From Cellulomonas sp. WB94 (GTDB lineage: Bacteria; Actinomycetota; Actinomycetes; Actinomycetales; Cellulomonadaceae): 64,000 nt of DNA. The first letter of the stretch is position 1. Each line of letters begins with the position of its first letter. The notes beneath the pieces were generated by a model, which worked only from the letters and a program-made list of their open reading frames with translations, was not told the DNA's origin and did no database searches. The position numbers were made by a program, and so were the translations under genes. The stretch lies in contig NZ_QEES01000002.1 of the NCBI RefSeq assembly GCF_003115775.1, positions 1,054,001-1,118,000 of the forward strand, given 5' to 3'. Positions 1-64,000 of this stretch are shown here, one piece after another.

Positions 1-1408
1 CGAGCGCGGCCAGGACGGCCGGGGTGATCGTGCCCGAGGCGCCGACGACGTCCACACCGCCGAAGGCCCCGGTCATCGGGGTGCCGAAGCCGACACCGAC
101 GGTCACGGCGTCGTCGATCACGAGCTCCGCCTGCGTCACGGGTGAGCCACCCGTGGTGGCGTCGCTGAGGTCCGCGGTCACGACGACGGGCGCCAGTCCG
201 TCCGACGGGTTGGGCGCGGCCACGACGTTCGTGGATACCGGCCCGACGAGATCGGTGCTGGGCGGTGGCGCGGCGGTGTCGAGGAACGTGAGCATGCCGC
301 CGAACGCGAGAGACAGCGGGTCGGCCGTCGACTGGCCGTCGTTGTCCAGGTGCCCCGCAGCCTCGTACAGCGCGATCTTGGCCTCCGGGCCGGTGGGCAT
401 CGTCACGACCGTGTCGGCCGTCATGCCCGGTCCGACCGCGACGACGACGGCGTTCTCCGCGAACTGCCGGGGGTGCCCGCCCTCGGCGACCTGCGTCTGG
501 TCGGCCCCGAGCAGGCTCATGACGTGGGTGCTCGACCCGACGTTGACGTAGCGCAGCAGGACACTGTGGCCCTGGTCGGTGCTGATCGGGTCGGTCGACG
601 GGTACGGCTTGCCGTTGATGAGCCGGTACGCCGGGTGGAAGCTGCGCATGTCGAACGTCGCCGGTGCCGCGTTGAGCGCCGGGTCGACCTCGCTGAGCAC
701 GACGACGGCGGCGTCGTCGTACGCGGTGCTGGGGTAGCCCGCGGGCGAGCCGTAGGCCGTGCCGTCGGGTGCCTGCACGACGAGGGCTCCGCCGAGCCCC
801 ATCGCGACCTGCCGGGCACCGCCCGACGTGTGCCCCGCCTCGTAGAGGAACGTCCCCGCACGGGCGGCCGTGAACGTGTAGGTCTGGGTCGTGCCGGGTG
901 CTGCGCCGGTCTCCTCGGCCTGGGCCGACAGGCCGGCGGTGAAGGCGGACGCGGGCTGGCCCGGGAACGCCAGCGACACCGGTTCGGCGAGCCCGTTGTG
1001 CAGGACGACGGACACGGTGTCGCCCTGCGCGACCACGAGCAAGGGTCCGGGCGCGGTCGCGGTCCCGGCAGCGCCCGAGGGAGAGAACCCCCAGATCGGG
1101 ATCTCCTGCCCGAGCAGCGACGCCGTCCCGGTCATCGCGTACAGGTCGCACGTCGCGGTCGTCCCGCTCCTCGTGCAGCCCTGCGGCGCGAGCTTGCCCG
1201 CCGCGGCGGCGTGCAGCTCGGCACCGTGCGCCGTGGCCGGCACGACGGCCGGCACGCTCGCGGGCAGCCGCGTCGGCACTGCCGACGCCGGGGTGGACGC
1301 GCCCACCAGGGCGACCGCGAGCGCGAGGCTCACGACGCCCGCGCCGACCGTGCGTCGGCGCCTGCTCGGGCGGGTGGTCGACGATTCAGCCCACTGGACG
1401 AGAGTCAT
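1..1408 (-). CDS. Cupredoxin-fold multicopper-oxidase paralog A, ligand-less (3' end outside window)
   Basis: Secreted two-cupredoxin-domain protein, third of three tandem paralogs. The ATG at 1408 is preceded by GAGGACCGGCG, and the ribosome site overlaps the stop of paralog B. An N-terminal twin-Arg-rich region, a hydrophobic core and an AxA end form a signal peptide of about 40 residues. The fold is recognisable from motifs shared with its neighbours: FPGQ, GTFLYEAG...MGLGGALVV, and a second domain with AFGGMLTFL. None of the copper-binding histidines or the cysteine of laccases survive: the HxHG position reads AFPGQ, the HCH position reads YEAG, and the second domain has THVMSLLG. It is therefore probably structural, perhaps a subunit completing a trimer with paralogs B and C. 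The reading frame runs off the left edge, so the true C-terminus is unseen. Confidence 0.8.
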   Translation of the reverse strand, partial: MTLVQWAESSTTRPSRRRRTVGAGVVSLALAVALVGASTPASAVPTRLPASVPAVVPATAHGAELHAAAAGKLAPQGCTRSGTTATCDLYAMTGTASLLGQEIPIWGFSPSGAAGTATAPGPLLVVAQGDTVSVVLHNGLAEPVSLAFPGQPASAFTAGLSAQAEETGAAPGTTQTYTFTAARAGTFLYEAGHTSGGARQVAMGLGGALVVQAPDGTAYGSPAGYPSTAYDDAAVVVLSEVDPALNAAPATFDMRSFHPAYRLINGKPYPSTDPISTDQGHSVLLRYVNVGSSTHVMSLLGADQTQVAEGGHPRQFAENAVVVAVGPGMTADTVVTMPTGPEAKIALYEAAGHLDNDGQSTADPLSLAFGGMLTFLDTAAPPPSTDLVGPVSTNVVAAPNPSDGLAPVVVTADLSDATTGGSPVTQAELVIDDAVTVGVGFGTPMTGAFGGVDVVGASGTITPAVLAAL

Positions 1409-1417
1409 CGCCGGTCC

Positions 1418-2716
1418 TCATTTCGCCAGGCAACCGGCGAGAGGATCGATGCGGAAGACCGTCATCATCCCTCCGAAGGTCGCGCCGTAGTTGGTGGCCT
1501 GCTGCAGGGCGTGGCTGTGGGCGATGTGGTAGTACTCGCCGCACTCGTTGTTCGACGTGATGGTCGGCGGCAACGCGTTCTTGGTGCCGAGGTACGGGCT
1601 CTCGCTGAACCACGTGTCCGTGCCCACGAGGAGCTGGTCGGTGATGGCCGGGATCTGCGTCGGGATCGGGTTGGTCGCGGCGTCCCACTGCTCGACGTCG
1701 CGCCAGTCCATGAGCGCGTCGACCGTCTGCCCGGGCTGGACGTCGAGGTCGAACTTCTCGTAGGACAGGTCCTGACCTGCCGGGCCCGCGAGCGTGCGGC
1801 CGTCCTTGTTGACGACGCGCTCGTCGCTGCCGTGCGGGTGGAACGGGTAGTTGACCGTGCCCGCGTTGAGGTAGCGGATGACGGCGGGCAGCGGGTTGCT
1901 CGTCGCGTCCCACTGACGGATGTGCACGAACGCGCCGTACGGCTGGTTCGGCAGCCAGGACGCGTAGTTCGGGGCGAGCGTGTCCGGCATGCTCCGGCCG
2001 TTGATCAGGTAGTACCGCGGGTGGAACGTCGCCCAGCGGACGGGCTGGGACCGCTCGACCGCCAGGTGCAGGTCGGGGTCGATCTCCGACAGCAGGAACA
2101 CGTACTCGTGCGCCGGGCTGAACACCGAGTCGGCGCGGTCGTTGACCTGGTCGGGGTGGCCGCTCGGCCGGACGACCAGTGCGCCGTACAGCCCCATCTG
2201 GAGCTGCTTGTTCGCGTCCGTGCCGCTCTCGTAGAGGTAGGTGCCCGGGCTGCCGGGCGTGAACGTGTAGGTCACCGAGCCGTTCCGGGCCTCGGCCCCT
2301 TGCACGAGCGACGTCAGCGAGCCACCCGGGTCGAGCTGGGGCTGGGCCGGGTTGCCGTTCGCCTTCACGTTCTTCTGGCCCGGGAAGACGATCGACGTGG
2401 CCTCGGGCAGGGTGTTGTGCAGGATCACGGTGACGGGCAGCCCGGCGGTCACGCAGAGCGTCGGCCCCGGGAGCTGGAAGCCGCGCGAGCTGTTGCTGTA
2501 GCTCCACATGTAGATCGAGTTGCCGTCGGGCGTCGAGATGTAGCCGTCCCGGGCGGTCAACGAGAACGTCTGCTGGGCGTTGCTGTCGCACGCCAGACCC
2601 TCGGACGTCGCGGCCTCGGCCGGGCGCAGCGTCGCGACGGATGCGGCCAGGGCCACCGCCAGGACCGTCGCGGCGACGGCGAGCCGTCGGGTGCTCACAC
2701 GCAGTGCGGGACTCAT
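1418..2716 (-). CDS. Multicopper-oxidase paralog B, carries only the second-domain trinuclear ligands
   Basis: Secreted protein of 432 residues with two cupredoxin domains and a Sec-type signal peptide (residues 1-36). The ATG at 2716 has GAGGAG six bases upstream. The first domain is degenerate (VFPGQ where HxHG is expected; YLYESG where HCH is expected). The second domain keeps H293-P-H295-G and H400-S-H402, the four histidines a type B two-domain laccase contributes from domain 2 to its type 2/3 copper cluster. The type 1 ligands are gone there: Tyr stands in front of PFHPHG, and Ser401 replaces Cys. In two-domain laccases the trinuclear site forms between domain 1 of one chain and domain 2 of the next, so this chain could pair with paralog C. 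It lies 22 bp after C and 9 bp before A, in one operon. Confidence 0.85.
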   Translation of the reverse strand: MSPALRVSTRRLAVAATVLAVALAASVATLRPAEAATSEGLACDSNAQQTFSLTARDGYISTPDGNSIYMWSYSNSSRGFQLPGPTLCVTAGLPVTVILHNTLPEATSIVFPGQKNVKANGNPAQPQLDPGGSLTSLVQGAEARNGSVTYTFTPGSPGTYLYESGTDANKQLQMGLYGALVVRPSGHPDQVNDRADSVFSPAHEYVFLLSEIDPDLHLAVERSQPVRWATFHPRYYLINGRSMPDTLAPNYASWLPNQPYGAFVHIRQWDATSNPLPAVIRYLNAGTVNYPFHPHGSDERVVNKDGRTLAGPAGQDLSYEKFDLDVQPGQTVDALMDWRDVEQWDAATNPIPTQIPAITDQLLVGTDTWFSESPYLGTKNALPPTITSNNECGEYYHIAHSHALQQATNYGATFGGMMTVFRIDPLAGCLAK

Positions 2717-2738
2717 GAGGTCTCCTCGGTCGCTGTCG

Positions 2739-4013
2739 TCACGCGTTCACGACGGTCTGGGGTCCGTAGGTGCCCGGCGGCCCGACGAGGATCTTCGTCA
2801 TCATGCCGCCGTAGCCGGCGCCGCCGCCGTTGTCGAGGTAGGAGTACTGCCGGTCGTACAGCAGGTACTCCCCCGGGCCGGGAGCGACGAAGATCACGTC
2901 GCGACTCTCCCCGGGGCCCACGTCGACGGAGCTGGTCGTCAGGTAGTTCGTGGTGCCGTCGCGGCCCTTGAGCAGGTTCGCGTCCTTGGCGACGACCTGC
3001 AGGTCGATGGCGTCGACCGACATCGCGTGGTTCTGGTAGCCCAGGTTGGACATCCGCAGCAGCACGCGCTCGCCCGCGTTGCACGTCACGAGCGACGAGA
3101 TCGGCTGGTACTGCAGGCGACCGGCCGCGCTCAGGTTCGGGTTCCCGTTGGGCTGGACCGTGTCCGGGTAGCCGCGCCCGTTGAGCAGCCAGAAGCTCGG
3201 GTCGTAGTCCGTCCAGTCGCTGACCTGGATGTGGGCGTCGCGGTAGTGCGCGGCCGACCACAGCTCGGTGAGCATGAACGTGAACTCGCGGTCATAGCGC
3301 GTCGAGCCGTCGCCGTCGTTGTAGGCGTACTTCGAGCCGACGGGGTCCGTGCCGACCGGCGTCAGGTTCTGCTTGGGCCGCACCAGGACCATGCCCGTCA
3401 TGCCCATCTGCACGTGCTCGACGTCCTCGAAGTGGCAGTGGTACATGTACGTCCCGGCGTCGTGCGGGCGGTAGAAGTAGGACAGGTCGCGGCCGACGGG
3501 GACCGCGAGGGAGAGCTCCGGGACGCCGTCGAACAGCGGGATCGCGTTGACGAAGCCGTGCCAGTGCAGGGTGTGCCCGTCGAAGAGGTCCGGTCGCTGC
3601 AGCAGCCCCAGGTTCGTCAGCGTGATCGTGATGTCGTCCTCCTCGTCGAACGCGAGGATCGGCGCGCTGATCTGCGCCTTGCCGCGCTGCGCGGCGATCT
3701 GGGTCGAGGTCATGCCCGTGACGTCGCGGAACCCGAACACGTAGGTGTCGAAGGGGTTCGGCGCGAGCGCGTCGGGGTAGAACGGCGGGTCCGCCGGTGC
3801 GCCCTGCGGCATCGAGACCCAGCCGTCCGTCCCCGCGAGGTGCAGCTGCTTCTGGGGGTGGGCCACGGCGGCCGCCGCCGCGCGACTGGGGGCCGCCGCC
3901 GCCCGCGGCGCGTCAAGGACCCGACCCCCGAACAGGGCGGCGCTGGCAAGACCGACGCCACCGAAGAGGACGGACCGGCGAGAGGGTCCCTGGGGCGAGG
4001 CATTGACGTTCAT
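2739..4013 (-). CDS. Multicopper-oxidase paralog C, carries type 1 and first-domain ligands
   Basis: Two-cupredoxin secreted protein, 424 residues from the ATG at 4013. That ATG has GGAG six bases upstream, while ATGs at 4019 and 4049 lack a spaced ribosome site. The N-terminus has SRRSVLFGG followed by a hydrophobic stretch and AAAAP, a Tat-like signal. Domain 1 has a complete ligand set: H147-T-L-H150-W-H152-G, then H192-C193-H194, H200 and M203/M205. This supplies a type 1 copper and four histidines for a type 2/3 cluster. Domain 2 has lost its ligands (NHAMSVDA; LLYDRQYS instead of HCH). That is the reverse of paralog B, so an intact laccase-like centre would need B and C together. First of the three paralogs after the hairpin at 4060-4097. 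Confidence 0.88.
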   Translation of the reverse strand: MNVNASPQGPSRRSVLFGGVGLASAALFGGRVLDAPRAAAAPSRAAAAAVAHPQKQLHLAGTDGWVSMPQGAPADPPFYPDALAPNPFDTYVFGFRDVTGMTSTQIAAQRGKAQISAPILAFDEEDDITITLTNLGLLQRPDLFDGHTLHWHGFVNAIPLFDGVPELSLAVPVGRDLSYFYRPHDAGTYMYHCHFEDVEHVQMGMTGMVLVRPKQNLTPVGTDPVGSKYAYNDGDGSTRYDREFTFMLTELWSAAHYRDAHIQVSDWTDYDPSFWLLNGRGYPDTVQPNGNPNLSAAGRLQYQPISSLVTCNAGERVLLRMSNLGYQNHAMSVDAIDLQVVAKDANLLKGRDGTTNYLTTSSVDVGPGESRDVIFVAPGPGEYLLYDRQYSYLDNGGGAGYGGMMTKILVGPPGTYGPQTVVNA

Positions 4014-4059
4014 GGTCATCTCCACGGTCGGAGCGGGCGGAGCAGGCACTGCGGGCGAA

Positions 4060-4097
4060 ACCGGTGGCCTGCCGAGGGGGACCGGCAGGCCACCGGT
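4060..4097 (-). terminator. 15-bp hairpin between the giant surface protein gene and the oxidase genes
   Basis: ACCGGTGGCCTGCCG (4060-4074) pairs perfectly with its complement at 4083-4097 across an 8-base loop. It lies just after the stop of the 1815-residue protein and before paralog C. There is no U-run, so it may act as a partial terminator or an mRNA-stabilising stem that lets the two parts of the operon be expressed at different levels. Confidence 0.6.
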
Positions 4098-4100
4098 GGA

Positions 4101-7100
4101 TCACGGGTACAGCTGGTCGGAGCCGGCGTCGTACTGGCCGGGCGTCCGGGACGGACGGGTCTGGCCGTCGATGTCGACGCGCGGTGCGGCGACGGCGTAG
4201 GTCCAGCCGAGGAAACCCGTGCCCCAGCGCACGGTCGTGCTGGCCAGGCCCCGTCCGACAGCGGGTGAGGTCGCGTCGCGCAGGTGGTAGTCGCCCAGCA
4301 GGCTCGGCGGCAGCAGCTGGGCCACGATCACGGCCTGCCGGAACGCCGGGTAGGTGCGCGACGCGAGGACGTTCACCGTCACGTCGTAGGGGGCTTTGAG
4401 CACGGGGTCGTCCGTGACCGTCGTGCTCGTCCCGCCGTCGGTCCCGGTCGTCGTCTGGATGACCGAGCCGATGGGCGAGAGCGTCCCGGGGAGGCCCGTC
4501 ACGCCCATGTCCCAGTTCTCGATCCCGGCGTCGGTGCCGTCGGGCAGCGTCCCGCCGATCCCGTAGACGTAGCCGCCGCTGAAGCTGCCGGCTCGGTTGT
4601 CCCAGAACACGTCGTCGAGGAGCGTCGGCTTGCTGAACTCGGTCGTGCCGAGGGTCGCCGACGCGGGGAACAGCGCCGCGGTGCGCAGCCGTGCCTGCAG
4701 CGGGTCGCTGTTGCCGCCCGTCGAGAGCCCGGCAGGTGCGGCGGCCCCGTCACTCGTCACGGCCGTGGCCGTCGTGAGGTTCTTGACCACGGTGCTGTCG
4801 ACGATGTTCACGAACGCCGCGTCGTCCAGGGCGATGCCGCCGCCCTCGTGCGCCGAGACGTTGTTCGCGATCGTGTCGTTGGTCAGCGTGATCGTCTCGG
4901 GCGTGAGGCGGGAGATGTGCGACCCGCTCGTCTGCAGGAGCCGGACCCCGCCGCCGTCATCGTTGGCAAGGTTCGTCTGGATGATGTTCGAGTCGATCGT
5001 CACCGGACCGGAGCCCTCGGAGAGCGCGGTGGGGTCGGCCGGCAGCTCGCCGGCGATCATGATGCCGCCGCCCTCGTCGTAGGACGCGTTGAACCAGATG
5101 CGGTTCTTGGTGATGCTGCCGCCGCGCGCGACCCCGTACACCAGCGAGCCGAGGTTCGACTGGTAGCCGAAGGCGCTGACACCGCCGCCGTACTCGGCGG
5201 AGAAGTTGCCGCAGATCGCGTTGCCGTCGACCTGGTAGCCGTCGGCGCCCGCGAACAGGCCGATCCCGCCCGCGAGATTGGTGCCTCCGTTGTCGCGGAC
5301 CTGGTTGTGCGCGAGCACGAACCCGTAGTTGCGGTTGTCACCCACGTACGGGGTGCCGACGCGCACGGCCCCGCCGTAGGAGCCGCCGTTGCCGCGGATG
5401 ACGTTGTCGGTCACCCGCATCCCGATGACCCCGGCGTGCACGTACACGCCGCCGCCCTGCGTCACGAGAGCGCCTGCGGCGCCGTACGGCGTCTTGATGC
5501 CGCCCGTGATGAGGTTGACGTTGGCCGGGAAGTCCGACTGCGCGCCACCGGTCACCGTGAACCCATCGAGCGTCGTCGGGTAGGAGACCGGGACGACGCC
5601 GGCCAGCGCCGGGTCGTCGAGGACTGTGACCACGGCCGCGTCCGGCACCGCCGGGTTGCCCGAGTACCGCAGGCCGCCCAGCAGGGTCACCCACGCGAGA
5701 CCGCTGGGGTTGTCGGGGTTGAAGCCGGACCCGTCGATGATCGAGCCACGGACGAACGAGCTGTCGGGACGGAAACCGCCCGGGCCGACGCCCTGGATGC
5801 GCACCTGGTGGTGCACGATCACGTTCTCGGTGTACTCACCCTGCGGGTTGGCCGAGGACTGCGCGCCGGGCCACACCACGACCAGCCAGTACGGCTGAGT
5901 CCGGGTCGGCCGGGCCGCCTCGAGGGCTGCCTGGATGGTCGAGAACTGCTTGCCGGGCCCCACCTCGGCGAGCCGCGGCGTCGTGGCCGACCTGCCGACC
6001 GTGGTGCTGCTCGACGCCCCGATCGCCTGGATGGTGATCCCGTTGTAGGTGGACAGGCCGTCCGCCGCGGTCAGGCTCAGCGTGAGCGCGCCGGTCGAGC
6101 CGGCCGGAACCCTGAACGTGATGGTCCCGTCGGTCCAGCTCGTCGTGGGCACCGCGGTGCCGTTGAGGCTCAGCGTCCCGGCGGCCGTCCCGAAGCCGAA
6201 GCCCGTGACGGTCACGACCCGGGTGTCGGCCGGGGTGCCTTGCCGGATGTACGGGCGGTCGACCGCGAGGAGCTGCGGCGACGCCGTGCCGAGGTCGCAG
6301 ACCAGCGGGTTCGCGGTCGTCGTGTCCGGCGCGAGCACCGTCGCGGCGACCTGGGTCGGCGCCTCGTCGGTCACCGTGTACAGACCGGGCCACGCCTGGA
6401 AGTTGGTCGCGATGGTTCGGAACCGCGGGTTGTAGTCGGAGTTGAGTGCACCAGGCTGACCCGGGTCGTTGCCCACGAAGCGATACATGTTGGGGCACGG
6501 GCCGGCCGGGACCGGGCAGTTGAACGTGTCCGTCGAGGGCTCGAGCGCCTCGTACAGCCCGTTGAAGTCGGTGTGCGTCGTGTCGACGAGCCGACCGGAC
6601 CAGTCGTAGAGGCCGACCGGCACGAACGGCAGGCCCTGCGCCTCGCCGTAGTTGACGCTGCGCTTGTCGAGGGTCAGGCCCAGGTCGTTCAGCGTCAGGC
6701 CCCAGAAGTGCGTCGGGAGGGGCACGTCGGTGAAGAGGTTGAAGTTGGGCGCCGTCGCCTGACCGGAGCGCACCGTGACGAGCTTGTCGATGCACAGCGG
6801 CCGCTCGAGACCCTGGAACGGGCTGCCGCCCGCGGCCAGGAACGCGGAGTTGGTCACGGTGACCGTGTGCAGGTCGCCCGCGCAGGCCGAGATGATGCCA
6901 GCTTGCTGGGACGGTGGCTGCGAGGGCGGCGTGGGAGTACCGAGCGGCGGGCCGGACGGGTCCGCCGCGATTGCCGGGGTGGCCGGTGGGTAGTTCTCCT
7001 GCGGGAGGTAGGTGTCCCCGTCGAAGACGTTGACGTCCTCCTCGCGCGTCACCTTGTACATCGGCTTGCCGTCGACCGGGTCGGTCGGGATGTCGACCGA

Positions 7101-9548
7101 GACGATGTAGTCGAGCGGACGCAGGTCCTGCTCCTCGCCGGCGGGCAGTGGGGCGTACAGGTCGAGACCGGCCGGGTTGTGCACCGTGTCCGTCGCGGGC
7201 CACTGGTTGAGCTTCGAGGTCGTGAAGCCGTAGTTGCCGTTGACCGTCTGGCCGGCGGAGGTCGGGTCGGTCGTGTCGCTCGGGCCGATCGCGACGCCCA
7301 TCATGGGCGCCTCGACGCACAGAGTGTTCGCGGCTGCGCCGAAGTCCGGCAGTGCCTGCTGGTCGGTCAGCACATTGCCGTTGAACTGGCGGGCGGTGCA
7401 GCCGCGGGGTGCGGACCACTCCTCCGTCGTGACCGCGTCCTGCAGCTCGGGACCCTTGACGAGGGCGCCGCGGTGCGGGTCGGGGTTGGCGATGAGCGGG
7501 ACGGGCACCGGCGCTGCCGGGTCGGGCTGCACGAACGCCGGGTCCGGGATCTGCAGCGGGACGATCGCCTTGTCCTGGCGGCACGCGTTGGCCTTGTCGG
7601 CGTCCGTCGTGGCGGTGCAGGGAACGGTCGCGAACAGCCGCACCCCGACGCCCGGGATGCCGGGCTGGTAGGACTCGGAGACCGCGTCGGCGGGGTCGAG
7701 CTCGTTGCGGGTCGTGTCGTAGCTGACCGTGCCGACGATGCCGCCGTTGGTCCCGGCGTCGTACGGCTGGACGCCCCAGTCGATCTGGCCGCCGAGTCCG
7801 ATGATGGGCAGGACGCTCAGGTCGACGAGGCTGCCGAGCTTCGTGGTGGCCGTCGTCTCGTTCTCACCCTTGTAGGTGATGCCGGTGGTCTTGTACCGGG
7901 TGTTGAACGCCTCGAGCACGAGCCACTTGCCGAGGGGGTACACCTCGCGGATGTCGTACGCGCCGGTCGTGTCCGTCGTAGCGGTGTTGGTCGCCTGGTC
8001 CATCAGGGAGTTGTCGCGCTCGCGGACGGTGAGGGCGAAGAGCGGGACGCCCCGCTCTCCCGTGTCGAGCTTGCCGTTGCCGTTGGAGTCCACGAACACG
8101 TGCCCGTGCAGGTGCGTGAACCAGCCGACGAGCATCTTGTTGCCGACGTCGACGGTCTGGCCCCCGGACACCTCGACGTTGAAGCTCCACAGGATGTAGT
8201 CCTGGTCGTCGTCCCACACCGTCAGCTGGTAGGTGCCGTCCGGAACGCCCGTGATGTCGAACGAGCCGTTGTCGGCGCCGCGGCCGAGGTAGACCTCCGC
8301 GTCACCCGCGCCGAGGTCGGACAGCGCGACCCACGGCTGGCGGATCGGGCCGGCGAGCTTGGCCCCGGCCTGCCCGGTCTCGGGCACGACCTGCCCGTTC
8401 TGGCCGCCGATGTACGGCAGGCCGGCGACGACGACGCCCTTGATCTCTCCCGTCGGGGGCGTCGCGAGGACGGGTAGCGCGAGCGTCCGGACGAACCCGA
8501 ACTGGACCGACGGCACCAGCTCGGCACCCTTGGTCTGCTCGGTGTCGAACCCGGTCGCGCCCTCCTGGCTCCAGATGTCGTGGTCGTGACCGCCCTCGAG
8601 GGTCGTGGTCTGGACCCACTGGTACGTCTGCCCGGCCTGGACGGCCGGCGGCGTCACGGTCGCGGCGAACCGGTTCGGTCCCATGTTGGGGATGACGATC
8701 AGCCCCGTGCTGTCGCTCGTGCACGCACCGGTCGACCGTGTGGTGTCGACGATCGGGTGGTTGTTCGCATCGAACAGGATCGGCCCGGTGCCGTTGGCGT
8801 TCTGGTGCTGGTAGACGGTGCACAGGGCGTTGCCGTAGTAGTCGACGCTCACGGTGCCGAAGACGTCGCTGAGGTGTGCCGTGAAGCCCGCGAGCCCGCG
8901 CTCGGCGTCGACCTCGTACGTGCCGTCGACCGGTGCGTTGTCGTTGAAGACCGCGATGCGCAACGTCGTCAGCGGCAGCGGGGTCGGGTTCATCGAGACC
9001 GTGACCGGGGTGGTCACGCCAGGGGTCACCGTGAAGTGCTGGCCGTCGATCTTGAAGCTGTCGGAGATCACCGAGATGAGGTACTTGCCTGCCGGGAGGC
9101 CGTCGAGGGCCGTGGTCGTGCTCAGGTCCGTCGCGTCGCCCTGCGCCATGATCGGCGCGAGCCCCGACGTCTTGCGGATCGAGGGCCACTGGCAGGTGTC
9201 CGCCCACTGCGGGTCGGCGCTGCCGCCGATCGCGCGCGCCGGCAGGCACGAGGTCGTCCCCTGGTCGGCGATCGTGCCGGGGTTGCCCGTGTCGTCGGCG
9301 TTGATGATCCAGCGGTACGCCGTGACCGCATCCCCCTCGTGCACGAACCCTGGGCCGGTGTTGACCGATCGGGAGCTGCGCACCTGCAGCGTGATGCTGC
9401 CGGGTCCGGTCGCCGCTGCGGCAGCACGGACGGGCGCCGCGACGGCGGACGTCACCATCGACGCCGACGCCAGCGGGAACAGCGTGACTGCCATCGCGAC
9501 CGCGCAGACGGACCCGATCGTGCGCCTCAACGCCGCAGGACTCCGCAT
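4101..9548 (-). CDS. Giant secreted SdrD-like / IPT / beta-helix protein (1815 aa)
   Basis: The ATG at 9548 is chosen because GGAGGG sits four bases before it; an in-frame GTG at 9560 overlaps that site. Residues 1-40 form a signal peptide. Residues about 45-480 hold prealbumin/Cna-B-like repeats (for example LPAGKYLISVIS and VPDGTYQLTVWDD). Near 490 is an SdrD-type repeat (DSNGNGKLDTGERG) preceded by HLHGHVF. An IPT/TIG domain lies at about 1090-1185, and a right-handed beta-helix with many GG[AV]/NxI turns at about 1190-1665. There is no LPXTG or transmembrane anchor; the chain ends QLYP. The gene heads the operon with the three cupredoxin paralogs, so it may be a secreted scaffold or partner for that oxidase. 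Its biochemical role cannot be read from sequence. Confidence 0.85.
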   Translation of the reverse strand: MRSPAALRRTIGSVCAVAMAVTLFPLASASMVTSAVAAPVRAAAAATGPGSITLQVRSSRSVNTGPGFVHEGDAVTAYRWIINADDTGNPGTIADQGTTSCLPARAIGGSADPQWADTCQWPSIRKTSGLAPIMAQGDATDLSTTTALDGLPAGKYLISVISDSFKIDGQHFTVTPGVTTPVTVSMNPTPLPLTTLRIAVFNDNAPVDGTYEVDAERGLAGFTAHLSDVFGTVSVDYYGNALCTVYQHQNANGTGPILFDANNHPIVDTTRSTGACTSDSTGLIVIPNMGPNRFAATVTPPAVQAGQTYQWVQTTTLEGGHDHDIWSQEGATGFDTEQTKGAELVPSVQFGFVRTLALPVLATPPTGEIKGVVVAGLPYIGGQNGQVVPETGQAGAKLAGPIRQPWVALSDLGAGDAEVYLGRGADNGSFDITGVPDGTYQLTVWDDDQDYILWSFNVEVSGGQTVDVGNKMLVGWFTHLHGHVFVDSNGNGKLDTGERGVPLFALTVRERDNSLMDQATNTATTDTTGAYDIREVYPLGKWLVLEAFNTRYKTTGITYKGENETTATTKLGSLVDLSVLPIIGLGGQIDWGVQPYDAGTNGGIVGTVSYDTTRNELDPADAVSESYQPGIPGVGVRLFATVPCTATTDADKANACRQDKAIVPLQIPDPAFVQPDPAAPVPVPLIANPDPHRGALVKGPELQDAVTTEEWSAPRGCTARQFNGNVLTDQQALPDFGAAANTLCVEAPMMGVAIGPSDTTDPTSAGQTVNGNYGFTTSKLNQWPATDTVHNPAGLDLYAPLPAGEEQDLRPLDYIVSVDIPTDPVDGKPMYKVTREEDVNVFDGDTYLPQENYPPATPAIAADPSGPPLGTPTPPSQPPSQQAGIISACAGDLHTVTVTNSAFLAAGGSPFQGLERPLCIDKLVTVRSGQATAPNFNLFTDVPLPTHFWGLTLNDLGLTLDKRSVNYGEAQGLPFVPVGLYDWSGRLVDTTHTDFNGLYEALEPSTDTFNCPVPAGPCPNMYRFVGNDPGQPGALNSDYNPRFRTIATNFQAWPGLYTVTDEAPTQVAATVLAPDTTTANPLVCDLGTASPQLLAVDRPYIRQGTPADTRVVTVTGFGFGTAAGTLSLNGTAVPTTSWTDGTITFRVPAGSTGALTLSLTAADGLSTYNGITIQAIGASSSTTVGRSATTPRLAEVGPGKQFSTIQAALEAARPTRTQPYWLVVVWPGAQSSANPQGEYTENVIVHHQVRIQGVGPGGFRPDSSFVRGSIIDGSGFNPDNPSGLAWVTLLGGLRYSGNPAVPDAAVVTVLDDPALAGVVPVSYPTTLDGFTVTGGAQSDFPANVNLITGGIKTPYGAAGALVTQGGGVYVHAGVIGMRVTDNVIRGNGGSYGGAVRVGTPYVGDNRNYGFVLAHNQVRDNGGTNLAGGIGLFAGADGYQVDGNAICGNFSAEYGGGVSAFGYQSNLGSLVYGVARGGSITKNRIWFNASYDEGGGIMIAGELPADPTALSEGSGPVTIDSNIIQTNLANDDGGGVRLLQTSGSHISRLTPETITLTNDTIANNVSAHEGGGIALDDAAFVNIVDSTVVKNLTTATAVTSDGAAAPAGLSTGGNSDPLQARLRTAALFPASATLGTTEFSKPTLLDDVFWDNRAGSFSGGYVYGIGGTLPDGTDAGIENWDMGVTGLPGTLSPIGSVIQTTTGTDGGTSTTVTDDPVLKAPYDVTVNVLASRTYPAFRQAVIVAQLLPPSLLGDYHLRDATSPAVGRGLASTTVRWGTGFLGWTYAVAAPRVDIDGQTRPSRTPGQYDAGSDQLYP

Positions 9549-9910
9549 GATGCCCTCCACTCACGGGTGTGGGCCCCCGCCAGTCCGGGGTCCGCAGCTC
9601 ACTGTGGCGGTGCGCGAGGTCGCGATGTCCCGATCTGACCGATTCGTACCCCGAGCCTCACGGGCTCGTCATGTCGCTGAGCGGCTGTCGCCATCGCGCC
9701 GTCATCAGCGGCCACGCGGCCGTCATCCGGCGGTCATGAGCGCGCACCCTGCGGCCCGCCCACCAGCAGGTTCGCCTCGCGTTGCGGCTCATGCACGGCC
9801 GCAACGGCCTTTCGTCCCGTTCTGTGGCAGATGAGAACTTTTCACCCATACGGCTCCCGCGGTCGCGGCACATGGACCCGTATGTTCACGAAGGGGAGAG
9901 GGGTACCACG
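9549..9910. promoter_or_regulatory. Divergent control region with GTCAT repeats at ~11-bp steps
   Basis: This 362-bp spacer separates the giant-protein operon from the response-regulator gene. GTCAT occurs at 9668, 9701, 9722 and 9733, with intervals of 33, 21 and 11 bp, so all copies fall on one face of the helix. OmpR/PhoB-type regulators bind direct repeats with 11-bp spacing, so this is a plausible target of the adjacent regulator. An inverted repeat CATACGG (9847-9853) / CCGTATG (9878-9884) lies close to the response-regulator start. No small gene was found. Confidence 0.5.
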
Positions 9911-10582
9911 ATGAGTACGGTCATGGTGGTGGACGACGAGGAGCGCATCCGCGCCCTCATCACCCGTTCGCTCGCGTCCGAGGGTCACCGCGTCGTGTCC
10001 GCGAACGACGGCGCCGCGGCCCTCGACCGACTCGCTGCCGAGCAGGTCGACCTCGTGCTGCTCGATCTCGTGATGCCGCGCTGCAGCGGTCTCACCGTGC
10101 TGGCGGCGATGCGCGAGCGGCACGACGTGACACCCGTGATCGTGCTGTCGGGCGTCACGGACATCGCCGCGCGGCTCGATGCCTTCGAGCGCGGGGCTGT
10201 CGACGTCGTGGCCAAGCCGTTCTCCCTGGTCGAGCTGATCGCGCGCTGCCGCCGCCACCTCACCGGACCGCGGGCACCGCAGTCCGACCGTCGTTTCCTC
10301 ACCGCGGGCGGCATCCGGCTGGACCTGGACCGACGTCGTGCCCACGTCGGGGACCACGAGGTGACGCTCACGGAGCGGGAGTTCTCGCTCCTCGCCCACC
10401 TCATGCGCAGGCGCGGTGAGGTGTGCCGCCGCGAGGAGCTCCTGCACGACGTGTGGGGCCTCGACTTCGACCCCGGGAGCAACGTCATCGACGTGTGCGT
10501 GCGCCGACTGCGGGGCAAGCTGCACCCCGACCCGCCGATCGAGACGATCCGCAATGTCGGCTACTGCTTCTACGGCGACTGA
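9911..10582 (+). CDS. OmpR-family response regulator (TCS-1)
   Basis: DNA-binding response regulator of 223 residues. The ATG at 9911 follows GGGGAGAGGGG; longer upstream frames are not protein-like. The receiver domain (residues 3-115) has acidic residues D8/D9, phospho-acceptor D52 in LVLLDLVMP, and K near 102 in VAKPFS. A winged-helix C-terminal domain (about 130-223) has LTEREFSLLAHL and RRLRGKL. The downstream histidine kinase overlaps its end by 29 bases, a standard paired system. The gene is divergent from the oxidase operon and probably controls it through the GTCAT repeats, and perhaps itself. The stimulus is unknown; copper or another metal is a guess from context only. Confidence 0.93.
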   Translation: MSTVMVVDDEERIRALITRSLASEGHRVVSANDGAAALDRLAAEQVDLVLLDLVMPRCSGLTVLAAMRERHDVTPVIVLSGVTDIAARLDAFERGAVDVVAKPFSLVELIARCRRHLTGPRAPQSDRRFLTAGGIRLDLDRRRAHVGDHEVTLTEREFSLLAHLMRRRGEVCRREELLHDVWGLDFDPGSNVIDVCVRRLRGKLHPDPPIETIRNVGYCFYGD

Positions 10583-11684
10583 CGGCGACGCCCCCTGGGG
10601 CGACCTGTTCTACCTATGGCTGGGCATCGCGGCCGTGTGCTCGGCGCTGATGTGGATCTGGCCGGGCGACGAGACGATCCCGTACCACGTGGCCTGGGCG
10701 GCGTTCGCGCTCCAGTACGGGCTCGGCAACTGGCCGCTGCGCCGAGCGGTCACGGGGCTCGCGCTGTGCGCCTTCGCCACCGGTGGAGTGCTTGTCGTCC
10801 GCGCGGCGACCGGCGTGATCCCGTGGCAGGAGACAGCGGAGATCCCGCTGATGTCTCTGCTGATGGTCCTCATGGTCTGGCACGTCCGCCGGCGTCAGAT
10901 CGCCCTCGCGACGGTCACGCTGATGGCCGAGCGCGCACGCGAGGAAGCCCGCGCGCGCGAGCACCTGACGCGCCTGACGTCCCACGAGATGCGCACCCCC
11001 CTGACGATCTCGCGCGGGTACATCGAGCTCCTGCTGGCCCGCGAGCAGGAGCCGGACCAGCGTCGGGACCTGATCGTCATCGACGACGAGCTCGATCGGC
11101 TCACGCGGGTGACGGAGCGGCTGCTGCGCGCGATCCGCCTGCAGGGCGGCGCTGAGCTCGCTCCCGTCGACCTGGACGCGCTCCTGCGGCAGACGGTCGA
11201 GCGCTGGGCCCAGGTCGCCCACCGGACCTGGGTCGTCGACGCCCGTGCCGGGGAGTACCGGGGCTCGGCCGAGCGCATGCGGGCGAGCCTCGACACGCTC
11301 ATCGAGAACGCCCTGCGCTACACGGTCGACGGCGACACCGTGCGGCTGACGGCCACGCGAGGCGCGGAGCAGCTCGAGGTCAGCGTCGCCGACTCGGGGT
11401 CGGGCCTGTCCGACGAGCAGGTCGAGGCGATCAACCAGGCGGCCGACGAGGTCGAGCCCCCGCGCGACGAGCTGTCCCAGACCGGGCTCGGTCTCGGTCT
11501 CGTGCGGGGGCTCGTGACCGCACGGGGAGGCCGGCTGCTCGCCGGCGTCGCCCCCGAGGGCGGCGCGCTGCTCGTCCTGCAGTTGCCGCTCGCGCCGGCC
11601 GACGGCGGTCCGTCGCCGGTGGTCCCCACGGTGCTCGACGTCGAGCAGACCAGCGGCGCGACCCTGTCGCGACGGTCGGCCTGA
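10554..11684 (+). CDS. Membrane sensor histidine kinase (TCS-1)
   Basis: About 376 residues from an ATG at 10554 inside the end of the response-regulator gene. The ribosome site is weak (GAGACG), so the start is uncertain. Three to four transmembrane helices occupy residues about 15-110, with no periplasmic domain, which suggests sensing within the membrane. The dimerisation/phospho-acceptor box is SHEMRTPLT with H144. The N box is LIENALRYT; G boxes are DSGSGLS and GLGLGLVRGL. An HWE or hybrid extension is absent. Its stop abuts the stop of the convergent apbE gene with no spacer, so the two transcripts must overlap. Confidence 0.88.
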   Translation: MSATASTATDGDAPWGDLFYLWLGIAAVCSALMWIWPGDETIPYHVAWAAFALQYGLGNWPLRRAVTGLALCAFATGGVLVVRAATGVIPWQETAEIPLMSLLMVLMVWHVRRRQIALATVTLMAERAREEARAREHLTRLTSHEMRTPLTISRGYIELLLAREQEPDQRRDLIVIDDELDRLTRVTERLLRAIRLQGGAELAPVDLDALLRQTVERWAQVAHRTWVVDARAGEYRGSAERMRASLDTLIENALRYTVDGDTVRLTATRGAEQLEVSVADSGSGLSDEQVEAINQAADEVEPPRDELSQTGLGLGLVRGLVTARGGRLLAGVAPEGGALLVLQLPLAPADGGPSPVVPTVLDVEQTSGATLSRRSA

Positions 11685-12656
11685 CTACGCCGAGCGGCTG
11701 ACCGGACGGCGCCAGACCACGCGCGGATCGAGCAGCCGCGTCGTTTCGACGGCACCCTCCGGCCCGAGCCACGCCGCCGCGACGCCGTGCGCCTCGGCTC
11801 GCTGCCGGATCCCCCGGGCGCCGGCGTGGAGCAGTGCCCTGCTCCACGCCTCCGACCAGGCGGCGTCGGCCGCGAGCACCGTCACGGACCGCAGACCGTC
11901 GCCCCGCAGGCACCCCACGCGCGGATCGACGACCTGGTGGGCGGGCCGACCGTCGGCCCGCCAACGGCGGATGCGGGTCGCTGAGGTCGTGCAGGCGGCA
12001 TCGGTCGTGTCCAGGACGAGGACCGGACGCATCCCGCCAGCGGCGTCGTCGATGCCGATCTGCCAGCCGTCGCCGTCCGGCCCCGCACCCGCGAAGCACC
12101 CGTCGCCGCCGACATCAACCATCCAACCCTCCCCGGCCCCCGCGAGCTCGGCTGCGCCCCTGCGCACGGCGATCCCCTGACTCACCCCGCCCAGGTCGAC
12201 CGCGTGCCCGTCGAGGTGCATCTGCCACCGTCCGTCGTCCTCGACGACGCGAGGCGACCACAGCCGACCGGCGTCGGCCCGACATCGAGGGTCGAACAGC
12301 CCGCCCGTCCGCCGATGCGCCGCCGCGGCGGTCTCGACGGTCACGGCGAGCGACGCCGGCACCGTGTGCCACCGGTCGGGTGTGGCGTTGGCGACAGACA
12401 GCGGGCTCGACGGATCGGCCTGCGAGCACGACCGCTCGACCTCGCGGATCACCAGCTCCGCCTGGTCGAGGCACGCCAACGCCGACGGGCCGGCACCCAC
12501 GACGGCGAGCGAGACGGGATCGGACCGGACCTGGAGCGAGCGGACCGCGAAGCGACCGCCGATCGCCGCTGCGGCACCGGTCGTCGCTGCGGTGCGGCGA
12601 CCGTCCTGCCGGGGGACGGTGCCGGGCGGCACCGGAGAACGACTCGTCGGGCGCAT
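11685..12656 (-). CDS. apbE: ApbE-like FAD:protein FMN transferase, divergent copy (apbE-1)
   Basis: ApbE enzymes use FAD and Mg2+ to attach FMN covalently to a Ser/Thr of extracytoplasmic redox proteins. The ATG at 12656 (323 aa) has GAGGGG seven bases upstream. Family signatures seen are GPSALACLDQAE, REVERSCSQADPSSPLS, GGLFDPR, DLGG, GGDG and TTSATRIRRWR...HQVVDPR. Two features look degenerate compared with apbE-2 at 16827. The central segment after GLFDPR is about 45 residues shorter, and the conserved GIGKG near mid-protein reads GVSQG, losing the lysine. There is no clear lipobox or signal peptide. A CCTTAAC-N4-CCTTAG box lies 84 bases upstream. It may be a specialised or weakened paralog. 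Confidence 0.85.
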   Translation of the reverse strand: MRPTSRSPVPPGTVPRQDGRRTAATTGAAAAIGGRFAVRSLQVRSDPVSLAVVGAGPSALACLDQAELVIREVERSCSQADPSSPLSVANATPDRWHTVPASLAVTVETAAAAHRRTGGLFDPRCRADAGRLWSPRVVEDDGRWQMHLDGHAVDLGGVSQGIAVRRGAAELAGAGEGWMVDVGGDGCFAGAGPDGDGWQIGIDDAAGGMRPVLVLDTTDAACTTSATRIRRWRADGRPAHQVVDPRVGCLRGDGLRSVTVLAADAAWSEAWSRALLHAGARGIRQRAEAHGVAAAWLGPEGAVETTRLLDPRVVWRRPVSRSA

Positions 12657-12740
12657 GGCGGACCCCTCGGCTCGGGGACGCGTCGTGGCGCCCGACGTCC
12701 ACCGTGACGCCGACCGGGTGAGGCGCATGGAAACGGACCA

Positions 12741-12757
12741 CTAAGGGACCGTTAAGG
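12741..12757 (-). promoter_or_regulatory. CCTTAAC-N4-CCTTAG direct-repeat box upstream of apbE-1
   Basis: On the minus strand the site reads CCTTAAC-GGTC-CCTTAG. CCTTA recurs at 11-bp spacing, the geometry of OmpR-class operators. The same pattern occurs at 18799-18815 before the electron-transfer operon, and a weaker copy occurs at 20856-20873. The OmpR-type regulator at 20093-20773 is the obvious candidate ligand. Confidence 0.55.
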
Positions 12758-12767
12758 CGCCCGCCGA

Positions 12768-12801
12768 CCGAACGCCCCGGCCGCGTGGCCGGGGCGTTCG
12801 G
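12768..12801 (-). terminator. Strong hairpin terminator after the PhoX-like gene
   Basis: A perfect 15-bp stem (CCGAACGCCCCGGCC at 12768-12782 with its complement at 12787-12801) closes a GCGT loop. It lies 19 bases past the stop of the PhoX/DUF839 gene. It separates that transcript from apbE-1. Confidence 0.75.
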
Positions 12802-12819
12802 TCCTGCCTGGTGCTGAGG

Positions 12820-14406
12820 TCAACTCTTGCCGGAGTGGTCCTCGTCGCCGTGGCGGCCGCCCGCGACGGAGACCTCCCACGTGACGTTGTCACCGTGCTG
12901 CTGGGTCCAGAACGTGCGCCACGAGCCATCCGTGAGCTTCGGCGTCTTCGCGCCGAGGATGCCCGCGACCGTCGGGTCGCCGTCGGACACGTGGATGCCG
13001 GTGATCTCGTTGTCCCCGTCGTTGTAGCCGGGGTTCGTCGTCGCGTCGAACAGCGCCGAGGCGTCGCGCCCCTCGGCGAGGAACCGTGTGACCTTCTTGG
13101 CCTTGTTGTCGCTGCCACGGAGGTCCACGACGTAGCCCGAGTCGAGGGCGTTGCGCTGCTGGTGCAGCGCGTCGCCCGCATCCTCGACCACGAGCAGCTG
13201 GTCGCTGCCGGCGAACGCGATGTTGTCGAAGCCCGTGTGCGTCACGTCCCCGACCCACGCCGGGCTCAGCGTGCCGGTGGCCGCGCTCGGCGACGACTGG
13301 ACCAGCCGGAAGACCGCTCCGAATGCGCCGGGCAGCGTCGAGGTGGCCGACGTGTCACCGGTCTCGGTGAAGTAGAACTCCCCGAACGCGGTGCCCGGCC
13401 GGAACACGCCGTTCTCGGGACGCTTGAACGGGGTCGCACCGGCGGTCGCCGCCGCGCCGGTCGCGTCGAACGCCGCGGTCCCGTCGTGCACGGTGACCCA
13501 GGTCGTCGCGAACGTCGAGCCGTAGGTGTGCAGGTCGGTGATGACCTGGTCGGACGGGTTGGCCGAGAGCTGGCTCGCGGTGACCGGCGAGCCGTCCGCC
13601 CGGGCGACCTGGAGCGCCTGGAGCGCGCCGCCCTTGGTCAGGTCGGCCTTGTCCACGGGCACGAACCGGTAGACGTAGCTGTTCGGCTTCTTGCCGTTGG
13701 CGCCCGCGACGTTCGCCCCGCCGATGTCCTCGACCAGCCAGACGTTGCCGTCGGCGTCGTTCTGGATGCCCTCTAAGCCGCCCGAGCCGAGCGCGGGCAG
13801 TGCGACGGCCGCGCCCGTGGTCGGGTTGCCATCGGCGTCGAGCGTCACGCCCCACACCCCACCCTTGGGAGCCTTCGCCTCGGCCGTGAGCAGCAGCTGC
13901 TGGCTGAACGGGTCCCACGTGATGCCGTCGAACGTCGGCAGCGCGGCGCCCGCGGCGTCGACGTCGGACACGAGGGAGACGCGCTTGGCCGGGTCCGTCT
14001 GGTCGAGGTCGATGCGCGTGACGTAGCCGCGCGGGCCGGTCTCATGGCCCTGGTAGAGGTAGTGGTGACCGTTGAGCACGAGGTAGACGTTCTTGTCGGG
14101 CTCGGTCTTGTACGCCTCGTGCGCGTCCTGCGTCAGCGAGCCGCCGTTCGCCGTGTCGTAGCCGTAGTACGTGACGCCGTTGGCGGTGTCCGGGTTCGTC
14201 AGCGGCAGGGAGCCCCACGCGACCGAGGTCTGCGTCAGGCCCGCGCTCAGCACGTTGTTCTGGACACCGGTGCGCGGGTTCGCGCTCGCGACGTTGCCGA
14301 AGGAACCTTGAACGGTCGACGCGCCCGAGAACGAGCCGGCGGCCAGCGCCGCACCGACGAGCGTCACCGTCGTTCCCACCCAGCCGGACTTCTGCCATGC
14401 ACTCAT
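12820..14406 (-). CDS. Secreted PhoX/DUF839-family protein (possible alkaline phosphatase)
   Basis: 528 residues; the ATG at 14406 has GGGAGG seven bases upstream. A weak Sec-type N-terminus (residues 1-30) precedes a beta-propeller-like body with repeated D-x-D/G-x-N blades. Diagnostic family motifs are FDGITWDP, ARADGS, RPENGVFRPGT, FYFTETGDT and VVEDAGD, the RPENG and FTETGD blocks being typical of DUF839/PhoX. PhoX proteins are Ca2+/Fe-dependent phosphatases, but many DUF839 members have no tested activity. The protein ends with a His/Asp/Gly-rich tail. The gene stands alone between a terminator and the ferredoxin gene, and no Pho-box was recognised. Confidence 0.8.
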   Translation of the reverse strand: MSAWQKSGWVGTTVTLVGAALAAGSFSGASTVQGSFGNVASANPRTGVQNNVLSAGLTQTSVAWGSLPLTNPDTANGVTYYGYDTANGGSLTQDAHEAYKTEPDKNVYLVLNGHHYLYQGHETGPRGYVTRIDLDQTDPAKRVSLVSDVDAAGAALPTFDGITWDPFSQQLLLTAEAKAPKGGVWGVTLDADGNPTTGAAVALPALGSGGLEGIQNDADGNVWLVEDIGGANVAGANGKKPNSYVYRFVPVDKADLTKGGALQALQVARADGSPVTASQLSANPSDQVITDLHTYGSTFATTWVTVHDGTAAFDATGAAATAGATPFKRPENGVFRPGTAFGEFYFTETGDTSATSTLPGAFGAVFRLVQSSPSAATGTLSPAWVGDVTHTGFDNIAFAGSDQLLVVEDAGDALHQQRNALDSGYVVDLRGSDNKAKKVTRFLAEGRDASALFDATTNPGYNDGDNEITGIHVSDGDPTVAGILGAKTPKLTDGSWRTFWTQQHGDNVTWEVSVAGGRHGDEDHSGKS

Positions 14407-14529
14407 GTGACTACCTCCCGAGAGCAGGGCCCGATCGCCCTGACCGCGGCAGTCAACGCCGGGCCGGCCGCCCGCGGGTTCCCGGGATGGGGCGGCTACG
14501 TGAACACTGACCGAATTGTCAGGTGCGGA

Positions 14530-14796
14530 TCACGTGACGGCGCGGAGCTGCACCGTCTCGAGCCACAGGGCGCGTCGCGGGCACGCTCGCACGGCCGCAC
14601 GCGCATCGCCGACGTCGCCGCGGCGGAGCGGGTCCGACGAGACGATCGGGTACCCCCACCGGTCGAGCTCGACGACCCCGGCGGCCAGGTGCGCGCACAG
14701 CCCGATCCCGTCGCACGCCACGGGGTCGACGCGCAGCCGCAGCTCGGTCGCAGGGCGGGTCGGTGCGGCGGGGCGACGGGTGCCGCGGGCCGTCAT
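14530..14796 (-). CDS. Small ferredoxin, three-cysteine [3Fe-4S] type
   Basis: 88 residues, overlapping the NuoF-like gene by ATGA (14793-14796). The cluster motif is C-DGIGL-C-AH...RA-C-PRRAL: three cysteines, with the third of the usual four replaced. This matches the [3Fe-4S] ferredoxins found near cytochromes P450 and other actinobacterial redox enzymes. It is last in a six-gene operon and probably passes electrons between the NuoF-like flavoprotein and the membrane heme protein in the cytoplasm. The start could be slightly later, but the overlap supports this one. Confidence 0.88.
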   Translation of the reverse strand: MTARGTRRPAAPTRPATELRLRVDPVACDGIGLCAHLAAGVVELDRWGYPIVSSDPLRRGDVGDARAAVRACPRRALWLETVQLRAVT

Positions 14797-16097
14797 CGGT
14801 CACCCGACGGGACGGGCAGCGTGATCTCGGCCGACCCCGCGCACGGCCGCCCGTGCGCGTGCTGGTCGAGGTCGCGCTCGAAGACGGTGAGCGCCGATGC
14901 GATGAGCCGGGTCGCACCGTCGGGGTGGTGGCAGGCCCCTCGACCCGCGACCGCGCGGAGGTCTGCCCGTACCTGCAGCCGGTCACGACGGCTCGCCGTG
15001 CCCGCGGCCAGCAGGCGCGCACCCTCGGCGAGGGCGGGCAGCCCGAACAGGCACGGTCCGCACTGCCGCGCGCTCATCGACGCCAGGTAGTCGGCGATCG
15101 CGGCCGTCTCCGTCAGGCCGCAGGCCCCGGCCGACAGCGGTGCGACGACCCCGGCCCCGGCGCTGAGACCGACCGACCGCAGCCGGCCCTCGTCGAACGT
15201 CAGGCGCTCGGCGTCCTGCCACGAGACCCACACGCCGCCGAACCCGCCGAGCAGCACGGCCTTCGGCGGGCGCCCGTGCAGCGCACCCGTCATGCGGAGC
15301 ACCTCGACGAGCGCCGTCCCGCGCGTGACCTCGAGGACGTCGCGGCCGACCCCGGTCAGGACCGTGAGCAGCATCGTCGGCGCCGGCGGGTACCCGCGCG
15401 CCAGCAGGGCCAGGCGTGCGAGGGTCTCGACGTTCTGCACCAGGGTGCGAGGCGCGCGGGGGTCGGAGCTCGGACCGCGGCGGGCGGTCGGCAGGGTCGG
15501 CCCGCCGGCCAGGGCCCGGGCGATCGCGCTGGACTCACCGGCGAGGTAGTGCGTCGGACCCGTCACCACCTCGAGCACCGGCTCGGCCAGGCGTGCCGCG
15601 CGGCGCTCGGCCACCGCCGCGAGCACCGCCGTCCGGGTCGGCGCGTCCGAACCGTGCAGCCACACGACCGCGCGGCTCGCGCCCAGGGCCTCGGCGGTCA
15701 GCGCGAGGCCGTCGAGGACCAGGTGGGGGCGCTGCTGCAGCAGCGTGGCGTCCTTGGCGGACAGCGGTTCGCTCTCCGCGCCGTTGGCGACGACCGTGAG
15801 GGGTCCCCCGGCGCGCAGGGCCCGACGCCACTTGGCCGCCGTCGGGACGTGCGCGCCGCCGTGGCCCGTCAGGCCGTGCCGCTCGATCACGCCGAGCAGC
15901 TCGGCCGTCCCCCGGGGCCGCGGACCCACGTCGTCGAAGACGTCGTCCAGCAGCTCGGTCGCGGCCCGCTCCCAGGGCACGGCCGGGCCCGAGCGGTCGA
16001 GCTGGACGGGGTGCAGCAGGAGCGAGCCGACCGCCGCGTCGGCGCGGGTGCGCGGGGTGTCGCGCGGACGGTCCCGGGCGAGGGCGTCGGCGGTCAT
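14793..16097 (-). CDS. NuoF/RnfC-like NADH-binding flavoprotein, stand-alone
   Basis: 434 residues, start ATG at 16097 overlapping the previous stop (ATGA). It resembles the 51-kDa subunit of complex I. The FMN/NAD site appears as GHGGAHVPTAAKW and VVANGAESEPLSAKD, the SLBB-like part near residues 230-300 (LLGGFGGVW), and the C-terminal cluster domain as RQCGPC plus a later GAC. Canonical NuoF has C-GxCxPC...C; here the first cysteine is missing, leaving three, consistent with a 3Fe cluster or none. No NuoE or NuoG neighbours exist. In this operon it likely oxidises NAD(P)H and feeds the ferredoxin or the ferric-reductase-like protein. Confidence 0.85.
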   Translation of the reverse strand: MTADALARDRPRDTPRTRADAAVGSLLLHPVQLDRSGPAVPWERAATELLDDVFDDVGPRPRGTAELLGVIERHGLTGHGGAHVPTAAKWRRALRAGGPLTVVANGAESEPLSAKDATLLQQRPHLVLDGLALTAEALGASRAVVWLHGSDAPTRTAVLAAVAERRAARLAEPVLEVVTGPTHYLAGESSAIARALAGGPTLPTARRGPSSDPRAPRTLVQNVETLARLALLARGYPPAPTMLLTVLTGVGRDVLEVTRGTALVEVLRMTGALHGRPPKAVLLGGFGGVWVSWQDAERLTFDEGRLRSVGLSAGAGVVAPLSAGACGLTETAAIADYLASMSARQCGPCLFGLPALAEGARLLAAGTASRRDRLQVRADLRAVAGRGACHHPDGATRLIASALTVFERDLDQHAHGRPCAGSAEITLPVPSGDR

Positions 16098-16834
16098 CGG
16101 ACCGCACCCCCGGTCCGCGCTCGCGGCGAGGTCACGCGGACCTCGTGGACGGCCGTCGGCGCGTCGAGGTCGCGGCTCAGCTCGGAGACCCGGTCGGTCG
16201 GGGTCCGCGCGGCGTACCGGGTGACGGCCAGCGCCACGACCGCCAGCCCGGTCGCGAGGTAGAAGCCGCGCAGGCCGACGACGTCGGTCCCGGCGAGCAC
16301 GCTGTGCCCCCACACGAGCACCAGCGCGGCGGCAGCGACCTTGTGCACCGGCCACCACACGCGGGCGGCGATCGAGCCGGCCAGCCGGGCGGTCACCCCG
16401 GTCACCAGGCCGGCCCAGAGCGCGATGACGCCGAGCGTGACGGGGACCGGCCGGTAGGCCGACGCCATCGGCAGGACCGCACCCCGCCAGCCGACCTGCG
16501 CCCACGGGTCCGTCGCGAGCACCACGACGTGGAGCACCGTGAAGACGAGCGTGAACGTCGCGAGCGACACGTGCAGGCCGAGGCGGGTCCGCGCGGACGG
16601 CCGCCGGAGCCCGCGTGACCAGGGATGGGACAGGACGAGGCCGGTCGCCACCAGCGCGACGAGCAGAACGTAGGAGGTGACACCGCTCGCGCGGGCGAAC
16701 ACCCACAGGACGGGTGACGTGCCACCGATCGCGGCGATCGCGGTCCACGCGGCGAACCCAAGGGCCGCGACCCCCGCGATCACGGCGACGACCGCGCCAA
16801 GCACGACCCCCAGCGCCGACCGCGGCTCAGACAT
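16094..16834 (-). CDS. Ferric-reductase-like transmembrane heme protein
   Basis: 246 residues with six predicted membrane helices. The FARASGVTSYVLLVALVATG segment near the N-terminus is typical of actinobacterial ferric-reductase-like (YedZ/FRD) domains. Histidines at the heme level appear in LGLHVSLA, LHVVVLA, WWPVHKVA and GHSVLAG, compatible with two b hemes. There is no FAD/NAD domain, so it would need the neighbouring NuoF-like protein and ferredoxin for reducing power and an outside acceptor for output. The ATG at 16834 overlaps the apbE-2 stop by eight bases. Confidence 0.88.
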   Translation of the reverse strand: MSEPRSALGVVLGAVVAVIAGVAALGFAAWTAIAAIGGTSPVLWVFARASGVTSYVLLVALVATGLVLSHPWSRGLRRPSARTRLGLHVSLATFTLVFTVLHVVVLATDPWAQVGWRGAVLPMASAYRPVPVTLGVIALWAGLVTGVTARLAGSIAARVWWPVHKVAAAALVLVWGHSVLAGTDVVGLRGFYLATGLAVVALAVTRYAARTPTDRVSELSRDLDAPTAVHEVRVTSPRARTGGAVR

Positions 16835-17828
16835 CTCCGCGCCGCCAGATCACGCGGTCGTCCAGGGCGGTCGTCGTGCCCACCGTCCCGTCCGCCCGCA
16901 CCCACGCTGCTGCCAGGCCGAGCTCCTCGGCCCGCGCGCGGACGCCCGTCGCCCCCGCGAGGAACACCGACTTGCTCCAGACCTCCGACCACGCGGGGTC
17001 CGGGTCGACCACCGTCACCGCGAGCAGCCCCTCGCCGCCCGGACGACGGGTCCGGGGGTCCACGAGGTGGTGGACCGGCACACCGCCGGACCGCCACCGG
17101 CGCAGCTTGGTCGACGACGTCGCGCAGCCCGTGTCCGTCAGGTCCAGCACGAGGACGAGCTCGGACTGCCCCGTGGGGTCCTCGACACCGACGCGCCAGC
17201 TCTCGCCGTCCGGGCCGGCGCCGCCGCACGCGCAGTCGCCGCCGAGGTCCGCGGCAGAGCCCGCACCTGCTCCGGCCAGCTCCGCGGCGGCCCACCGGGC
17301 GGCGAGCCCCTTGCCGATGCCGCCGAGGTCGATCGGTGTCCCGCCGAGGTGCAGCCGCCAGCCCGTGGCGGTCTCCACGATCTCGGGTCGCCACGGCGCC
17401 CGGATCGCGTCGTGGTCCGGGCCGCTCACGTCGGGGACGCCGGCCGGGCCGCGATCCACGGTGCCCGACGCGAACGGCAGCGACCGGTCGTACCCCCAGC
17501 CGAGCAGGACGTCGAGGACGCGCGGGTCGAACAGACCGTCAGTCTCCGTGTGCGCCCGGGCGGCCTCAGCGACCGCCGCGGCGAGCGTCACGGGGACGTC
17601 GTGCCACCGGTCGGGCTCAAGGTTGGCGAGCGAGAGGGCACTCGTGGGGTCGAACCGGGAGCAGGTGCGCTCGACGTCGCGGACGACCTGCTCGGCCCGG
17701 TCCAGGCGCTCGGCGGCGTCCGGGCCGGGCCCCACGACGGTCAGCGCGATCGGGCTCGCCATCGCCTCGAACGCAGCGGTGGCGAGCTGACGGGTCGCCG
17801 GCGCCGGCGCGTCGCGGACCACGGTCAC
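16827..17828 (-). CDS. apbE: ApbE FAD:protein FMN transferase (apbE-2)
   Basis: 333 residues; GTG start at 17828 overlapping the upstream stop (GTGA). Family blocks are complete: AMASPIALTVVG, RDVERTCSRFDPTSALS, DGLFDPRVLDVLLGWGYDRS, IDLGGIGKGLAARWAA, ADLGGD and CATSSTKLRRWR...HHLVDPRTRRP. It retains the GIGKG lysine missing from apbE-1. The enzyme would flavinylate a partner outside the membrane; it lies directly between two secreted coiled-coil proteins and the membrane heme protein. No protein in the window carries a recognisable FMN-binding domain or DxxSGAT-type acceptor, so the substrate is unknown. Confidence 0.92.
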   Translation of the reverse strand: MTVVRDAPAPATRQLATAAFEAMASPIALTVVGPGPDAAERLDRAEQVVRDVERTCSRFDPTSALSLANLEPDRWHDVPVTLAAAVAEAARAHTETDGLFDPRVLDVLLGWGYDRSLPFASGTVDRGPAGVPDVSGPDHDAIRAPWRPEIVETATGWRLHLGGTPIDLGGIGKGLAARWAAAELAGAGAGSAADLGGDCACGGAGPDGESWRVGVEDPTGQSELVLVLDLTDTGCATSSTKLRRWRSGGVPVHHLVDPRTRRPGGEGLLAVTVVDPDPAWSEVWSKSVFLAGATGVRARAEELGLAAAWVRADGTVGTTTALDDRVIWRRGDV

Positions 17829-18277
17829 TTCGAGGCCTTGGTCACGACGTTGACGGGCGGGGGCGGGGCTGGGGCGGCAGCGGCGGGCGCGGGGGCCGGG
17901 GCTGCGCGAGCAGGCGCCGGGGCAGGCGCGGGTGCAGCGGCCACCGGAGCCGGTACCGCAGCGGCCGACGCGGCGGCCGCACCTGCCGCCGCGGCCTGCG
18001 CAGCGAGGGCCGCCCGCAGCTCGGCGATGCGCGCCTCGGCCGACACGACCTGGCGGTTCAGCTCGAGGAGACGCTGGTCGACCGCCGCCTGGGGAACGAC
18101 CGCCTCGGCAGTCGGGGAAGCCTGCGGCAGCGCCGACTCCGACGCGGTCGCCGAGCTTGCTGCGGCGAGCGGGTCGTGCGCGCTCGCCCAGGCGACCGTC
18201 GCGCCGAACACCCCGGCCGTCGCGGGGATCATGGCGAGCGCGGTCACCCTGCGCCGCAGGGCCCGGGACTCAGTCAT
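17825..18277 (-). CDS. Secreted Ala/Pro-rich coiled-coil protein B
   Basis: 150 residues, ATG at 18277 overlapping gene A by eight bases. It has an N-terminal signal or anchor helix (residues 10-32). A heptad-like coiled coil follows at about 67-95 (QRLLELNRQVVSAEARIAEL), then a long Ala/Pro linker. It ends in VNVVTKASK. No Cys or known domain. The layout matches gene A (helix, coiled coil, low-complexity tail), so the two may form a hetero-coiled-coil complex at the cell envelope. I do not recognise the family; it may be a structural partner or an unconventional flavinylation target. Confidence 0.7.
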   Translation of the reverse strand: MTESRALRRRVTALAMIPATAGVFGATVAWASAHDPLAAASSATASESALPQASPTAEAVVPQAAVDQRLLELNRQVVSAEARIAELRAALAAQAAAAGAAAASAAAVPAPVAAAPAPAPAPARAAPAPAPAAAAPAPPPPVNVVTKASK

Positions 18278-18701
18278 CCGACGGCTCCTCCGGCTCCTGG
18301 GACTCGGACTCGTGGGAATCGGAGAGGTCGTCGGTGGGTGCCGTCCCCACCTGCGGGGGCGCGGTCGTGTGCTCGGGCTCAGGTTCAGCCGTCGGGTCGT
18401 CCGTCGACCCGTCCCGTCCGGACCGCAGCGTCGGGCTCGGCGTCGGGGTCCCTGCCGCGACCGCCTGCTCGAGCACGCCGATCTGCGCGACCAGGTCGTC
18501 GACCGACCGCGCGAGCTGCTCCGTGCGCTGCTGGTCCGCGGGCAGCCCGGTGGGCGAGGCCGGCGGCGAGGACGTCTCGACCGACACCGCCGGAGCGGAG
18601 GGCTGCGCGGTCGCCACGGCGTTCGCCATGGTGGCGACCCCGGCGCCCGTGAGGACCGTTGCTGTGAGGATCCCGACGACGGTGCGGCTCTTCCGGTTCA
18701 T
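18270..18701 (-). CDS. Secreted coiled-coil protein A with acidic tail, first gene of electron-transfer operon
   Basis: 143 residues from the ATG at 18701, which has GGGGGA six bases upstream; an upstream in-frame extension is not protein-like. Signal peptide at residues 5-33. A short coiled coil lies at about 57-80 (QLARSVDDLVAQIGVLEQAV), then a Ser/Thr/Pro-rich linker. The C-terminus is strongly acidic (DDLSDSHESESQEPEEPSDD). No Cys or recognised domain. The box at 18799-18815 lies 97 bases upstream, placing the operon under the same likely regulator as apbE-1. Confidence 0.72.
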   Translation of the reverse strand: MNRKSRTVVGILTATVLTGAGVATMANAVATAQPSAPAVSVETSSPPASPTGLPADQQRTEQLARSVDDLVAQIGVLEQAVAAGTPTPSPTLRSGRDGSTDDPTAEPEPEHTTAPPQVGTAPTDDLSDSHESESQEPEEPSDD

Positions 18702-18798
18702 GGTTGGTCCCCCGATGACTCCGCCGTGGCGGCGTGGCGCGGCTCTCGCGTCCCGGCCACTGTCGCGGCACCGGGGTGAGGGTCGCGGCAAGTCACCG

Positions 18799-18815
18799 CT
18801 AAGGCTCGGTTAAGG
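18799..18815 (-). promoter_or_regulatory. CCTTAAC-N4-CCTTAG box upstream of the electron-transfer operon
   Basis: The minus strand reads CCTTAAC-CGAG-CCTTAG, with identical arms and 11-bp repeat spacing to the apbE-1 box. It overlaps the stop codon of the sensor kinase gene (18810-18812), so the regulator would bind at the end of its partner's gene. Confidence 0.55.
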
Positions 18816-20096
18816 CCCGCCCGGGAGCTCCAGGACGATCCGGGCACCACCGGACCTTCCGGACGCGAGCGTCAGTCGGCCGCCCGCGCGCTCGGCCGTC
18901 CGGCGCGCGACGTCGAGCCCCAGCCCGGTCGACCCTGCGCCGCTGCGCCCGCGCTCGGCGAGGTCGAGCGTGGCAAGGCCGGGACCGTCGTCCTCGACGA
19001 CGACCAGGGCCGGTCCCCCGCCGGGCCCACCGGCGGCCTGCACCTCGAGCGCGAAGCCCGTCCCGACCGGGGTGTGGCTGAACACGTTGTCGACCAGCAC
19101 GTCGAGCGCCGCCCCGAGCTCCGTGGCGCTCACCCGAACCTCGACGGGGACATCCGGGACGGTGACGCGCAGGTCTCGGCCCTGGTCGGCGGCCAGGACC
19201 CCCCAGAACATGGCTCGGTCGGCGACCACCGACGCGGCGTCGCAGCGGCTCGCCGGCGCGTCGTGCGCGGGGTGCCGGGCGGTCCAGACGATGGCGTCGA
19301 CCGCGCCGACGAGGTCGTCGATGTGGTCGGTCAGCCGCTCGCGCTCTGGGGAGTCGTCGAGCATCTCGACGTCGAGCCGCAGCGCGGTGATCGGTGTCCG
19401 CAACCGGTGCGACAGGTCCGCGACGAGCTCGCGCTCGTCCGCGAGCAGCCCGGCGACGCGGGCGCCGAGCTCGTTGAGCACGCGGCCGACGGAGGCGACC
19501 TCGGCGGGTCCCGACGGCTCCACCCGCGCGGTCAGGTCGCCCGCGCCGAGGCGACCAGCCACCTGGGAGAGGTCCAGGACGGACCGCGAGAGGCGCGCCG
19601 CGATCCGGTCACCGGCCACGACGGTCGCGCCGATGAGCACGACGCCGACGCCCGCGAGGACCAGCCACGACTCCCGGACGCCCTGCGTCAGCTCGTCGTC
19701 CGGCACGAACGTCCGGACCACCGCGACGCCGTCCGCTCCCCCGACCGGGAGCAGCACCTCGACGCCACCCGCGGTGCGGGCCGTGAACGCGCGCCCGACG
19801 GCGGCCAGGTCGGTCGACGGCGACAGCTCCGCGGGCGCCCCCACGCGCGTGCCGTCCGGCAGGAAGACCGTCGTGCGTCGTGCGTCACCGTTGACCGCGA
19901 GGACCGCCGCCTCCAGCCGGACGTCGTCGGCTGCGGTGCCGCCCGCGAACACCGCCACGCTCTGGGCGTCCTGCCGGCCGGCGGACAGCGCGCGGTCCTG
20001 CGCCAGGCTGCGCGCGAGGAGCCCGAGCGGGACCAGGAACGCCACGAGCACGATCGATGTCATGGCGAGCCCGTACCAGACGAGGAGCCGCCTCAT
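18810..20096 (-). CDS. Sensor histidine kinase (TCS-2)
   Basis: 428 residues, ATG at 20096 overlapping the response-regulator stop (ATGA). Transmembrane helices lie at about 8-30 and 143-165, flanking an extracytoplasmic sensor of about 110 residues. Next come a HAMP domain (about 165-215), the phospho-acceptor box DLSHRLRTPITAL with H230, the N box VLVDNVFSHT, and G boxes EDDGPGL and GSTGLGLDVARR. The His-Arg after the active H (SHRLRTP) is common in actinobacterial kinases. It pairs with the regulator at 20093-20773 and probably controls the adjoining flavin/electron-transfer genes. Confidence 0.93.
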   Translation of the reverse strand: MRRLLVWYGLAMTSIVLVAFLVPLGLLARSLAQDRALSAGRQDAQSVAVFAGGTAADDVRLEAAVLAVNGDARRTTVFLPDGTRVGAPAELSPSTDLAAVGRAFTARTAGGVEVLLPVGGADGVAVVRTFVPDDELTQGVRESWLVLAGVGVVLIGATVVAGDRIAARLSRSVLDLSQVAGRLGAGDLTARVEPSGPAEVASVGRVLNELGARVAGLLADERELVADLSHRLRTPITALRLDVEMLDDSPERERLTDHIDDLVGAVDAIVWTARHPAHDAPASRCDAASVVADRAMFWGVLAADQGRDLRVTVPDVPVEVRVSATELGAALDVLVDNVFSHTPVGTGFALEVQAAGGPGGGPALVVVEDDGPGLATLDLAERGRSGAGSTGLGLDVARRTAERAGGRLTLASGRSGGARIVLELPGGP

Positions 20097-20773
20097 GTCG
20101 GTGGCGCGAGCTTCACGCCGACGCCACGGACCCGGTGCAGGTAGCGCGGCGCGTCGGCGCTCTCACCGAGCTTGCGTCGCAGCCAGTGCAGGTGCACGTC
20201 CACGGTCTTGTCGGCACCCCCGTACGGCTGGTTCCACACCTTGGCGAGCAGCTCGCGCTTGCCGATGACCTCGCCCGTGCGCTGCACGAGGTAGAGCAGG
20301 AGGTCGAACTCCTTGGGGCTGAGGTCGAGCGCCGCACCGTCGAGGGTCGCGGAGCGGGCGCGCGCGTCGATGACGATCCCTCCGACGGTGATCGGCCCGG
20401 GCGCCTTGCCGGGCTCGGAGCGCCGCAGCACGGCACGGATCCGCGCGTCGAGCTGGTCGGCGGCGAACGGCTTGACGAGGTAGTCGTCGGCGCCGGCGTC
20501 CAGCACCGCAACCATGCCGGCGCCGTCGTCGCGAGCGCTCACGACGATGACCGGGACGTCGCTGACCGCCCGGATCATCGCGAGGAGCGCGGCGCCGTCG
20601 AGGTCGGGCAGGCCGAGGTCGAGAAGGACGACGTCGGGCCGGGCCGCGACGAGGCTCTGCAGCCCGGCCATCGCGGTCGGGGCGGTCATCGTCGAGTGCG
20701 AACGGGCCGTCAGCGCGCGCACGAGCGCCGTCCGGATCGTTGCGTCGTCCTCGATGATCAGCACGTCGGCCAC
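20093..20773 (-). CDS. OmpR-family response regulator (TCS-2)
   Basis: 226 residues. The receiver domain has D9/D10, phospho-acceptor D52 (VVLLDLGLPDLDG) and K in YLVKPF. The winged-helix output domain has LDLSPKEFDLLLYL and VDVHLHWLRRKLG. First gene of the pair with the kinase. Proposed ligand of the CCTTAAC-N4-CCTTAG boxes, since those flank or lie near this locus and have the spacing OmpR-type proteins recognise; this is inference. Confidence 0.94.
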   Translation of the reverse strand: MADVLIIEDDATIRTALVRALTARSHSTMTAPTAMAGLQSLVAARPDVVLLDLGLPDLDGAALLAMIRAVSDVPVIVVSARDDGAGMVAVLDAGADDYLVKPFAADQLDARIRAVLRRSEPGKAPGPITVGGIVIDARARSATLDGAALDLSPKEFDLLLYLVQRTGEVIGKRELLAKVWNQPYGGADKTVDVHLHWLRRKLGESADAPRYLHRVRGVGVKLAPPT

Positions 20774-20855
20774 ACCACGGACGGTAAGCCCTCGGAGCCG
20801 GCGGCGGGGGGAGCACGCCCACGGCCGCGCCCGTCGTCCGCGGACCTTGTCGGTC

Positions 20856-20873
20856 CCTTTACCCCGCCTTCAC
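20856..20873 (+). promoter_or_regulatory. Third, weaker copy of the 11-bp direct-repeat box
   Basis: The plus strand reads CCTTTAC-CCCG-CCTTCAC, with arms one or two bases from the boxes at 12741 and 18799. It lies in the 124-bp spacer between the TCS-2 regulator and the divergent gene at 20898. It could serve either promoter. Confidence 0.4.
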
Positions 20874-20897
20874 GCACAGGTGCGGCACGATGCCGGT

Positions 20898-21503
20898 ATG
20901 CCCCAGCGCGCGGTCGACGAGGACGGTCCGGTCGTGCCCCGCGCGTCGCGGGTGGTCGTCGTCCTCGCGTGGGCGCTGGCCGTGCTCGTCGCGGGTGCCG
21001 TCACGTCGTGGGCCGTCGGGGTGATCAGCAACGAGCAGGGACCGGCGCGCGACCGCGTGCTGGCCGAGTCGCAGGTCACCGCCGAGCTCGCCGCGCAGCG
21101 GGCCCTGACGAGCGCGACGCCCGCCGTGACCCCGGCCGCGCCGCAGTCCCCCGCGGCTACCCCCGACGCAGAGCCGTCGGCCCTGCCGACCGTGACGCCG
21201 TCGACCGCGCCGGCCCCCAGCGCGCCCGCCACGCCGCCCCCCGCGCCGGCGCCGGCCGAGGTCGCCCGGACCTGGGACGTCGCGGGCGGGCAGGTCGGGG
21301 CGAGCTGCACCGGGCCGGTCCTGCGCCTGCTCTACGCCACCCCGCTCGACGGCTGGACGGTCGAGGTGAAGCACGCGGGGTCGGACGAGCTCGAGGTCGC
21401 GTTCCGCCAGCACGACGCTGAGACCACGGTCCACGCCCACTGCATCGACGGTGTCCCCACGCAGGACACCGACGCCGACGAGCCGACCAGCGGCGTCCGG
21501 TAG
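20898..21503 (+). CDS. Membrane-anchored protein with Pro/Ala-rich stalk
   Basis: 201 residues from the ATG at 20898 (weak ribosome site; a GTG at 20933 is possible). One N-terminal transmembrane helix (about 18-43) is followed by an Ala/Thr/Pro-rich stalk (about 65-130). A small C-terminal extracellular domain (about 133-185) has two cysteines (ASCTGPVLRLL and HAHCIDG), likely a disulfide, with beta-rich spacing. I do not recognise the domain. Divergent from TCS-2 with the repeat box between, so it is probably part of the same regulon or a sensor accessory. Confidence 0.7.
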   Translation: MPQRAVDEDGPVVPRASRVVVVLAWALAVLVAGAVTSWAVGVISNEQGPARDRVLAESQVTAELAAQRALTSATPAVTPAAPQSPAATPDAEPSALPTVTPSTAPAPSAPATPPPAPAPAEVARTWDVAGGQVGASCTGPVLRLLYATPLDGWTVEVKHAGSDELEVAFRQHDAETTVHAHCIDGVPTQDTDADEPTSGVR

Positions 21504-21515
21504 AAGATCGGCTGA

Positions 21516-22028
21516 TCAGCCCTTGTCGCTGTCGCCGGACGACGACGGCGACGCCACGTCACCGGACCACACAGCGGTCGCACCGCTGTGACCGACCCGC
21601 ACGGCCTGCACGGTCGTCCCGCCGGCCACGAGGACGCCGGCCACGATGAGTGCGACCGGGACCCACGTCAGGTTGCGGTAGCCGAGCGACCAGGAGTCCG
21701 TGCGGTGGAACACCGCGAGCGCGAACGCGACGACCGCGAGCGCGAGGACCCAGGGCAGCAGCCCGTCGGCGAGCTCGGCGTGGGTCTCGATGAGGCCGTT
21801 CCCCCCGACGCGGTGCTCGAGGGCCTCGCCGGACTCGGTCGACAGCGGGACCAGGACGACCGCGACGACCGACAGGCCCAGCGGCAGGTAACCCGCCCAG
21901 CGGCGGAACCTCGGCCAGAGCACAGCGAGCAGGAGCGCGAGGGCAGCGGCGGGCACGATCACCTCGGTCGCGTGGACGACGAGGGGGTGCAGCGGGAGCC
22001 CCGCGATGGTGTCGAACATGCGGAGCAA
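21516..22028 (-). CDS. DUF2231 four-helix membrane protein
   Basis: 170 residues. The DUF2231 signature GLPLHPLVVHATEV at the N-terminus and VGHSGATAVW near the C-terminus are clear. Four transmembrane helices are predicted. The conserved histidines (LHPLVVH, VGHSGA) suggest heme or metal coordination, but the family has no established function. It ends 12 bases from the convergent gene at 20898-21503. It may belong to the redox locus or stand alone. Confidence 0.85.
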   Translation of the reverse strand: MLRMFDTIAGLPLHPLVVHATEVIVPAAALALLLAVLWPRFRRWAGYLPLGLSVVAVVLVPLSTESGEALEHRVGGNGLIETHAELADGLLPWVLALAVVAFALAVFHRTDSWSLGYRNLTWVPVALIVAGVLVAGGTTVQAVRVGHSGATAVWSGDVASPSSSGDSDKG

Positions 22029-22029
22029 C

Positions 22030-22536
22030 CTACGTCAGGGTCGCGTCGTCGGCGCGACGGCCGGGTGAACGGCGCAGCCGAACCGGGACGAATCGCGGCG
22101 TCGTGGCCGCGTACGCGGCATATCCGTCGAACCGCCGGGCGAGGCGGACCTCCTCCCACCGCGCCTTCAGGGTGAGCAGCAGGACCAGCACGACCAGCAC
22201 CACGAGCCGGGTCACGCTGCCCGTCCCGACCGTGAACGCCGCCGACGCGAGCAGGAGGCCGCTGTAGATGGGGTGCCGGACGAACCGGTAGAGGCCGTTC
22301 GTGCGCAGCTGCGCGTGCTCGTTCGGCAACGGTGTCGCGGTCAGCCCGCGACCGAGTGCCGTTCCGGCGGCCACCATGATCCCGAGGCCGACGGCCACGA
22401 CGACGCCACTGACGACGGCGAGCGGCCGGGGCACCGCCCAGCCGCCGCGTCCGGGCACGACGAGCAGCAGGACGAGCAGCAGGCCCTGGCCCGCGACGAG
22501 GAGGCGCGCGACCACGCGGTCGTCAGGCACCCGCAC
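22030..22536 (-). CDS. Isoprenylcysteine carboxyl methyltransferase-like (NnrU/PEMT-type) membrane protein
   Basis: About 168 residues from a GTG at 22536; the longer frame would run into the divergent SIR2 gene, so a late start is chosen. Four membrane helices and the ICMT/PEMT signature TNGLYRFVRHPIYSGLLL are seen. KARWEEVRL and FDGYAAYAATTPRFVP match the C-terminal E-E and Y-x-x-Y...RF(V/I)P block. Such proteins methylate lipids or small amphipathic molecules using S-adenosylmethionine. Substrate unknown. The stop abuts the start of DUF2231 with one base between, so they may be cotranscribed. Confidence 0.8.
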   Translation of the reverse strand: MRVPDDRVVARLLVAGQGLLLVLLLVVPGRGGWAVPRPLAVVSGVVVAVGLGIMVAAGTALGRGLTATPLPNEHAQLRTNGLYRFVRHPIYSGLLLASAAFTVGTGSVTRLVVLVVLVLLLTLKARWEEVRLARRFDGYAAYAATTPRFVPVRLRRSPGRRADDATLT

Positions 22537-22621
22537 TCGACCAGCTCTCCGCTCGGGGGACGACACCTGCCCCACGCTACGCGGCAGCTGAGCCCGCTCG
22601 GCGCGGCGTACGGTCGATCCC

Positions 22622-23377
22622 GTGCAACCGACGAGCAGACCGGAGGGGACGGGCGGACCGCGGGTCACGGTGCTGACCGGCGCCGGGATCTCGACCGACT
22701 CCGGCATCCCCGACTTCCGCGGGCCGCAGGGCGTGTGGACCCGCGACCCGCAGGCCGCGCGGCTCCTCGAGCGCAGACCGTACGTGTCCGACCCCGACAT
22801 CCGACGACGCACCTGGCAGATGTGGCGCGACAGCCCGGTGTGGGACGCCCGGCCGACGCCCGCGCACCGCAGCCTCGTCTACCTCGAGCGGGCCGGCCTG
22901 CTCGCCGCGATCTGCACGCAGAACTTCGACGGTCTGCACCAGCGGGCCGGGTCGAGCGCGGCCGCCGTGCTCGAGCTGCACGGCAGCCTGACCTGGACGC
23001 GGTGCCTGCGCTGCGATGCCCGCGAGCGCACGGCGGACGTCCTCGCCCGTCTCGACGTCGACCCCGACCCGCACTGCGCGACGTGCGGTGGTCCGCTCGC
23101 CACCGACGTCGTCATGTTCGGCGAGGCCCTGCCGGGCGACGTGCTCGATGCCGCGGTCGAGGCTGCGGCGTCGTGCGACGTGTTCGTCGCAGTCGGTTCG
23201 ACGCTGACGGTGCAACCCGTGGCGAGCCTCACCGCGGTCGCTGCCGAGGCGGGTGCGCGCGTGCTGGTCGTCAACGCGCAGCCCACCCCGTTCGACCGGA
23301 TGGCCGACCGGGTGGACCGTCGCCCCATCCAGGAGGCGCTGCCGGACCTGGTCAAGGAGCTGCTGACGACGGGCTGA
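22622..23377 (+). CDS. SIR2-family NAD-dependent protein deacylase
   Basis: 251 residues, GTG start. NAD-binding GAGISTDSGIPDFRG, the catalytic region TQNFDGLHQRAG...LELHGSLTW (catalytic His in LHG), and zinc ligands CLRCDA and CATCGG are all present. GSTLTVQPVASL and VVNAQPTPFD complete the Rossmann part. It removes acyl groups from lysines, releasing nicotinamide and O-acyl-ADP-ribose; bacterial homologues regulate acetyl-CoA synthetase. There are no acetyltransferase neighbours, and it is divergent from the ICMT-like gene. Confidence 0.95.
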   Translation: MQPTSRPEGTGGPRVTVLTGAGISTDSGIPDFRGPQGVWTRDPQAARLLERRPYVSDPDIRRRTWQMWRDSPVWDARPTPAHRSLVYLERAGLLAAICTQNFDGLHQRAGSSAAAVLELHGSLTWTRCLRCDARERTADVLARLDVDPDPHCATCGGPLATDVVMFGEALPGDVLDAAVEAAASCDVFVAVGSTLTVQPVASLTAVAAEAGARVLVVNAQPTPFDRMADRVDRRPIQEALPDLVKELLTTG

Positions 23378-23403
23378 CGGGCGCCGGGCTGACGGCGCCG
23401 GCC

Positions 23404-24138
23404 TCAGGCCCGCCGACGCAGCGCGGCGAGCGCCGCACCGACGGACACGACGCACCACACGCCGAGCACGACGACCGAGCGGCCCGGCACGGAGAAGTCG
23501 GCGTTCGCGAGCCCGGCCCGCACGACCTGCGCCATCGGCTCGATCGGCAGGTACGCGTGCGCGTGCTGGAGCCACTCGGGCATGCGCGACGCGGGGTAGC
23601 TCACGGGCGAGAACAGCAGGACGACGAACACGAGCACCTGGGTCAGGAGCGCCGCGAGCATGGGCGGCAGGACGCTTGCCATCGCGTACCCGACGGACGC
23701 CGACGTGAGCGAGACGAGCAGCGCGGACCCGACGAGCCACGGCGCGATCGACAGCTGGACGTCGAACCGCACGACGCCGGCGACGATGCCGAGCACCATC
23801 CCGGGGAGCGCGATGATCGTCCACATGAGCAGGTCGCTCGCGAGGAAGGTCCAGCGCGGTACCGGGAGCGTGCGCATCCAGTCGAGGCTGCCCTCGGTCT
23901 TGGCCTGGGCCAGCATCTGCGGCGCGAGCACGAGGCCCACGGTGATGAGCGTGATCGTCGGGGCGCCGGTCGCGAGGTAGAGACCGACGTCGGGCGTGGG
24001 GTCGCCGACGAGGAGGCCGTAGCCGACGACGGTCGCCACGGCCATGCCGATCTGGACGACGACGAGCAGCGGCATGACGGTCGACCCGCGACGCAGCTGC
24101 CACTGGAGCAGGAGGAGGCCCTGACGGACGGCGGTCAT
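23404..24138 (-). CDS. ABC-2 type transporter permease
   Basis: 244 residues with six predicted membrane helices, in the ABC-2 exporter fold (for example PEWLQHAHAYLPIEPMAQVV, typical of the region before the last helix). The ATG at 24138 overlaps the ATPase stop (24135-24137). It forms a half-size exporter with the ATPase at 24135-25115, under the adjoining TetR regulator. The substrate is probably a drug or hydrophobic compound, by analogy only. Confidence 0.88.
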   Translation of the reverse strand: MTAVRQGLLLLQWQLRRGSTVMPLLVVVQIGMAVATVVGYGLLVGDPTPDVGLYLATGAPTITLITVGLVLAPQMLAQAKTEGSLDWMRTLPVPRWTFLASDLLMWTIIALPGMVLGIVAGVVRFDVQLSIAPWLVGSALLVSLTSASVGYAMASVLPPMLAALLTQVLVFVVLLFSPVSYPASRMPEWLQHAHAYLPIEPMAQVVRAGLANADFSVPGRSVVVLGVWCVVSVGAALAALRRRA

Positions 24139-25115
24139 GCCACGACCGCCAGCTCGGGCTCGGCAGAGGTCGCCCCGCGGTCGGACCCGACGAGGCGCAC
24201 GTAGACGTCCTCGAGGGACGCCGCGGTGAGCGCGTACCGCTCGACGGCGCCCGCGTCGACCTCCGCCTGCGCCCAGCGCACGACGTCGGCGGCCAGGTCG
24301 GCCGGCACCGTGCCGGCCGCGCGCAGGCGCTCACGGCTCGTCTCCGTCACGCCGGGCGGCCAGCCGACGCCACCACCGGCGAGCCCGGGAGCCAGGTCGA
24401 GCTCGACGGTCAGGACTCCGCGGGTCGACGCCGCGAGACCCGCGGGGGTGTCGGCCGCGAGGACCTTGCCCTGGTCGAGGATGACGAGGTGGTCGACGAC
24501 GCGCTCGGCCTCACGCACGTTGTGGGTCACGAGGAGCACCCCGGCGCCGTCGTCGGCCAGGGTACGGATCGCGTCCCAGAGGAGCCGGCGTCGCACGGGG
24601 TCGACGTCGTTGGTCGGCTCGTCGAGCACGACGATGCGGCCGGGCACGACGGCGGTCATGCAGAACGCGGTCAGCCGCGCGATGCCGCCGGAGATCTTCT
24701 GCGACGGCATGTCGGCCCAGCTCCCGATGTCGAGGATGTCGATGAGCCGCTGCGTGCGCTCGGCGACCGCACGCCGGCTGCCGCCGCGGATGCGCCCGAC
24801 GAGCTGGATCGCGGTGCGCGGGGTGAGCCCCGTGATCGGGACGTTGGCCTGCGCCTGGATCGAGGCGAGGCGCCGGGCCCCGTCCGGGTCGGCGACCGCG
24901 TCGATGCCGGCAAGCCGGATCGAGCCCGCGTCGGGGCGCACGAGGCCCACGACCTGGTTGACGAGAGTCGTCTTGCCCGCACCGTTGTGACCGAGCAGGC
25001 CGACGACCTGACCGGCCAGGACGTCGAGGTCGATCCCGTCGTTCGCCTGGACGCCCCGGCGTCCTGGGTACTTCTTGCTCAACCCGCGGATGCTGAGCAC
25101 GGCGCTCGGCTCCAT
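24135..25115 (-). CDS. ABC exporter ATP-binding protein
   Basis: 326 residues; the ATG at 25115 has AGGAGA six bases upstream. Walker A GHNGAGKTTLV, a variant signature QKISGGIARL, Walker B RIVVLDEPTNDVDP and switch His in LLVTHNVREAE are present. The C-terminal 100 residues are the extension common to drug-exporter ATPases. Two TetR operators lie between it and the divergent TetR gene, so it is most likely repressed by that protein. Confidence 0.93.
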   Translation of the reverse strand: MEPSAVLSIRGLSKKYPGRRGVQANDGIDLDVLAGQVVGLLGHNGAGKTTLVNQVVGLVRPDAGSIRLAGIDAVADPDGARRLASIQAQANVPITGLTPRTAIQLVGRIRGGSRRAVAERTQRLIDILDIGSWADMPSQKISGGIARLTAFCMTAVVPGRIVVLDEPTNDVDPVRRRLLWDAIRTLADDGAGVLLVTHNVREAERVVDHLVILDQGKVLAADTPAGLAASTRGVLTVELDLAPGLAGGGVGWPPGVTETSRERLRAAGTVPADLAADVVRWAQAEVDAGAVERYALTAASLEDVYVRLVGSDRGATSAEPELAVVA

Positions 25116-25133
25116 GACTGTCTCCTGTCGACG

Positions 25134-25177
25134 TACCGGTTGGTATATGCCAGAACGTAGCAGATACCGCCTGGTAT
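25134..25177. promoter_or_regulatory. Two TACC-N4-GGTA operators in the ABC/TetR divergent promoter
   Basis: Sites TACCGGTTGGTA (25134-25145) and ATACCGCCTGGTAT (25164-25177) share the inverted arms TACC/GGTA, with centres about 31 bp apart, roughly three helical turns. They lie between the ABC ATPase start (25115) and the TetR start (25209). This is classic placement for a repressor controlling both promoters. Confidence 0.65.
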
Positions 25178-25208
25178 ATAGAAGAGCTCTTCGGCGTATG
25201 ATCTCCGC

Positions 25209-26168
25209 ATGGCACGCTCCAGCTGGCACGACCACCACCGGTCTGACGACACCCGGCCTGACGACACCGGGCGCGACGACACGGGGCGCAGCGACACCGG
25301 GCGCGACGACACGGGGCGCAGCGGCACCGGGCGCGACGACCAGCCGGCGCGCCCGGACGACGACACGGTCGGCGCCGCGACCCGCGCCATCGCCGACGCG
25401 ACCGAGGCCCTCACCAAGCTGCTCGGCAACCAGCTCGCGAGCGTCAGCACCGAGCTCGGCGACGCGATCGCGACGAGCCTGCGCGACGCGGCACGAGGTC
25501 TTGCTGACGCCTCCGAGACGGTCGAGCGCAGGTCCGGCGGGCAGCGCGCCGACGAGCGGCGCCGAGCCCGCGTCGACCGCACTCGCACCGACCTGCTGGC
25601 CGCAGCCGGGCGGGTCTTCGCGGCGCACGGGTACGAGGGCGCCTCCGTCGGCGACATCGCCGCCGAGGCCGGTTACACCAAGGGCGCGCTGTACGCGCAC
25701 TTCGGGTCGAAGAGCGACCTCTTCGTTGCGCTCGCCCGCGAGCGCCTCGACTGCGACCGCCCGGCCGGGCCCGTCGCCGGCCCCGCCACAGGCAGTCTCG
25801 CCGACGAGCTGTCGGCAGGCGTCGCGGCCACGGGCGACGACCCGTCGATGCTGCTCGCGCTCGAGATGCTGGCCTACGCCGTCCGCCACCCCGAGGCGCG
25901 CAACGACCTCGGCCCACTGTTCGACGCCTCGCTGCACGCACTGGCCGAGCGCGTGCGCGACGACCGGCTCGCGCGGAGCCGCAGCGAGGGCAGCGAGCCC
26001 GACGCGCCCGAGACCGCGACCCCGGGCGTGACGCGCGACGACCTCGACACGGCACTCGGGCTCCTCGCGGTCAGCAACGTCTCCGCGATGCTCGCCGCGA
26101 TCACCGACGACCCGCGCACCGTCGCGTCAGCCGGCGGACGCCTCGTCGCACGGCTGCTGGCACCCTGA
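25209..26168 (+). CDS. TetR-family regulator with repeat-rich N-terminal extension
   Basis: 319 residues, far longer than the usual 190-220. The helix-turn-helix begins only at about residue 125 (TDLLAAAGRVFAAHG...TKGALYAHFGSK). The first 45 residues are a hydrophilic repeat (DTGRDDTGRS twice plus fragments) encoded by a 30-bp DNA repeat at 25263-25341. Residues about 50-105 are helical (ATEALTKLLGNQLASVSTEL), like phasin/magnetosome-type amphipathic helices. The ATG at 25209 is the only good start. It probably represses the divergent ABC exporter. Confidence 0.88.
   Translation: MARSSWHDHHRSDDTRPDDTGRDDTGRSDTGRDDTGRSGTGRDDQPARPDDDTVGAATRAIADATEALTKLLGNQLASVSTELGDAIATSLRDAARGLADASETVERRSGGQRADERRRARVDRTRTDLLAAAGRVFAAHGYEGASVGDIAAEAGYTKGALYAHFGSKSDLFVALARERLDCDRPAGPVAGPATGSLADELSAGVAATGDDPSMLLALEMLAYAVRHPEARNDLGPLFDASLHALAERVRDDRLARSRSEGSEPDAPETATPGVTRDDLDTALGLLAVSNVSAMLAAITDDPRTVASAGGRLVARLLAP
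25263..25341 (+). repeat. 30-bp tandem repeat inside the TetR gene
   Basis: Two exact 30-bp units (25263-25292 and 25293-25322) plus a 19-base partial third differing near its start. In frame they encode Asp/Thr/Gly/Arg decapeptides. Likely length-variable by slippage without breaking the frame. Confidence 0.9.
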
Positions 26169-26232
26169 CCGGACCGCCCGAGCCGGCCCTCGGTCCTGCC
26201 ACCGGCCGCGCGCGATGCGGGAAGATGGAGCC

Positions 26233-26850
26233 ATGCGCCTGATCCTCGTCCGCCACGGCCAGACCAGCTCCAACGTCGCCGGGCTGCTCGACACCGACGA
26301 GCCGGGCGCCGGGCTGACCGGCCTCGGGCTCGAGCAGGCAGCCGCCCTGCCCGGCGTGCTGGGCGCGGAGCCGATCGAGGTGCTCTACGCCTCGACGCTG
26401 CTGCGCACCCAGCAGACCGTGGCACCGCTCGCGTCGTTCCTCGGCCTCGAGATCCGCATCCGGGACGGGCTCCGCGAGGTCCGCGCCGGCTCGCTCGAGA
26501 TGCTCGGCGACGAGGCGTCCGTCCAGACGTACCTCACCACGTCGTTCGCCTGGAGCTCGGGCGACCTCCACGCCCGGATGCCCGGGGCCGAGTCGGGGGC
26601 CGAGGTGTTCGCGCGGTACGACGCCGTCGTCGCGGAGATCGCCGCCTCGGGCGCCGGGACCGCCGCGATCGTGAGCCACGGCTCGGTCATCAGGACGTGG
26701 ACGGCGGCGCGAGCCGAGAACGTCACGGCGGACTTCGCGGCCAGGAACGCGCTGGCCAACACCGGCGCGGTCGTCCTCGAGGGCAGCCCGAGCGCCGGCT
26801 GGCGCGCGCTGACCTGGGAGGGTCGGGCCGTCCACCGTGTCGAGGCGTAG
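26233..26850 (+). CDS. Histidine phosphatase (phosphoglycerate-mutase superfamily)
   Basis: 205 residues from the ATG at 26233, preceded by GATGGAG. The RHG motif LVRHGQTSSN carries the phospho-acceptor His, and VSHGSVIRTW is the second catalytic His. ASTLLRTQQTVAPLA is the family block after the core. Broad-specificity phosphatase; the substrate cannot be told. Transcribed after TetR, possibly independently. Confidence 0.9.
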   Translation: MRLILVRHGQTSSNVAGLLDTDEPGAGLTGLGLEQAAALPGVLGAEPIEVLYASTLLRTQQTVAPLASFLGLEIRIRDGLREVRAGSLEMLGDEASVQTYLTTSFAWSSGDLHARMPGAESGAEVFARYDAVVAEIAASGAGTAAIVSHGSVIRTWTAARAENVTADFAARNALANTGAVVLEGSPSAGWRALTWEGRAVHRVEA

Positions 26851-26909
26851 CTGCGGCGATAAGGTCGAATGAGAACCTTCGAGGTCCCGCGGAGACGAGG
26901 TGAGCGGCA

Positions 26910-27635
26910 GTGTCGTCCCTACGCGTCGCGCAGATCCTTGCGAGTGTCGCGGGTGATGTGTCCGCGACCACGACCCTCCCCCAGCGGCTCGTCGACGCGT
27001 GCGCCGACGCGCTCCCGGTCTCCGGTGCGGGCATCGCGCTGATGACCGACGCGGGACCCGCCGGGACGGTCGCCGTCACCGACCGCGTCGCGTCACTCAT
27101 GGAGGACCTGCAGTTCACGCTCGGCGAGGGGCCGTGCGTGGACTCGTCGTTGTGGGGCCGCCCGGTGCTGGAGCCGGACCTGGCCACGACGGGTCCCGCA
27201 CGCTGGCCCGGGTTCAGCGCCGGGGCGCTCGAGGCCGGCATCGGTGCCGTCTTCGCGCTGCCGCTGCGGGTCGGAGGCATCCGACTCGGCGTCCTCGACC
27301 TGTACCGCGACCAGCCGGGCGCTCTGACGTCCCTCGAGCTGACCGAGGCCCTGGCCCACGCCGATGCCGCCACCGCGATCCTGCTGCACCTCCAGGCCCG
27401 CACCCCGGCGAACGGGGCAGGGGCGGGACTCATCCCCGTGGTCGAGGACCACGCGACCGTGCACCAGGCCACGGGCATCGTCTCGGTGCACGCGGACGTC
27501 ACGCTCACCGAGGCGCTCGGCCTGCTCCGCGCCCGGGCCTTCGCCGCCGACCGACCGATCGTCGCGCTGGCTCATGACGTCGTCGCCGGCCTCGTGCACT
27601 TCACGAACGGGGGCGGGGAGATCGACAATGGGTAA
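26910..27635 (+). CDS. GAF-ANTAR protein 1 (putative RNA-binding antiterminator)
   Basis: 241 residues, GTG start. The GAF domain spans about 15-160 (FTLGEGPCVDSS...GVLDLYRDQPG, the standard actinobacterial pattern). A short ANTAR domain follows at about 178-235 (VHQATGIVSVHADVTLTEALGLLRARAFA). ANTAR proteins bind paired hairpins in nascent RNA to prevent termination. Here the usual (A/K)xG and RAR positions of ANTAR are recognisable. It is followed after 61 bases by a second GAF-ANTAR gene. Confidence 0.88.
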   Translation: MSSLRVAQILASVAGDVSATTTLPQRLVDACADALPVSGAGIALMTDAGPAGTVAVTDRVASLMEDLQFTLGEGPCVDSSLWGRPVLEPDLATTGPARWPGFSAGALEAGIGAVFALPLRVGGIRLGVLDLYRDQPGALTSLELTEALAHADAATAILLHLQARTPANGAGAGLIPVVEDHATVHQATGIVSVHADVTLTEALGLLRARAFAADRPIVALAHDVVAGLVHFTNGGGEIDNG

Positions 27636-27696
27636 TGACAGCGGGCCCGGGCGGCCACACCGGACGGACGAGTCCCGACGATCTCAGGAGAATCCG

Positions 27697-28419
27697 ATGA
27701 CCACGCAGCAACGTCTCGCGGAGGTCTTTGTCGAGCTCGCCGACACCCTGGTCGACGACTTCGACGTCGTCGATCTGCTCCAGACGCTCACCGACCGCAC
27801 GGTCGAGCTCCTTGACGCCGACGCCTCCGGTCTCATGCTCGCCGACCAGCGCGGCGACCTGAAGCTCATGGCCTCGACGCTCGAGCGTGCCCGCCTCGTC
27901 GAGCTGTTCGAGCTGCAGGTGGCCGAGGGCCCGTGCCGCGAGTGCTTCACGACCGGTCTGCCGATCACGAACGTCGACCTCAGCGACGCGATGGAGCGCT
28001 GGCCGCGCTTCACGCCCGTGGCGGTCGAGGCCGGGTTCCGCGCCACGCACGCGCTGCCCATGCGGCTGCGCGGGCAGATCATCGGCGTGCTCAACATCTT
28101 CACCGAGAAGGCCGTGCCGCTGAGCGAGGACGACATCGCCGTCGGGCAGGCGATGGCGGACATCGCCACGATCGGGCTGCTCAACGAGCGCACCCACTAC
28201 GAGCAGGTGCGGCTCTCCGAGCAGCTGCAGACGGCGCTGCAGAGCCGGATCCTCATCGAGCAGGCCAAGGGCGTCCTGTCGGCGCGTGCCGACCTCAGCG
28301 TCGACGAGGCGTTCAACCAGATGCGTCACCACGCCCGCAGCACGGGCATGACGCTGTCCGTCGTCGCGAGGAGCGTCATCGACAAGTCGCTCGACCTGCG
28401 CACGGTCGGGAGCGCCTGA
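27697..28419 (+). CDS. GAF-ANTAR protein 2
   Basis: 240 residues; the ATG at 27697 has AGGAG six bases upstream. GAF domain at about 10-165 (LQVAEGPCRECFTTG, GVLNIFTEKAVPLSEDD), then ANTAR at about 175-235 (QSRILIEQAKGVLSARADLSVDEAFNQMRHHARS). It has the classic QAKG and MRxxAR features, better preserved than in the first copy. Ligand unknown. Together with the next STAS gene it forms a small signalling group. Confidence 0.93.
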   Translation: MTTQQRLAEVFVELADTLVDDFDVVDLLQTLTDRTVELLDADASGLMLADQRGDLKLMASTLERARLVELFELQVAEGPCRECFTTGLPITNVDLSDAMERWPRFTPVAVEAGFRATHALPMRLRGQIIGVLNIFTEKAVPLSEDDIAVGQAMADIATIGLLNERTHYEQVRLSEQLQTALQSRILIEQAKGVLSARADLSVDEAFNQMRHHARSTGMTLSVVARSVIDKSLDLRTVGSA

Positions 28420-28594
28420 CCCTTGCTCGGCAGGGAGCCGCCGCGCTATGTTCGGCGCGGTCGCCGTGGATCGCGAATGCTCGCCTGAGCAGCGCGTCGA
28501 CGACGCCCAGAGTCTCACCTGATGAGTCACCCGCTGTGTTGCCCCGGACCCGGTAGCGCGTGGATCGCCTGCATGCGAGCGGAAGCCGGACGGT

Positions 28595-28963
28595 ATGAGC
28601 AGTGGTGCGACGGGCCCGACGCCCGACGACGGTTGGCACGGGGTGTCGGTCGTCCGCGTGGTCGGTGAGCTGGACCTTGCGAGCGCATCCTGGGTTCGCG
28701 CCCGGATCGCGCGGGCCGCCCACGACCCGGCACGTGAGGTCGTCGTGGACCTGTCGGGCGTGTCGTTCGTGGACTGCGCGGGTCTCGGCGCCCTCCTCGG
28801 CGCGCAGGCCAGTCTCGGCAGACGGTTGTCGCTGCGCGGGCCCTCGGTCGCCGTCCTGAAGCTGCTCGAGCTCACGACGCTGCGCGCGGCCCTCGGACCT
28901 CTCCACGTCGTCGGCTCATCGACCGGCAGGGCGGCCGGTCCGCGACGCTGGCCGATCAGGTGA
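28595..28963 (+). CDS. STAS-domain anti-anti-sigma-like protein lacking the phospho-serine
   Basis: 122 residues. STAS core VVRVVGELDLASASWVRARI...VVVDLSGVSFVDCAGLGALLG. In SpoIIAA-type antagonists the loop reads DSSGLG, with the first Ser phosphorylated by the anti-sigma kinase; here it reads DCAGLG, so neither position can be phosphorylated as Ser/Thr. It may be constitutively active, or may bind a different partner. No anti-sigma kinase is adjacent. The 175-base spacer before it holds no other recognisable element. Confidence 0.85.
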   Translation: MSSGATGPTPDDGWHGVSVVRVVGELDLASASWVRARIARAAHDPAREVVVDLSGVSFVDCAGLGALLGAQASLGRRLSLRGPSVAVLKLLELTTLRAALGPLHVVGSSTGRAAGPRRWPIR

Positions 28964-28982
28964 GCCGCGGGCTCTGAGCTGC

Positions 28983-30171
28983 TCAGGCGCCGACCAGGTC
29001 GCGGCGCTCGAAGGCGACGGTGCCGATCACGGCCGCGACCATGCCGATGACGAGCAGCACCGCGGTCGAGCCCGGCTCGAACGAGTCGACCGGGACCAGT
29101 GCCAGGTGCCGGAACGGCGAGACGGCGACGACCGCCTCGGGCCAGTCCAGCGCGGGCCCGACGATCTGCAGCACGTAGGCCAGGACAGCGGCGGACGCCA
29201 CGAGGCCGACGGTCGCGCGGGGCGCGAGCCCGAGGACCAGGACCGCGAGGCCACCGAACACGACCACCGCCGGGAGGGTGTTGAGCACGGCCGCGAGCGA
29301 GTCGCTCGCGGTCAGGTCCGAGCCCGCCGCGGCCGCCCCGGCCCACGTGGCCGCACCGGAGACGGTCGCCAGCAGCAGGACCGAGAGGGCCAGGAGCAGG
29401 ATGTGACCGGCGAGCCAGCGTCGGCGCAGGACGGGCCGCGTCACGATCAGCTCGAGGCGCGCCGAGGCCTCCTCCGCCCGCGCGGCACCGATCCGCCAGG
29501 CGGCGAACACCGCCAGCGCGACGCCCACGATCGTCGCCAGCATCGCGACGAAGGCGTTCGTCAGGTCGGTCACGTCCATGCCCATGACCGCCAGGATGCG
29601 CTGGTAGGACGGGTCGGACTCGATGAAGCCGTTCATGCTGGGGATCAGGACACCGGCGATCAGGCTCCAGACGGTCAGGCCGACGGCCCAGCCGACGAGC
29701 GTCCCGAGGTTGGCGCGCCAGGCGAACGCGAGCGGGCTGGTCAGTCCGCACGCCCGCGTCGGGCGCTCGGCGCGCTGGGCCACGAGACCGGCCTGCGAGT
29801 CACGACGCGTGCGCAGCCACACGGCGCACGCGACCAGCCCGGCGACGACGGCGAGCGGGACGACCAGGACGACCACCCGGTTCGCCCCGAACGGCTGGAG
29901 GTGGTCGATCCAGCCGAACGGCGTGAACCACGCGAGCCACGCGCGCGAGTCGGCACTGTTGGCCGTCATGCGGAGCACGAGCGCCGCGCCGAGGAGCGTC
30001 GCGCTGACCCCGAGGACGCGCGTGCGCGAGGCGAAGACCTGCGCCCCGACCGCCGTCAGGCCGATGAACGCCGCGCTGAAGCCCGCGATGGCCCCGCCGA
30101 AGCACCGACCGTCGGATCAGGCGTGCGGTGAGCCGGACGACGGCCCAGGTGGGCGATCGGTCGAGGCTCAT
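28983..30171 (-). pseudogene. ABC exporter permease with internal deletion and frameshift
   Basis: A valid start (ATG 30171 after GGGAGG) opens MSLDRSPTWAVVRLTARLIRR in one frame. From about 30116 the homologous sequence continues in another frame (CFGGAIAGFSAAFIGLTAVG...) through to the stop at 28983. The joined product would be about 400 residues, versus about 530-550 for full-length actinobacterial permeases of this type, so roughly 150 residues after the first helix region are missing. A shortened protein from the ATG at 29978 (331 aa, still about eight helices) could be made but lacks a good start. The partner ATPase 30208-31080 is intact. A sequencing error could explain the shift but not the missing segment. 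Confidence 0.75.
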
Positions 30172-30207
30172 GGGCGTCCTCCCGGCGGTCGGTCGCGGCG
30201 GTCGCGG

Positions 30208-31080
30208 TCAGTAGTAGGTGAGGAAGATCTCCTCGAGCGACGGCTCCTCGGTCCGGAGCCGGGCGACGGGCAGCGTCGCGAGGAGGGTCAGCAGCGGACC
30301 GGGAGAGCCCGTCACCGACAGCCGCGCCCCGCCGGGGATCAGGTCCACGTCGCTCACGCCCGGGACGTCCGCGAACTCGGGGACGGGACCGTCGAGGACG
30401 ACCTCGACGACGGTCGTGTGCAGGCGCCGCAGATCCTCGAGCGTCGCGACCTCGACGAGCTTGCCGCTGCGCAGGATCCCCACGCGGTCGCACAGGTTCT
30501 CGACCTCGTCGAGGATGTGCGACGACAGGAAGACGGTCTGCCCGCGGGCGGCCGCCTCGCGCGCGATGGCCTGGAACTCGGCCTCCATGAGCGGGTCGAG
30601 GCCGGCCGTCGGCTCGTCGAGCAGCAGGACGTCCGGTCGCGACATGAGGGCCGCGACGAGGGCGATCTTCTGCCGGTTCCCCTTGGAGTACGACCGCACG
30701 CGGTGCGACGGGTCGAGCTCGAGGCGCTCGTAGAGCTCGGAGCGGAACGCGGTGTCGATGCCGCCCGACAGGTTGCCGAGCAGGTCCAGCGTCTCGGCGC
30801 ACGTGAGCTGCGGCCAGAGCGCGACGTCTCCGGCGACGTAGCCGACGTGCCGGTGCGCGCTCTCGACGTCGCCGACCGGGATCCCCATGATCTCGGCCGT
30901 CCCCCGGGTGGGACGGATGAGGCTCAGCAGCAGCCGGACGGTCGTCGACTTGCCGGCGCCGTTGGGGCCGAGGAACCCGAACGTCTCACCGGGATGGACC
31001 TCGAGGTCCATCCCTTCGAGGGCGACGACCGACCCGAAGTGCTTGGTCAGGTCGTGGGTGGCGATCGCCGGGGGTGACAT
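30208..31080 (-). CDS. ABC exporter ATP-binding protein (drug/polyketide type)
   Basis: 290 residues. Walker A GPNGAGKSTTV, signature SYSKGNRQK (variant of LSGGQ), Walker B VLLLDEPTAGLDP, switch LSSHILDEVE. The SKGNRQK signature is common in this actinobacterial exporter family. The C-terminal 70 residues (EEIFLTYY end) match the regulatory tail of such ATPases. Its permease, 37 bases downstream, is broken, so the exporter is likely inactive unless another permease serves it. Confidence 0.92.
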   Translation of the reverse strand: MSPPAIATHDLTKHFGSVVALEGMDLEVHPGETFGFLGPNGAGKSTTVRLLLSLIRPTRGTAEIMGIPVGDVESAHRHVGYVAGDVALWPQLTCAETLDLLGNLSGGIDTAFRSELYERLELDPSHRVRSYSKGNRQKIALVAALMSRPDVLLLDEPTAGLDPLMEAEFQAIAREAAARGQTVFLSSHILDEVENLCDRVGILRSGKLVEVATLEDLRRLHTTVVEVVLDGPVPEFADVPGVSDVDLIPGGARLSVTGSPGPLLTLLATLPVARLRTEEPSLEEIFLTYY

Positions 31081-31166
31081 GGCTCCCCTTCCCTCGTCGA
31101 GCGAGCGGACGGCCTTCGCCTCCGACGCTTCCCGGGACGGGGCCGCGCCTCAAGTGACGATGGTCC

Positions 31167-31195
31167 CGGGGGCCCTCAACCCGTGAGGGCCCCCG
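31167..31195 (-). terminator. Hairpin terminator after GH13 copy 1
   Basis: A perfect 12-bp stem CGGGGGCCCTCA / TGAGGGCCCCCG with a 5-base loop lies 16 bases past the alpha-glucosidase stop. It ends the sugar-uptake operon before the ABC exporter genes. Confidence 0.75.
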
Positions 31196-31210
31196 AGCGC
31201 GTCGCCCCCT

Positions 31211-32899
31211 CTACTCGGAGGGAACGGAGATCTCAGGGGAGGACGTCGCGGTGCGGAGCCAGACCGCGGTATCCCCCGGCAGCCGGCCGTCGGTGAGCTC
31301 CCCGCTCGCCAGCAGGACGGCCGTGTGCGGAGGCAGGTCAACCGCGACCGAGCCGAGGTTGACGACGCACGCGAACTGCCGTCCGCGCGTGAAGGCCAGG
31401 ACGGAGTCGTCGTCCACATCGAGCCACTGCATCGGGCCGTCGCCGAGGTCCGGCTCGGCCCGGCGCAGCGCGAACGCGGCGCGGTACAGCGACAGCGTCG
31501 ACGTCGGGTCGCTCGCCTGCGCCTCCACCGTGAGCCCGGCCCACGACGCGGGCTGCGGCAGCCAGGCCGGGCTCGTCGATCCCGACGGGCTGAACCCGAA
31601 CGGCGGGGTGCTCCCCGACCACGGCAGCGGCACCCGGCAGCCGTCGCGGCCCGGGTCGACCCCGCCCGAGCGGAAGTGCATCGGGTCCTGCAGCGCGTCG
31701 GCGGGCAGGTCCTCGACCTCCGGCAGACCGAGTTCGTCGCCCTGGTACACGTACAGCGAGCCCGGCAGGGCCGCGGTCAGCAGCGCCGCCGCTCGGGCGC
31801 GGCGCAGCCCGAGGGCGAGGTCGGTCGGGGTGCCGAACCGCTTCGAGCCGAAGTCGAAGGAGCTGTCCGCACGTCCGTACCGGGTGACCGGCCGGGTCAC
31901 ATCGTGGTTGGAGAGCACCCAGGTCGCGGGGGCGCCCACGGGGCGGTGCGCGGCGAGCGTCATGTCGATCGAGTCGCGGAGCTCCTTGGCGCTCCAGGGG
32001 CGGGCCATGAAGTCGAAGTTGAACGCGGTGTGCATCTCGTCGGGGCGCAGGTACCGCGCGAACCGCTCCGCATCGTCCAGCCACACCTCCCCGACCAGCA
32101 CCCGGGAGCCGTCGTACGAGTCGGCGACCGCGCGCCAGGCGCGGTAGACGTCGTGCAGCTCGTCGCGGTCGACGTGCGGGTGCGCCCCTGGAACCGGGTA
32201 CTCGGGGACCTCGGGGAGGCTGGGGTCCTTCACGAGCAGGGCTGCGGAGTCGATGCGCACCCCTGCGACGCCGCGGTCGAACCAGAACCGCAGGATGTCC
32301 TCGTGCTCGCGGCGCACGTCCGGGTGGTCCCAGTTCAGGTCCGGCTGCTCCGGGGTGAACAGGTGCAGGTACCACTCCCCCGGCGTCCCGTCGGGGTTCG
32401 TCGTCCGCGTCCAGGTGCTGCCCTGGAAGCTCGAGACCCAGTGCGTCGGCATCTGCTCGCCGGCGTCACCCTTGCCGGACCGGAACCAGAACCGGGCGCG
32501 CTCGGGCGACCCGGGGGCTGCCGCGAGCGCGGCCTGGAACCACGGGTGCTGGTCCGAGACGTGATTGGGGACGATGTCGATGATCGTGCGGATGCCCAGC
32601 GCGAGCGCCTCGCGGATCACCTGCTCGGCCTGCTCCAGGGTCCCGAACGCCGGGTCGATCGCGCGGTAGTCCGCGACGTCGTACCCGCCGTCGGCCAGCG
32701 GGGAGACGTAGAACGGGTTGAACCAGATCGCGTCCACCCCCAGGTCCCGCAGGTACTCCAGGTGCTCCCGGACCCCGGTCAGGTCGCCCGTGCCGTCACC
32801 GTTGCCGTCCGCGAAGCTGCGCACGTAGACCTGGTAGATGACCGCCCCACGCCACCACGCCGCGTCGTCCCGGGGTGCTCGTCCGACCTGCTCGCCCAC
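31211..32899 (-). CDS. GH13 alpha-glucosidase, copy 1
   Basis: 562 residues from the GTG at 32899 (GAGGCGAGG upstream). An ATG 15 bases earlier is in frame here but out of frame in copy 2, so the shared GTG is preferred. GH13 features: WWRGAVIYQVYVRSF, DIVPNHVSDQHPW, nucleophile D217 in GVRIDSAALL, acid/base E in LVGEVWL, and the third Asp in LSNHDVTRP. The C-terminal beta-domain has QFACVVNLG. No signal peptide, so it acts in the cytoplasm on imported alpha-glucosides such as maltose, isomaltose or trehalose-type sugars. It is identical to copy 2 at DNA level over 31554-32885. It lies after the MalG-type gene with its own 147-base control region. Confidence 0.95.
   Translation of the reverse strand: MGEQVGRAPRDDAAWWRGAVIYQVYVRSFADGNGDGTGDLTGVREHLEYLRDLGVDAIWFNPFYVSPLADGGYDVADYRAIDPAFGTLEQAEQVIREALALGIRTIIDIVPNHVSDQHPWFQAALAAAPGSPERARFWFRSGKGDAGEQMPTHWVSSFQGSTWTRTTNPDGTPGEWYLHLFTPEQPDLNWDHPDVRREHEDILRFWFDRGVAGVRIDSAALLVKDPSLPEVPEYPVPGAHPHVDRDELHDVYRAWRAVADSYDGSRVLVGEVWLDDAERFARYLRPDEMHTAFNFDFMARPWSAKELRDSIDMTLAAHRPVGAPATWVLSNHDVTRPVTRYGRADSSFDFGSKRFGTPTDLALGLRRARAAALLTAALPGSLYVYQGDELGLPEVEDLPADALQDPMHFRSGGVDPGRDGCRVPLPWSGSTPPFGFSPSGSTSPAWLPQPASWAGLTVEAQASDPTSTLSLYRAAFALRRAEPDLGDGPMQWLDVDDDSVLAFTRGRQFACVVNLGSVAVDLPPHTAVLLASGELTDGRLPGDTAVWLRTATSSPEISVPSE
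31554..32885 (-). repeat. 1.33-kb direct repeat, unit 1 (shared with 36759-38090)
   Basis: Every stretch compared between this segment and 36759-38090 is identical at a constant offset of 5205 bases. The boundaries are sharp: outside them the two GH13 genes fall to clearly diverged but alignable sequence. That pattern fits gene conversion better than a fresh duplication. Confidence 0.85.
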
Positions 32900-32983
32900 T
32901 GTGCCTCGCCTCATCCGGAGGACACCCGCAGGCTCAGGTAGCCGCGGTCACGTCCCGTTGGTTACGCCCGATGCCCAATCTAG

Positions 32984-33006
32984 CGACTGGATCGACGCAA
33001 GAACTC
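32984..33006. promoter_or_regulatory. Conserved 23-bp element upstream of GH13 copy 1
   Basis: On the minus strand it reads GAGTTCTTGCGT followed by CGATCCAGTCG. The matching element before copy 2 (38189-38211) differs at only two of 23 positions, although the surrounding spacers are diverged. It contains CTTGCGT, the half-site of the palindrome before the LacI gene (39440-39462). Likely the operator of that LacI protein. Confidence 0.5.
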
Positions 33007-33046
33007 ACGAGGACGGCTGGCGAGACACCGTGCGATGGCCCGCCGG

Positions 33047-33958
33047 TCAGCCCTTGACGGCGCCCCCGAGCCCGGCGCTGGTGAGGAACTGCCGCTGGAA
33101 CACGACGAACATCGCGACCGGGATGAGGGTGGAGATCGCGAGCGCAGCGAGGAAGACCCCGAGGTCGGTGGTGTGCGCGAGCGTGGGGAGGCGGACCGAG
33201 AGCGGCTGGAGGTCGGGGTCGCGCAGGACGAGCAGCGGCCAGAGGAAGTCCTTCCACGACGCGATGATCGCGAACACGGACACGACCCCGAGGATCGGCT
33301 TGGACATGGGCAGGACGATCGACCAGAAGAGCCGGAACGGCCCGGCGCCGTCGACCCGGGCGGCCTCGAACACCTCGCGCGGCAGGTTGTCGAAGAACCG
33401 CTGCACGAGCAGGACGTTGAACGCGCTCGCCCCGGCGGGCAGCCAGACGGCCCAGAACGTGTTGATGAGCGACCGGCCGAGGACCGGCGGGTCGAGGATC
33501 GTCAGGTACAGCGGGACCAGCAGGACGACGGCGGGCACGAACATCGTCGTGAGCACCGCGCCCGAGATGAGCCGGCCGTACCGCGGTCGCAGCACCGAGA
33601 GCGCGTAGCCGCCCGTGGTCGCCACCAGCAGCTGCATGAACCACGAGCCCGCGGCGATGACCACGGTGTTGACGAAGTAGAGGCTGACGTGGACGTCGTT
33701 CCACGCTTCGGAGAGGTTCCCCCAGGCCGCGCCGTGCGGGAACAGCGCCATCGGGGTGCGCAGGATGTCCTGCGTCGGGGTGATCGCGAACTTCGCGAGC
33801 AGCACCATCGGGCCGAGGCCGGCGAACACGAGCAGGACGAGCAGCACGGCGTGCACGGTTCTCATCGAGCGCCGCACGAGAGGCCGGTGCCAGTCGGCCT
33901 GCGAGAGGACACCGCGTTCGGTCGCGTCGTCGGGCCGGGCCGTGCGCGTGGCGGTCAT
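33047..33958 (-). CDS. Sugar ABC transporter permease, MalG type
   Basis: 303 residues, ATG at 33958 overlapping the MalF-type stop (ATGA). Six membrane helices; the EAA loop reads EVFEAARVDGAGPFRLFWSIVLPMSKP, which contacts the ATPase. It ends FQRQFLTSAGLGGAVKG, the standard MalG C-terminus. No ATP-binding gene is in the operon, so a shared MsiK-type ATPase encoded elsewhere is expected, as in other actinobacteria. Confidence 0.95.
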   Translation of the reverse strand: MTATRTARPDDATERGVLSQADWHRPLVRRSMRTVHAVLLVLLVFAGLGPMVLLAKFAITPTQDILRTPMALFPHGAAWGNLSEAWNDVHVSLYFVNTVVIAAGSWFMQLLVATTGGYALSVLRPRYGRLISGAVLTTMFVPAVVLLVPLYLTILDPPVLGRSLINTFWAVWLPAGASAFNVLLVQRFFDNLPREVFEAARVDGAGPFRLFWSIVLPMSKPILGVVSVFAIIASWKDFLWPLLVLRDPDLQPLSVRLPTLAHTTDLGVFLAALAISTLIPVAMFVVFQRQFLTSAGLGGAVKG

Positions 33959-34920
33959 GACGTGCTCCAGGACCGGGTGAGCCGGAAGTAGACGACGGAG
34001 AACACCGCGAGGAAGCCCGCGAGCATGACGCTCAGCGCGGTAGCAGCGCCGTAATCGCCGCCCAGGCTGTTCGCGAACGCGTAGTTGTAGATGAGCAGCA
34101 GGACCGTCATCGTGGCGTGCGCCGGACCGCCGCCGGTGAACAGGAACGGTTCGAGGAACACCTGCGCGGTCCCGATGATCTGCAGGATCAGCGTGATGAA
34201 CAGGACGCCGCGCAGCTGCGGCATCGTGACGTGCCAGACCTTGCGCCAGACGTTCGCACCGTCGACCTCGGCCGCGTCGTACAGCTCGGCCGGCACCGAC
34301 GTGAGCGCCGCGAGGTAGATGATCACGGTCCCGCCGGCTCCGGCCCAGGTCGCCTCGAGCACGAGCGACGGCATCGCGGACGACGCGTTCTGCAGCCACG
34401 GGAACGGGCCGAGACCCACCGTCCCGAGCAGGGTGTTGAAGACGCCCGTCGTGCTGCCGTCGTAGAAGAACTTCCACAGCAGCACCGCGACGACCGGGGG
34501 GACGACGACGGGCAGGTACGCGAGCGCCGAGTAGAGCCCCTTGAAGCGGCGGACCTCGCTCATGAGCACCGCGAGCAGCAGCGGGACCGGGTAGCCGATG
34601 ACGAGCGCGAGGAAGGCGAAGTAGACCGTGTTCTTCACGGCCGTCCACAGCAGCGGGTCGTCGAGCACCGTGCGGAAGTTGTCGAGGCCCACGAACACGG
34701 GGGCGGTGACGAGGTTGGTCTCCTGGACGCTCATGACGAGCGCCCGGACGATCGGGAACCACGAGAACGCCCCGAAGATGACGAGCACCGGGAGCATGAA
34801 GACGAGGTTGCTCAGTCCGCCGCTGCGGAGCCAGGTCGTCGGCGTTCGGGCCGGGCGACGACGCGGCGGCGCGGCGGGCGCAGGTGGCGCGGTGGGCACG
34901 GTGCGCGCGAGGACGCTCAT
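33955..34920 (-). CDS. Sugar ABC transporter permease, MalF type
   Basis: 321 residues from the ATG at 34920. An Ala/Pro-rich N-terminus is followed by six helices. EAA loop: ELYDAAEVDGANVWRKVWHVTMPQL. It pairs with MalG in the membrane channel for oligosaccharides delivered by the binding protein at 35008. It follows the binding-protein gene after an 87-base spacer containing a stem-loop. Confidence 0.95.
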   Translation of the reverse strand: MSVLARTVPTAPPAPAAPPRRRPARTPTTWLRSGGLSNLVFMLPVLVIFGAFSWFPIVRALVMSVQETNLVTAPVFVGLDNFRTVLDDPLLWTAVKNTVYFAFLALVIGYPVPLLLAVLMSEVRRFKGLYSALAYLPVVVPPVVAVLLWKFFYDGSTTGVFNTLLGTVGLGPFPWLQNASSAMPSLVLEATWAGAGGTVIIYLAALTSVPAELYDAAEVDGANVWRKVWHVTMPQLRGVLFITLILQIIGTAQVFLEPFLFTGGGPAHATMTVLLLIYNYAFANSLGGDYGAATALSVMLAGFLAVFSVVYFRLTRSWSTS

Positions 34921-34968
34921 GCGGGCGGACCTTTCGGGGCGTGGGGCTGGGCGGTGCTGCCGACGGGG

Positions 34969-34996
34969 GGCCGGGGCGACGTGTGCCGCCCCGGCC
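34969..34996 (-). terminator. Stem-loop between binding-protein and permease genes
   Basis: GGCCGGGGCG (34969-34978) pairs with its complement at 34987-34996, loop of 8. Stems in this position commonly protect the binding-protein mRNA or partly stop transcription, giving more binding protein than permease. No U-run. Confidence 0.55.
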
Positions 34997-35007
34997 ATCA
35001 GCGCAGG

Positions 35008-36396
35008 TCAGCCCTTGTCGAGCAGCGCCTGGACGTCGGTGTTCGCCTGCTTGAGGAGCGCGTCGATGTCCGCGTTCTGGTCGGTGAGGACCGCCTGGAC
35101 GACGGTGTCGAGGGCCGCGTACAGCTCCTGGGTGGAGCGTCCGGGCTCGGCGACGAGCGGCTGGTCGAAGATCTTGTCGTTGAACGTTGCGACCTGGGTG
35201 GTCGGGATGTTGATGTAGTCCTTGATCCAGGTCAGGGACGTGTCGTAGGTCGCCTTGTCGAAGATCGGCAGCGACGGGGTGCCGACGGGCTGGTCGGCCT
35301 CCGACAGGGTCTTCGCGTCGAGCACCGCGGCATCCTGGTTGGTCAGCTTCTGCATGTAGTAGAAGTCGATCCACTTGACGGCCGCGTCCTTGACCGCCTC
35401 GGACGCCTTGGCGTTGACCGCGGCGAGCGTGCCGCCGCCGAGGACGCCGGCGTCCTTGCCCTCGAGCGGCAGGACCGTGAGGCCGTAGTCGCCGGGGTTG
35501 ATCGCATTCGACGTGCGCAGCGACGTGTAGACGTCGGACCCGCCGGTGTACATGCCGATCTGGCCGGCCGCGAAGGCCTGGTTGATGCTGCCCCAGTCGT
35601 AGAGGAAGTTGCTGCCCATGGAGTTGTCCTCCCAGCGCAGCGTCTTGAGGTACTGCAGGGCCGCCTTGGTGCCCGCGTTGTCGAGCGTCGCGGTCGCCTT
35701 GGTGCCGTCGATGGTCTCGACGCGGCCGCCACGTGCGTAGGTCGCGACCGTGAGCTGCCAGCCGCCGGTGTTGGACTGGCTCATGGTCGCGTAGCCGGCC
35801 TGGCCGGTCTTGTCCGCGATCTGCTTGGCGTCCTTGCGGACCTCGTCCCACGTCGTCGGGGGCTTGTCCGGGTCGAGACCGGCCTGCGTGAACAGGGTCC
35901 GGTTGTACTGCAGGCCGATGCCGTAGGCGGCGTACGGGATCGCGTAGACCTTGCCGTCCTCGCCCTGGCCTGCCTGGATCACGTTCGGGTTGAACAGCTT
36001 CGCGTACGGCAGCGTCTGCACCTGCGCGTCGAGATTCGCGAGCTGGCCGTTCTCGATCAGCGTCTTGCCGTCCGTGAACGGGATGGTGAAGACGTCGGGC
36101 AGCGTGCCGCCGGCGAGCTGGGCCGCGAACGTCGGGCCCGTCCACTCGTACTCCTCGGACTTCACGGTGATGCCCGGGTTCGCCGTCTCGAACTGCGCGA
36201 CCTGCTGGTCGAACGCGTCGAACGCCGACTTCTCGCTGCCCGGCTTGAGGCTGACGACCGTGATCTCGACCTTGCCCCCGGCACTGGGGGAGTCGCTGCT
36301 GGTGGCGGCGGTCCCGCTCGACCCGCAGGCCGTCAGCAGCCCGATCGCGACGACGCCGGCTACTGCCAGCGCCGCCTTGTTCCGTGTTGACCTCAT
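35008..36396 (-). CDS. Sugar ABC transporter solute-binding lipoprotein (SBP family 1)
   Basis: 462 residues; the ATG at 36396 has GAGGAG five bases upstream, overlapping the GH13 copy 2 stop. The lipobox LLTAC puts the acylated Cys at residue 24. Family 1 features: FETANPGITVKSEEYEW, FTIPFTDGKTLIENGQL, YAAYGIGLQYNRTLFTQAG, GMYTGGSDVYTSL. Length and pattern fit MalE/AglE-type proteins for alpha-glucosides, consistent with the flanking GH13 enzymes. The exact sugar is not determinable. Confidence 0.94.
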   Translation of the reverse strand: MRSTRNKAALAVAGVVAIGLLTACGSSGTAATSSDSPSAGGKVEITVVSLKPGSEKSAFDAFDQQVAQFETANPGITVKSEEYEWTGPTFAAQLAGGTLPDVFTIPFTDGKTLIENGQLANLDAQVQTLPYAKLFNPNVIQAGQGEDGKVYAIPYAAYGIGLQYNRTLFTQAGLDPDKPPTTWDEVRKDAKQIADKTGQAGYATMSQSNTGGWQLTVATYARGGRVETIDGTKATATLDNAGTKAALQYLKTLRWEDNSMGSNFLYDWGSINQAFAAGQIGMYTGGSDVYTSLRTSNAINPGDYGLTVLPLEGKDAGVLGGGTLAAVNAKASEAVKDAAVKWIDFYYMQKLTNQDAAVLDAKTLSEADQPVGTPSLPIFDKATYDTSLTWIKDYINIPTTQVATFNDKIFDQPLVAEPGRSTQELYAALDTVVQAVLTDQNADIDALLKQANTDVQALLDKG

Positions 36397-36406
36397 TGTC
36401 ACTCCT

Positions 36407-38104
36407 CTACTCGGATGGAACCGGGAACTCGGGGGAAGCGGGGGTGGTGCGGAGCCAGACCGCGGTGTCGGCCGGGAGCCGGCCGTCTCGGAGCTCGCCG
36501 CTCGCGAGCAGGACCGCGGTGTGCGGGGGCAGGTCGACGGCGACCGGCCCGAGGTTGACGACGCAGGCGAACCGAGGTCCGCGCCTGAACGCGAGAACCG
36601 CGTCGTCGCCGAGGTCGCGGGCATCCAGCCACTGCATCGGGCCGTCGCCGAGGTCCGGCTCGGCCCGGCGCAGCGCGAACGCGGCGCGGTACAGCGACAG
36701 CGTCGACGTCGGCTCGCTGGCCTGGGCCTCGACCGTCAGGGACGCCCACGACTCGGGTTGCGGCAGCCAGGCCGGGCTCGTCGATCCCGACGGGCTGAAC
36801 CCGAACGGCGGGGTGCTCCCCGACCACGGCAGCGGCACCCGGCAGCCGTCGCGGCCCGGGTCGACCCCGCCCGAGCGGAAGTGCATCGGGTCCTGCAGCG
36901 CGTCGGCGGGCAGGTCCTCGACCTCCGGCAGACCGAGTTCGTCGCCCTGGTACACGTACAGCGAGCCCGGCAGGGCCGCGGTCAGCAGCGCCGCCGCTCG
37001 GGCGCGGCGCAGCCCGAGGGCGAGGTCGGTCGGGGTGCCGAACCGCTTCGAGCCGAAGTCGAAGGAGCTGTCCGCACGTCCGTACCGGGTGACCGGCCGG
37101 GTCACATCGTGGTTGGAGAGCACCCAGGTCGCGGGGGCGCCCACGGGGCGGTGCGCGGCGAGCGTCATGTCGATCGAGTCGCGGAGCTCCTTGGCGCTCC
37201 AGGGGCGGGCCATGAAGTCGAAGTTGAACGCGGTGTGCATCTCGTCGGGGCGCAGGTACCGCGCGAACCGCTCCGCATCGTCCAGCCACACCTCCCCGAC
37301 CAGCACCCGGGAGCCGTCGTACGAGTCGGCGACCGCGCGCCAGGCGCGGTAGACGTCGTGCAGCTCGTCGCGGTCGACGTGCGGGTGCGCCCCTGGAACC
37401 GGGTACTCGGGGACCTCGGGGAGGCTGGGGTCCTTCACGAGCAGGGCTGCGGAGTCGATGCGCACCCCTGCGACGCCGCGGTCGAACCAGAACCGCAGGA
37501 TGTCCTCGTGCTCGCGGCGCACGTCCGGGTGGTCCCAGTTCAGGTCCGGCTGCTCCGGGGTGAACAGGTGCAGGTACCACTCCCCCGGCGTCCCGTCGGG
37601 GTTCGTCGTCCGCGTCCAGGTGCTGCCCTGGAAGCTCGAGACCCAGTGCGTCGGCATCTGCTCGCCGGCGTCACCCTTGCCGGACCGGAACCAGAACCGG
37701 GCGCGCTCGGGCGACCCGGGGGCTGCCGCGAGCGCGGCCTGGAACCACGGGTGCTGGTCCGAGACGTGATTGGGGACGATGTCGATGATCGTGCGGATGC
37801 CCAGCGCGAGCGCCTCGCGGATCACCTGCTCGGCCTGCTCCAGGGTCCCGAACGCCGGGTCGATCGCGCGGTAGTCCGCGACGTCGTACCCGCCGTCGGC
37901 CAGCGGGGAGACGTAGAACGGGTTGAACCAGATCGCGTCCACCCCCAGGTCCCGCAGGTACTCCAGGTGCTCCCGGACCCCGGTCAGGTCGCCCGTGCCG
38001 TCACCGTTGCCGTCCGCGAAGCTGCGCACGTAGACCTGGTAGATGACCGCCCCACGCCACCACGCCGCGTCGTCCCGGGGTGCTCGTCCGCCCTGCTCGC
38101 CCAC
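36407..38104 (-). CDS. GH13 alpha-glucosidase, copy 2
   Basis: 565 residues, GTG start at 38104 with GAGGCGAGG upstream. It has the same domains and catalytic residues as copy 1 (GVRIDSAALL, LVGEVWL, LSNHD). It differs in the first residues and in the C-terminal 110 residues (for example WLDARDLGDDAVLAF against WLDVDDDSVLAF). First gene of the operon: GH13, binding protein, MalF, MalG. Two enzyme copies at both ends of one transporter suggest a gene-dosage or expression advantage. Confidence 0.95.
   Translation of the reverse strand: MGEQGGRAPRDDAAWWRGAVIYQVYVRSFADGNGDGTGDLTGVREHLEYLRDLGVDAIWFNPFYVSPLADGGYDVADYRAIDPAFGTLEQAEQVIREALALGIRTIIDIVPNHVSDQHPWFQAALAAAPGSPERARFWFRSGKGDAGEQMPTHWVSSFQGSTWTRTTNPDGTPGEWYLHLFTPEQPDLNWDHPDVRREHEDILRFWFDRGVAGVRIDSAALLVKDPSLPEVPEYPVPGAHPHVDRDELHDVYRAWRAVADSYDGSRVLVGEVWLDDAERFARYLRPDEMHTAFNFDFMARPWSAKELRDSIDMTLAAHRPVGAPATWVLSNHDVTRPVTRYGRADSSFDFGSKRFGTPTDLALGLRRARAAALLTAALPGSLYVYQGDELGLPEVEDLPADALQDPMHFRSGGVDPGRDGCRVPLPWSGSTPPFGFSPSGSTSPAWLPQPESWASLTVEAQASEPTSTLSLYRAAFALRRAEPDLGDGPMQWLDARDLGDDAVLAFRRGPRFACVVNLGPVAVDLPPHTAVLLASGELRDGRLPADTAVWLRTTPASPEFPVPSE
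36759..38090 (-). repeat. 1.33-kb direct repeat, unit 2
   Basis: Partner of 31554-32885, same orientation, 5205 bases apart. Recombination between the units would delete the whole binding-protein/permease block and leave one GH13 gene. Confidence 0.85.
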
Positions 38105-38406
38105 TCGTGCCTCGCCTCATCCGGAGGACACCCGCAGGCTCGGAGGCTGCGGTGACGTCCTTGTCGATAGCCAGGACGCTAAACCTCCCGACTGAATCAA
38201 CGCAAGAACTCGACAAGACGGTTACCGAAACGTGATGTTCCGATGGCGCTGGGTCGCGCGCAGAGGCCACCGCGGCAGCGGCCGGGACACCGGAGAGCAC
38301 CCAGGGGCGCGACGAGCACGCAGAGAGCCGGAGGCTGACGAGCTGACGAGGCCGGGCGGGTCCCGGTCAGGCGCGGCGCGGGCCCGATCGGGCCGCATCG
38401 AGGTCG
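38105..38406. promoter_or_regulatory. Control region between LacI gene and GH13 copy 2
   Basis: 302 bases without a gene. The 23-bp element at 38189-38211 (GAGTTCTTGCGT then TGATTCAGTCG on the minus strand) is the only conserved feature seen. Nothing recognisable lies in 38230-38406 beyond high GC. Confidence 0.5.
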
Positions 38407-39420
38407 TCAGGCGGCGGTCGGCGCCGGCCCGGTCGACCCGCGCACGACGAGCTCGGGCTCGAACAGCAGCTCGTCCTGCGCCACGCTCGCGCCGCCGATG
38501 AGGCCCACGAGGAGCTCGATCGCGGCCCGGCCCATCGGCTCGATCGGCTGCCGCACGGTCGTCAGCGGCGGCTCGGTGCAGCTCATGAACGCCGAGTCGT
38601 CGTAGCCGACGACCGAGACGTCGTCGGGCACCCGCATGCCGGCCCGCCGGACCGCCCGGATCGCCCCGAGCGCGAGCGGGTCGCTCGCACAGACGATCCC
38701 CGTGACCCCGGCCGCGAGCAACCGGCCCGTCGCGGCCTGCCCCGACTCGAGCGAGTACGAGCTGTGCACCACCTGGTCGGCGCCGAGCTCGAGGCCCGCG
38801 CGCGCGGCGACGACCCGGGCGGCGGCAAGCTTGCGCTCCGACGGCACGTGGTCGGCCGGCCCGAGCAGCACGCCGATCCGGGTGTGGCCGAGCGAGATCA
38901 GGTGGCCCATCGCCTGCTCGACCGCGACCTCGTCGTTGCACGACACCCGAGGGAACGGCAGCGCGTCGATCGAGGCGTTGATCAGGACGGCAGGTAGGTG
39001 ACGCTCGGTCAGGCGCGCGTAGTGCCCGTGCGAGGCGTCGCGCTGCGCGTAGTTGCCACCGGCGAACACCACGCCCGAGACGTGCTGCTGGAGCAGCAGC
39101 TCGACGTAGTCGGCCTCGGAGACCCCGCCCGCGGTCTGTGTGCACAGGACCGGCGTGAACCCCTGCTGGGCGAGCGCGCCGCCGACGACCTCGGCGAACG
39201 CCGGGAAGATCGGGTTCTGCAGCTCAGGCAGGACGAGCCCGACGAGCCGCGCCTTCTCGCCGCGCAGCTTGGTCGGCCGCTCGTAGCCGAGGATGTCGAG
39301 GGCGGTCAGCACCGCCTGACGGGTGGCCTCGGAGACTCCGGGCTTGCCGTTGAGCACGCGGCTCACGGTGGCCTCGGACACACCGACCTTGCGGGCAACC
39401 TCGGCGAGTCGACGTGACAT
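38407..39420 (-). CDS. LacI-family transcriptional regulator (alpha-glucoside operon)
   Basis: 337 residues from the ATG at 39420 (MSRRLAEVARKVGVSEATVSRVLNG), the normal start of a LacI helix-turn-helix. The hinge region ERPTKLRG leads into a sugar-binding domain of periplasmic-binding fold (LVLPELQNPIFPAF, CNDEVAVEQAMGHLISLGH, VVGYDDSAFMSCTEPPLTTVRQP). It sits directly upstream of the GH13/transporter operon in the same direction and most likely represses it until an alpha-glucoside binds. A perfect palindrome precedes its own start, suggesting autoregulation. Confidence 0.93.
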   Translation of the reverse strand: MSRRLAEVARKVGVSEATVSRVLNGKPGVSEATRQAVLTALDILGYERPTKLRGEKARLVGLVLPELQNPIFPAFAEVVGGALAQQGFTPVLCTQTAGGVSEADYVELLLQQHVSGVVFAGGNYAQRDASHGHYARLTERHLPAVLINASIDALPFPRVSCNDEVAVEQAMGHLISLGHTRIGVLLGPADHVPSERKLAAARVVAARAGLELGADQVVHSSYSLESGQAATGRLLAAGVTGIVCASDPLALGAIRAVRRAGMRVPDDVSVVGYDDSAFMSCTEPPLTTVRQPIEPMGRAAIELLVGLIGGASVAQDELLFEPELVVRGSTGPAPTAA

Positions 39421-39439
39421 GCACGCAAGTCTACGACCA

Positions 39440-39462
39440 TTCACGCAAGCGGCTTGCGTGAA
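39440..39462. promoter_or_regulatory. Perfect palindrome upstream of LacI gene (autoregulatory operator)
   Basis: TTCACGCAAGC-G-GCTTGCGTGAA, 11-base arms around a single G. It lies 20 bases upstream of the LacI ATG. An extra half-site ACGCAAG is at 39423-39429. The arm shares CTTGCGT with the elements before both GH13 genes. Confidence 0.65.
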
Positions 39463-39481
39463 CAGAGCTCGCGTCGGCGAG

Positions 39482-40135
39482 CTACAGCAGGCGGTCCCGC
39501 TTCCGGCCCGCGACGGCCGACGCCAGGATCGCCTCGATCGCGAACGCCGAGGCGTGCGCGAGGTCGACGACGTCCGGGTCGAGCAGCCACTGGACCTGCA
39601 ACCCGTCCATCACGGCGAGGATCGCGGCCGCGGCGGCGGCGACGTCCTGGTCGAGCGGCGGGTCGTCGGGGTCGCACACCTCACGCAGGGCCTCGCCGAC
39701 CTCGAGGCGCAGCTGGGTGTACCGGTTGCGGAACCAGTCCTTGCCGGGATGGTCGTCGGTGCACGACTCGGCGGACAGGACCGCGTAGGTCTGGACGAGG
39801 CCGCGGCGCTCGGCGTTGAGCTCGGCAGTCAGGACGAGGTGGCGGAACAGGTCGAGGCCGCCGGGGATGTGCTTGCCCTCGAGGTGCTCGACGTCGGTCT
39901 TGTCACGGAACTCGAGCACCTCGAGCAGGAGCCGGCCCTTGGAGCCGAAGTGGTGCAGCACGCCCGCGTGCGTCATGCCGACCTGGTCGGCGATCTCGGC
40001 GAGCGAGCCGTTGGTGTACCCGTGGCTCCCGAACGTCGCCATGGCCGCCCGCAGGATGTCCTCCCGACGGCGCGCAGTCTCCTCACGTGGGCGCTGCGCG
40101 CGGCGAGGAGTGCTGGTGGTCATGACCGTCACCAT
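39482..40135 (-). CDS. TetR-family regulator of the GH3 operon
   Basis: 217 residues from the ATG at 40135; an in-frame ATG at 40123 is an alternative, neither with a strong ribosome site. The helix-turn-helix spans about 22-65 (RREDILRAAMATFGSHGYTNGSLAEIADQVGMTHAGVLHHFGSK). The ligand domain is typical in length. Divergent from GH3 with a 26-bp perfect palindrome between, so it most likely controls both. GH3/oligosaccharide loci usually use LacI repressors, so a TetR here is unusual. Confidence 0.92.
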   Translation of the reverse strand: MVTVMTTSTPRRAQRPREETARRREDILRAAMATFGSHGYTNGSLAEIADQVGMTHAGVLHHFGSKGRLLLEVLEFRDKTDVEHLEGKHIPGGLDLFRHLVLTAELNAERRGLVQTYAVLSAESCTDDHPGKDWFRNRYTQLRLEVGEALREVCDPDDPPLDQDVAAAAAAILAVMDGLQVQWLLDPDVVDLAHASAFAIEAILASAVAGRKRDRLL

Positions 40136-40147
40136 ACTGTGATCTTA

Positions 40148-40173
40148 AGACTTACTGACTAGTCAGTAAGTCT
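40148..40173. promoter_or_regulatory. 26-bp perfect palindromic TetR operator
   Basis: AGACTTACTGACT followed directly by its exact reverse complement. The central ACTGACTAGTCAGT core is a well-known TetR-type site. It begins 13 bases upstream of the TetR start and ends 47 bases before the GH3 start, so binding would block both promoters. Confidence 0.8.
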
Positions 40174-40220
40174 GTGGTTGCATGTCTCCCGACACAGCCG
40201 TCCGGACTGGAGAGCCCCCA

Positions 40221-42755
40221 ATGACGCCCCGCCCCACCAGCTCCACGGAGACCTCGGTGCTGCCCGAGGCCACCGCGCGCCTCGACGCCGAGGCGTCGAT
40301 CGAGCAGCTCCTGGGAGCCCTCGACCTCGAGGGCAAGGTGCGGCTGCTCACCGGCGAGACCTCCTGGCGCCTGTTCGCGCACGAGCAGATCGGCCTGCGC
40401 TCCATGGCGGTGTCCGACGGCCCGGTCGGTGTGCGCGGCACGGGCGAGGTGCCCGGCGAGACGTCGCTGCTCTTCCCGTCGCCGAGCGCCCTGTCCGCGA
40501 CCTGGGACACCGCGCTCGCGTCCCGTCTCGGCTCGCTGTTCGCCGCCGAGGCGCGCCGGCACGGGGTCGACGTCGTGCTCGCCCCCCAGGTCAACCTCCA
40601 GCGCACGCCCGTCGCGGGCCGGCACTACGAGTGCTACTCCGAGGACCCGCTGCTGACCTCCGCGATCTCCGGGCACGTGATCGCCGCGATGCAGGACGGC
40701 GGCGTCGGCGCCTGCCTCAAGCACTTCGTCGCCAACGACTCCGAGACCCAGCGGACCGAGTACCTGGCCCACGTCGACGAGCGGACGCTGCGCGAGGTCT
40801 ACCTCGCACCGTTCGAGCACGCCGTGCGCGAGGTCGGCGCGTGGACCGTGATGGCGGCCTACAACCAGGTCGACGACGGCGTGCTGGCCGCGCCCGCGAC
40901 CGAGCACACGCACCTCCTGCGGGACGTGCTCAAGGAGGAGTGGGGGTTCGACGGCGTCGTCGTCAGCGACTGGCTCGCGACCCGCCGGACGGCCGAGTCG
41001 GCGAACGGCGGGCTCGACCTCGTCATGCCCGGGCCGGGCGGTCCGTGGGAGGACCGGCTCGTCGCCGCCGTGCGCTCGGGGCGGGTCGACGAGTCCGTGG
41101 TCGACGACAAGGTCCGGCGCGTGCTGCGCCTCGCCGTGCGCGTCGGCGCCCTGGCCGAGCTCGCCCCCGAGCCCATGCCTCCGGCGACCGACGAGACGCT
41201 GCTGCGCGAGCTCGCCGCCCGGGCGACCGTCGTCGTGCACGACGAGAACCACCGCCTGCCGCTCGACCCCGCCGCGGTGCGCCGCGTCGCGCTCATCGGA
41301 CCCAACGCGTTCGAGGCGTTCGTGCAGGGCGGCGGGAGCGCGCACGTCAACGCCGCGCACGTCGTCAGCCCCGCGGAGGGCCTTCGCGCCGCGCTCCCGC
41401 ACGCCGAGGTGACCGTGCTGCGCGGCGGCGACGCCCGGCGGCACGCACCCGACCTCGACATCGTCGGGCGGGCCCGCGACCCCCGCACGGGCGAGCCCGG
41501 CCTGCGCATCTCGACCCTCGACGCCGCGGGCACCGTCCTCGCGAGCCGCGTGACGACCGACTGGGACGGCTGGGAGCGCGAGCTGCCCGACGTCGCCGCC
41601 GCCGTGCTGGTCGAGGCGACCGTGCACCTGGCCGAGCCGGGCGAGCACCGCATCGGGCTCGGCACGGTCGGGACGTGGACCTTCGAGGTCGACGGCGTGA
41701 CCGTCGCGCGCGGCGATCGCCCCGCGGGCGCCGAGGTCGTGCTCGACTCGTCGGTCAACAGCCCGGACGGCGAGCCGGCGGTCGTGCTGGTCGCCGCCCC
41801 GCGCGACGTCGAGCTCCGAGCCACGCTCCAGAACATCCGGGCGCAGGCCTACGGCAGCTTCGCGCGCGGCGTCCTGCGCCACGCCCTGCCCGGTCTGAGC
41901 GTCGACGACGAGATCGACGCCGCCGTCGAGGCCGCCGCGCAGGCCGACCTCGTCGTGGTGGTCGTCGGGACCAACGACGAGGTCGAGTCGGAGGGCTGGG
42001 ACCGCACGTCGCTCGCCCTGCCCGGCCGTCAGGACGACCTCGTCGCGCGCGTCCTGGCCGTCGCCCCCGACGCCGTCGTCGTCGTCAACGCCGGTGCGCC
42101 CGTGCTGCTCCCGTGGCTCGAGACCGCACGGACGGTGCTGTGGACGTGGTTCCCCGGCGAGGAGTGCGGCAACGCGCTCGCCGACGTGCTGCTCGGCGTC
42201 ACCGAGCCGGCCGGCCGCCTGCCCTGGACCCTGCCCGCCCGCGAGGCCGACGTCCCCGTGCCGCACGCGCGGCCGGGCGCCGACGGCGTCCTCGAGTACA
42301 GCGAGGGCGTGCACGTCGGGTACCGCGGCTGGGAGCTGTCACGCGCCCGGCCCGCCGCCGAGTTCGGTCACGGCCTGGGCTGGACCTCGTGGCAGTACGA
42401 GGACGTGACGGTCGTCGAGGAGACCGCCGAGCACGTCGTCCTGGCCGTCGACGTCACGAATGTCGGGCCCCGCCGCGGCACCGAGGTGGTCCAGGTCTAC
42501 CTCGAGGCACCCGACGCCGGCGCGGAGGCACCGGGCCCAGGTGCACCCGACCGCCCCGTCCGGTGGCTCGCGGGTTTCGCCACGGTGCAGGCCGACGCGG
42601 GCGACCGCGTGACCGCGACCGTGCGGGTCGCGCGCCGGGCGTTCGAGACCTGGGACGTCACCGCCCACCGCTGGGTCACACCGCCCGGCACCTACCTCTT
42701 CCGTGTCGGTCGCTCTGTGCGCGATCTCCGTCTCGCCACCGCGACCGACCGGTAA
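40221..42755 (+). CDS. GH3 beta-glucosidase with PA14-like insert
   Basis: 844 residues; the ATG at 40221 has GGAGAG six bases upstream. GH3 N-domain: LTGETSWRLF, SDGPVGVRG, KHFVANDSE, and the nucleophile D250 in VVVSDWLA. A PA14-like beta-barrel (about 405-545) interrupts the second GH3 domain, then LVVVVVGTNDEVESEGWDR and the fibronectin-III-like end (EVVQVYLEAP). No signal peptide, so it hydrolyses beta-glucosides or cello-oligosaccharides inside the cell. The downstream transporter genes probably supply its substrate. Confidence 0.95.
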   Translation: MTPRPTSSTETSVLPEATARLDAEASIEQLLGALDLEGKVRLLTGETSWRLFAHEQIGLRSMAVSDGPVGVRGTGEVPGETSLLFPSPSALSATWDTALASRLGSLFAAEARRHGVDVVLAPQVNLQRTPVAGRHYECYSEDPLLTSAISGHVIAAMQDGGVGACLKHFVANDSETQRTEYLAHVDERTLREVYLAPFEHAVREVGAWTVMAAYNQVDDGVLAAPATEHTHLLRDVLKEEWGFDGVVVSDWLATRRTAESANGGLDLVMPGPGGPWEDRLVAAVRSGRVDESVVDDKVRRVLRLAVRVGALAELAPEPMPPATDETLLRELAARATVVVHDENHRLPLDPAAVRRVALIGPNAFEAFVQGGGSAHVNAAHVVSPAEGLRAALPHAEVTVLRGGDARRHAPDLDIVGRARDPRTGEPGLRISTLDAAGTVLASRVTTDWDGWERELPDVAAAVLVEATVHLAEPGEHRIGLGTVGTWTFEVDGVTVARGDRPAGAEVVLDSSVNSPDGEPAVVLVAAPRDVELRATLQNIRAQAYGSFARGVLRHALPGLSVDDEIDAAVEAAAQADLVVVVVGTNDEVESEGWDRTSLALPGRQDDLVARVLAVAPDAVVVVNAGAPVLLPWLETARTVLWTWFPGEECGNALADVLLGVTEPAGRLPWTLPAREADVPVPHARPGADGVLEYSEGVHVGYRGWELSRARPAAEFGHGLGWTSWQYEDVTVVEETAEHVVLAVDVTNVGPRRGTEVVQVYLEAPDAGAEAPGPGAPDRPVRWLAGFATVQADAGDRVTATVRVARRAFETWDVTAHRWVTPPGTYLFRVGRSVRDLRLATATDR

Positions 42756-42760
42756 GGACC

Positions 42761-42778
42761 CCGCCCCCGCCGGGGCGG
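42761..42778 (+). terminator. Short GC hairpin after GH3
   Basis: CCGCCCC / GGGGCGG, 7-bp stem and 4-base loop, starting six bases past the GH3 stop. No U-run. May partly terminate or stabilise before the binding-protein gene. Confidence 0.45.
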
Positions 42779-42845
42779 TAGCACCACATCGGCACCCGCT
42801 CGTCACCAGCAGAACAGCATCATCCACAGTGCAAGGAGGCACACC

Positions 42846-44510
42846 GTGTTGAACCGCAGGCTCACGTCCGCGGCCCTCGGCCTGGCAGCGTTGGCGCTCG
42901 TCGCCACCGGCTGCTCGGCCGGAGGTGCTACCGCCAGTACGACCACCGCAGGCCAGACCCTGACGATCGGCATGCCGAACGGGTCGCAGACCGACAACTC
43001 GAACCCGTTCATGAACACGTCGTCGGCGATGTCGCTGGGCTACGCGTTCGCGATCTACGAGCCCCTCGTCCAGGTCAACCCGATCCAGCCGACGCAGGAC
43101 CCCGTGCCGTGGCTCGCCGAGTCGTGGAAGTGGAGCGACGACTTCACGTCGATCACGTTCACGATCCGGGACGGTGTGAAGTGGTCGGACGGTGAGGCCC
43201 TCACCGCGAAGGACGTCGCGTACTCGATCAGCCTGCGCAAGGACAACGACGCGCTCAACACGGCGGCGCTGCCCTACAAGGACGTCGCGACCGAGGGCAA
43301 GACCGTCACGGTCACGTTCGACTCGTCGCAGTACGTCAACCAGAACAAGGTGCTCAACCTGTTCGTCGTCCCCGAGCACATCTGGTCGACGATCGCTGAC
43401 CCGACGACCGACCTCAACCAGAAGCCGATCGGCTCGGGCCCGTACACGCTGAAGTCCTGGACCCCGCAGGCCGCGATCCTCGTCCCGAACACCGACTACT
43501 GGGGCGGCAAGCCGGCGGTCCCCGAGCTGCGCTACACGTCGTACAACGACAACAACGCGCTCACCACGGCCCTCGTCAACGGCGACGCCCAGTGGGGCTG
43601 GACGTTCATCGCCGACTACGAGAACGTCTACATCTCGAAGGACAAGGACCACAACACGTTCTGGGCGCCCGCGGGCCTCGGCATCGACACGCTGTACCTC
43701 AACACCGAGACCGCACCGTTCAAGGACGTCGCGCTCCGCAAGGCGCTCAACATGGTCATCGACCGTGCGGCCGTGCACACGACGGCGACCTCGGGGGTGT
43801 TCCCGCAGCTCGAGAGCATCACGGGCCTGCCGACCCCCGCCGGTGACGACTACGTCGCGTCGGCCTACGCTGGCAAGAAGTTCGCGGTCGACGTCGACGG
43901 GGCCAAGAAGGTCCTCGCCGACGCCGGGTACACGCTCGACGGCTCCACGCTCAAGGACCCGTCCGGCACCGCGGTGACCTTCACGCTCACCGACCCGACC
44001 GGCTGGTCCGACTACCTCACGTCGCTCCAGCTCGTCGCGGACGCCGTCAAGCCGCTCGGCATCACGGCGACCGTCGAGGGCATGAACGCGGACGCCTGGT
44101 TCACGGCCATCGCCAACGGCGACTTCCAGGCCACGATGCACTGGACCGACTCCGGCGCCACCCCGTGGGACATGTACTCGGACATCATGGACGGCGCGCA
44201 GTACGTCGCCCTCGGCGAGAAGGCCAACTGGAACTTCGGTCGCTTCCAGGACGCCGACGCCACCAAGGCGCTCGCGACGTTCGCCACGTCACCCGACGAG
44301 GCGACCCGCAAGGCCGCGCTCGACACCGTCCAGAAGGTGTTCGTCGAGCAGGTCCCGGCCATCGGGATGGTCGCCCGGCCCACCGCGGCGGAGTACTCCA
44401 CGAAGAACTACGTGGGCTGGCCGTCTGCTGACGACCCGTACAACCAGCCGCAGCCGACCGGTCCGCAGGCTTCGCAGATCCTCATGAAGCTGAAGCCCGC
44501 GTCCAAGTGA
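42846..44510 (+). CDS. Solute-binding lipoprotein, peptide/oligosaccharide class (SBP family 5)
   Basis: 554 residues, GTG start with AAGGAGG seven bases upstream. Lipobox LVATGC puts Cys at residue 23. Family 5 marks: FTIRDGVKWSDGEALTAKDV, KPIGSGPYTLKSW, FKDVALRKALNMVIDRAAV. Although this family is named for peptides, several members bind cello- or xylo-oligosaccharides. Position after a cytoplasmic beta-glucosidase and the aromatic-rich composition fit a beta-glucoside binder. This is inference. Confidence 0.93.
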   Translation: MLNRRLTSAALGLAALALVATGCSAGGATASTTTAGQTLTIGMPNGSQTDNSNPFMNTSSAMSLGYAFAIYEPLVQVNPIQPTQDPVPWLAESWKWSDDFTSITFTIRDGVKWSDGEALTAKDVAYSISLRKDNDALNTAALPYKDVATEGKTVTVTFDSSQYVNQNKVLNLFVVPEHIWSTIADPTTDLNQKPIGSGPYTLKSWTPQAAILVPNTDYWGGKPAVPELRYTSYNDNNALTTALVNGDAQWGWTFIADYENVYISKDKDHNTFWAPAGLGIDTLYLNTETAPFKDVALRKALNMVIDRAAVHTTATSGVFPQLESITGLPTPAGDDYVASAYAGKKFAVDVDGAKKVLADAGYTLDGSTLKDPSGTAVTFTLTDPTGWSDYLTSLQLVADAVKPLGITATVEGMNADAWFTAIANGDFQATMHWTDSGATPWDMYSDIMDGAQYVALGEKANWNFGRFQDADATKALATFATSPDEATRKAALDTVQKVFVEQVPAIGMVARPTAAEYSTKNYVGWPSADDPYNQPQPTGPQASQILMKLKPASK

Positions 44511-44515
44511 CGTCT

Positions 44516-44556
44516 CGGTCCGCGTCGGGCGTGCACCTCGCGCCCGACGCGGACCG
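44516..44556 (+). terminator. 16-bp stem-loop after the family 5 binding-protein gene
   Basis: CGGTCCGCGTCGGGCG pairs perfectly with its complement at 44541-44556 across a 9-base loop. It starts six bases past the binding-protein stop and precedes the ATPase gene by 40 bases. Likely a partial terminator or RNA stabiliser that raises binding-protein yield. Confidence 0.7.
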
Positions 44557-44595
44557 TCCGCACCCGGCCCTGCCCCCTCTCCTGACTGGTGACCC

Positions 44596-45726
44596 ATGAG
44601 CGCACCCAGCCCCACCCCGCCGACGCCCGCGACAGCCACGGCGACGGCGACGGCGACCGACAGCCGACCCGGTGACGTCGTGCTCGAGGCCGTCGGCCTC
44701 ACCAAGCACTTCCCGCTGCGCTCGGCCCGCCGGCGCAGCGTCGTCCACGCGGTCGACGACCTCGACCTCGAGCTGCGCCGCGGGACCGTCGTCGCGCTCG
44801 TGGGCGAGTCGGGCTCGGGCAAGTCGACCGTCGCGCGGCTCCTCGCGCAGCTGCTCCCGCACACCGGCGGCACCGTCCGCCTGCAGGGTGAGGTCGTCGA
44901 CGCACGCGGGCGCCGCCAGTTCCGCGCGTACTGCCGTCGCGTGCAGATGATCTTCCAGGACCCGTTCGCGTCCCTGAACCCGATCCACACGGTGCGGTAC
45001 ACGCTCACGCGCGCGCTCCGCATCCACCACCGTGGGCTGCGCGGCGACAACCTCGAGCTGGCCCTGACGGAGCTGCTCGAGCGCGTCCAGCTGCACCCGG
45101 CGTCCCGCTACGTCGACAAGTTCCCCCACGAGCTGTCCGGCGGTCAGCGCCAGCGCGTCGCGATCGCCCGCGCGCTCGCCGCCGAGCCCGAGGTCCTGCT
45201 CGCCGACGAGCCCATCTCGATGCTCGACGTGTCGATCCGCCTCGGGATCCTCAACCTGCTGCGCGAGCTGCGCGACGACCTGCACCTCGCGATCCTCTAC
45301 ATCACCCACGACATCGCCTCGGCCCGGTACTTCGCCGACCGGACCGTCGTCATGTATGCCGGGCGCATCGTCGAGACCGGCGACAGCGAGTCCGTCACGC
45401 AGGACCCCCGGCACCCGTACACGCAGCTGCTCGTGCGGTCGGCCCCCGACCCGGACCAGCTGTCGCCGCTCGGTGCCGGCGAGGCACGCGGCGAGGCCCC
45501 GAGCCTCGTGACCCCTCCGCCCGGCTGCCGCTTCCACCCCCGCTGCCCGCACGCGACCGCGCTGTGCCGCACCGAGGTGCCGCCGCTGATCGACGTCGGG
45601 CCCGGGCGCGAGACGGCGTGCTGGCTGTACTCGCCCGACACCCCCGGCGCACCGGTGCTCGCCACCGCCACCGCCTCCACCACCGCGTCTGCCGCCCCGT
45701 CCGCCACCAAGGAGGGGGACCGATGA
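44596..45726 (+). CDS. ABC transporter ATPase, OppF/DppF type
   Basis: 376 residues. A low-complexity Thr/Ala N-terminus precedes Walker [11 protein letters not shown], signature [15 protein letters not shown], Walker [15 protein letters not shown], and switch [14 protein letters not shown]. The C-terminal oligopeptide-transport tail has cysteines [20 protein letters not shown], the [4Fe-4S] or metal-binding motif of this family. An unusual Ala/Thr-rich extension follows. One of two ATPases in the transporter; its stop overlaps the next start (ATGA). Confidence 0.95.
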
Positions 45727-46703
45727 CCTTCCTCGCCCGCCGCATCGGCTTCTACCTCGTCACCGCCTGGGCCGCGGTCACCCTGAACTTCTTCATCCCG
45801 CGGATGATGCCGGGCAACCCGGTGGACGCGCTCATCAACCGCTACCAGGGCCAGATGAGCTCGGACGCGATCGCGTCGCTCAACGTCCTGTTCGGGATGG
45901 ACGACACGTCCAGCACCTTCCAGCAGTACCTGCACTACTGGTCGCTGCTGTTCCACGGCGACCTCGGCCTGTCGTTCACGTTCTTCCCGACGCCCGTCGG
46001 GGGCATCATCACGCAGTCCCTGCCGTGGACGATCGGCCTCGTCGGGCTGTCGACGATCCTCAGCTTCGTCATCGGCACGCTCATCGGGACCGCGATCGGG
46101 TGGCGGCGCGGGACGTGGGCCGACTCGATCCTGCCGATCACGACGTTCTTCTCCGCGGTGCCGTACTTCTGGCTCGGGCTGCTCGCGATCATGCTGTTCG
46201 GCGTCGTGTGGCAGGTGCTGCCCGCGTCCGGCGGCTACGACGGCGGCTTGGTCCCGACGTTCAGCGGTGAGTTCATCGGCTCGGTCCTGCAGCACGGGCT
46301 GCTGCCGGCCGCGACCATCGTCATCTCGTCGGTCGCCGGCTGGATCCTCGGGATGCGCAACATGATGGTCACGGTGTCCTCCGAGGACTACGTGACGGTC
46401 GCACAGGCCAAGGGGCTCAGCGAGCGCCGGGTCATGTTCGGGTACGCCGCGCGCAACGCGATCCTCCCGCAGGTCTCCGGGTTCGCGCTGTCGCTGGGCT
46501 TCATCGTCTCGGGGACGCTCGTCATGGAGATGGTCTTCTCCTACCCCGGCATCGGCTACGTGCTGTACCAGGCGGTGAGCGCCAAGGACTACCCGCTCAT
46601 GCAGGGCGTCTTCCTCATCATCACCCTCTCCGTCCTCGTGGCGAACATGCTCGCGGACCTCATCTACGCGCTGCTCGACCCGCGCACCCGGCAGGAGGGC
46701 TGA
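45723..46703 (+). CDS. ABC transporter permease, OppB/DppB type
   Basis: 326 residues, six membrane helices. The N-terminus [19 protein letters not shown] and [12 protein letters not shown] are the standard OppB opening. EAA loop: [31 protein letters not shown]. The ATG overlaps the previous gene's TGA. Confidence 0.95.
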
Positions 46704-46704
46704 C

Positions 46705-47747
46705 ATGGCCGTCAACTCCATGACGCTCGATCCGAGCGTCACCGTGCCCGACGCGGTCCCCGCGGCCGCGGCGCGTCACCACCTCGTGTTCCTGCGCAAC
46801 ACCAAGGCGATGACCGGGCTGGTCATCCTCGCGGTCTTCACGGTGCTCGCCGTGATCGGCAGCTGGATCTCGCCGTACGACCCGAGCGCGCTCAGCGCCG
46901 CCACCATGTCGCCGCCGTCGGCGCAGCACTGGCTCGGGACGACGAACCTCGGCCAGGACATCCTGTCCCAGATCCTCGTCGGCACCCGGGGCGTCATGAT
47001 CGTCGGGCTCGCGGCCGGCATCATCGCGACCGCGCTGGCCGTGATCATCGGCGTGACCGCGGGCTTCATCGGCGGCGTCGGCGACGAGCTGCTGTCGGCT
47101 CTGTCGAACATCTTCCTGGTCATCCCCGCGCTGCCGCTCATCATCATCATCGCGGGGCAGCTGCCCTCGTCGGGCGAGCTGACGGTCGCGTTCGTCATCT
47201 CGATCACCGGGTGGGCGTGGGGGTCGCGCATCCTGCGGGCCCAGACGCTCTCGCTGCGGCGGCGCGACTTCGTGGAGGCCGCCCGGGCCAACGGCGAGTC
47301 GCTGTGGCGGATCGTCATGTTCGAGATCCTGCCCAACCTCACGGCGATCATCGCGTCGAGCTTCGTCGGGACCGTGACGTTCGCGATCCTCTCGGAGATC
47401 ACGCTCGCGTTCATCGGCGTGACCTCGATCAGCGACTGGAACTGGGGCACGATCCTGTTCTGGGCGCAGTCCAACCAGGCCCTCGCCCGCGGCGCGTGGT
47501 GGTGGTTCGTGCCCGCCGGGCTCTGCATCGCGCTGCTCGGCATGGCGCTGTCGCTGATCAACTTCGGCATCGACGAGTTCGTGAACCCGCGCCTGCGCAA
47601 CACCGGGCAGAACGCGCGCACGATGCGGCGCCGCGGGATCCGGGCCCGCATCGGGTTCACACCCGTCGCCGTTCCCGCGCAGCCCGCGCCGCTCGCGCAG
47701 CCTGCCGCCCCCGCACAGCCCGCCGGACCCGGACGGAAGGACGAGGC

Positions 47748-47751
<4 letters not shown>
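46705..47751 (+). CDS. ABC transporter permease, OppC/DppC type
   Basis: 348 residues; AGGAGG lies upstream, overlapping the OppB stop. Features: YDPSALSAATMSPPSAQHWLGTTNLGQDILSQ-type OppC N-domain, EAA loop RDFVEAARANGESLWRIVMFEILPNL. It carries an unusually long Ala/Pro-rich cytoplasmic tail after the last helix. Confidence 0.95.
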
Positions 47752-48830
<1,079 letters not shown>

Positions 48831-48936
48831 CCTGTGGCGCCGGCTCGACCTGTCGTGCCCGGCTGACCTGTGCGGGGACCTTCGGCTCTGGCATCGGCGA
48901 GCTGCGCGAGGTCGAGTAGGCGCAGGAGGTGGTCCC

Positions 48937-49665
48937 ATGTCCAGGTGTCGTTCATGCCGGGGTCGCGCACGTGACGGTCGGGCGTGCACGTGCGGGCCGC
49001 GTCGGCCCTCGGGGGCGGCCGCGACCGGGGCGCTCACCGCGGCGGCGGTCGCGGGCACGGTCGCCACGCTGCGGTCCAGGGCCCTGCGCTGGGGCGCGAC
49101 GCGCGCCGAGGTGGACTCGGCGCTGCCGGGCGACGAGCTCATCCTGCATCCCGGGCTCTCGGCCACGCGAGCGATCACCATCCGGGCCGACGCGGGCGCG
49201 GTGTGGCCGTGGGTCGCGCAGCTCGGTCAGGGCCGCGGCGGGTTCTACAGCTATGACGCGCTCGAGAACCTCGTCGGCTGCAAGATCCACAGTGCCGACG
49301 ACATCGTCCCCGAGTGGCAGTCGATCGCGGTCGGTGACGAGGTCCGGCTGCATCCCGACGGTGGGCTGCGGGTCGCCCTGGTCGACCCCGGGCGCGCGCT
49401 CGTCCTGCGCGGCGGGGTCCCGATGGGCGCGACGCCGCCGCCGTACGACTTCACGTGGACCTTCGTCGTCCAGGATGCGCCCCGTGGCAGCGTGCGGCTG
49501 CTCGTCCGCGAGCGCTACGGGTACGTCAAGGACTGGGCCCCTCTGCTCGTCGAGCCGGTCTCGTTGATCAGCTTCCTCATGAGCCGGCGCATGCTGCTCG
49601 GCATCAAGGAACGGGCCGAGCGGCCGGCCGACCTCACAGGTGAGGGCACCGACAGCCTCACCTGA
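48937..49665 (+). CDS. SRPBCC-fold protein with Cys-rich N-terminus
   Basis: 242 residues; the ATG at 48937 has CAGGAGG seven bases upstream. Residues 4-18 contain CRSC...CTC, a possible small metal site. A hydrophobic helix follows (about 25-42). The rest (about 65-215) is a START/SRPBCC-like domain (ITIRADAGAVWPWVAQLGQGRGGFYSYDALENL) of a type common in actinobacteria. It could bind a hydrophobic ligand; no enzyme role is evident. Confidence 0.8.
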   Translation: MSRCRSCRGRARDGRACTCGPRRPSGAAATGALTAAAVAGTVATLRSRALRWGATRAEVDSALPGDELILHPGLSATRAITIRADAGAVWPWVAQLGQGRGGFYSYDALENLVGCKIHSADDIVPEWQSIAVGDEVRLHPDGGLRVALVDPGRALVLRGGVPMGATPPPYDFTWTFVVQDAPRGSVRLLVRERYGYVKDWAPLLVEPVSLISFLMSRRMLLGIKERAERPADLTGEGTDSLT

Positions 49666-49692
49666 CACCTCCCGCCGGCCGATGCTGAGGGT

Positions 49693-50955
49693 GTGCCCCT
49701 TCCGCCCGACGACATCCCGGCGTCCCCCACCGGTCGAGTTCCTCAGTGGGTCCTCGACGAGGCGGCGGCCCGGTCCGCCGAGCCCCCGGGTCTGCGGGTC
49801 GCCTGGTCGGCACCACCGGCGCCACCCGCACCGGCACGTCGGAGCGGCCGGGTCCCGACCTCGGTCACGGTGAGCCTCGTCGTCGTCGCGGCGCTGGCGG
49901 GCGCCTCCTGGTTGACCGCGAACCTCCCCGCTGCGTCCCGCGACCTCGCCTCGGCACTCCAGCCCGTCTCGGCGCCGGCGCCGTCGCCCGCGGTCGTCGC
50001 GCTCGCCGACGAGGCGCACCTGTCCCCCGACGGCCGGGACCTGTTCTACGGCGCGCACCCCGAGATCCTGGACCGCCAGGCGTTCGCAGGTCGATGCGTG
50101 GACGGCCCGGCTCGACCCGCCGTGTCGGCCGGCAGCGCGGTGGGCTGCTTCTTCGAGGGCCCGAGCTCGATCGTCCTGTTCGAGCCCGCCGACCCGCGCC
50201 TGCACGGGTCCGTCGTCGAGACCGCGGCCCACGAGACCCTGCACGCCGCCTGGGCGCAGCTGAGCACGGACGAGCAGCCGCGGCTGGCCGCGCTCCTGGA
50301 GTCCGAGGTCCTCGCCCTCGCCGCCGACGACCCGATCCACGAGCAGATCGACGCGTCGGTCGGCACGCACCCCGAGAGCCGCCCCACGGAGCTGTTCGCG
50401 TACGTCGGCACACAGGTCTGGCGCCCCGGCGGGATCAGCGCGCAGCTCGAGGCGACGTACGCCCGGTTCATCTCGGACCGGGCCGCACTGGTCGCGGTGC
50501 ACACCGGCTGGCAGGGGCTGCTCGACGGGATGGGCACGGAGATCCAGACGGCATGGGATGCCCTTGCCGTGCGGGACGCCGCGAACGCGCAGCGCCGAGC
50601 GCAGCACACGGCGGACGCGGCCTCGGTGGACTACTACCGCGAGGCCTACCGGGCCAAGGCGGCCGAGGTCGCGGCGATGCCGGCGAGCCAGCGACAGCGC
50701 CTCAGGCTGTCGTGGGTGTGGTGGGACGGCACGGAGCTGCCGATGGCACCGGCCGAGCAGACCCTTGCGGACGCCGCTGCCCTGCTGGCGCGCGACGACG
50801 CAGCGCTGCCGGCCCAGGAGGCCGCCATCCAGGCAGACGAGGCCACGGCCTCCCAGGAGCACGCACGGGTCGACGGCCTCATCGCCGACCTGGAGGCCCT
50901 GCAGGCCATGCTCGACCCGGCGACGTCGCCCGCCACCGCGACGTCGGCGACCTGA
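49693..50955 (+). CDS. Membrane-anchored protein with HExxH motif and coiled coil
   Basis: 420 residues, GTG start. One transmembrane helix at about 54-76, then an extracellular part. Residues about 175-185 read ETAAHETLHAAW, a zinc-peptidase-like HExxH, in an otherwise unfamiliar domain; PTELFAYVGTQVW further on could supply a third ligand (Glu). The C-terminal third is helical and Ala/Asp/Glu-rich (coiled coil). Possibly an envelope metallopeptidase. I do not recognise a named family. Confidence 0.75.
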   Translation: MPLPPDDIPASPTGRVPQWVLDEAAARSAEPPGLRVAWSAPPAPPAPARRSGRVPTSVTVSLVVVAALAGASWLTANLPAASRDLASALQPVSAPAPSPAVVALADEAHLSPDGRDLFYGAHPEILDRQAFAGRCVDGPARPAVSAGSAVGCFFEGPSSIVLFEPADPRLHGSVVETAAHETLHAAWAQLSTDEQPRLAALLESEVLALAADDPIHEQIDASVGTHPESRPTELFAYVGTQVWRPGGISAQLEATYARFISDRAALVAVHTGWQGLLDGMGTEIQTAWDALAVRDAANAQRRAQHTADAASVDYYREAYRAKAAEVAAMPASQRQRLRLSWVWWDGTELPMAPAEQTLADAAALLARDDAALPAQEAAIQADEATASQEHARVDGLIADLEALQAMLDPATSPATATSAT

Positions 50956-50956
50956 C

Positions 50957-50976
50957 CCGTGCGCTCCGCCGCACGG
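50957..50976 (+). terminator. Small hairpin after the HExxH gene
   Basis: CCGTGCG / CGCACGG, 7-bp stem and 6-base loop, immediately after the stop. Weak, no U-run. Confidence 0.4.
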
Positions 50977-51030
50977 ACGCCTGGGGTGTCCACCCTCGCG
51001 TGGCACCCGTACGCCCCGCCCCCGTTCACC

Positions 51031-51045
51031 TAGACTCGCCGGGTG
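51031..51045 (+). promoter_or_regulatory. -10 element and leaderless GTG start
   Basis: TAGACT (51031-51036) lies seven bases before the GTG at 51043. A sigma-70-type -10 at this distance puts the transcript start at or next to the GTG, giving a leaderless mRNA, which is frequent in actinobacteria. No ribosome site precedes the gene. Confidence 0.5.
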
Positions 51046-51339
51046 ATCTTCAAGGCGGTGGGCGACGGTCGGCCTTATCCCGACCACGGCCTTGTCACGT
51101 CCAAGCAGTGGGCCGAGGTCCCGCCGCGCCAGGTGCGGCTCGACGAGCTGGTGACGACCAAGGTCACGCTCAACCTGGACACGCTCCTGTCGGACGACTC
51201 GACCTTCTACGGCGACCTGTTTGCGCACGTCGTGCAGTGGCGCGGGGTCATGTACCTCGAGGACGGTCTGCACCGAGCCGTCCGGGCAGCGCTCCAGCAG
51301 CGCCCACTTCTGCACGCCCGCGTCCTGGTGATCTCGTGA
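51043..51339 (+). CDS. Conserved actinobacterial small protein of unknown function
   Basis: 98 residues. Highly patterned sequence (FKAVGDGRPYPDHGL, PPRQVRLDELVTTK, DSTFYGDLFAHVV, YLEDGLHRAVRAALQQR) that I recognise as a conserved actinobacterial family next to LytR_C genes. It resembles ParB-like DGxHR folds (LEDGLHRAVRA). Translationally coupled by GTGA to the next gene. Function not established. Confidence 0.85.
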   Translation: MIFKAVGDGRPYPDHGLVTSKQWAEVPPRQVRLDELVTTKVTLNLDTLLSDDSTFYGDLFAHVVQWRGVMYLEDGLHRAVRAALQQRPLLHARVLVIS

Positions 51340-52025
51340 GCACCGACCCGGACCGCGCCCGCACGCTGCGCCGGCGGCACATGCACGAGCGGCAGGCCGT
51401 CATCTTCGGCGTGCTGCTGGCCGGTCTCGCCGTCGCCGGCCTCGGCGCCGCGGCTGTCTACACCGGAACTCTGGGCATCCCGTTCCTCTCCCGCGGGTTC
51501 AGCTCCCCGCCGCCCGAGGCCGGGGTCACCGCCCCGCCGTGCCCGCCCGAGGGCGCCGCACCGGTGCCGTACGCGCAGGTCACCGTCAACGTCTACAACG
51601 GCGCCAAGGTCCCCGGGCTCGCCGCTCAGACGGCCGCGGCCCTGACCGCGCGCGGCTTCGTGGTCGCCACGACCACCAACTCGACCGAGAGCCTGGCGGG
51701 CACGGCGCGCCTCACGTTCGGCGCCGCGGGCGTCGCGGCGGCATACACGCTCGCCGCACAGCTCGACAAGCCCGTCCTCGTGCTCGACGCCCGCGCCGAC
51801 GCGAGCGTCGACATCACGGTCGGCTCCGGCTACAACGGGCTCGTCGCGGCCGACCTGATCCTGCTCGACCCTGCGGTGCCGTTCGCGGCGCCCGCCGGCT
51901 GCGTGCCGATCTCCCAGATCACGCTCGCCCCGGCGCCGGCGCCGACGACCGACACGGCGACCGAGGAGCCCCCGCAGGACGGCGCCGAGACCCCGGCGCC
52001 GGAAGACACCCCCGCCGCCGGCTGA
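51336..52025 (+). CDS. LytR C-terminal domain protein, membrane anchored
   Basis: 229 residues, GTG start overlapping the previous stop. One transmembrane helix (about 24-48). A LytR_C domain at about 85-175 (VTVNVYNGAKVPGLAAQTAAALTARGF; VGSGYNGLVAADLILL), which accompanies cell-wall glycopolymer ligases. A Pro/Thr/Glu-rich tail ends the chain. No LytR-CpsA-Psr catalytic domain is present, so it may assist such an enzyme elsewhere. Confidence 0.9.
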   Translation: MSTDPDRARTLRRRHMHERQAVIFGVLLAGLAVAGLGAAAVYTGTLGIPFLSRGFSSPPPEAGVTAPPCPPEGAAPVPYAQVTVNVYNGAKVPGLAAQTAAALTARGFVVATTTNSTESLAGTARLTFGAAGVAAAYTLAAQLDKPVLVLDARADASVDITVGSGYNGLVAADLILLDPAVPFAAPAGCVPISQITLAPAPAPTTDTATEEPPQDGAETPAPEDTPAAG

Positions 52026-52064
52026 GCCGCCCGAACCTCACCACCGGCCCGGCACCGACTCACC

Positions 52065-52118
52065 GCCGCGGACACAGTCGCGGACACAGTCGCAGAGCCT
52101 CAGACACAACCGCAGACA
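52065..52118. repeat. Short degenerate tandem repeats (CGGACACAGTCG)
   Basis: Two adjacent copies of a 12-base unit followed by decayed copies (CAGACACAACCG, CAGACACAG) between the LytR_C stop and the terminator. Non-coding, probably slippage-derived. Confidence 0.6.
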
Positions 52119-52160
52119 CAGAGCCGCCGACCGGTCCCGAGGGTCCGGTCGGCGGCTCTG
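52119..52160. terminator. Bidirectional hairpin terminator
   Basis: A perfect 16-bp stem (CAGAGCCGCCGACCGG and complement) with a 10-base loop lies between the convergent LytR_C and NCS2 permease genes. It can serve both. Confidence 0.75.
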
Positions 52161-52186
52161 TGATCGTGGCGGTGAGAGGGCGTCAG

Positions 52187-53551
52187 TCAGACCGCCTTGA
52201 TCTCGTCGCCGCCGGGAACGGACGCGGGGCTCGCGGGCTCCTGGCTCGTCCCACGCCAGCGGGCCAGCGCGCGCATGAGGTGGTAGAGCCCGATCGCCGC
52301 GGCGCTGCCGAGCGCGATGCCCTCGAACCGCAGGTCGCCGGCCGAGAACGAGTAGTTCGCGATGCCGATGATCAGCGCGACGGCCGCGGTCATGAGGTTC
52401 ACGGGGTCGGAGAAGTCGACCTTGTTCTGCACCCAGATACGCGCGCCGAGCAGGCCGATCATGCCGTAGAGCACCGTCGTCGCCCCGCCCAGGACGCCCT
52501 GGGGGATGGTCGCGATCAGCGCGCCGAACTTGGGCGACATGCTCAGGACGAGCGCCGCCCCGGCGGCCACCCAGTAGGCCGCGGTCGAGTAGATCTTCGT
52601 GGCCGCCATGACCCCGATGTTCTCGGCGTAGGTCGTCGTGCCGGAACCGCCGCCGAGACCGGCGAGCGTCGTCGCGACGCCGTCGGCGAAGAGCGCGCGA
52701 CCCACGAGCGGGTCGAGGTCGTGGCCCGTCATGGCGGACACCGACTTCACGTGGCCGACGTTCTCGGCGATGAGGACGAGCACCACGGGGATGAACAGGC
52801 CGAGCACGGTGAAGTCGAACGTCGGCGTGACGAAGGTCGGGAAGCCGATCCAGCTCGCGTCGCGCACGGCGTCGAAGCTGACCTCGCCGCGGATCGAGGC
52901 GACGGCGTAGCCGATCACGACGCCGACGAGGATCGACAGGCGCCCGAGGATCCCGCGGAACAGGACCGCGGTGAGCACGATCGCCATGAGCGTGATGAAC
53001 GCGGTCACGGGAGCCGCTCGGAAGCCGCTGGTGCAGGAGGTCGCGATCGCGCCGTCGACCACGGACTGCTGGCAGGTGCCCCACGCGACGGGCGCGAGGT
53101 TGAACCCGATCAGCGCGACGATGGTGCCTGTCACGACCGGGGGCATGACGACGTCGATCCAGCGTGAGCCGGCGATGTGCACGATCCCGCCGATGACGGC
53201 GAGCAGCAGACCCGTGACGAGGACGCCGCCGAGCGCGACCGACTGCCCGCCGGAGGCCATGGCTGCCGTGATGGGCGCGATGAACGCGAAGCTCGACCCG
53301 AGGTAGCTCGGGAGCTTGTTGCCGGTGATCAGCAGGAACGCGACGGTGCCGATCGCCGAGAAGAACAGCGTCGTGGCCGGGGAGAAGTGCGTCAGGAGCG
53401 GGACGAGGAACGTCGCCCCGAACATCGCGACGACGTGCTGCATCCCGATGCCGATCGTGCGCGGCCAGCTGAGCCGCTCATCAGGGGCGACGACCGCCCC
53501 GGGGCTGATCGTGCGTCCGTCGCCGTGCACACGCCATCCGATGCCGCTCAC
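52187..53551 (-). CDS. NCS2 uracil/xanthine permease
   Basis: 454 residues; GTG at 53551 with AAGGAG nine bases upstream. About 12-14 membrane helices. NCS2 marks: SYLGSSFAFIAP (QxGSSFA-like), GLFIPVVLVLIAENVGHVKSV, LGGGSGTTTYAENIGV, the last two being substrate-site motifs of UraA-type uracil permeases. Proton-linked nucleobase uptake is expected. Monocistronic. Confidence 0.93.
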   Translation of the reverse strand: MSGIGWRVHGDGRTISPGAVVAPDERLSWPRTIGIGMQHVVAMFGATFLVPLLTHFSPATTLFFSAIGTVAFLLITGNKLPSYLGSSFAFIAPITAAMASGGQSVALGGVLVTGLLLAVIGGIVHIAGSRWIDVVMPPVVTGTIVALIGFNLAPVAWGTCQQSVVDGAIATSCTSGFRAAPVTAFITLMAIVLTAVLFRGILGRLSILVGVVIGYAVASIRGEVSFDAVRDASWIGFPTFVTPTFDFTVLGLFIPVVLVLIAENVGHVKSVSAMTGHDLDPLVGRALFADGVATTLAGLGGGSGTTTYAENIGVMAATKIYSTAAYWVAAGAALVLSMSPKFGALIATIPQGVLGGATTVLYGMIGLLGARIWVQNKVDFSDPVNLMTAAVALIIGIANYSFSAGDLRFEGIALGSAAAIGLYHLMRALARWRGTSQEPASPASVPGGDEIKAV

Positions 53552-53739
53552 TCGCGGTTCTCCTTGTCCTGGGTCGGTGCGGGCCGCCCCCGCGGCGCGA
53601 AGCACCGCAGCCCTGTGCGGAAGGGTAGCGGCGGACGCCTCGCCCGGTGGCGGTGTTCCACGCCCAGGACGCGCACAGTGGCGGTACAGGCCGGGGCGCT
53701 ACTCTGGCCCTTCACCCGCGCGCGTTCCCGGAGGATCCT

Positions 53740-55008
53740 CTGAGCCCCGATCGTCTCCTCAAGTCCCGCGGCGCCGTGTGGACCGCGTTCGTCGTCGCGC
53801 ACGCCTGGATCACGTTCATGGGCGTCCAGCTGATGTTCAACAGCTCGTTCCACGACGTCGACCTGTACCGGTACTGGATGTGGCTCGGCGCGCACCTGGG
53901 CCAGTGGCCGGTCCTGAGCAGCGACTGGGTCTACCCCGCGGGCGCGATCGTGCCGATGCTGATCCCCGCCGTCGCGAGCACCACGAACGGTCACACGTAC
54001 GCGCTCGCCTGGTGCGTGATGGTCACGCTGCTCGACGCGCTCGCCGTCGTCGTGCTCCTGCGGCACCGCCGGTCCACGGCCGGCGTCTGGTGGTGGATGG
54101 CGTTCCTCGTGCTGCTGGGCCCGGTGTCCATGGGGCGCCTCGACGCGATCATCGTGCCGGTCATGATCGTCGCGCTCGCGGTCCTGCTCTCGCGGCCGCG
54201 GCTCGCGGCTGCGCTCCTGACGGCCGGGGCATGGATCAAGGTCGCACCGGGCGCGATCATCATCCCCCTGGTGCTCGTCACCCGGCGGCCGTGGCGCGAC
54301 GTCGTCGTCCCGGCGGGTCTCGTGTCGGCGTTCATCGTGCTCGAGGTCGCGGTCGGCGGCGGGACGTCGCACGTCGCGAGCTTCCTGACGGAGCAGGGCA
54401 CGCGCGGGCTGCAGATCGAGTCGGTCGGCGCGACCCCGTGGGTGCTCGCCGGCCTGTTCACCACGTCGGTCACGCGCTACCTGAACCAAGAGCTCGTCAC
54501 GTGGGAGATCACGGGCCCGGGCTCGAACTTCGCGGTCGACGTGCTCGGCCTCGCGCTGCCGCTCGGCATCGCGCTCCTGGCCGCGCTGTTCTGGTGGCTG
54601 CACCGGCGTGCTGGGACCGGGATGCACCTGCAGGCGTTCCTCGTGCGGGCCGCGCTGCTCGTTCTCCTCGTCCTCATCGTGCTCAACAAGGTGGGCTCGC
54701 CGCAGTACCTCGCCTGGCTCGCGTCACCCGTCGCGCTCGCGCTCGCGCTGCGCCTGCCCGGGTGGCGCTCGACCGCCTGGCAGGTGGCGGCCCTCGCGCT
54801 CCTCACGCAGATCGTGTTCCCGCTCGACTACGGCGCGCTGCTCAACGGGCAGGTGCCCGTCTCGCTCGTCCTGGTCGCGCGCAACGTGCTCCTCGTGGTC
54901 CTGCTCGTGGAGACCGTCCGCGACCTGGTGCGCGACAGCCGCAGGTCCGAGGACAGCTACACCCCGCCCGGGTTCGTCGAGGCCGCCGCGAGCCACGCCA
55001 GCAGGTAG
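53740..55008 (+). CDS. GT87-like polyprenol-phosphate mannosyltransferase (possible CTG start)
   Basis: About 422 residues, at least ten membrane helices. FHDVDLYRYWMWLG in the first loop carries the acidic residues (D-x-D-type) used by GT-C enzymes. GRLDAIIVPVMIVAL, GAWIKVAPGAIIIP and NKVGSPQYLAWLASP match the mannosyltransferase family. Start choice: GGAGGATCCT precedes an in-frame CTG at 53740, and no ATG/GTG is well placed; GTG 53647 and GTG 53776 are alternatives. It may make lipomannan-type or glycoprotein mannose. Confidence 0.82.
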   Translation: MSPDRLLKSRGAVWTAFVVAHAWITFMGVQLMFNSSFHDVDLYRYWMWLGAHLGQWPVLSSDWVYPAGAIVPMLIPAVASTTNGHTYALAWCVMVTLLDALAVVVLLRHRRSTAGVWWWMAFLVLLGPVSMGRLDAIIVPVMIVALAVLLSRPRLAAALLTAGAWIKVAPGAIIIPLVLVTRRPWRDVVVPAGLVSAFIVLEVAVGGGTSHVASFLTEQGTRGLQIESVGATPWVLAGLFTTSVTRYLNQELVTWEITGPGSNFAVDVLGLALPLGIALLAALFWWLHRRAGTGMHLQAFLVRAALLVLLVLIVLNKVGSPQYLAWLASPVALALALRLPGWRSTAWQVAALALLTQIVFPLDYGALLNGQVPVSLVLVARNVLLVVLLVETVRDLVRDSRRSEDSYTPPGFVEAAASHASR

Positions 55009-57065
55009 GCGCGCGAGTCGCCGTCGTCGATCGCCGTGTCGGGCAGCTGCTGCGCGGTCGTCCAGGCCCTGTCGGCGTCCTGCGGTCCGGCGAGGGCCAG
55101 GTACATGAGCAGGTAGTCGCCGAACTGCACGCCGTACCCGCCCGGAGCCGCCTCGGCGACGTTGGCCCGGATGCGGTCCGGGTCGCCCGCGAGGTACCCG
55201 GCGGCGGGGTTCATCGGGATGAGCTGGATGCCGAGGATGGCGCTCGGCTCCCCGCTGAACCACGTCGCGTAGTCACGCTTCCCGCCCCACGCGAGCGCGA
55301 AGATCTTGTGCCCGAACCCCTGGTACACGGGCTCGGACAGGTCGGGGTCGGTCCAGTACGCGCGCGCGCTGGCCGCCTCGGTCGACGCGAGCCAGGTCGC
55401 CTCGACGCCCAGCGCGTCCTGGCCCGACGCCTTCGCCCAGAGTCCGAGGCCGTTCCAGGCGTTGACCGCCTCGGACGTGGACTCCTGGTTGTTGCCGTCG
55501 GCGAACGGCGAGGTGCCCGACGCCCACGAGTGGCCCGCGTACACGTCGAACACGCGCAGCTGCGGCAGCTGGTCGCTCGGGCGCGCCGCGGCGACGTCCT
55601 GCGCGAGCAGGTTCATGACCGGGGCGAGCTCGTCCGCGAGCGCGGTGTCGTCGGCCGCGAGGAGACCCGCGGTCGCCAGGAAGTAGCCGTAGTGGAAGTG
55701 GTGGTCGTTGAACTCGTCGGAGCCGAACGACGGCGTGAGGCCGATGACCCCGCGCGCTGCCGCGTCGTACACGAAGCACCGGGCCTGGCGCTGCGTGCAC
55801 CCGTCGGGCTGCGCCCACTCGCGCAGAGCAGCGACGACCTTCTCCTTGAGCGGTGCGACGACGTCGTCCGCCCCGAGCGAGTGGCCGAGCGTGACGAGGG
55901 TCGCGGCGCGGTACAGGGCCTTGCCACCGAAGTAGGTGTCCGACGGGAAGGCCGGGGTCGAGGCCACGTCGGCCGCGAGCTGGGTCCGGACGACGTCGAG
56001 GCGGTCCTGCGGCACGGACGTCAGGTCGAGGCCGCCGGAGGCCGGGACGACGGGCGCCCAGGACGTGAGCATCGAGCCGGTGCACAGCTCGAGCGCTCCG
56101 TAGACGCTCGGGTAGGACGCCGCCCCGCAGTCCGTGCGGTCCGGCTGCTTGCCCGCGCGCTGGTGCGGCATCGTCACGTAGGCGGTCGAACCGCCCGTGG
56201 CCGTGCGGTAGCCGATGGTGGTGCGCGCCACGGTGTCGTCGACGCCGTAGGTCGACTCGGAGCCGACGACGGGGTCCACCGCGGCCGACGCGAGCGCCGA
56301 GCTGACGGACGCGTCCGCGCCGTCGGGCACCGCGTACCAGGAGGCGGACTGCCCGGCGCTCAGCCGGACCCCGCCCGCAGCGATCGCACCGCTCGGGGCG
56401 ACGACCGCGTACTGCGTCCCGGCGACCGTCGCGGTCGCGAGCGCGGACCCGACCGGGGCACCCGACGCCGCCGCCGCGAACGGCACGGCGAGGGTCAGGT
56501 CGGTGTCCGTGACCGAGGTGAAGCTGACGAACGGCGAGCCCTCGGCGATCACGACGCGACCGATCACGCCGCCGCCCGCGTCGAGCAGCTCGATCGTCAC
56601 CGTGACCGCGTCGTAGGCGCTCACGCGCGCCGACGTGGCACCGGCGCCGACCGCGACGGCCGGCAGGTGCGGGCCGACGATGGCCTTCTCGCTGACGACC
56701 GGCTTCGGCAGCCCGAGCGAGAACCCGTCGGCGGTCAGCGAGAACGACAGCGGCAGCGGGAACACCGGCTGCGGCTGGTCGCCGAACACGAGACCGCTGA
56801 ACCACCGGTTCGTGGGCGGCACGAGACCGTCGGCGAGCCGGACCGGCGTGAGCTTGCCCGCGGCGGACTGGTCGACGCCCGCGACGAGCGCGGCCGTGTC
56901 GACGACGGGCAGCACGGCGTCGCTGGGACCCGCGGCGACCCCGCTCGCCACGGCCGGCCCGGCCGTGTCGGGGTCTCCGGAGGTCACCAGGTAGGCGCCC
57001 CCCGCGACCGCACCGGCGGCGACCACGGCGATCACGGCCAGGCCGACCCGCGTGCGAGCCGTCAC
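54957..57065 (-). CDS. GH81 endo-beta-1,3-glucanase, membrane-anchored or secreted
   Basis: 702 residues, GTG at 57065 overlapping the fusion-like gene stop (GTGA). An N-terminal hydrophobic helix (8-30) serves as signal or anchor. GH81 signatures: PPTNRWFSGLVFGDQPQPVFPLP at about 85, SDEFNDHHFHYGYFLATAG near 455 with the catalytic Asp, DVYAGHSWASG, and NQESTSEAVNAWNGL near 530 with the catalytic Glu. It cleaves beta-1,3-glucans such as laminarin or curdlan. Being coupled to a glycan synthase, it could trim or release the polymer. Its 3' end overlaps that of the convergent GT87 gene by 52 bases. Confidence 0.93.
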   Translation of the reverse strand: MTARTRVGLAVIAVVAAGAVAGGAYLVTSGDPDTAGPAVASGVAAGPSDAVLPVVDTAALVAGVDQSAAGKLTPVRLADGLVPPTNRWFSGLVFGDQPQPVFPLPLSFSLTADGFSLGLPKPVVSEKAIVGPHLPAVAVGAGATSARVSAYDAVTVTIELLDAGGGVIGRVVIAEGSPFVSFTSVTDTDLTLAVPFAAAASGAPVGSALATATVAGTQYAVVAPSGAIAAGGVRLSAGQSASWYAVPDGADASVSSALASAAVDPVVGSESTYGVDDTVARTTIGYRTATGGSTAYVTMPHQRAGKQPDRTDCGAASYPSVYGALELCTGSMLTSWAPVVPASGGLDLTSVPQDRLDVVRTQLAADVASTPAFPSDTYFGGKALYRAATLVTLGHSLGADDVVAPLKEKVVAALREWAQPDGCTQRQARCFVYDAAARGVIGLTPSFGSDEFNDHHFHYGYFLATAGLLAADDTALADELAPVMNLLAQDVAAARPSDQLPQLRVFDVYAGHSWASGTSPFADGNNQESTSEAVNAWNGLGLWAKASGQDALGVEATWLASTEAASARAYWTDPDLSEPVYQGFGHKIFALAWGGKRDYATWFSGEPSAILGIQLIPMNPAAGYLAGDPDRIRANVAEAAPGGYGVQFGDYLLMYLALAGPQDADRAWTTAQQLPDTAIDDGDSRAYLLAWLAAASTNPGGV

Positions 57066-57793
57066 AGCCGGATCCCGCTCAGGTAGCGCTTGACCGAGTC
57101 GGCGACAGTCGTCACCACCCCGTCGTTCGTGAGGTGCAGCTCCGCGGTGACCGGGGTCCCGGCCGTCACGAGACCGTTGGCGTCGCCGGCGACGAGCTCG
57201 TCGCTCGCGATGGTGATCGTCGCCTGCGCCTGGTTGGCGACGGTCGTGACGTCGACCCGCTCGACGTGACCCGACAGCTGCTGCTGGTTCGGGAGCACGA
57301 TCGTCACGGCGGCCTGGTCGCCGATGCGCGCGTACTCCTTCGGGCTCAGGACGTAGTCGGCGAGCACGTACAGCGTCTCGGCCTTCTCGACGACGGCCAG
57401 CTGGCCGGACGCCTGGACGAACGAGCCGCGGGTCGCGGTCAGCTGGCGCACCACACCCGGTCCGGTCGCCCGGATGACGAGGTGGCCGTCGGCGTCGACC
57501 TCGGACGCAGCAGAGGACGCCGGGCCGAGACCGATCGCGATGTCGTGCTGCAGCGCCGCGCTGTCGATCACGAAGAGGGGGTCACCGGTCTCCACGGTGT
57601 CGCCGATCTCGATGGGCTGGTCGACGACGAGTCCCGCGTAGGGCGACCCGACGTCGTACGTCTTGGCGGCGATCTGGGCGGACGAGCTGGCCGCGAGGGC
57701 CTCGGACTCGTTGAGGTGATAGGTCGCGAAGGCTGCGCCGACGACGACGATGATCAGGCCGAAGAACAGTCGGATGCGGTTTCCCCAGGTCAT
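57062..57793 (-). CDS. HlyD/biotinyl-lipoyl-like membrane fusion protein
   Basis: 243 residues, ATG at 57793 overlapping the synthase stop. One N-terminal membrane helix (8-28). Two halves of a biotinyl-lipoyl-like domain (KTYDVGSPYAGLVVDQPIEIGDTVETGDPLFVID and LVIRATGPGVVRQLTATRGSFV) flank a minimal linker. A beta-barrel part follows (PKEYARIGDQAAVTIVLP). Such proteins help pass polymers across the envelope and accompany synthases such as Alg44-containing systems. It lies between the GT2 synthase and the glucanase. Confidence 0.9.
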   Translation of the reverse strand: MTWGNRIRLFFGLIIVVVGAAFATYHLNESEALAASSSAQIAAKTYDVGSPYAGLVVDQPIEIGDTVETGDPLFVIDSAALQHDIAIGLGPASSAASEVDADGHLVIRATGPGVVRQLTATRGSFVQASGQLAVVEKAETLYVLADYVLSPKEYARIGDQAAVTIVLPNQQQLSGHVERVDVTTVANQAQATITIASDELVAGDANGLVTAGTPVTAELHLTNDGVVTTVADSVKRYLSGIRL

Positions 57794-59511
57794 GCGGCAC
57801 CTCCAGGTGCTCCGGCGAGGACGGGCTCGCGCGCGGCGGCGGACCGTCGGGGACGGGCGACCGCGCGACGCTCAGCGGCCGCTGCTCGCTTGGTGCGGCG
57901 ACCCTCGCGGGCCGCCGTCAGGACGAAGGCACCGAGGATCACGGTGTTCGTGAGGTTCCAGAAGAGCGCGAGGCTCAGGGACCCGTGGGACCAGTCCTTC
58001 CATCCCCCGATGACCGAGGTGATCAGCAGGAGGGCGAAGAAGAGGACCTGCGGCATGATGAAGTTGAAGGGCGAGGACGCCTTGCCCTTGCTCCCCGTGA
58101 CGTGCCAGCTCTGCTCGCGGTGGAACGCGGCGTTGACGAACGCACGCCAGTAGATCGGGAACGAGACGGTGGCCAGCATGAGCACCTCCCACCGGAACGA
58201 CCCGAGCGTGTAGAACGCGACGAGGATCTGCATCCCGTAGAAGCCCGCGTAGAACGCCGCCCACGCGAGCGGGGACAGGTGGATGTTCATCGGCGTCAGG
58301 TCGAAGAAGATCTGCAGCGGCGGCACCAGCAGCAGCGCCAGCGGGGTGATCCCGCCGAGGTAGTGCGTCGCGGTGACCAGGTACTGCAGGCGCTGGTCGA
58401 GCGTGAGCCGGCGCTTGCGGGACAGCGGGTTGTGCGTGAGCAGGATCTCGAAGCCGCCCGTGGCCCACCGCAGCTGCTGCTTGGTGTACGCCTCGATCGT
58501 CTCGGGCGTGTCACCGATCGCGAGCGTCGTGGGGATGTAGATCGACCGCCAGCCCCGCTCGTGCAGGCGGATGGACGTCCACACGTCCTCGGACTTGGAG
58601 TCGGAGTACATCCCGCCGATCTGGTCGATCGCAGCCCTGCGGAAGATCACGTTCGTGCCGACGCAGAACGCCGCGTTGAACCTGTTCCGGCCCGGCTGGA
58701 TGAACCGGTAGAACACCGACTGCATGTACCCCGCGCCGCGAGAGATCAGGTTGTGCAGGTTGCCGTACGTCTGCGGGGTCTGGACGAACGCGACGTCGTC
58801 GGACGCGAAGAACGGCACCGTCTCGTGGAGGAACGTCGGCAGCGGGACGAAGTCGGCGTCGAAGATGACGAAGAACTCGCCGTTGCTGAGCGACAGCGCG
58901 TGGTTGACGTTCCCGGCCTTGGCGCCGTTGCTCGTCAGACGCCGGACGTACCGCGCCCCGAGCTCGGCAGCCAGGTCGCGGACCTCGTCGGAGCGACCGT
59001 CGTCGAGCACCCAGGTCAGGTGCTCACCCTGCATCGCGACGGCCGCGCTGACCGTGCGCCGGATGGTGCCGAGGTCCTCGCCGTACGTCGTGATGAACAC
59101 GTCGACCGTGGCAGGGCGGTTGCGCAGGTACATCCGCCACCGGGACGGGGTGTCGTCGATGCGCTGGCGCAGGATGTCGGCGACGTCGTAGAGGCCGTCC
59201 TGCGCGTGGTGGAAGTCGAAGCCGCGCGGGTTGTGCCCGCTGGACAGGATCGTCCACATCGACAGCAGGGCCTGCCCGACGAGGATCGCCTCGGCGCCGA
59301 CGACGAGACTGAACGGCAGCCAGTCGCCGCGGTTGCCCGGGTTGAGCAGGAACACCGCGTACATCACGATGCCGGCGCTCGCCACGAGGACGAGCAGCAT
59401 GAGCGACGGCGACTGGGCCGCCTCGTTCTCCGGCGTGCGCGCCGGGGTCGTTCTCGGGTCGTCTGTCGGTCGCGGCTCGAAGACGAGCCGCCCAAATGTG
59501 GTCTCGGACAT
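57790..59511 (-). CDS. GT2 processive glycan synthase (cellulose/curdlan-synthase-like)
   Basis: 573 residues; the ATG at 59511 has GGAGG six bases upstream. Two N-terminal helices (about 38-90). The GT2 catalytic domain (about 130-370) has DDGRSDE near 171, DAD near 218, SEDVW near 307 and QQLRW near 347, the D,D,D,QxxRW set of processive beta-glycan synthases. Four to five further helices follow. No PilZ (c-di-GMP) domain is present. With the fusion-like protein and a beta-1,3-glucanase it suggests a beta-1,3-glucan exopolysaccharide; Cellulomonas strains are known to make curdlan-type polymer. Product specificity cannot be proven from sequence. Confidence 0.92.
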   Translation of the reverse strand: MSETTFGRLVFEPRPTDDPRTTPARTPENEAAQSPSLMLLVLVASAGIVMYAVFLLNPGNRGDWLPFSLVVGAEAILVGQALLSMWTILSSGHNPRGFDFHHAQDGLYDVADILRQRIDDTPSRWRMYLRNRPATVDVFITTYGEDLGTIRRTVSAAVAMQGEHLTWVLDDGRSDEVRDLAAELGARYVRRLTSNGAKAGNVNHALSLSNGEFFVIFDADFVPLPTFLHETVPFFASDDVAFVQTPQTYGNLHNLISRGAGYMQSVFYRFIQPGRNRFNAAFCVGTNVIFRRAAIDQIGGMYSDSKSEDVWTSIRLHERGWRSIYIPTTLAIGDTPETIEAYTKQQLRWATGGFEILLTHNPLSRKRRLTLDQRLQYLVTATHYLGGITPLALLLVPPLQIFFDLTPMNIHLSPLAWAAFYAGFYGMQILVAFYTLGSFRWEVLMLATVSFPIYWRAFVNAAFHREQSWHVTGSKGKASSPFNFIMPQVLFFALLLITSVIGGWKDWSHGSLSLALFWNLTNTVILGAFVLTAAREGRRTKRAAAAERRAVARPRRSAAAREPVLAGAPGGAA

Positions 59512-59876
59512 GTCAAGCCTCCACCGTCGTCCTACGCAGAACGGCGGCGGACCCCTCGCGGGCCCGTCCACCGGTGCGACGGCCACGCTGGCGTCACGTT
59601 CACGGGGGACGGTCGAACGGGTGCCGGGCAACGCCCGGCGCACCGGTAGGAACCGGTCCGAATCCCCCATGGATGAACTACCACGGTGGACGAAGGTCCT
59701 AGGTGTGTCCACTCCACCGCGCGTGACCCGAATCACACCGGTATGGGCGGATAGCAGCGCGGTGTCCGTTCCGACCGATGTTCCTGCAGGTCACGCCTGC
59801 GAGCGCCTCCGACGGAGTTCATCCGACAGGCGACGAGATCCGTCTCAACAAGCAAGACGGGGTAGCGTCGATGCCC
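59512..59876. promoter_or_regulatory. 365-bp spacer upstream of the synthase operon, with hairpins
   Basis: Several inverted repeats lie on the synthase side: GGTGCCGGGC at 59620-59629 against GCCCGGC at 59633-59639, and GTGGAC/GTCCAC arms around 59690-59715. The frame of the synthase is open upstream to about 59736, but that stretch is Arg/Pro-rich and unlike protein. No known riboswitch consensus was recognised. The spacer may hold a structured 5' leader of about 150-250 bases. Confidence 0.35.
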
Positions 59877-60047
59877 ATGACCTCCGTGCGCTGGGCGAGC
59901 GTCGCGACCGTCGCGGGCTGCGCACTGCTCGCGCTCGTCTGCCTCGTCGCGGTGCTGCGCGGACGGACCTGGGCGGCGCTCCCCGGGCTCCTCGCCACGG
60001 CGATCGGCTTCCGCGAGGTGCGTGTCCTCCAGCGCCACGGCCACTGA
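59877..60047 (+). CDS. Small two-helix membrane protein (tentative)
   Basis: 56 residues from the ATG at 59877 (ATG 59871 also possible). Two hydrophobic segments (WASVATVAGCALLALVCLVAVL and ALPGLLATAIGF) and a basic tail. No strong ribosome site. Plausible as a small membrane protein; no family recognised. Confidence 0.45.
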   Translation: MTSVRWASVATVAGCALLALVCLVAVLRGRTWAALPGLLATAIGFREVRVLQRHGH

Positions 60048-60148
60048 CCCCGCGCGGCCCGGCAGCCACCGGATCTGCGCCCATTTTTCACTCGCTCCGA
60101 CCGCCTCCAGCAGCGCTCGGGCGCGCGTCGCGGTGGCATGGTGGACAG

Positions 60149-60850
60149 GTGAACCTCTCCGTCGTCCCGACGCCGAACCGAGCGACCAGCCTGCCGCCGA
60201 CGGCCTCGGACGTGCTCGCGACGACGGACTGGCGCCGACGCACCGCGGAGCTCTACGCGGAGGTCCGCCGGATCGCCGCGACCGACCCCGCCGCGGCGCA
60301 CGCGACGTGGGTCGAGGGCCGCGACGAGCTGTTCGCGGAGCACCCCGCCTCTCCGCTCACCCCCGAGGCCCGCGGCGGTTTCCGTGGGCTCGTGGTCGCC
60401 CCGTACGACCCGGCGTTCCGCTTCGAGGTCCGGGTCCGGGCCGCGTCGAACCAGCGGCTCGAGGTCGCCACCGGGACCGACGGCATCGTGCCGTTCGAGC
60501 GCATCGGACGCGTCGAGCTGGCCGGCCTCGGGAGCCTGTCGGTGTGGGCGCTGCGCGGCTACGGCGGCGGGCTGTTCCTGCCCGTCAAGGACGGCCTGGC
60601 CGGCCGGCCCGGCGGCACGTTCGGCGGCGGACGGTACGTGCTCGACACCATCAAGGGCGCCGACCTGGGCCGACGCGACATGCCCGGCGGACCGCTCGTC
60701 GTCGACCTCAACTTCGCCTACAACCCGTCGTGCGCCTACGACCCGGCCTGGGCGTGCCCGCTCGCGACCCGCGGGAACGTGCTGGTCGCCGAGGTCCCCG
60801 TCGGCGAGCTCGTGCCCGAGCCCGCCGTGCACCTCGGGGACCAGCGCTAG
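60149..60850 (+). CDS. DUF1684 protein
   Basis: 233 residues, GTG start. DUF1684 signatures: WRRRTAELYAEVR, GRDELFAEHPASPLTP near the N-terminus, then YVLDTIKGADLG, VVDLNFAYNPSCAYDPAWACPLA with the conserved Cys pair. Family function is not established. Followed 10 bases later by a VOC protein, probably cotranscribed. Confidence 0.9.
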   Translation: MNLSVVPTPNRATSLPPTASDVLATTDWRRRTAELYAEVRRIAATDPAAAHATWVEGRDELFAEHPASPLTPEARGGFRGLVVAPYDPAFRFEVRVRAASNQRLEVATGTDGIVPFERIGRVELAGLGSLSVWALRGYGGGLFLPVKDGLAGRPGGTFGGGRYVLDTIKGADLGRRDMPGGPLVVDLNFAYNPSCAYDPAWACPLATRGNVLVAEVPVGELVPEPAVHLGDQR

Positions 60851-60860
60851 CGTCGTCGCC

Positions 60861-61271
60861 ATGCGACCGCGCCTGCAGGAGATCGTCGTGGACTGTGCCG
60901 ACCCGGCTGCGCTCGCGGAGTTCTGGGGCGGCCTGCTCGAGGCCCGGTGGGCGGTGCGCGACGAGTCCTGGGCCATGGTCGACGCCGACCCGCTGCTCCT
61001 GGCGTTCCAGCGCGTGCCCGAGCCCAAGTCCTCGCCCAAGAACCGGTTGCACCTCGACGTCCAGGTGGCCGACGCCGGTGTCGCGATCGCGCGCGCGACG
61101 GCACGAGGGGCGCGCGTCCTGCGCGAGCCCGAGGTCGGACCTGGCGGCGACGGCTATGTCGTGCTGGCCGACCCCGAGGGCAACGAGTTCTGCTTCGTCA
61201 TCGACAACGGCGGCACCTGGACGGCGAGCATCCGCGCCGCTCTCGACGCCGCGCCGGAACCCCCGGCGTAG
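60861..61271 (+). CDS. VOC/glyoxalase-like protein
   Basis: 136 residues. Two beta-alpha-beta modules (IVVDCADPAALAEFWGGLLEARW; HLDVQVADAGVAIARATARGARVL; LADPEGNEFCFV). This is the glyoxalase-like subfamily common in actinobacteria. It has potential metal ligands (H in NRLHLDV, E in EGNEFCFV). Substrate unknown. Confidence 0.9.
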   Translation: MRPRLQEIVVDCADPAALAEFWGGLLEARWAVRDESWAMVDADPLLLAFQRVPEPKSSPKNRLHLDVQVADAGVAIARATARGARVLREPEVGPGGDGYVVLADPEGNEFCFVIDNGGTWTASIRAALDAAPEPPA

Positions 61272-61301
61272 GATCCCCGGCGTGATGCGGACGGCGGGGC
61301 G

Positions 61302-62420
61302 ATGACGCGGAAGGTGCCGACCGTCTACGACGTCGCGGCGCTCGCCGGGGTCTCGATCGCGACCGTCTCGCGGGTCTTCCGGCGCCCGGACCAGGTCACG
61401 CAGGCCACCAAGGACGTCGTGCAGACAGCCGTCCGGGACCTCGGGTACGTGCCGAGCGCGAGCGCTCGTGGGCTCGCCGCCCGGCGTGCCGGGGCGATCG
61501 GCCTGTGCTTCCCGGACTTCGACGGCATCGACGAGCTCGGCCCGGTGACGTTCAGGAGCGGGCCGGTCCGCGTCGTCCCCGATCCTGCCGGCGACTTCGA
61601 GCCGACGGGTGACCTGTACATCAGCGAGGTCATGCGCGGGACCGAGATCGAGGCGTGGCGCCACGGTCTGGCCGTGACGATCGCCGTCGCTCGTGGCACC
61701 GGTCGGACCGAGATCTTCGACAACCTCGCCGGCCGGGTCGACGGGATGGTGACGCTGTCGCGGACGGTGCCGGACGACCTGCTCGCCCACATCGCGCGGC
61801 GGATCCCCGTGGTGGTGATCGCGGGTCCGCGCACGAACGACGACTACGACCACGTCACCACGGACAACGCCGCCGGGATGCGGGCGATGACCGAGCACGT
61901 CATCACGGCGCACGGGATCACCGACCTGGCGTTCATCGGCGGGCCGGCCGACTCTCCGGACGCCAAGGACCGCTTCGACGGTCATCGGGAGGCGCTGCGT
62001 GCGGCCGGCCTGCGCGTGCCGCGCGGGCCCCGGATGCGCGGGGACTTCACGCGGGCGGGTGGGCGCGCGGTCGGCCGCGCCCTCGTGGACGAGGGCGACC
62101 TGCCACGTGCGCTGATCTGCGCGAACGACCAGACGGCGCTCGGCATCCTCGACGTGCTGACCCAGGCCGGCGTGCGGGTCCCGCAGGACGTGGCGCTCAC
62201 GGGCTTCGACGGGATCGACGGGACCCAGCAGTCCAGCCCGCGCGTGACGACGGTGCACCAGCCTATGCTCGAGCTAGGCCGTGCAGCGGTGGACACCCTG
62301 CTGCGTCGGCTGAGTGATCCGCAGCAGGCACCCGAGTCCCGCACGTTGCCGGTGGAGGTCCTGCTCCGAGAGAGCTGCGGGTGCCTTCCTGTCGTGTCGA
62401 GCGCGACCGACTTCAGCTAG
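61302..62420 (+). CDS. LacI-family regulator of the second family 5 transporter
   Basis: 372 residues. Helix-turn-helix TVYDVAALAGVSIATVSRVFRRPDQVT; the hinge ASARGLAARRAG. An insertion at about 70-110 (DFDGIDELGPVTFRSGPVRVVPDP) makes it longer than typical. Sugar domain ends with TGFDGIDGTQQSSPRVTTVHQPMLELGRAAVDTLL and RESCGC. It lies just upstream of a binding-protein gene with a 28-bp palindrome between, so it probably regulates that transporter. Confidence 0.93.
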   Translation: MTRKVPTVYDVAALAGVSIATVSRVFRRPDQVTQATKDVVQTAVRDLGYVPSASARGLAARRAGAIGLCFPDFDGIDELGPVTFRSGPVRVVPDPAGDFEPTGDLYISEVMRGTEIEAWRHGLAVTIAVARGTGRTEIFDNLAGRVDGMVTLSRTVPDDLLAHIARRIPVVVIAGPRTNDDYDHVTTDNAAGMRAMTEHVITAHGITDLAFIGGPADSPDAKDRFDGHREALRAAGLRVPRGPRMRGDFTRAGGRAVGRALVDEGDLPRALICANDQTALGILDVLTQAGVRVPQDVALTGFDGIDGTQQSSPRVTTVHQPMLELGRAAVDTLLRRLSDPQQAPESRTLPVEVLLRESCGCLPVVSSATDFS

Positions 62421-62478
62421 TCCCCGGATCCCCGGCCCCCGGATCCCCCTGATGTACGCGCGCACCCCCCGGTTGCAC

Positions 62479-62506
62479 GGTGCAATGTATGCGCATACAT
62501 TGCACC
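62479..62506. promoter_or_regulatory. 28-bp perfect palindrome, LacI operator
   Basis: GGTGCAATGTATGC followed directly by its exact reverse complement, with a central GCGC. It lies 59 bases after the LacI stop and 85 bases before the binding-protein start. The even symmetry and central CG are typical of LacI-family sites. Confidence 0.8.
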
Positions 62507-62591
62507 TAGGCGCCGAGCACCGAAGCTCGCGCGCAGGAGCAGCGCCTCACGCAGCTCTCGTGACGACGACGACACGAAGGAGAAGGACGCC

Positions 62592-64000
62592 ATGACCAAT
62601 GGCTCCCGGCGGGCGCCACGGCGACTCGCTACTGCGCTCGGGGTGGCTCTCACCGCCGCCCTGGCGATCACAGGATGCTCGGCGAACGTCCAGACACCCG
62701 AAGGCAGCGCCTCGAGCGCGACCGGGTCGCTGCTCGTCGCTGCCGACAACGGCTCGCCCACGTTCGTACGGAACTTCAACCCGTACTCGCCGAGCAAGCG
62801 GAACACCGCGACCATCATCTACGAACCCCTGTTCGTGACGAACTCGCTCGACGGCAAGGCGGTGCCGTTCCTCGGGACCGCGTTCACGCAGCCCGACGCG
62901 AAGACGATCGTCGTGGACATCCGTCAGGGCGTGACATGGTCCGACGGCGAGGCCTTCAGCGCCGCCGACGTCGCCTTCACCTACGACCTGCTCAAGAAGT
63001 TCCCTGCCCTCGACACGACCGGCGTCTGGCAGCACCTGGCCGACGTCAAGGCCGACGGCTCGAAGGTCACGATGACGCTGACGGCCGAGGACGTGCCGGC
63101 CGCGGCCATCGTGCTCAGCGTCCCGATCGTCTCGGAGCACCTGTGGAAGGACGTCGCCGACCCGGTGACCGCGACGGACGAGAAGCCCGTCGGCACCGGC
63201 CCCTACACGCTCGGCGAGTTCGGCCCGAACCAGTACAAGCTCGAGAAGAACGCGACCTACTGGCAGGCCGACAAGGTCGCCGCGACCGAGCTCGTGATCC
63301 CCGCGTCGAACACGCAGCTCGACGTCGTGAACAACGGCTACGACTGGGCGTACGCGTTCATGTCCGACGTCGAGAACACGTGGGTCAAGGCCGGCAAGGG
63401 CAACACGTACTGGTTCCCGCCGGGCGGCACGATCAGCCTGCTGCCGAACCTCACCAAGGCACCGTTCAACGACGTGAACTTCCGCAAGGGGCTGTCTGCT
63501 GCGCTCGACCGCTCGTCGATCGCGGAGGTCGCCGAGGAGGGCTACGTGCAGGCCGCGGGCCAGTCGGGCCTGCTCCTGCCGAACCAGGAGGCCTGGCTCA
63601 ACTCGGCCCTGCCTGACGGCGGCGCGATCACGCAGGACGCGGCAGCCGCGACCGACCTCTTCGCGAAGGCCGGCTACACGAAGTCGGGCGACAAGCTCGT
63701 CGACAAGGCCGGCCAGCCGCTCACGATCGCGATCACGACGGCCAACGGCTGGACCGACTGGCTGCGCGGCGTCCAGGAGGTGCAGAAGCAGCTCCAGGCT
63801 GTCGGCATCACCGTCACGATCAACCAGCCGCAGCCCGCGGCCTACCAGCAGGCGATCCAGAACGGCGACTTCGACCTCGCGATGGGGTCGTTCGGCGGGA
63901 CCGGATCGGTCTACCAGGACTTCAACAACCTGCTGAGCAGCGAGTTCCTGCAGCCCGTCGGCACGAGCACGACCGCGAACTTCCAGCGGTTCTCCGACCC
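62592..64000 (+). CDS. Solute-binding lipoprotein, SBP family 5 (3' end outside window)
   Basis: At least 469 residues from the ATG at 62592 (AAGGAG upstream). Lipobox LAITGC puts Cys at residue 29. Family 5 marks: VRNFNPYSPSKRNTATIIYEPLF, VDIRQGVTWSDGEAFSAADV, KPVGTGPYTLGEF, FNDVNFRKGLSAALDRSSI. Paralogous to the protein at 42846 but with its own LacI control, suggesting a different oligosaccharide. Permease genes would lie beyond the edge. Confidence 0.93.
   Translation, partial: MTNGSRRAPRRLATALGVALTAALAITGCSANVQTPEGSASSATGSLLVAADNGSPTFVRNFNPYSPSKRNTATIIYEPLFVTNSLDGKAVPFLGTAFTQPDAKTIVVDIRQGVTWSDGEAFSAADVAFTYDLLKKFPALDTTGVWQHLADVKADGSKVTMTLTAEDVPAAAIVLSVPIVSEHLWKDVADPVTATDEKPVGTGPYTLGEFGPNQYKLEKNATYWQADKVAATELVIPASNTQLDVVNNGYDWAYAFMSDVENTWVKAGKGNTYWFPPGGTISLLPNLTKAPFNDVNFRKGLSAALDRSSIAEVAEEGYVQAAGQSGLLLPNQEAWLNSALPDGGAITQDAAAATDLFAKAGYTKSGDKLVDKAGQPLTIAITTANGWTDWLRGVQEVQKQLQAVGITVTINQPQPAAYQQAIQNGDFDLAMGSFGGTGSVYQDFNNLLSSEFLQPVGTSTTANFQRFSD

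Follow-up and report, generated by a model that had tools for sequence, protein, structure and literature searches.

Multicopper oxidases are known as homotrimers, as three-domain monomers and as six-domain monomers. The blue copper oxidase of Nitrosomonas (NeBCO, PDB 3g5w) and mgLAC (PDB 2zwn) are homotrimers, in which both halves of the trinuclear site are present on every chain. In ceruloplasmin and MnxG, a single polypeptide with six cupredoxin domains holds one working trinuclear centre, the other sites having been lost. A different solution is found in POXA3, a fungal heterodimeric laccase whose small subunit is no cupredoxin and contributes no copper ligands. This laccase of Pleurotus is listed in PMC3129051. 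Bacterial six-domain oxidases have their T1 copper in domain 2, and domains 2 and 3 hold the cluster between them (PMC3600357). The Mnx complex of Bacillus (MnxE3F3G) is an operon-encoded, multi-protein copper oxidase located on spores (PMC5622069). In the standard scheme for two-domain enzymes, a T1 site in the N-terminal domain defines type C and a T1 site in the C-terminal domain defines type B (PMC13151041).

The gene cluster analysed here encodes three paralogues, which we call C, B and A, and a giant protein, BIG. It resembles NeBCO and mgLAC in the two-domain fold, the T1 set in domain 1, the positions of the trinuclear histidines and an expected interchain cluster. Unlike in these homotrimers, the two halves of the site are found on two paralogues, the third paralogue is empty, and a giant putative scaffold is added. 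With ceruloplasmin and MnxG the cluster shares six cupredoxin domains, a predicted single working trinuclear centre and the loss of the other sites; however, the domains are distributed over three polypeptides instead of one, and the T1 copper and the trinuclear cluster would sit elsewhere along them. Like Mnx, it appears to be a multi-protein, operon-encoded copper oxidase, but in Mnx every multicopper oxidase domain belongs to MnxG, and MnxE and MnxF are unlike any characterised protein. POXA3 provides the example of a laccase with a second, different subunit, yet it does not share its copper ligands with that subunit. Both chemistry and fold are familiar ones, of which the assembly would represent a new form: in agreement with the preliminary description of this locus, which took such an enzyme to be undescribed, we found in the open-licence literature no description of a multicopper oxidase with an active site divided between paralogues, or of this operon type.

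Results

The window is a stretch of 64,000 nucleotides from contig NZ_QEES01000002.1 of Cellulomonas sp. WB94. The four genes lie on its minus strand in the 5' to 3' order BIG, C, B, A, separated by small gaps and read in one direction. BIG (4101-9560), the first gene of the conserved cluster, encodes 1819 residues with SdrD_B and TIG domains and a C-terminal parallel beta-helix, and is most likely a secreted scaffold. C (2739-4013) encodes two cupredoxin domains behind a twin-arginine signal, and carries a T1 set and half of a trinuclear set, all in domain 1; the protein has 424 residues if the ATG at 4013 is used, and an alternative GTG start is possible at 4049. B (1418-2716; 432 residues) also has two cupredoxin domains, with its four trinuclear histidines all in domain 2. 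The N-terminal part of A, the third paralogue, occupies positions 1-1408, and the rest of the gene lies beyond the window. Completed from the genome (contig C2, about 1052262-1055408), A has 1048 residues, with two cupredoxin domains and then a long C-terminal extension that contains Ig-like domains. A CopC-CopD fusion gene is found downstream of A. Three more multicopper oxidase genes are present in the same genome, at C5:118593, C7:107644 and C2:1797425.

The copper ligands are divided between C and B. In domain 1 of C, the motif HTLHWHG (residues 147-153; 3555-3575, minus strand) aligns with PHTIHWHG of NeBCO and supplies H147 to the T1 site and H150 and H152 to the trinuclear site. It is followed by H192-C193-H194 (3432-3440), in which the T1 cysteine stands between two trinuclear histidines, and by a segment running from the T1 ligand H200 to M203 and M205 (3399-3416). 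In the profile alignment, mgLAC has Val at the position of M203 and Met at that of M205, and the axial T1 ligand of C is probably M205 rather than M203. Domain 2 of C has no copper ligands. In B, two trinuclear half-sites are found in domain 2, namely H293-P-H295 (1832-1840), aligned with HTH of NeBCO, and H400-S-H402 (1511-1519), aligned with HDH and with Ser in the place of the T1 cysteine. In contrast, domain 1 of B has SIVFPG (residues 108-113; 2378-2395) as the emptied counterpart of the HTLHWHG motif of C, and also reads YESGT instead of ligands. The preliminary description had given the ligand residues and the gene coordinates of C and B, and every one of them checks out; it had also called the two proteins complementary and A empty in its visible part, and we found that both domains of the full-length, 1048-residue A lack ligands as well. 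The 12 ligands of C and B match those of one type C two-domain oxidase, and thus the full set exists once, split over two chains.

Comparison with solved structures is consistent with this reading. In profile searches of the PDB, the top match for both C and B was NeBCO (3g5w), and the next was mgLAC (2zwn). The alignments place HTxHWHG and HCHFEDVEHVQMGM of C over HTIHWHG and HCHVNVNEHVTMRGM of NeBCO, and HPH and HSH of B over HTH and HDH. All 12 ligands pair with residues of 3g5w, and the opposite halves, domain 2 of C and domain 1 of B, have no histidines at the ligand positions. Modelled with AlphaFold2 (pLDDT 86), C and B each match 3g5w from end to end, with Z scores of 30.1 and 28.7, respectively, and are seen to have two cupredoxin domains per chain. 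The first account of the locus had assigned the proteins to type B. This label has to be corrected to type C (PMC13151041), as the T1 set sits in domain 1 of C and domain 2 of B has Ser or Asn in place of the Cys. Even so, C is the only one of the three with a T1 site in the N-terminal domain, which B and A lack, and no chain carries both trinuclear half-sites as a type C enzyme does: C is without the domain 2 half, B without the domain 1 half, and A without both.

An alignment of B was used to scan the genomes of about 85,000 prokaryote species, with the B domain-1 peptides TPDGNSI and PGTYLYES as patterns. Because these patterns lie in the ligand-free domain of B, ligand conservation is an independent result. 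The scan gave 80 loci from Actinomycetota, Chloroflexota, Bacillota, Acidobacteria, Verrucomicrobia and Pseudomonadota; two further loci from a genome search complete the analysed set, in which many loci come from metagenome-assembled genomes (MAGs). Among sequences long enough to judge, 77 of 80 C proteins retain all nine ligands, and 78 of 80 B proteins retain their four histidines. Position by position, H150 and H152 of C are each kept in 80 of 81 rows, H293 and H295 of B in 83/83 and 82/83, and H400 and H402 in all 81 rows that reach so far. The complementary sites in domain 2 of C and domain 1 of B are empty throughout, and the T1 cysteine position of B is occupied by Ser (60 loci) or Asn (18 loci). 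A is present in every locus whose contig allows it, and the order C, B, A on one strand is kept in 79 of the 79 loci with all three genes; since A was chosen as the nearest downstream homologue, its position, and not that of C, is partly set by construction. In all, the division of the ligands is preserved in more than 80 clusters from at least six phyla.

Exceptions are few. Locus L037 has one ligand change in C, and L070 is without the second methionine. In L083 (8465-12198), from a Chloroflexi MAG, C has lost H147, H150, H152, H194 and H200, and B has lost H295. This joint loss in C and B is what a shared site predicts, in the single case of one MAG; L083 is possibly a copper-free version, and no second, intact copy was seen in that MAG. 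C and B were each found in three of the 396 genomes of an Actinomycetota sample, the same three for both. A lone B or C, which the preliminary description regarded, if active, as evidence against its model, was found neither in the 12 cluster-bearing genomes nor in the 396 Actinomycetota genomes, and a search of viral contigs found no relatives. With regard to gene sizes, in a clade of Kribbella, Actinoplanes and Cellulomonas (L067, L069, L072, L076, L081 and L084), B has about 660-680 residues and A about 310-410, as if the C-terminal extension had shifted from A to B. Two clusters, L027 and L072, are present in Kribbella pratensis.

The system had been described as one of three proteins, and this view proved incomplete, as BIG is a fourth co-conserved member and, in some lineages, forms one chain with C or with A. 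Where the contig extends far enough, almost every cluster has a BIG homologue immediately 5' of C. A single open reading frame of 2201 residues covers both BIG and C in a MAG of the Verrucomicrobia (L099:3222-9824). In the Burkholderiales, Paraburkholderia and Cupriavidus metallidurans CH34 have C, B and then an A-BIG fusion of about 2,700 residues (L132:10272-21691 and L131:9879-21623); these clusters keep the ligand split, in Paraburkholderia all of the genes carry the label hypothetical protein, and the genome paper of C. metallidurans names no such oxidase. The existence of two different fusions, to C and to A, indicates that BIG is physically tied to the oxidase subunits. We also considered BIG as a copper protein and rejected this idea: an alignment of 27 homologues has no conserved His/Met cluster, and only four Cys and one His are conserved. 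As for other neighbours, a CopC-CopD fusion gene, associated with copper handling, is close to 45 clusters, on the downstream side of A (for example L006:9792-11993). A small, secreted-looking protein of 150-180 residues without a Pfam match is encoded after A in 14 loci. Some clusters of Chloroflexi and Cryobacterium have a subtilase (Peptidase_S8) 3' of A (L049:15354-17813 and L050:16754-19813), whose C-terminal part is similar to that of A.

The signals for export are unevenly distributed. An RRxF twin-arginine motif is found in C at 41 of 80 loci, in B at 1 of 82 and in A at 2 of 80. If these signals are read rightly, the twin-arginine signal on C implies that in those lineages the shared centre would form only after export. 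In Bacillota, C and B lack a hydrophobic leader, their first residues already belonging to the mature domain, and the same holds for the A proteins that were sampled. The Bacillota carriers are anaerobic spore formers, and the sequence CATAnnnT occurs 25-53 nucleotides upstream of BIG in five of eight cases, against an expected 0.8 (L086-L096). By analogy with MnxG, this gives a hint, and only a hint, that the Bacillota clusters may be under mother-cell sporulation control and their products located at the spore surface.

Regarding the history of the paralogues, a tree of 67 rows recovers A, B and C as one group each (support 95/87, 100/99 and 100/99, respectively). NeBCO and mgLAC fall nearest to C, with weak support, in this tree. 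Profile-profile comparisons relate B to A with an E value of 3e-70 and B to C with 5e-55, and A is homologous along both domains. Distances between subunits are correlated (r of 0.92 for C and B, 0.89 for B and A, and 0.83 for C and A), a pattern that shared descent would also give. Since A, B and C are each a single clade across phyla, the duplication and the ligand loss must be older than the spread over phyla. The interfaces that the preliminary description called decayed have indeed lost their ligands, but this loss is ancient and precedes, according to the tree, the dispersal of A, B and C. C, B and A probably arose from one type-C-like two-domain oxidase through two ancient duplications.

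Discussion

In this study, we analysed a conserved gene cluster whose products probably constitute an obligate hetero-oligomeric two-domain multicopper oxidase, formed by BIG, C, B and A, with one centre at the C-B interface and a large scaffold. That a single centre would be built from C and B is well supported by the conserved ligand split, the co-occurrence in the same genomes, the joint loss in L083 and the lack of lone B or C genes in the genomes searched. As in homotrimeric two-domain oxidases, the trinuclear cluster would be formed by domain 1 of one chain together with domain 2 of the adjacent chain, and only the interface of C domain 1 with B domain 2 would have retained its ligands. 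C would provide the T1 copper site (H147, C193, H200 and M205) together with H150, H152, H192 and H194, and B would provide H293, H295, H400 and H402. The T1 copper in C would take electrons from the substrate and relay them over the C193-H192/H194 link to the trinuclear cluster between C and B, the site where O2 would be reduced by the standard multicopper oxidase mechanism. The heterotrimer with a single centre proposed earlier is still the model we favour; it is supported as far as the complementary halves of C and B are concerned, whose split is conserved across phyla, and for A, we infer membership. Its homology and co-conservation make it plausible that A is a non-catalytic third member closing the ring. 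The same applies to the complex as such, to a 1:1:1 ratio of its members, and to its binding of copper, reduction of O2 and place of action. BIG may anchor or display the enzyme, which would be secreted and, in spore-forming Bacillota, probably placed on the spore surface. As to the substrate, one may guess by analogy at a metal, for instance Mn(II), or at a phenol. Some homologues occur in anaerobes (Desulfallas and Thermincola), where O2 reduction is less obvious.

Other explanations have to be weighed. One is an oxidase of the MnxG or ceruloplasmin type divided into three genes, which would also have six cupredoxin domains, a single working centre and lost sites elsewhere. We regard this as unlikely, because C, B and A are never fused to each other in the 82 loci or in the Burkholderiales, and the layout differs, with T1 in the first domain of C and its partner in the second domain of B. 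Moreover, the nearest solved relatives are type C two-domain enzymes, and NeBCO and mgLAC stand beside C, albeit weakly and in a tree without MnxG. It is distinctly unlikely, too, that C and B act apart, C as a T1 electron-transfer homotrimer and B with another metal at a site of its own, so that their histidines never meet. Such a reading could draw on the separate coding and export of C and B, as 41 of 80 C proteins and almost no B or A have the twin-arginine motif. However, the four extra histidines of C and the four of B, almost without variation, occupy exactly the positions that the trinuclear ligands have in 3g5w and 2zwn; one half would make no sense without the other, and C and B are always linked, with ligands lost in both in L083.

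An enzyme with the same fold and trimer logic is the copper nitrite reductase, in which case a mononuclear type 2 site would lie between C and B, and NirK chains are in fact close structural matches of both. Nevertheless, C reaches 38 bits with the curated NirK model TIGR02376, whose cut-off is 296, and HxxHxH and H-C-H in C together with two HxH pairs in B make up eight histidines, as in the oxidases, so this reading is very improbable. Finally, the missing T1 site in two of three paralogues could be viewed as decay of duplicated genes within one genome. This is hardly credible for a split that is strongly conserved in about 80 loci of six phyla, with each paralogue in one clade; conservation over phyla and single-clade paralogues rule out chance or local decay of the ligands.

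For the family as a whole, we lean towards a four-protein copper oxidase machine present in at least six phyla, in which two paralogues would build one site in trans, a third would be empty and a beta-helix protein would serve as scaffold. The family is widespread, rare within any one phylum, and called a hypothetical protein wherever we saw an annotation. One of its members belongs to Cupriavidus metallidurans CH34, which serves as a laboratory model. If the shared C-B centre is true, these proteins would represent the missing step from the symmetric two-domain trimer to the asymmetric six-domain chain, and the long-assumed path of triplication followed by loss of sites would become testable with living proteins.
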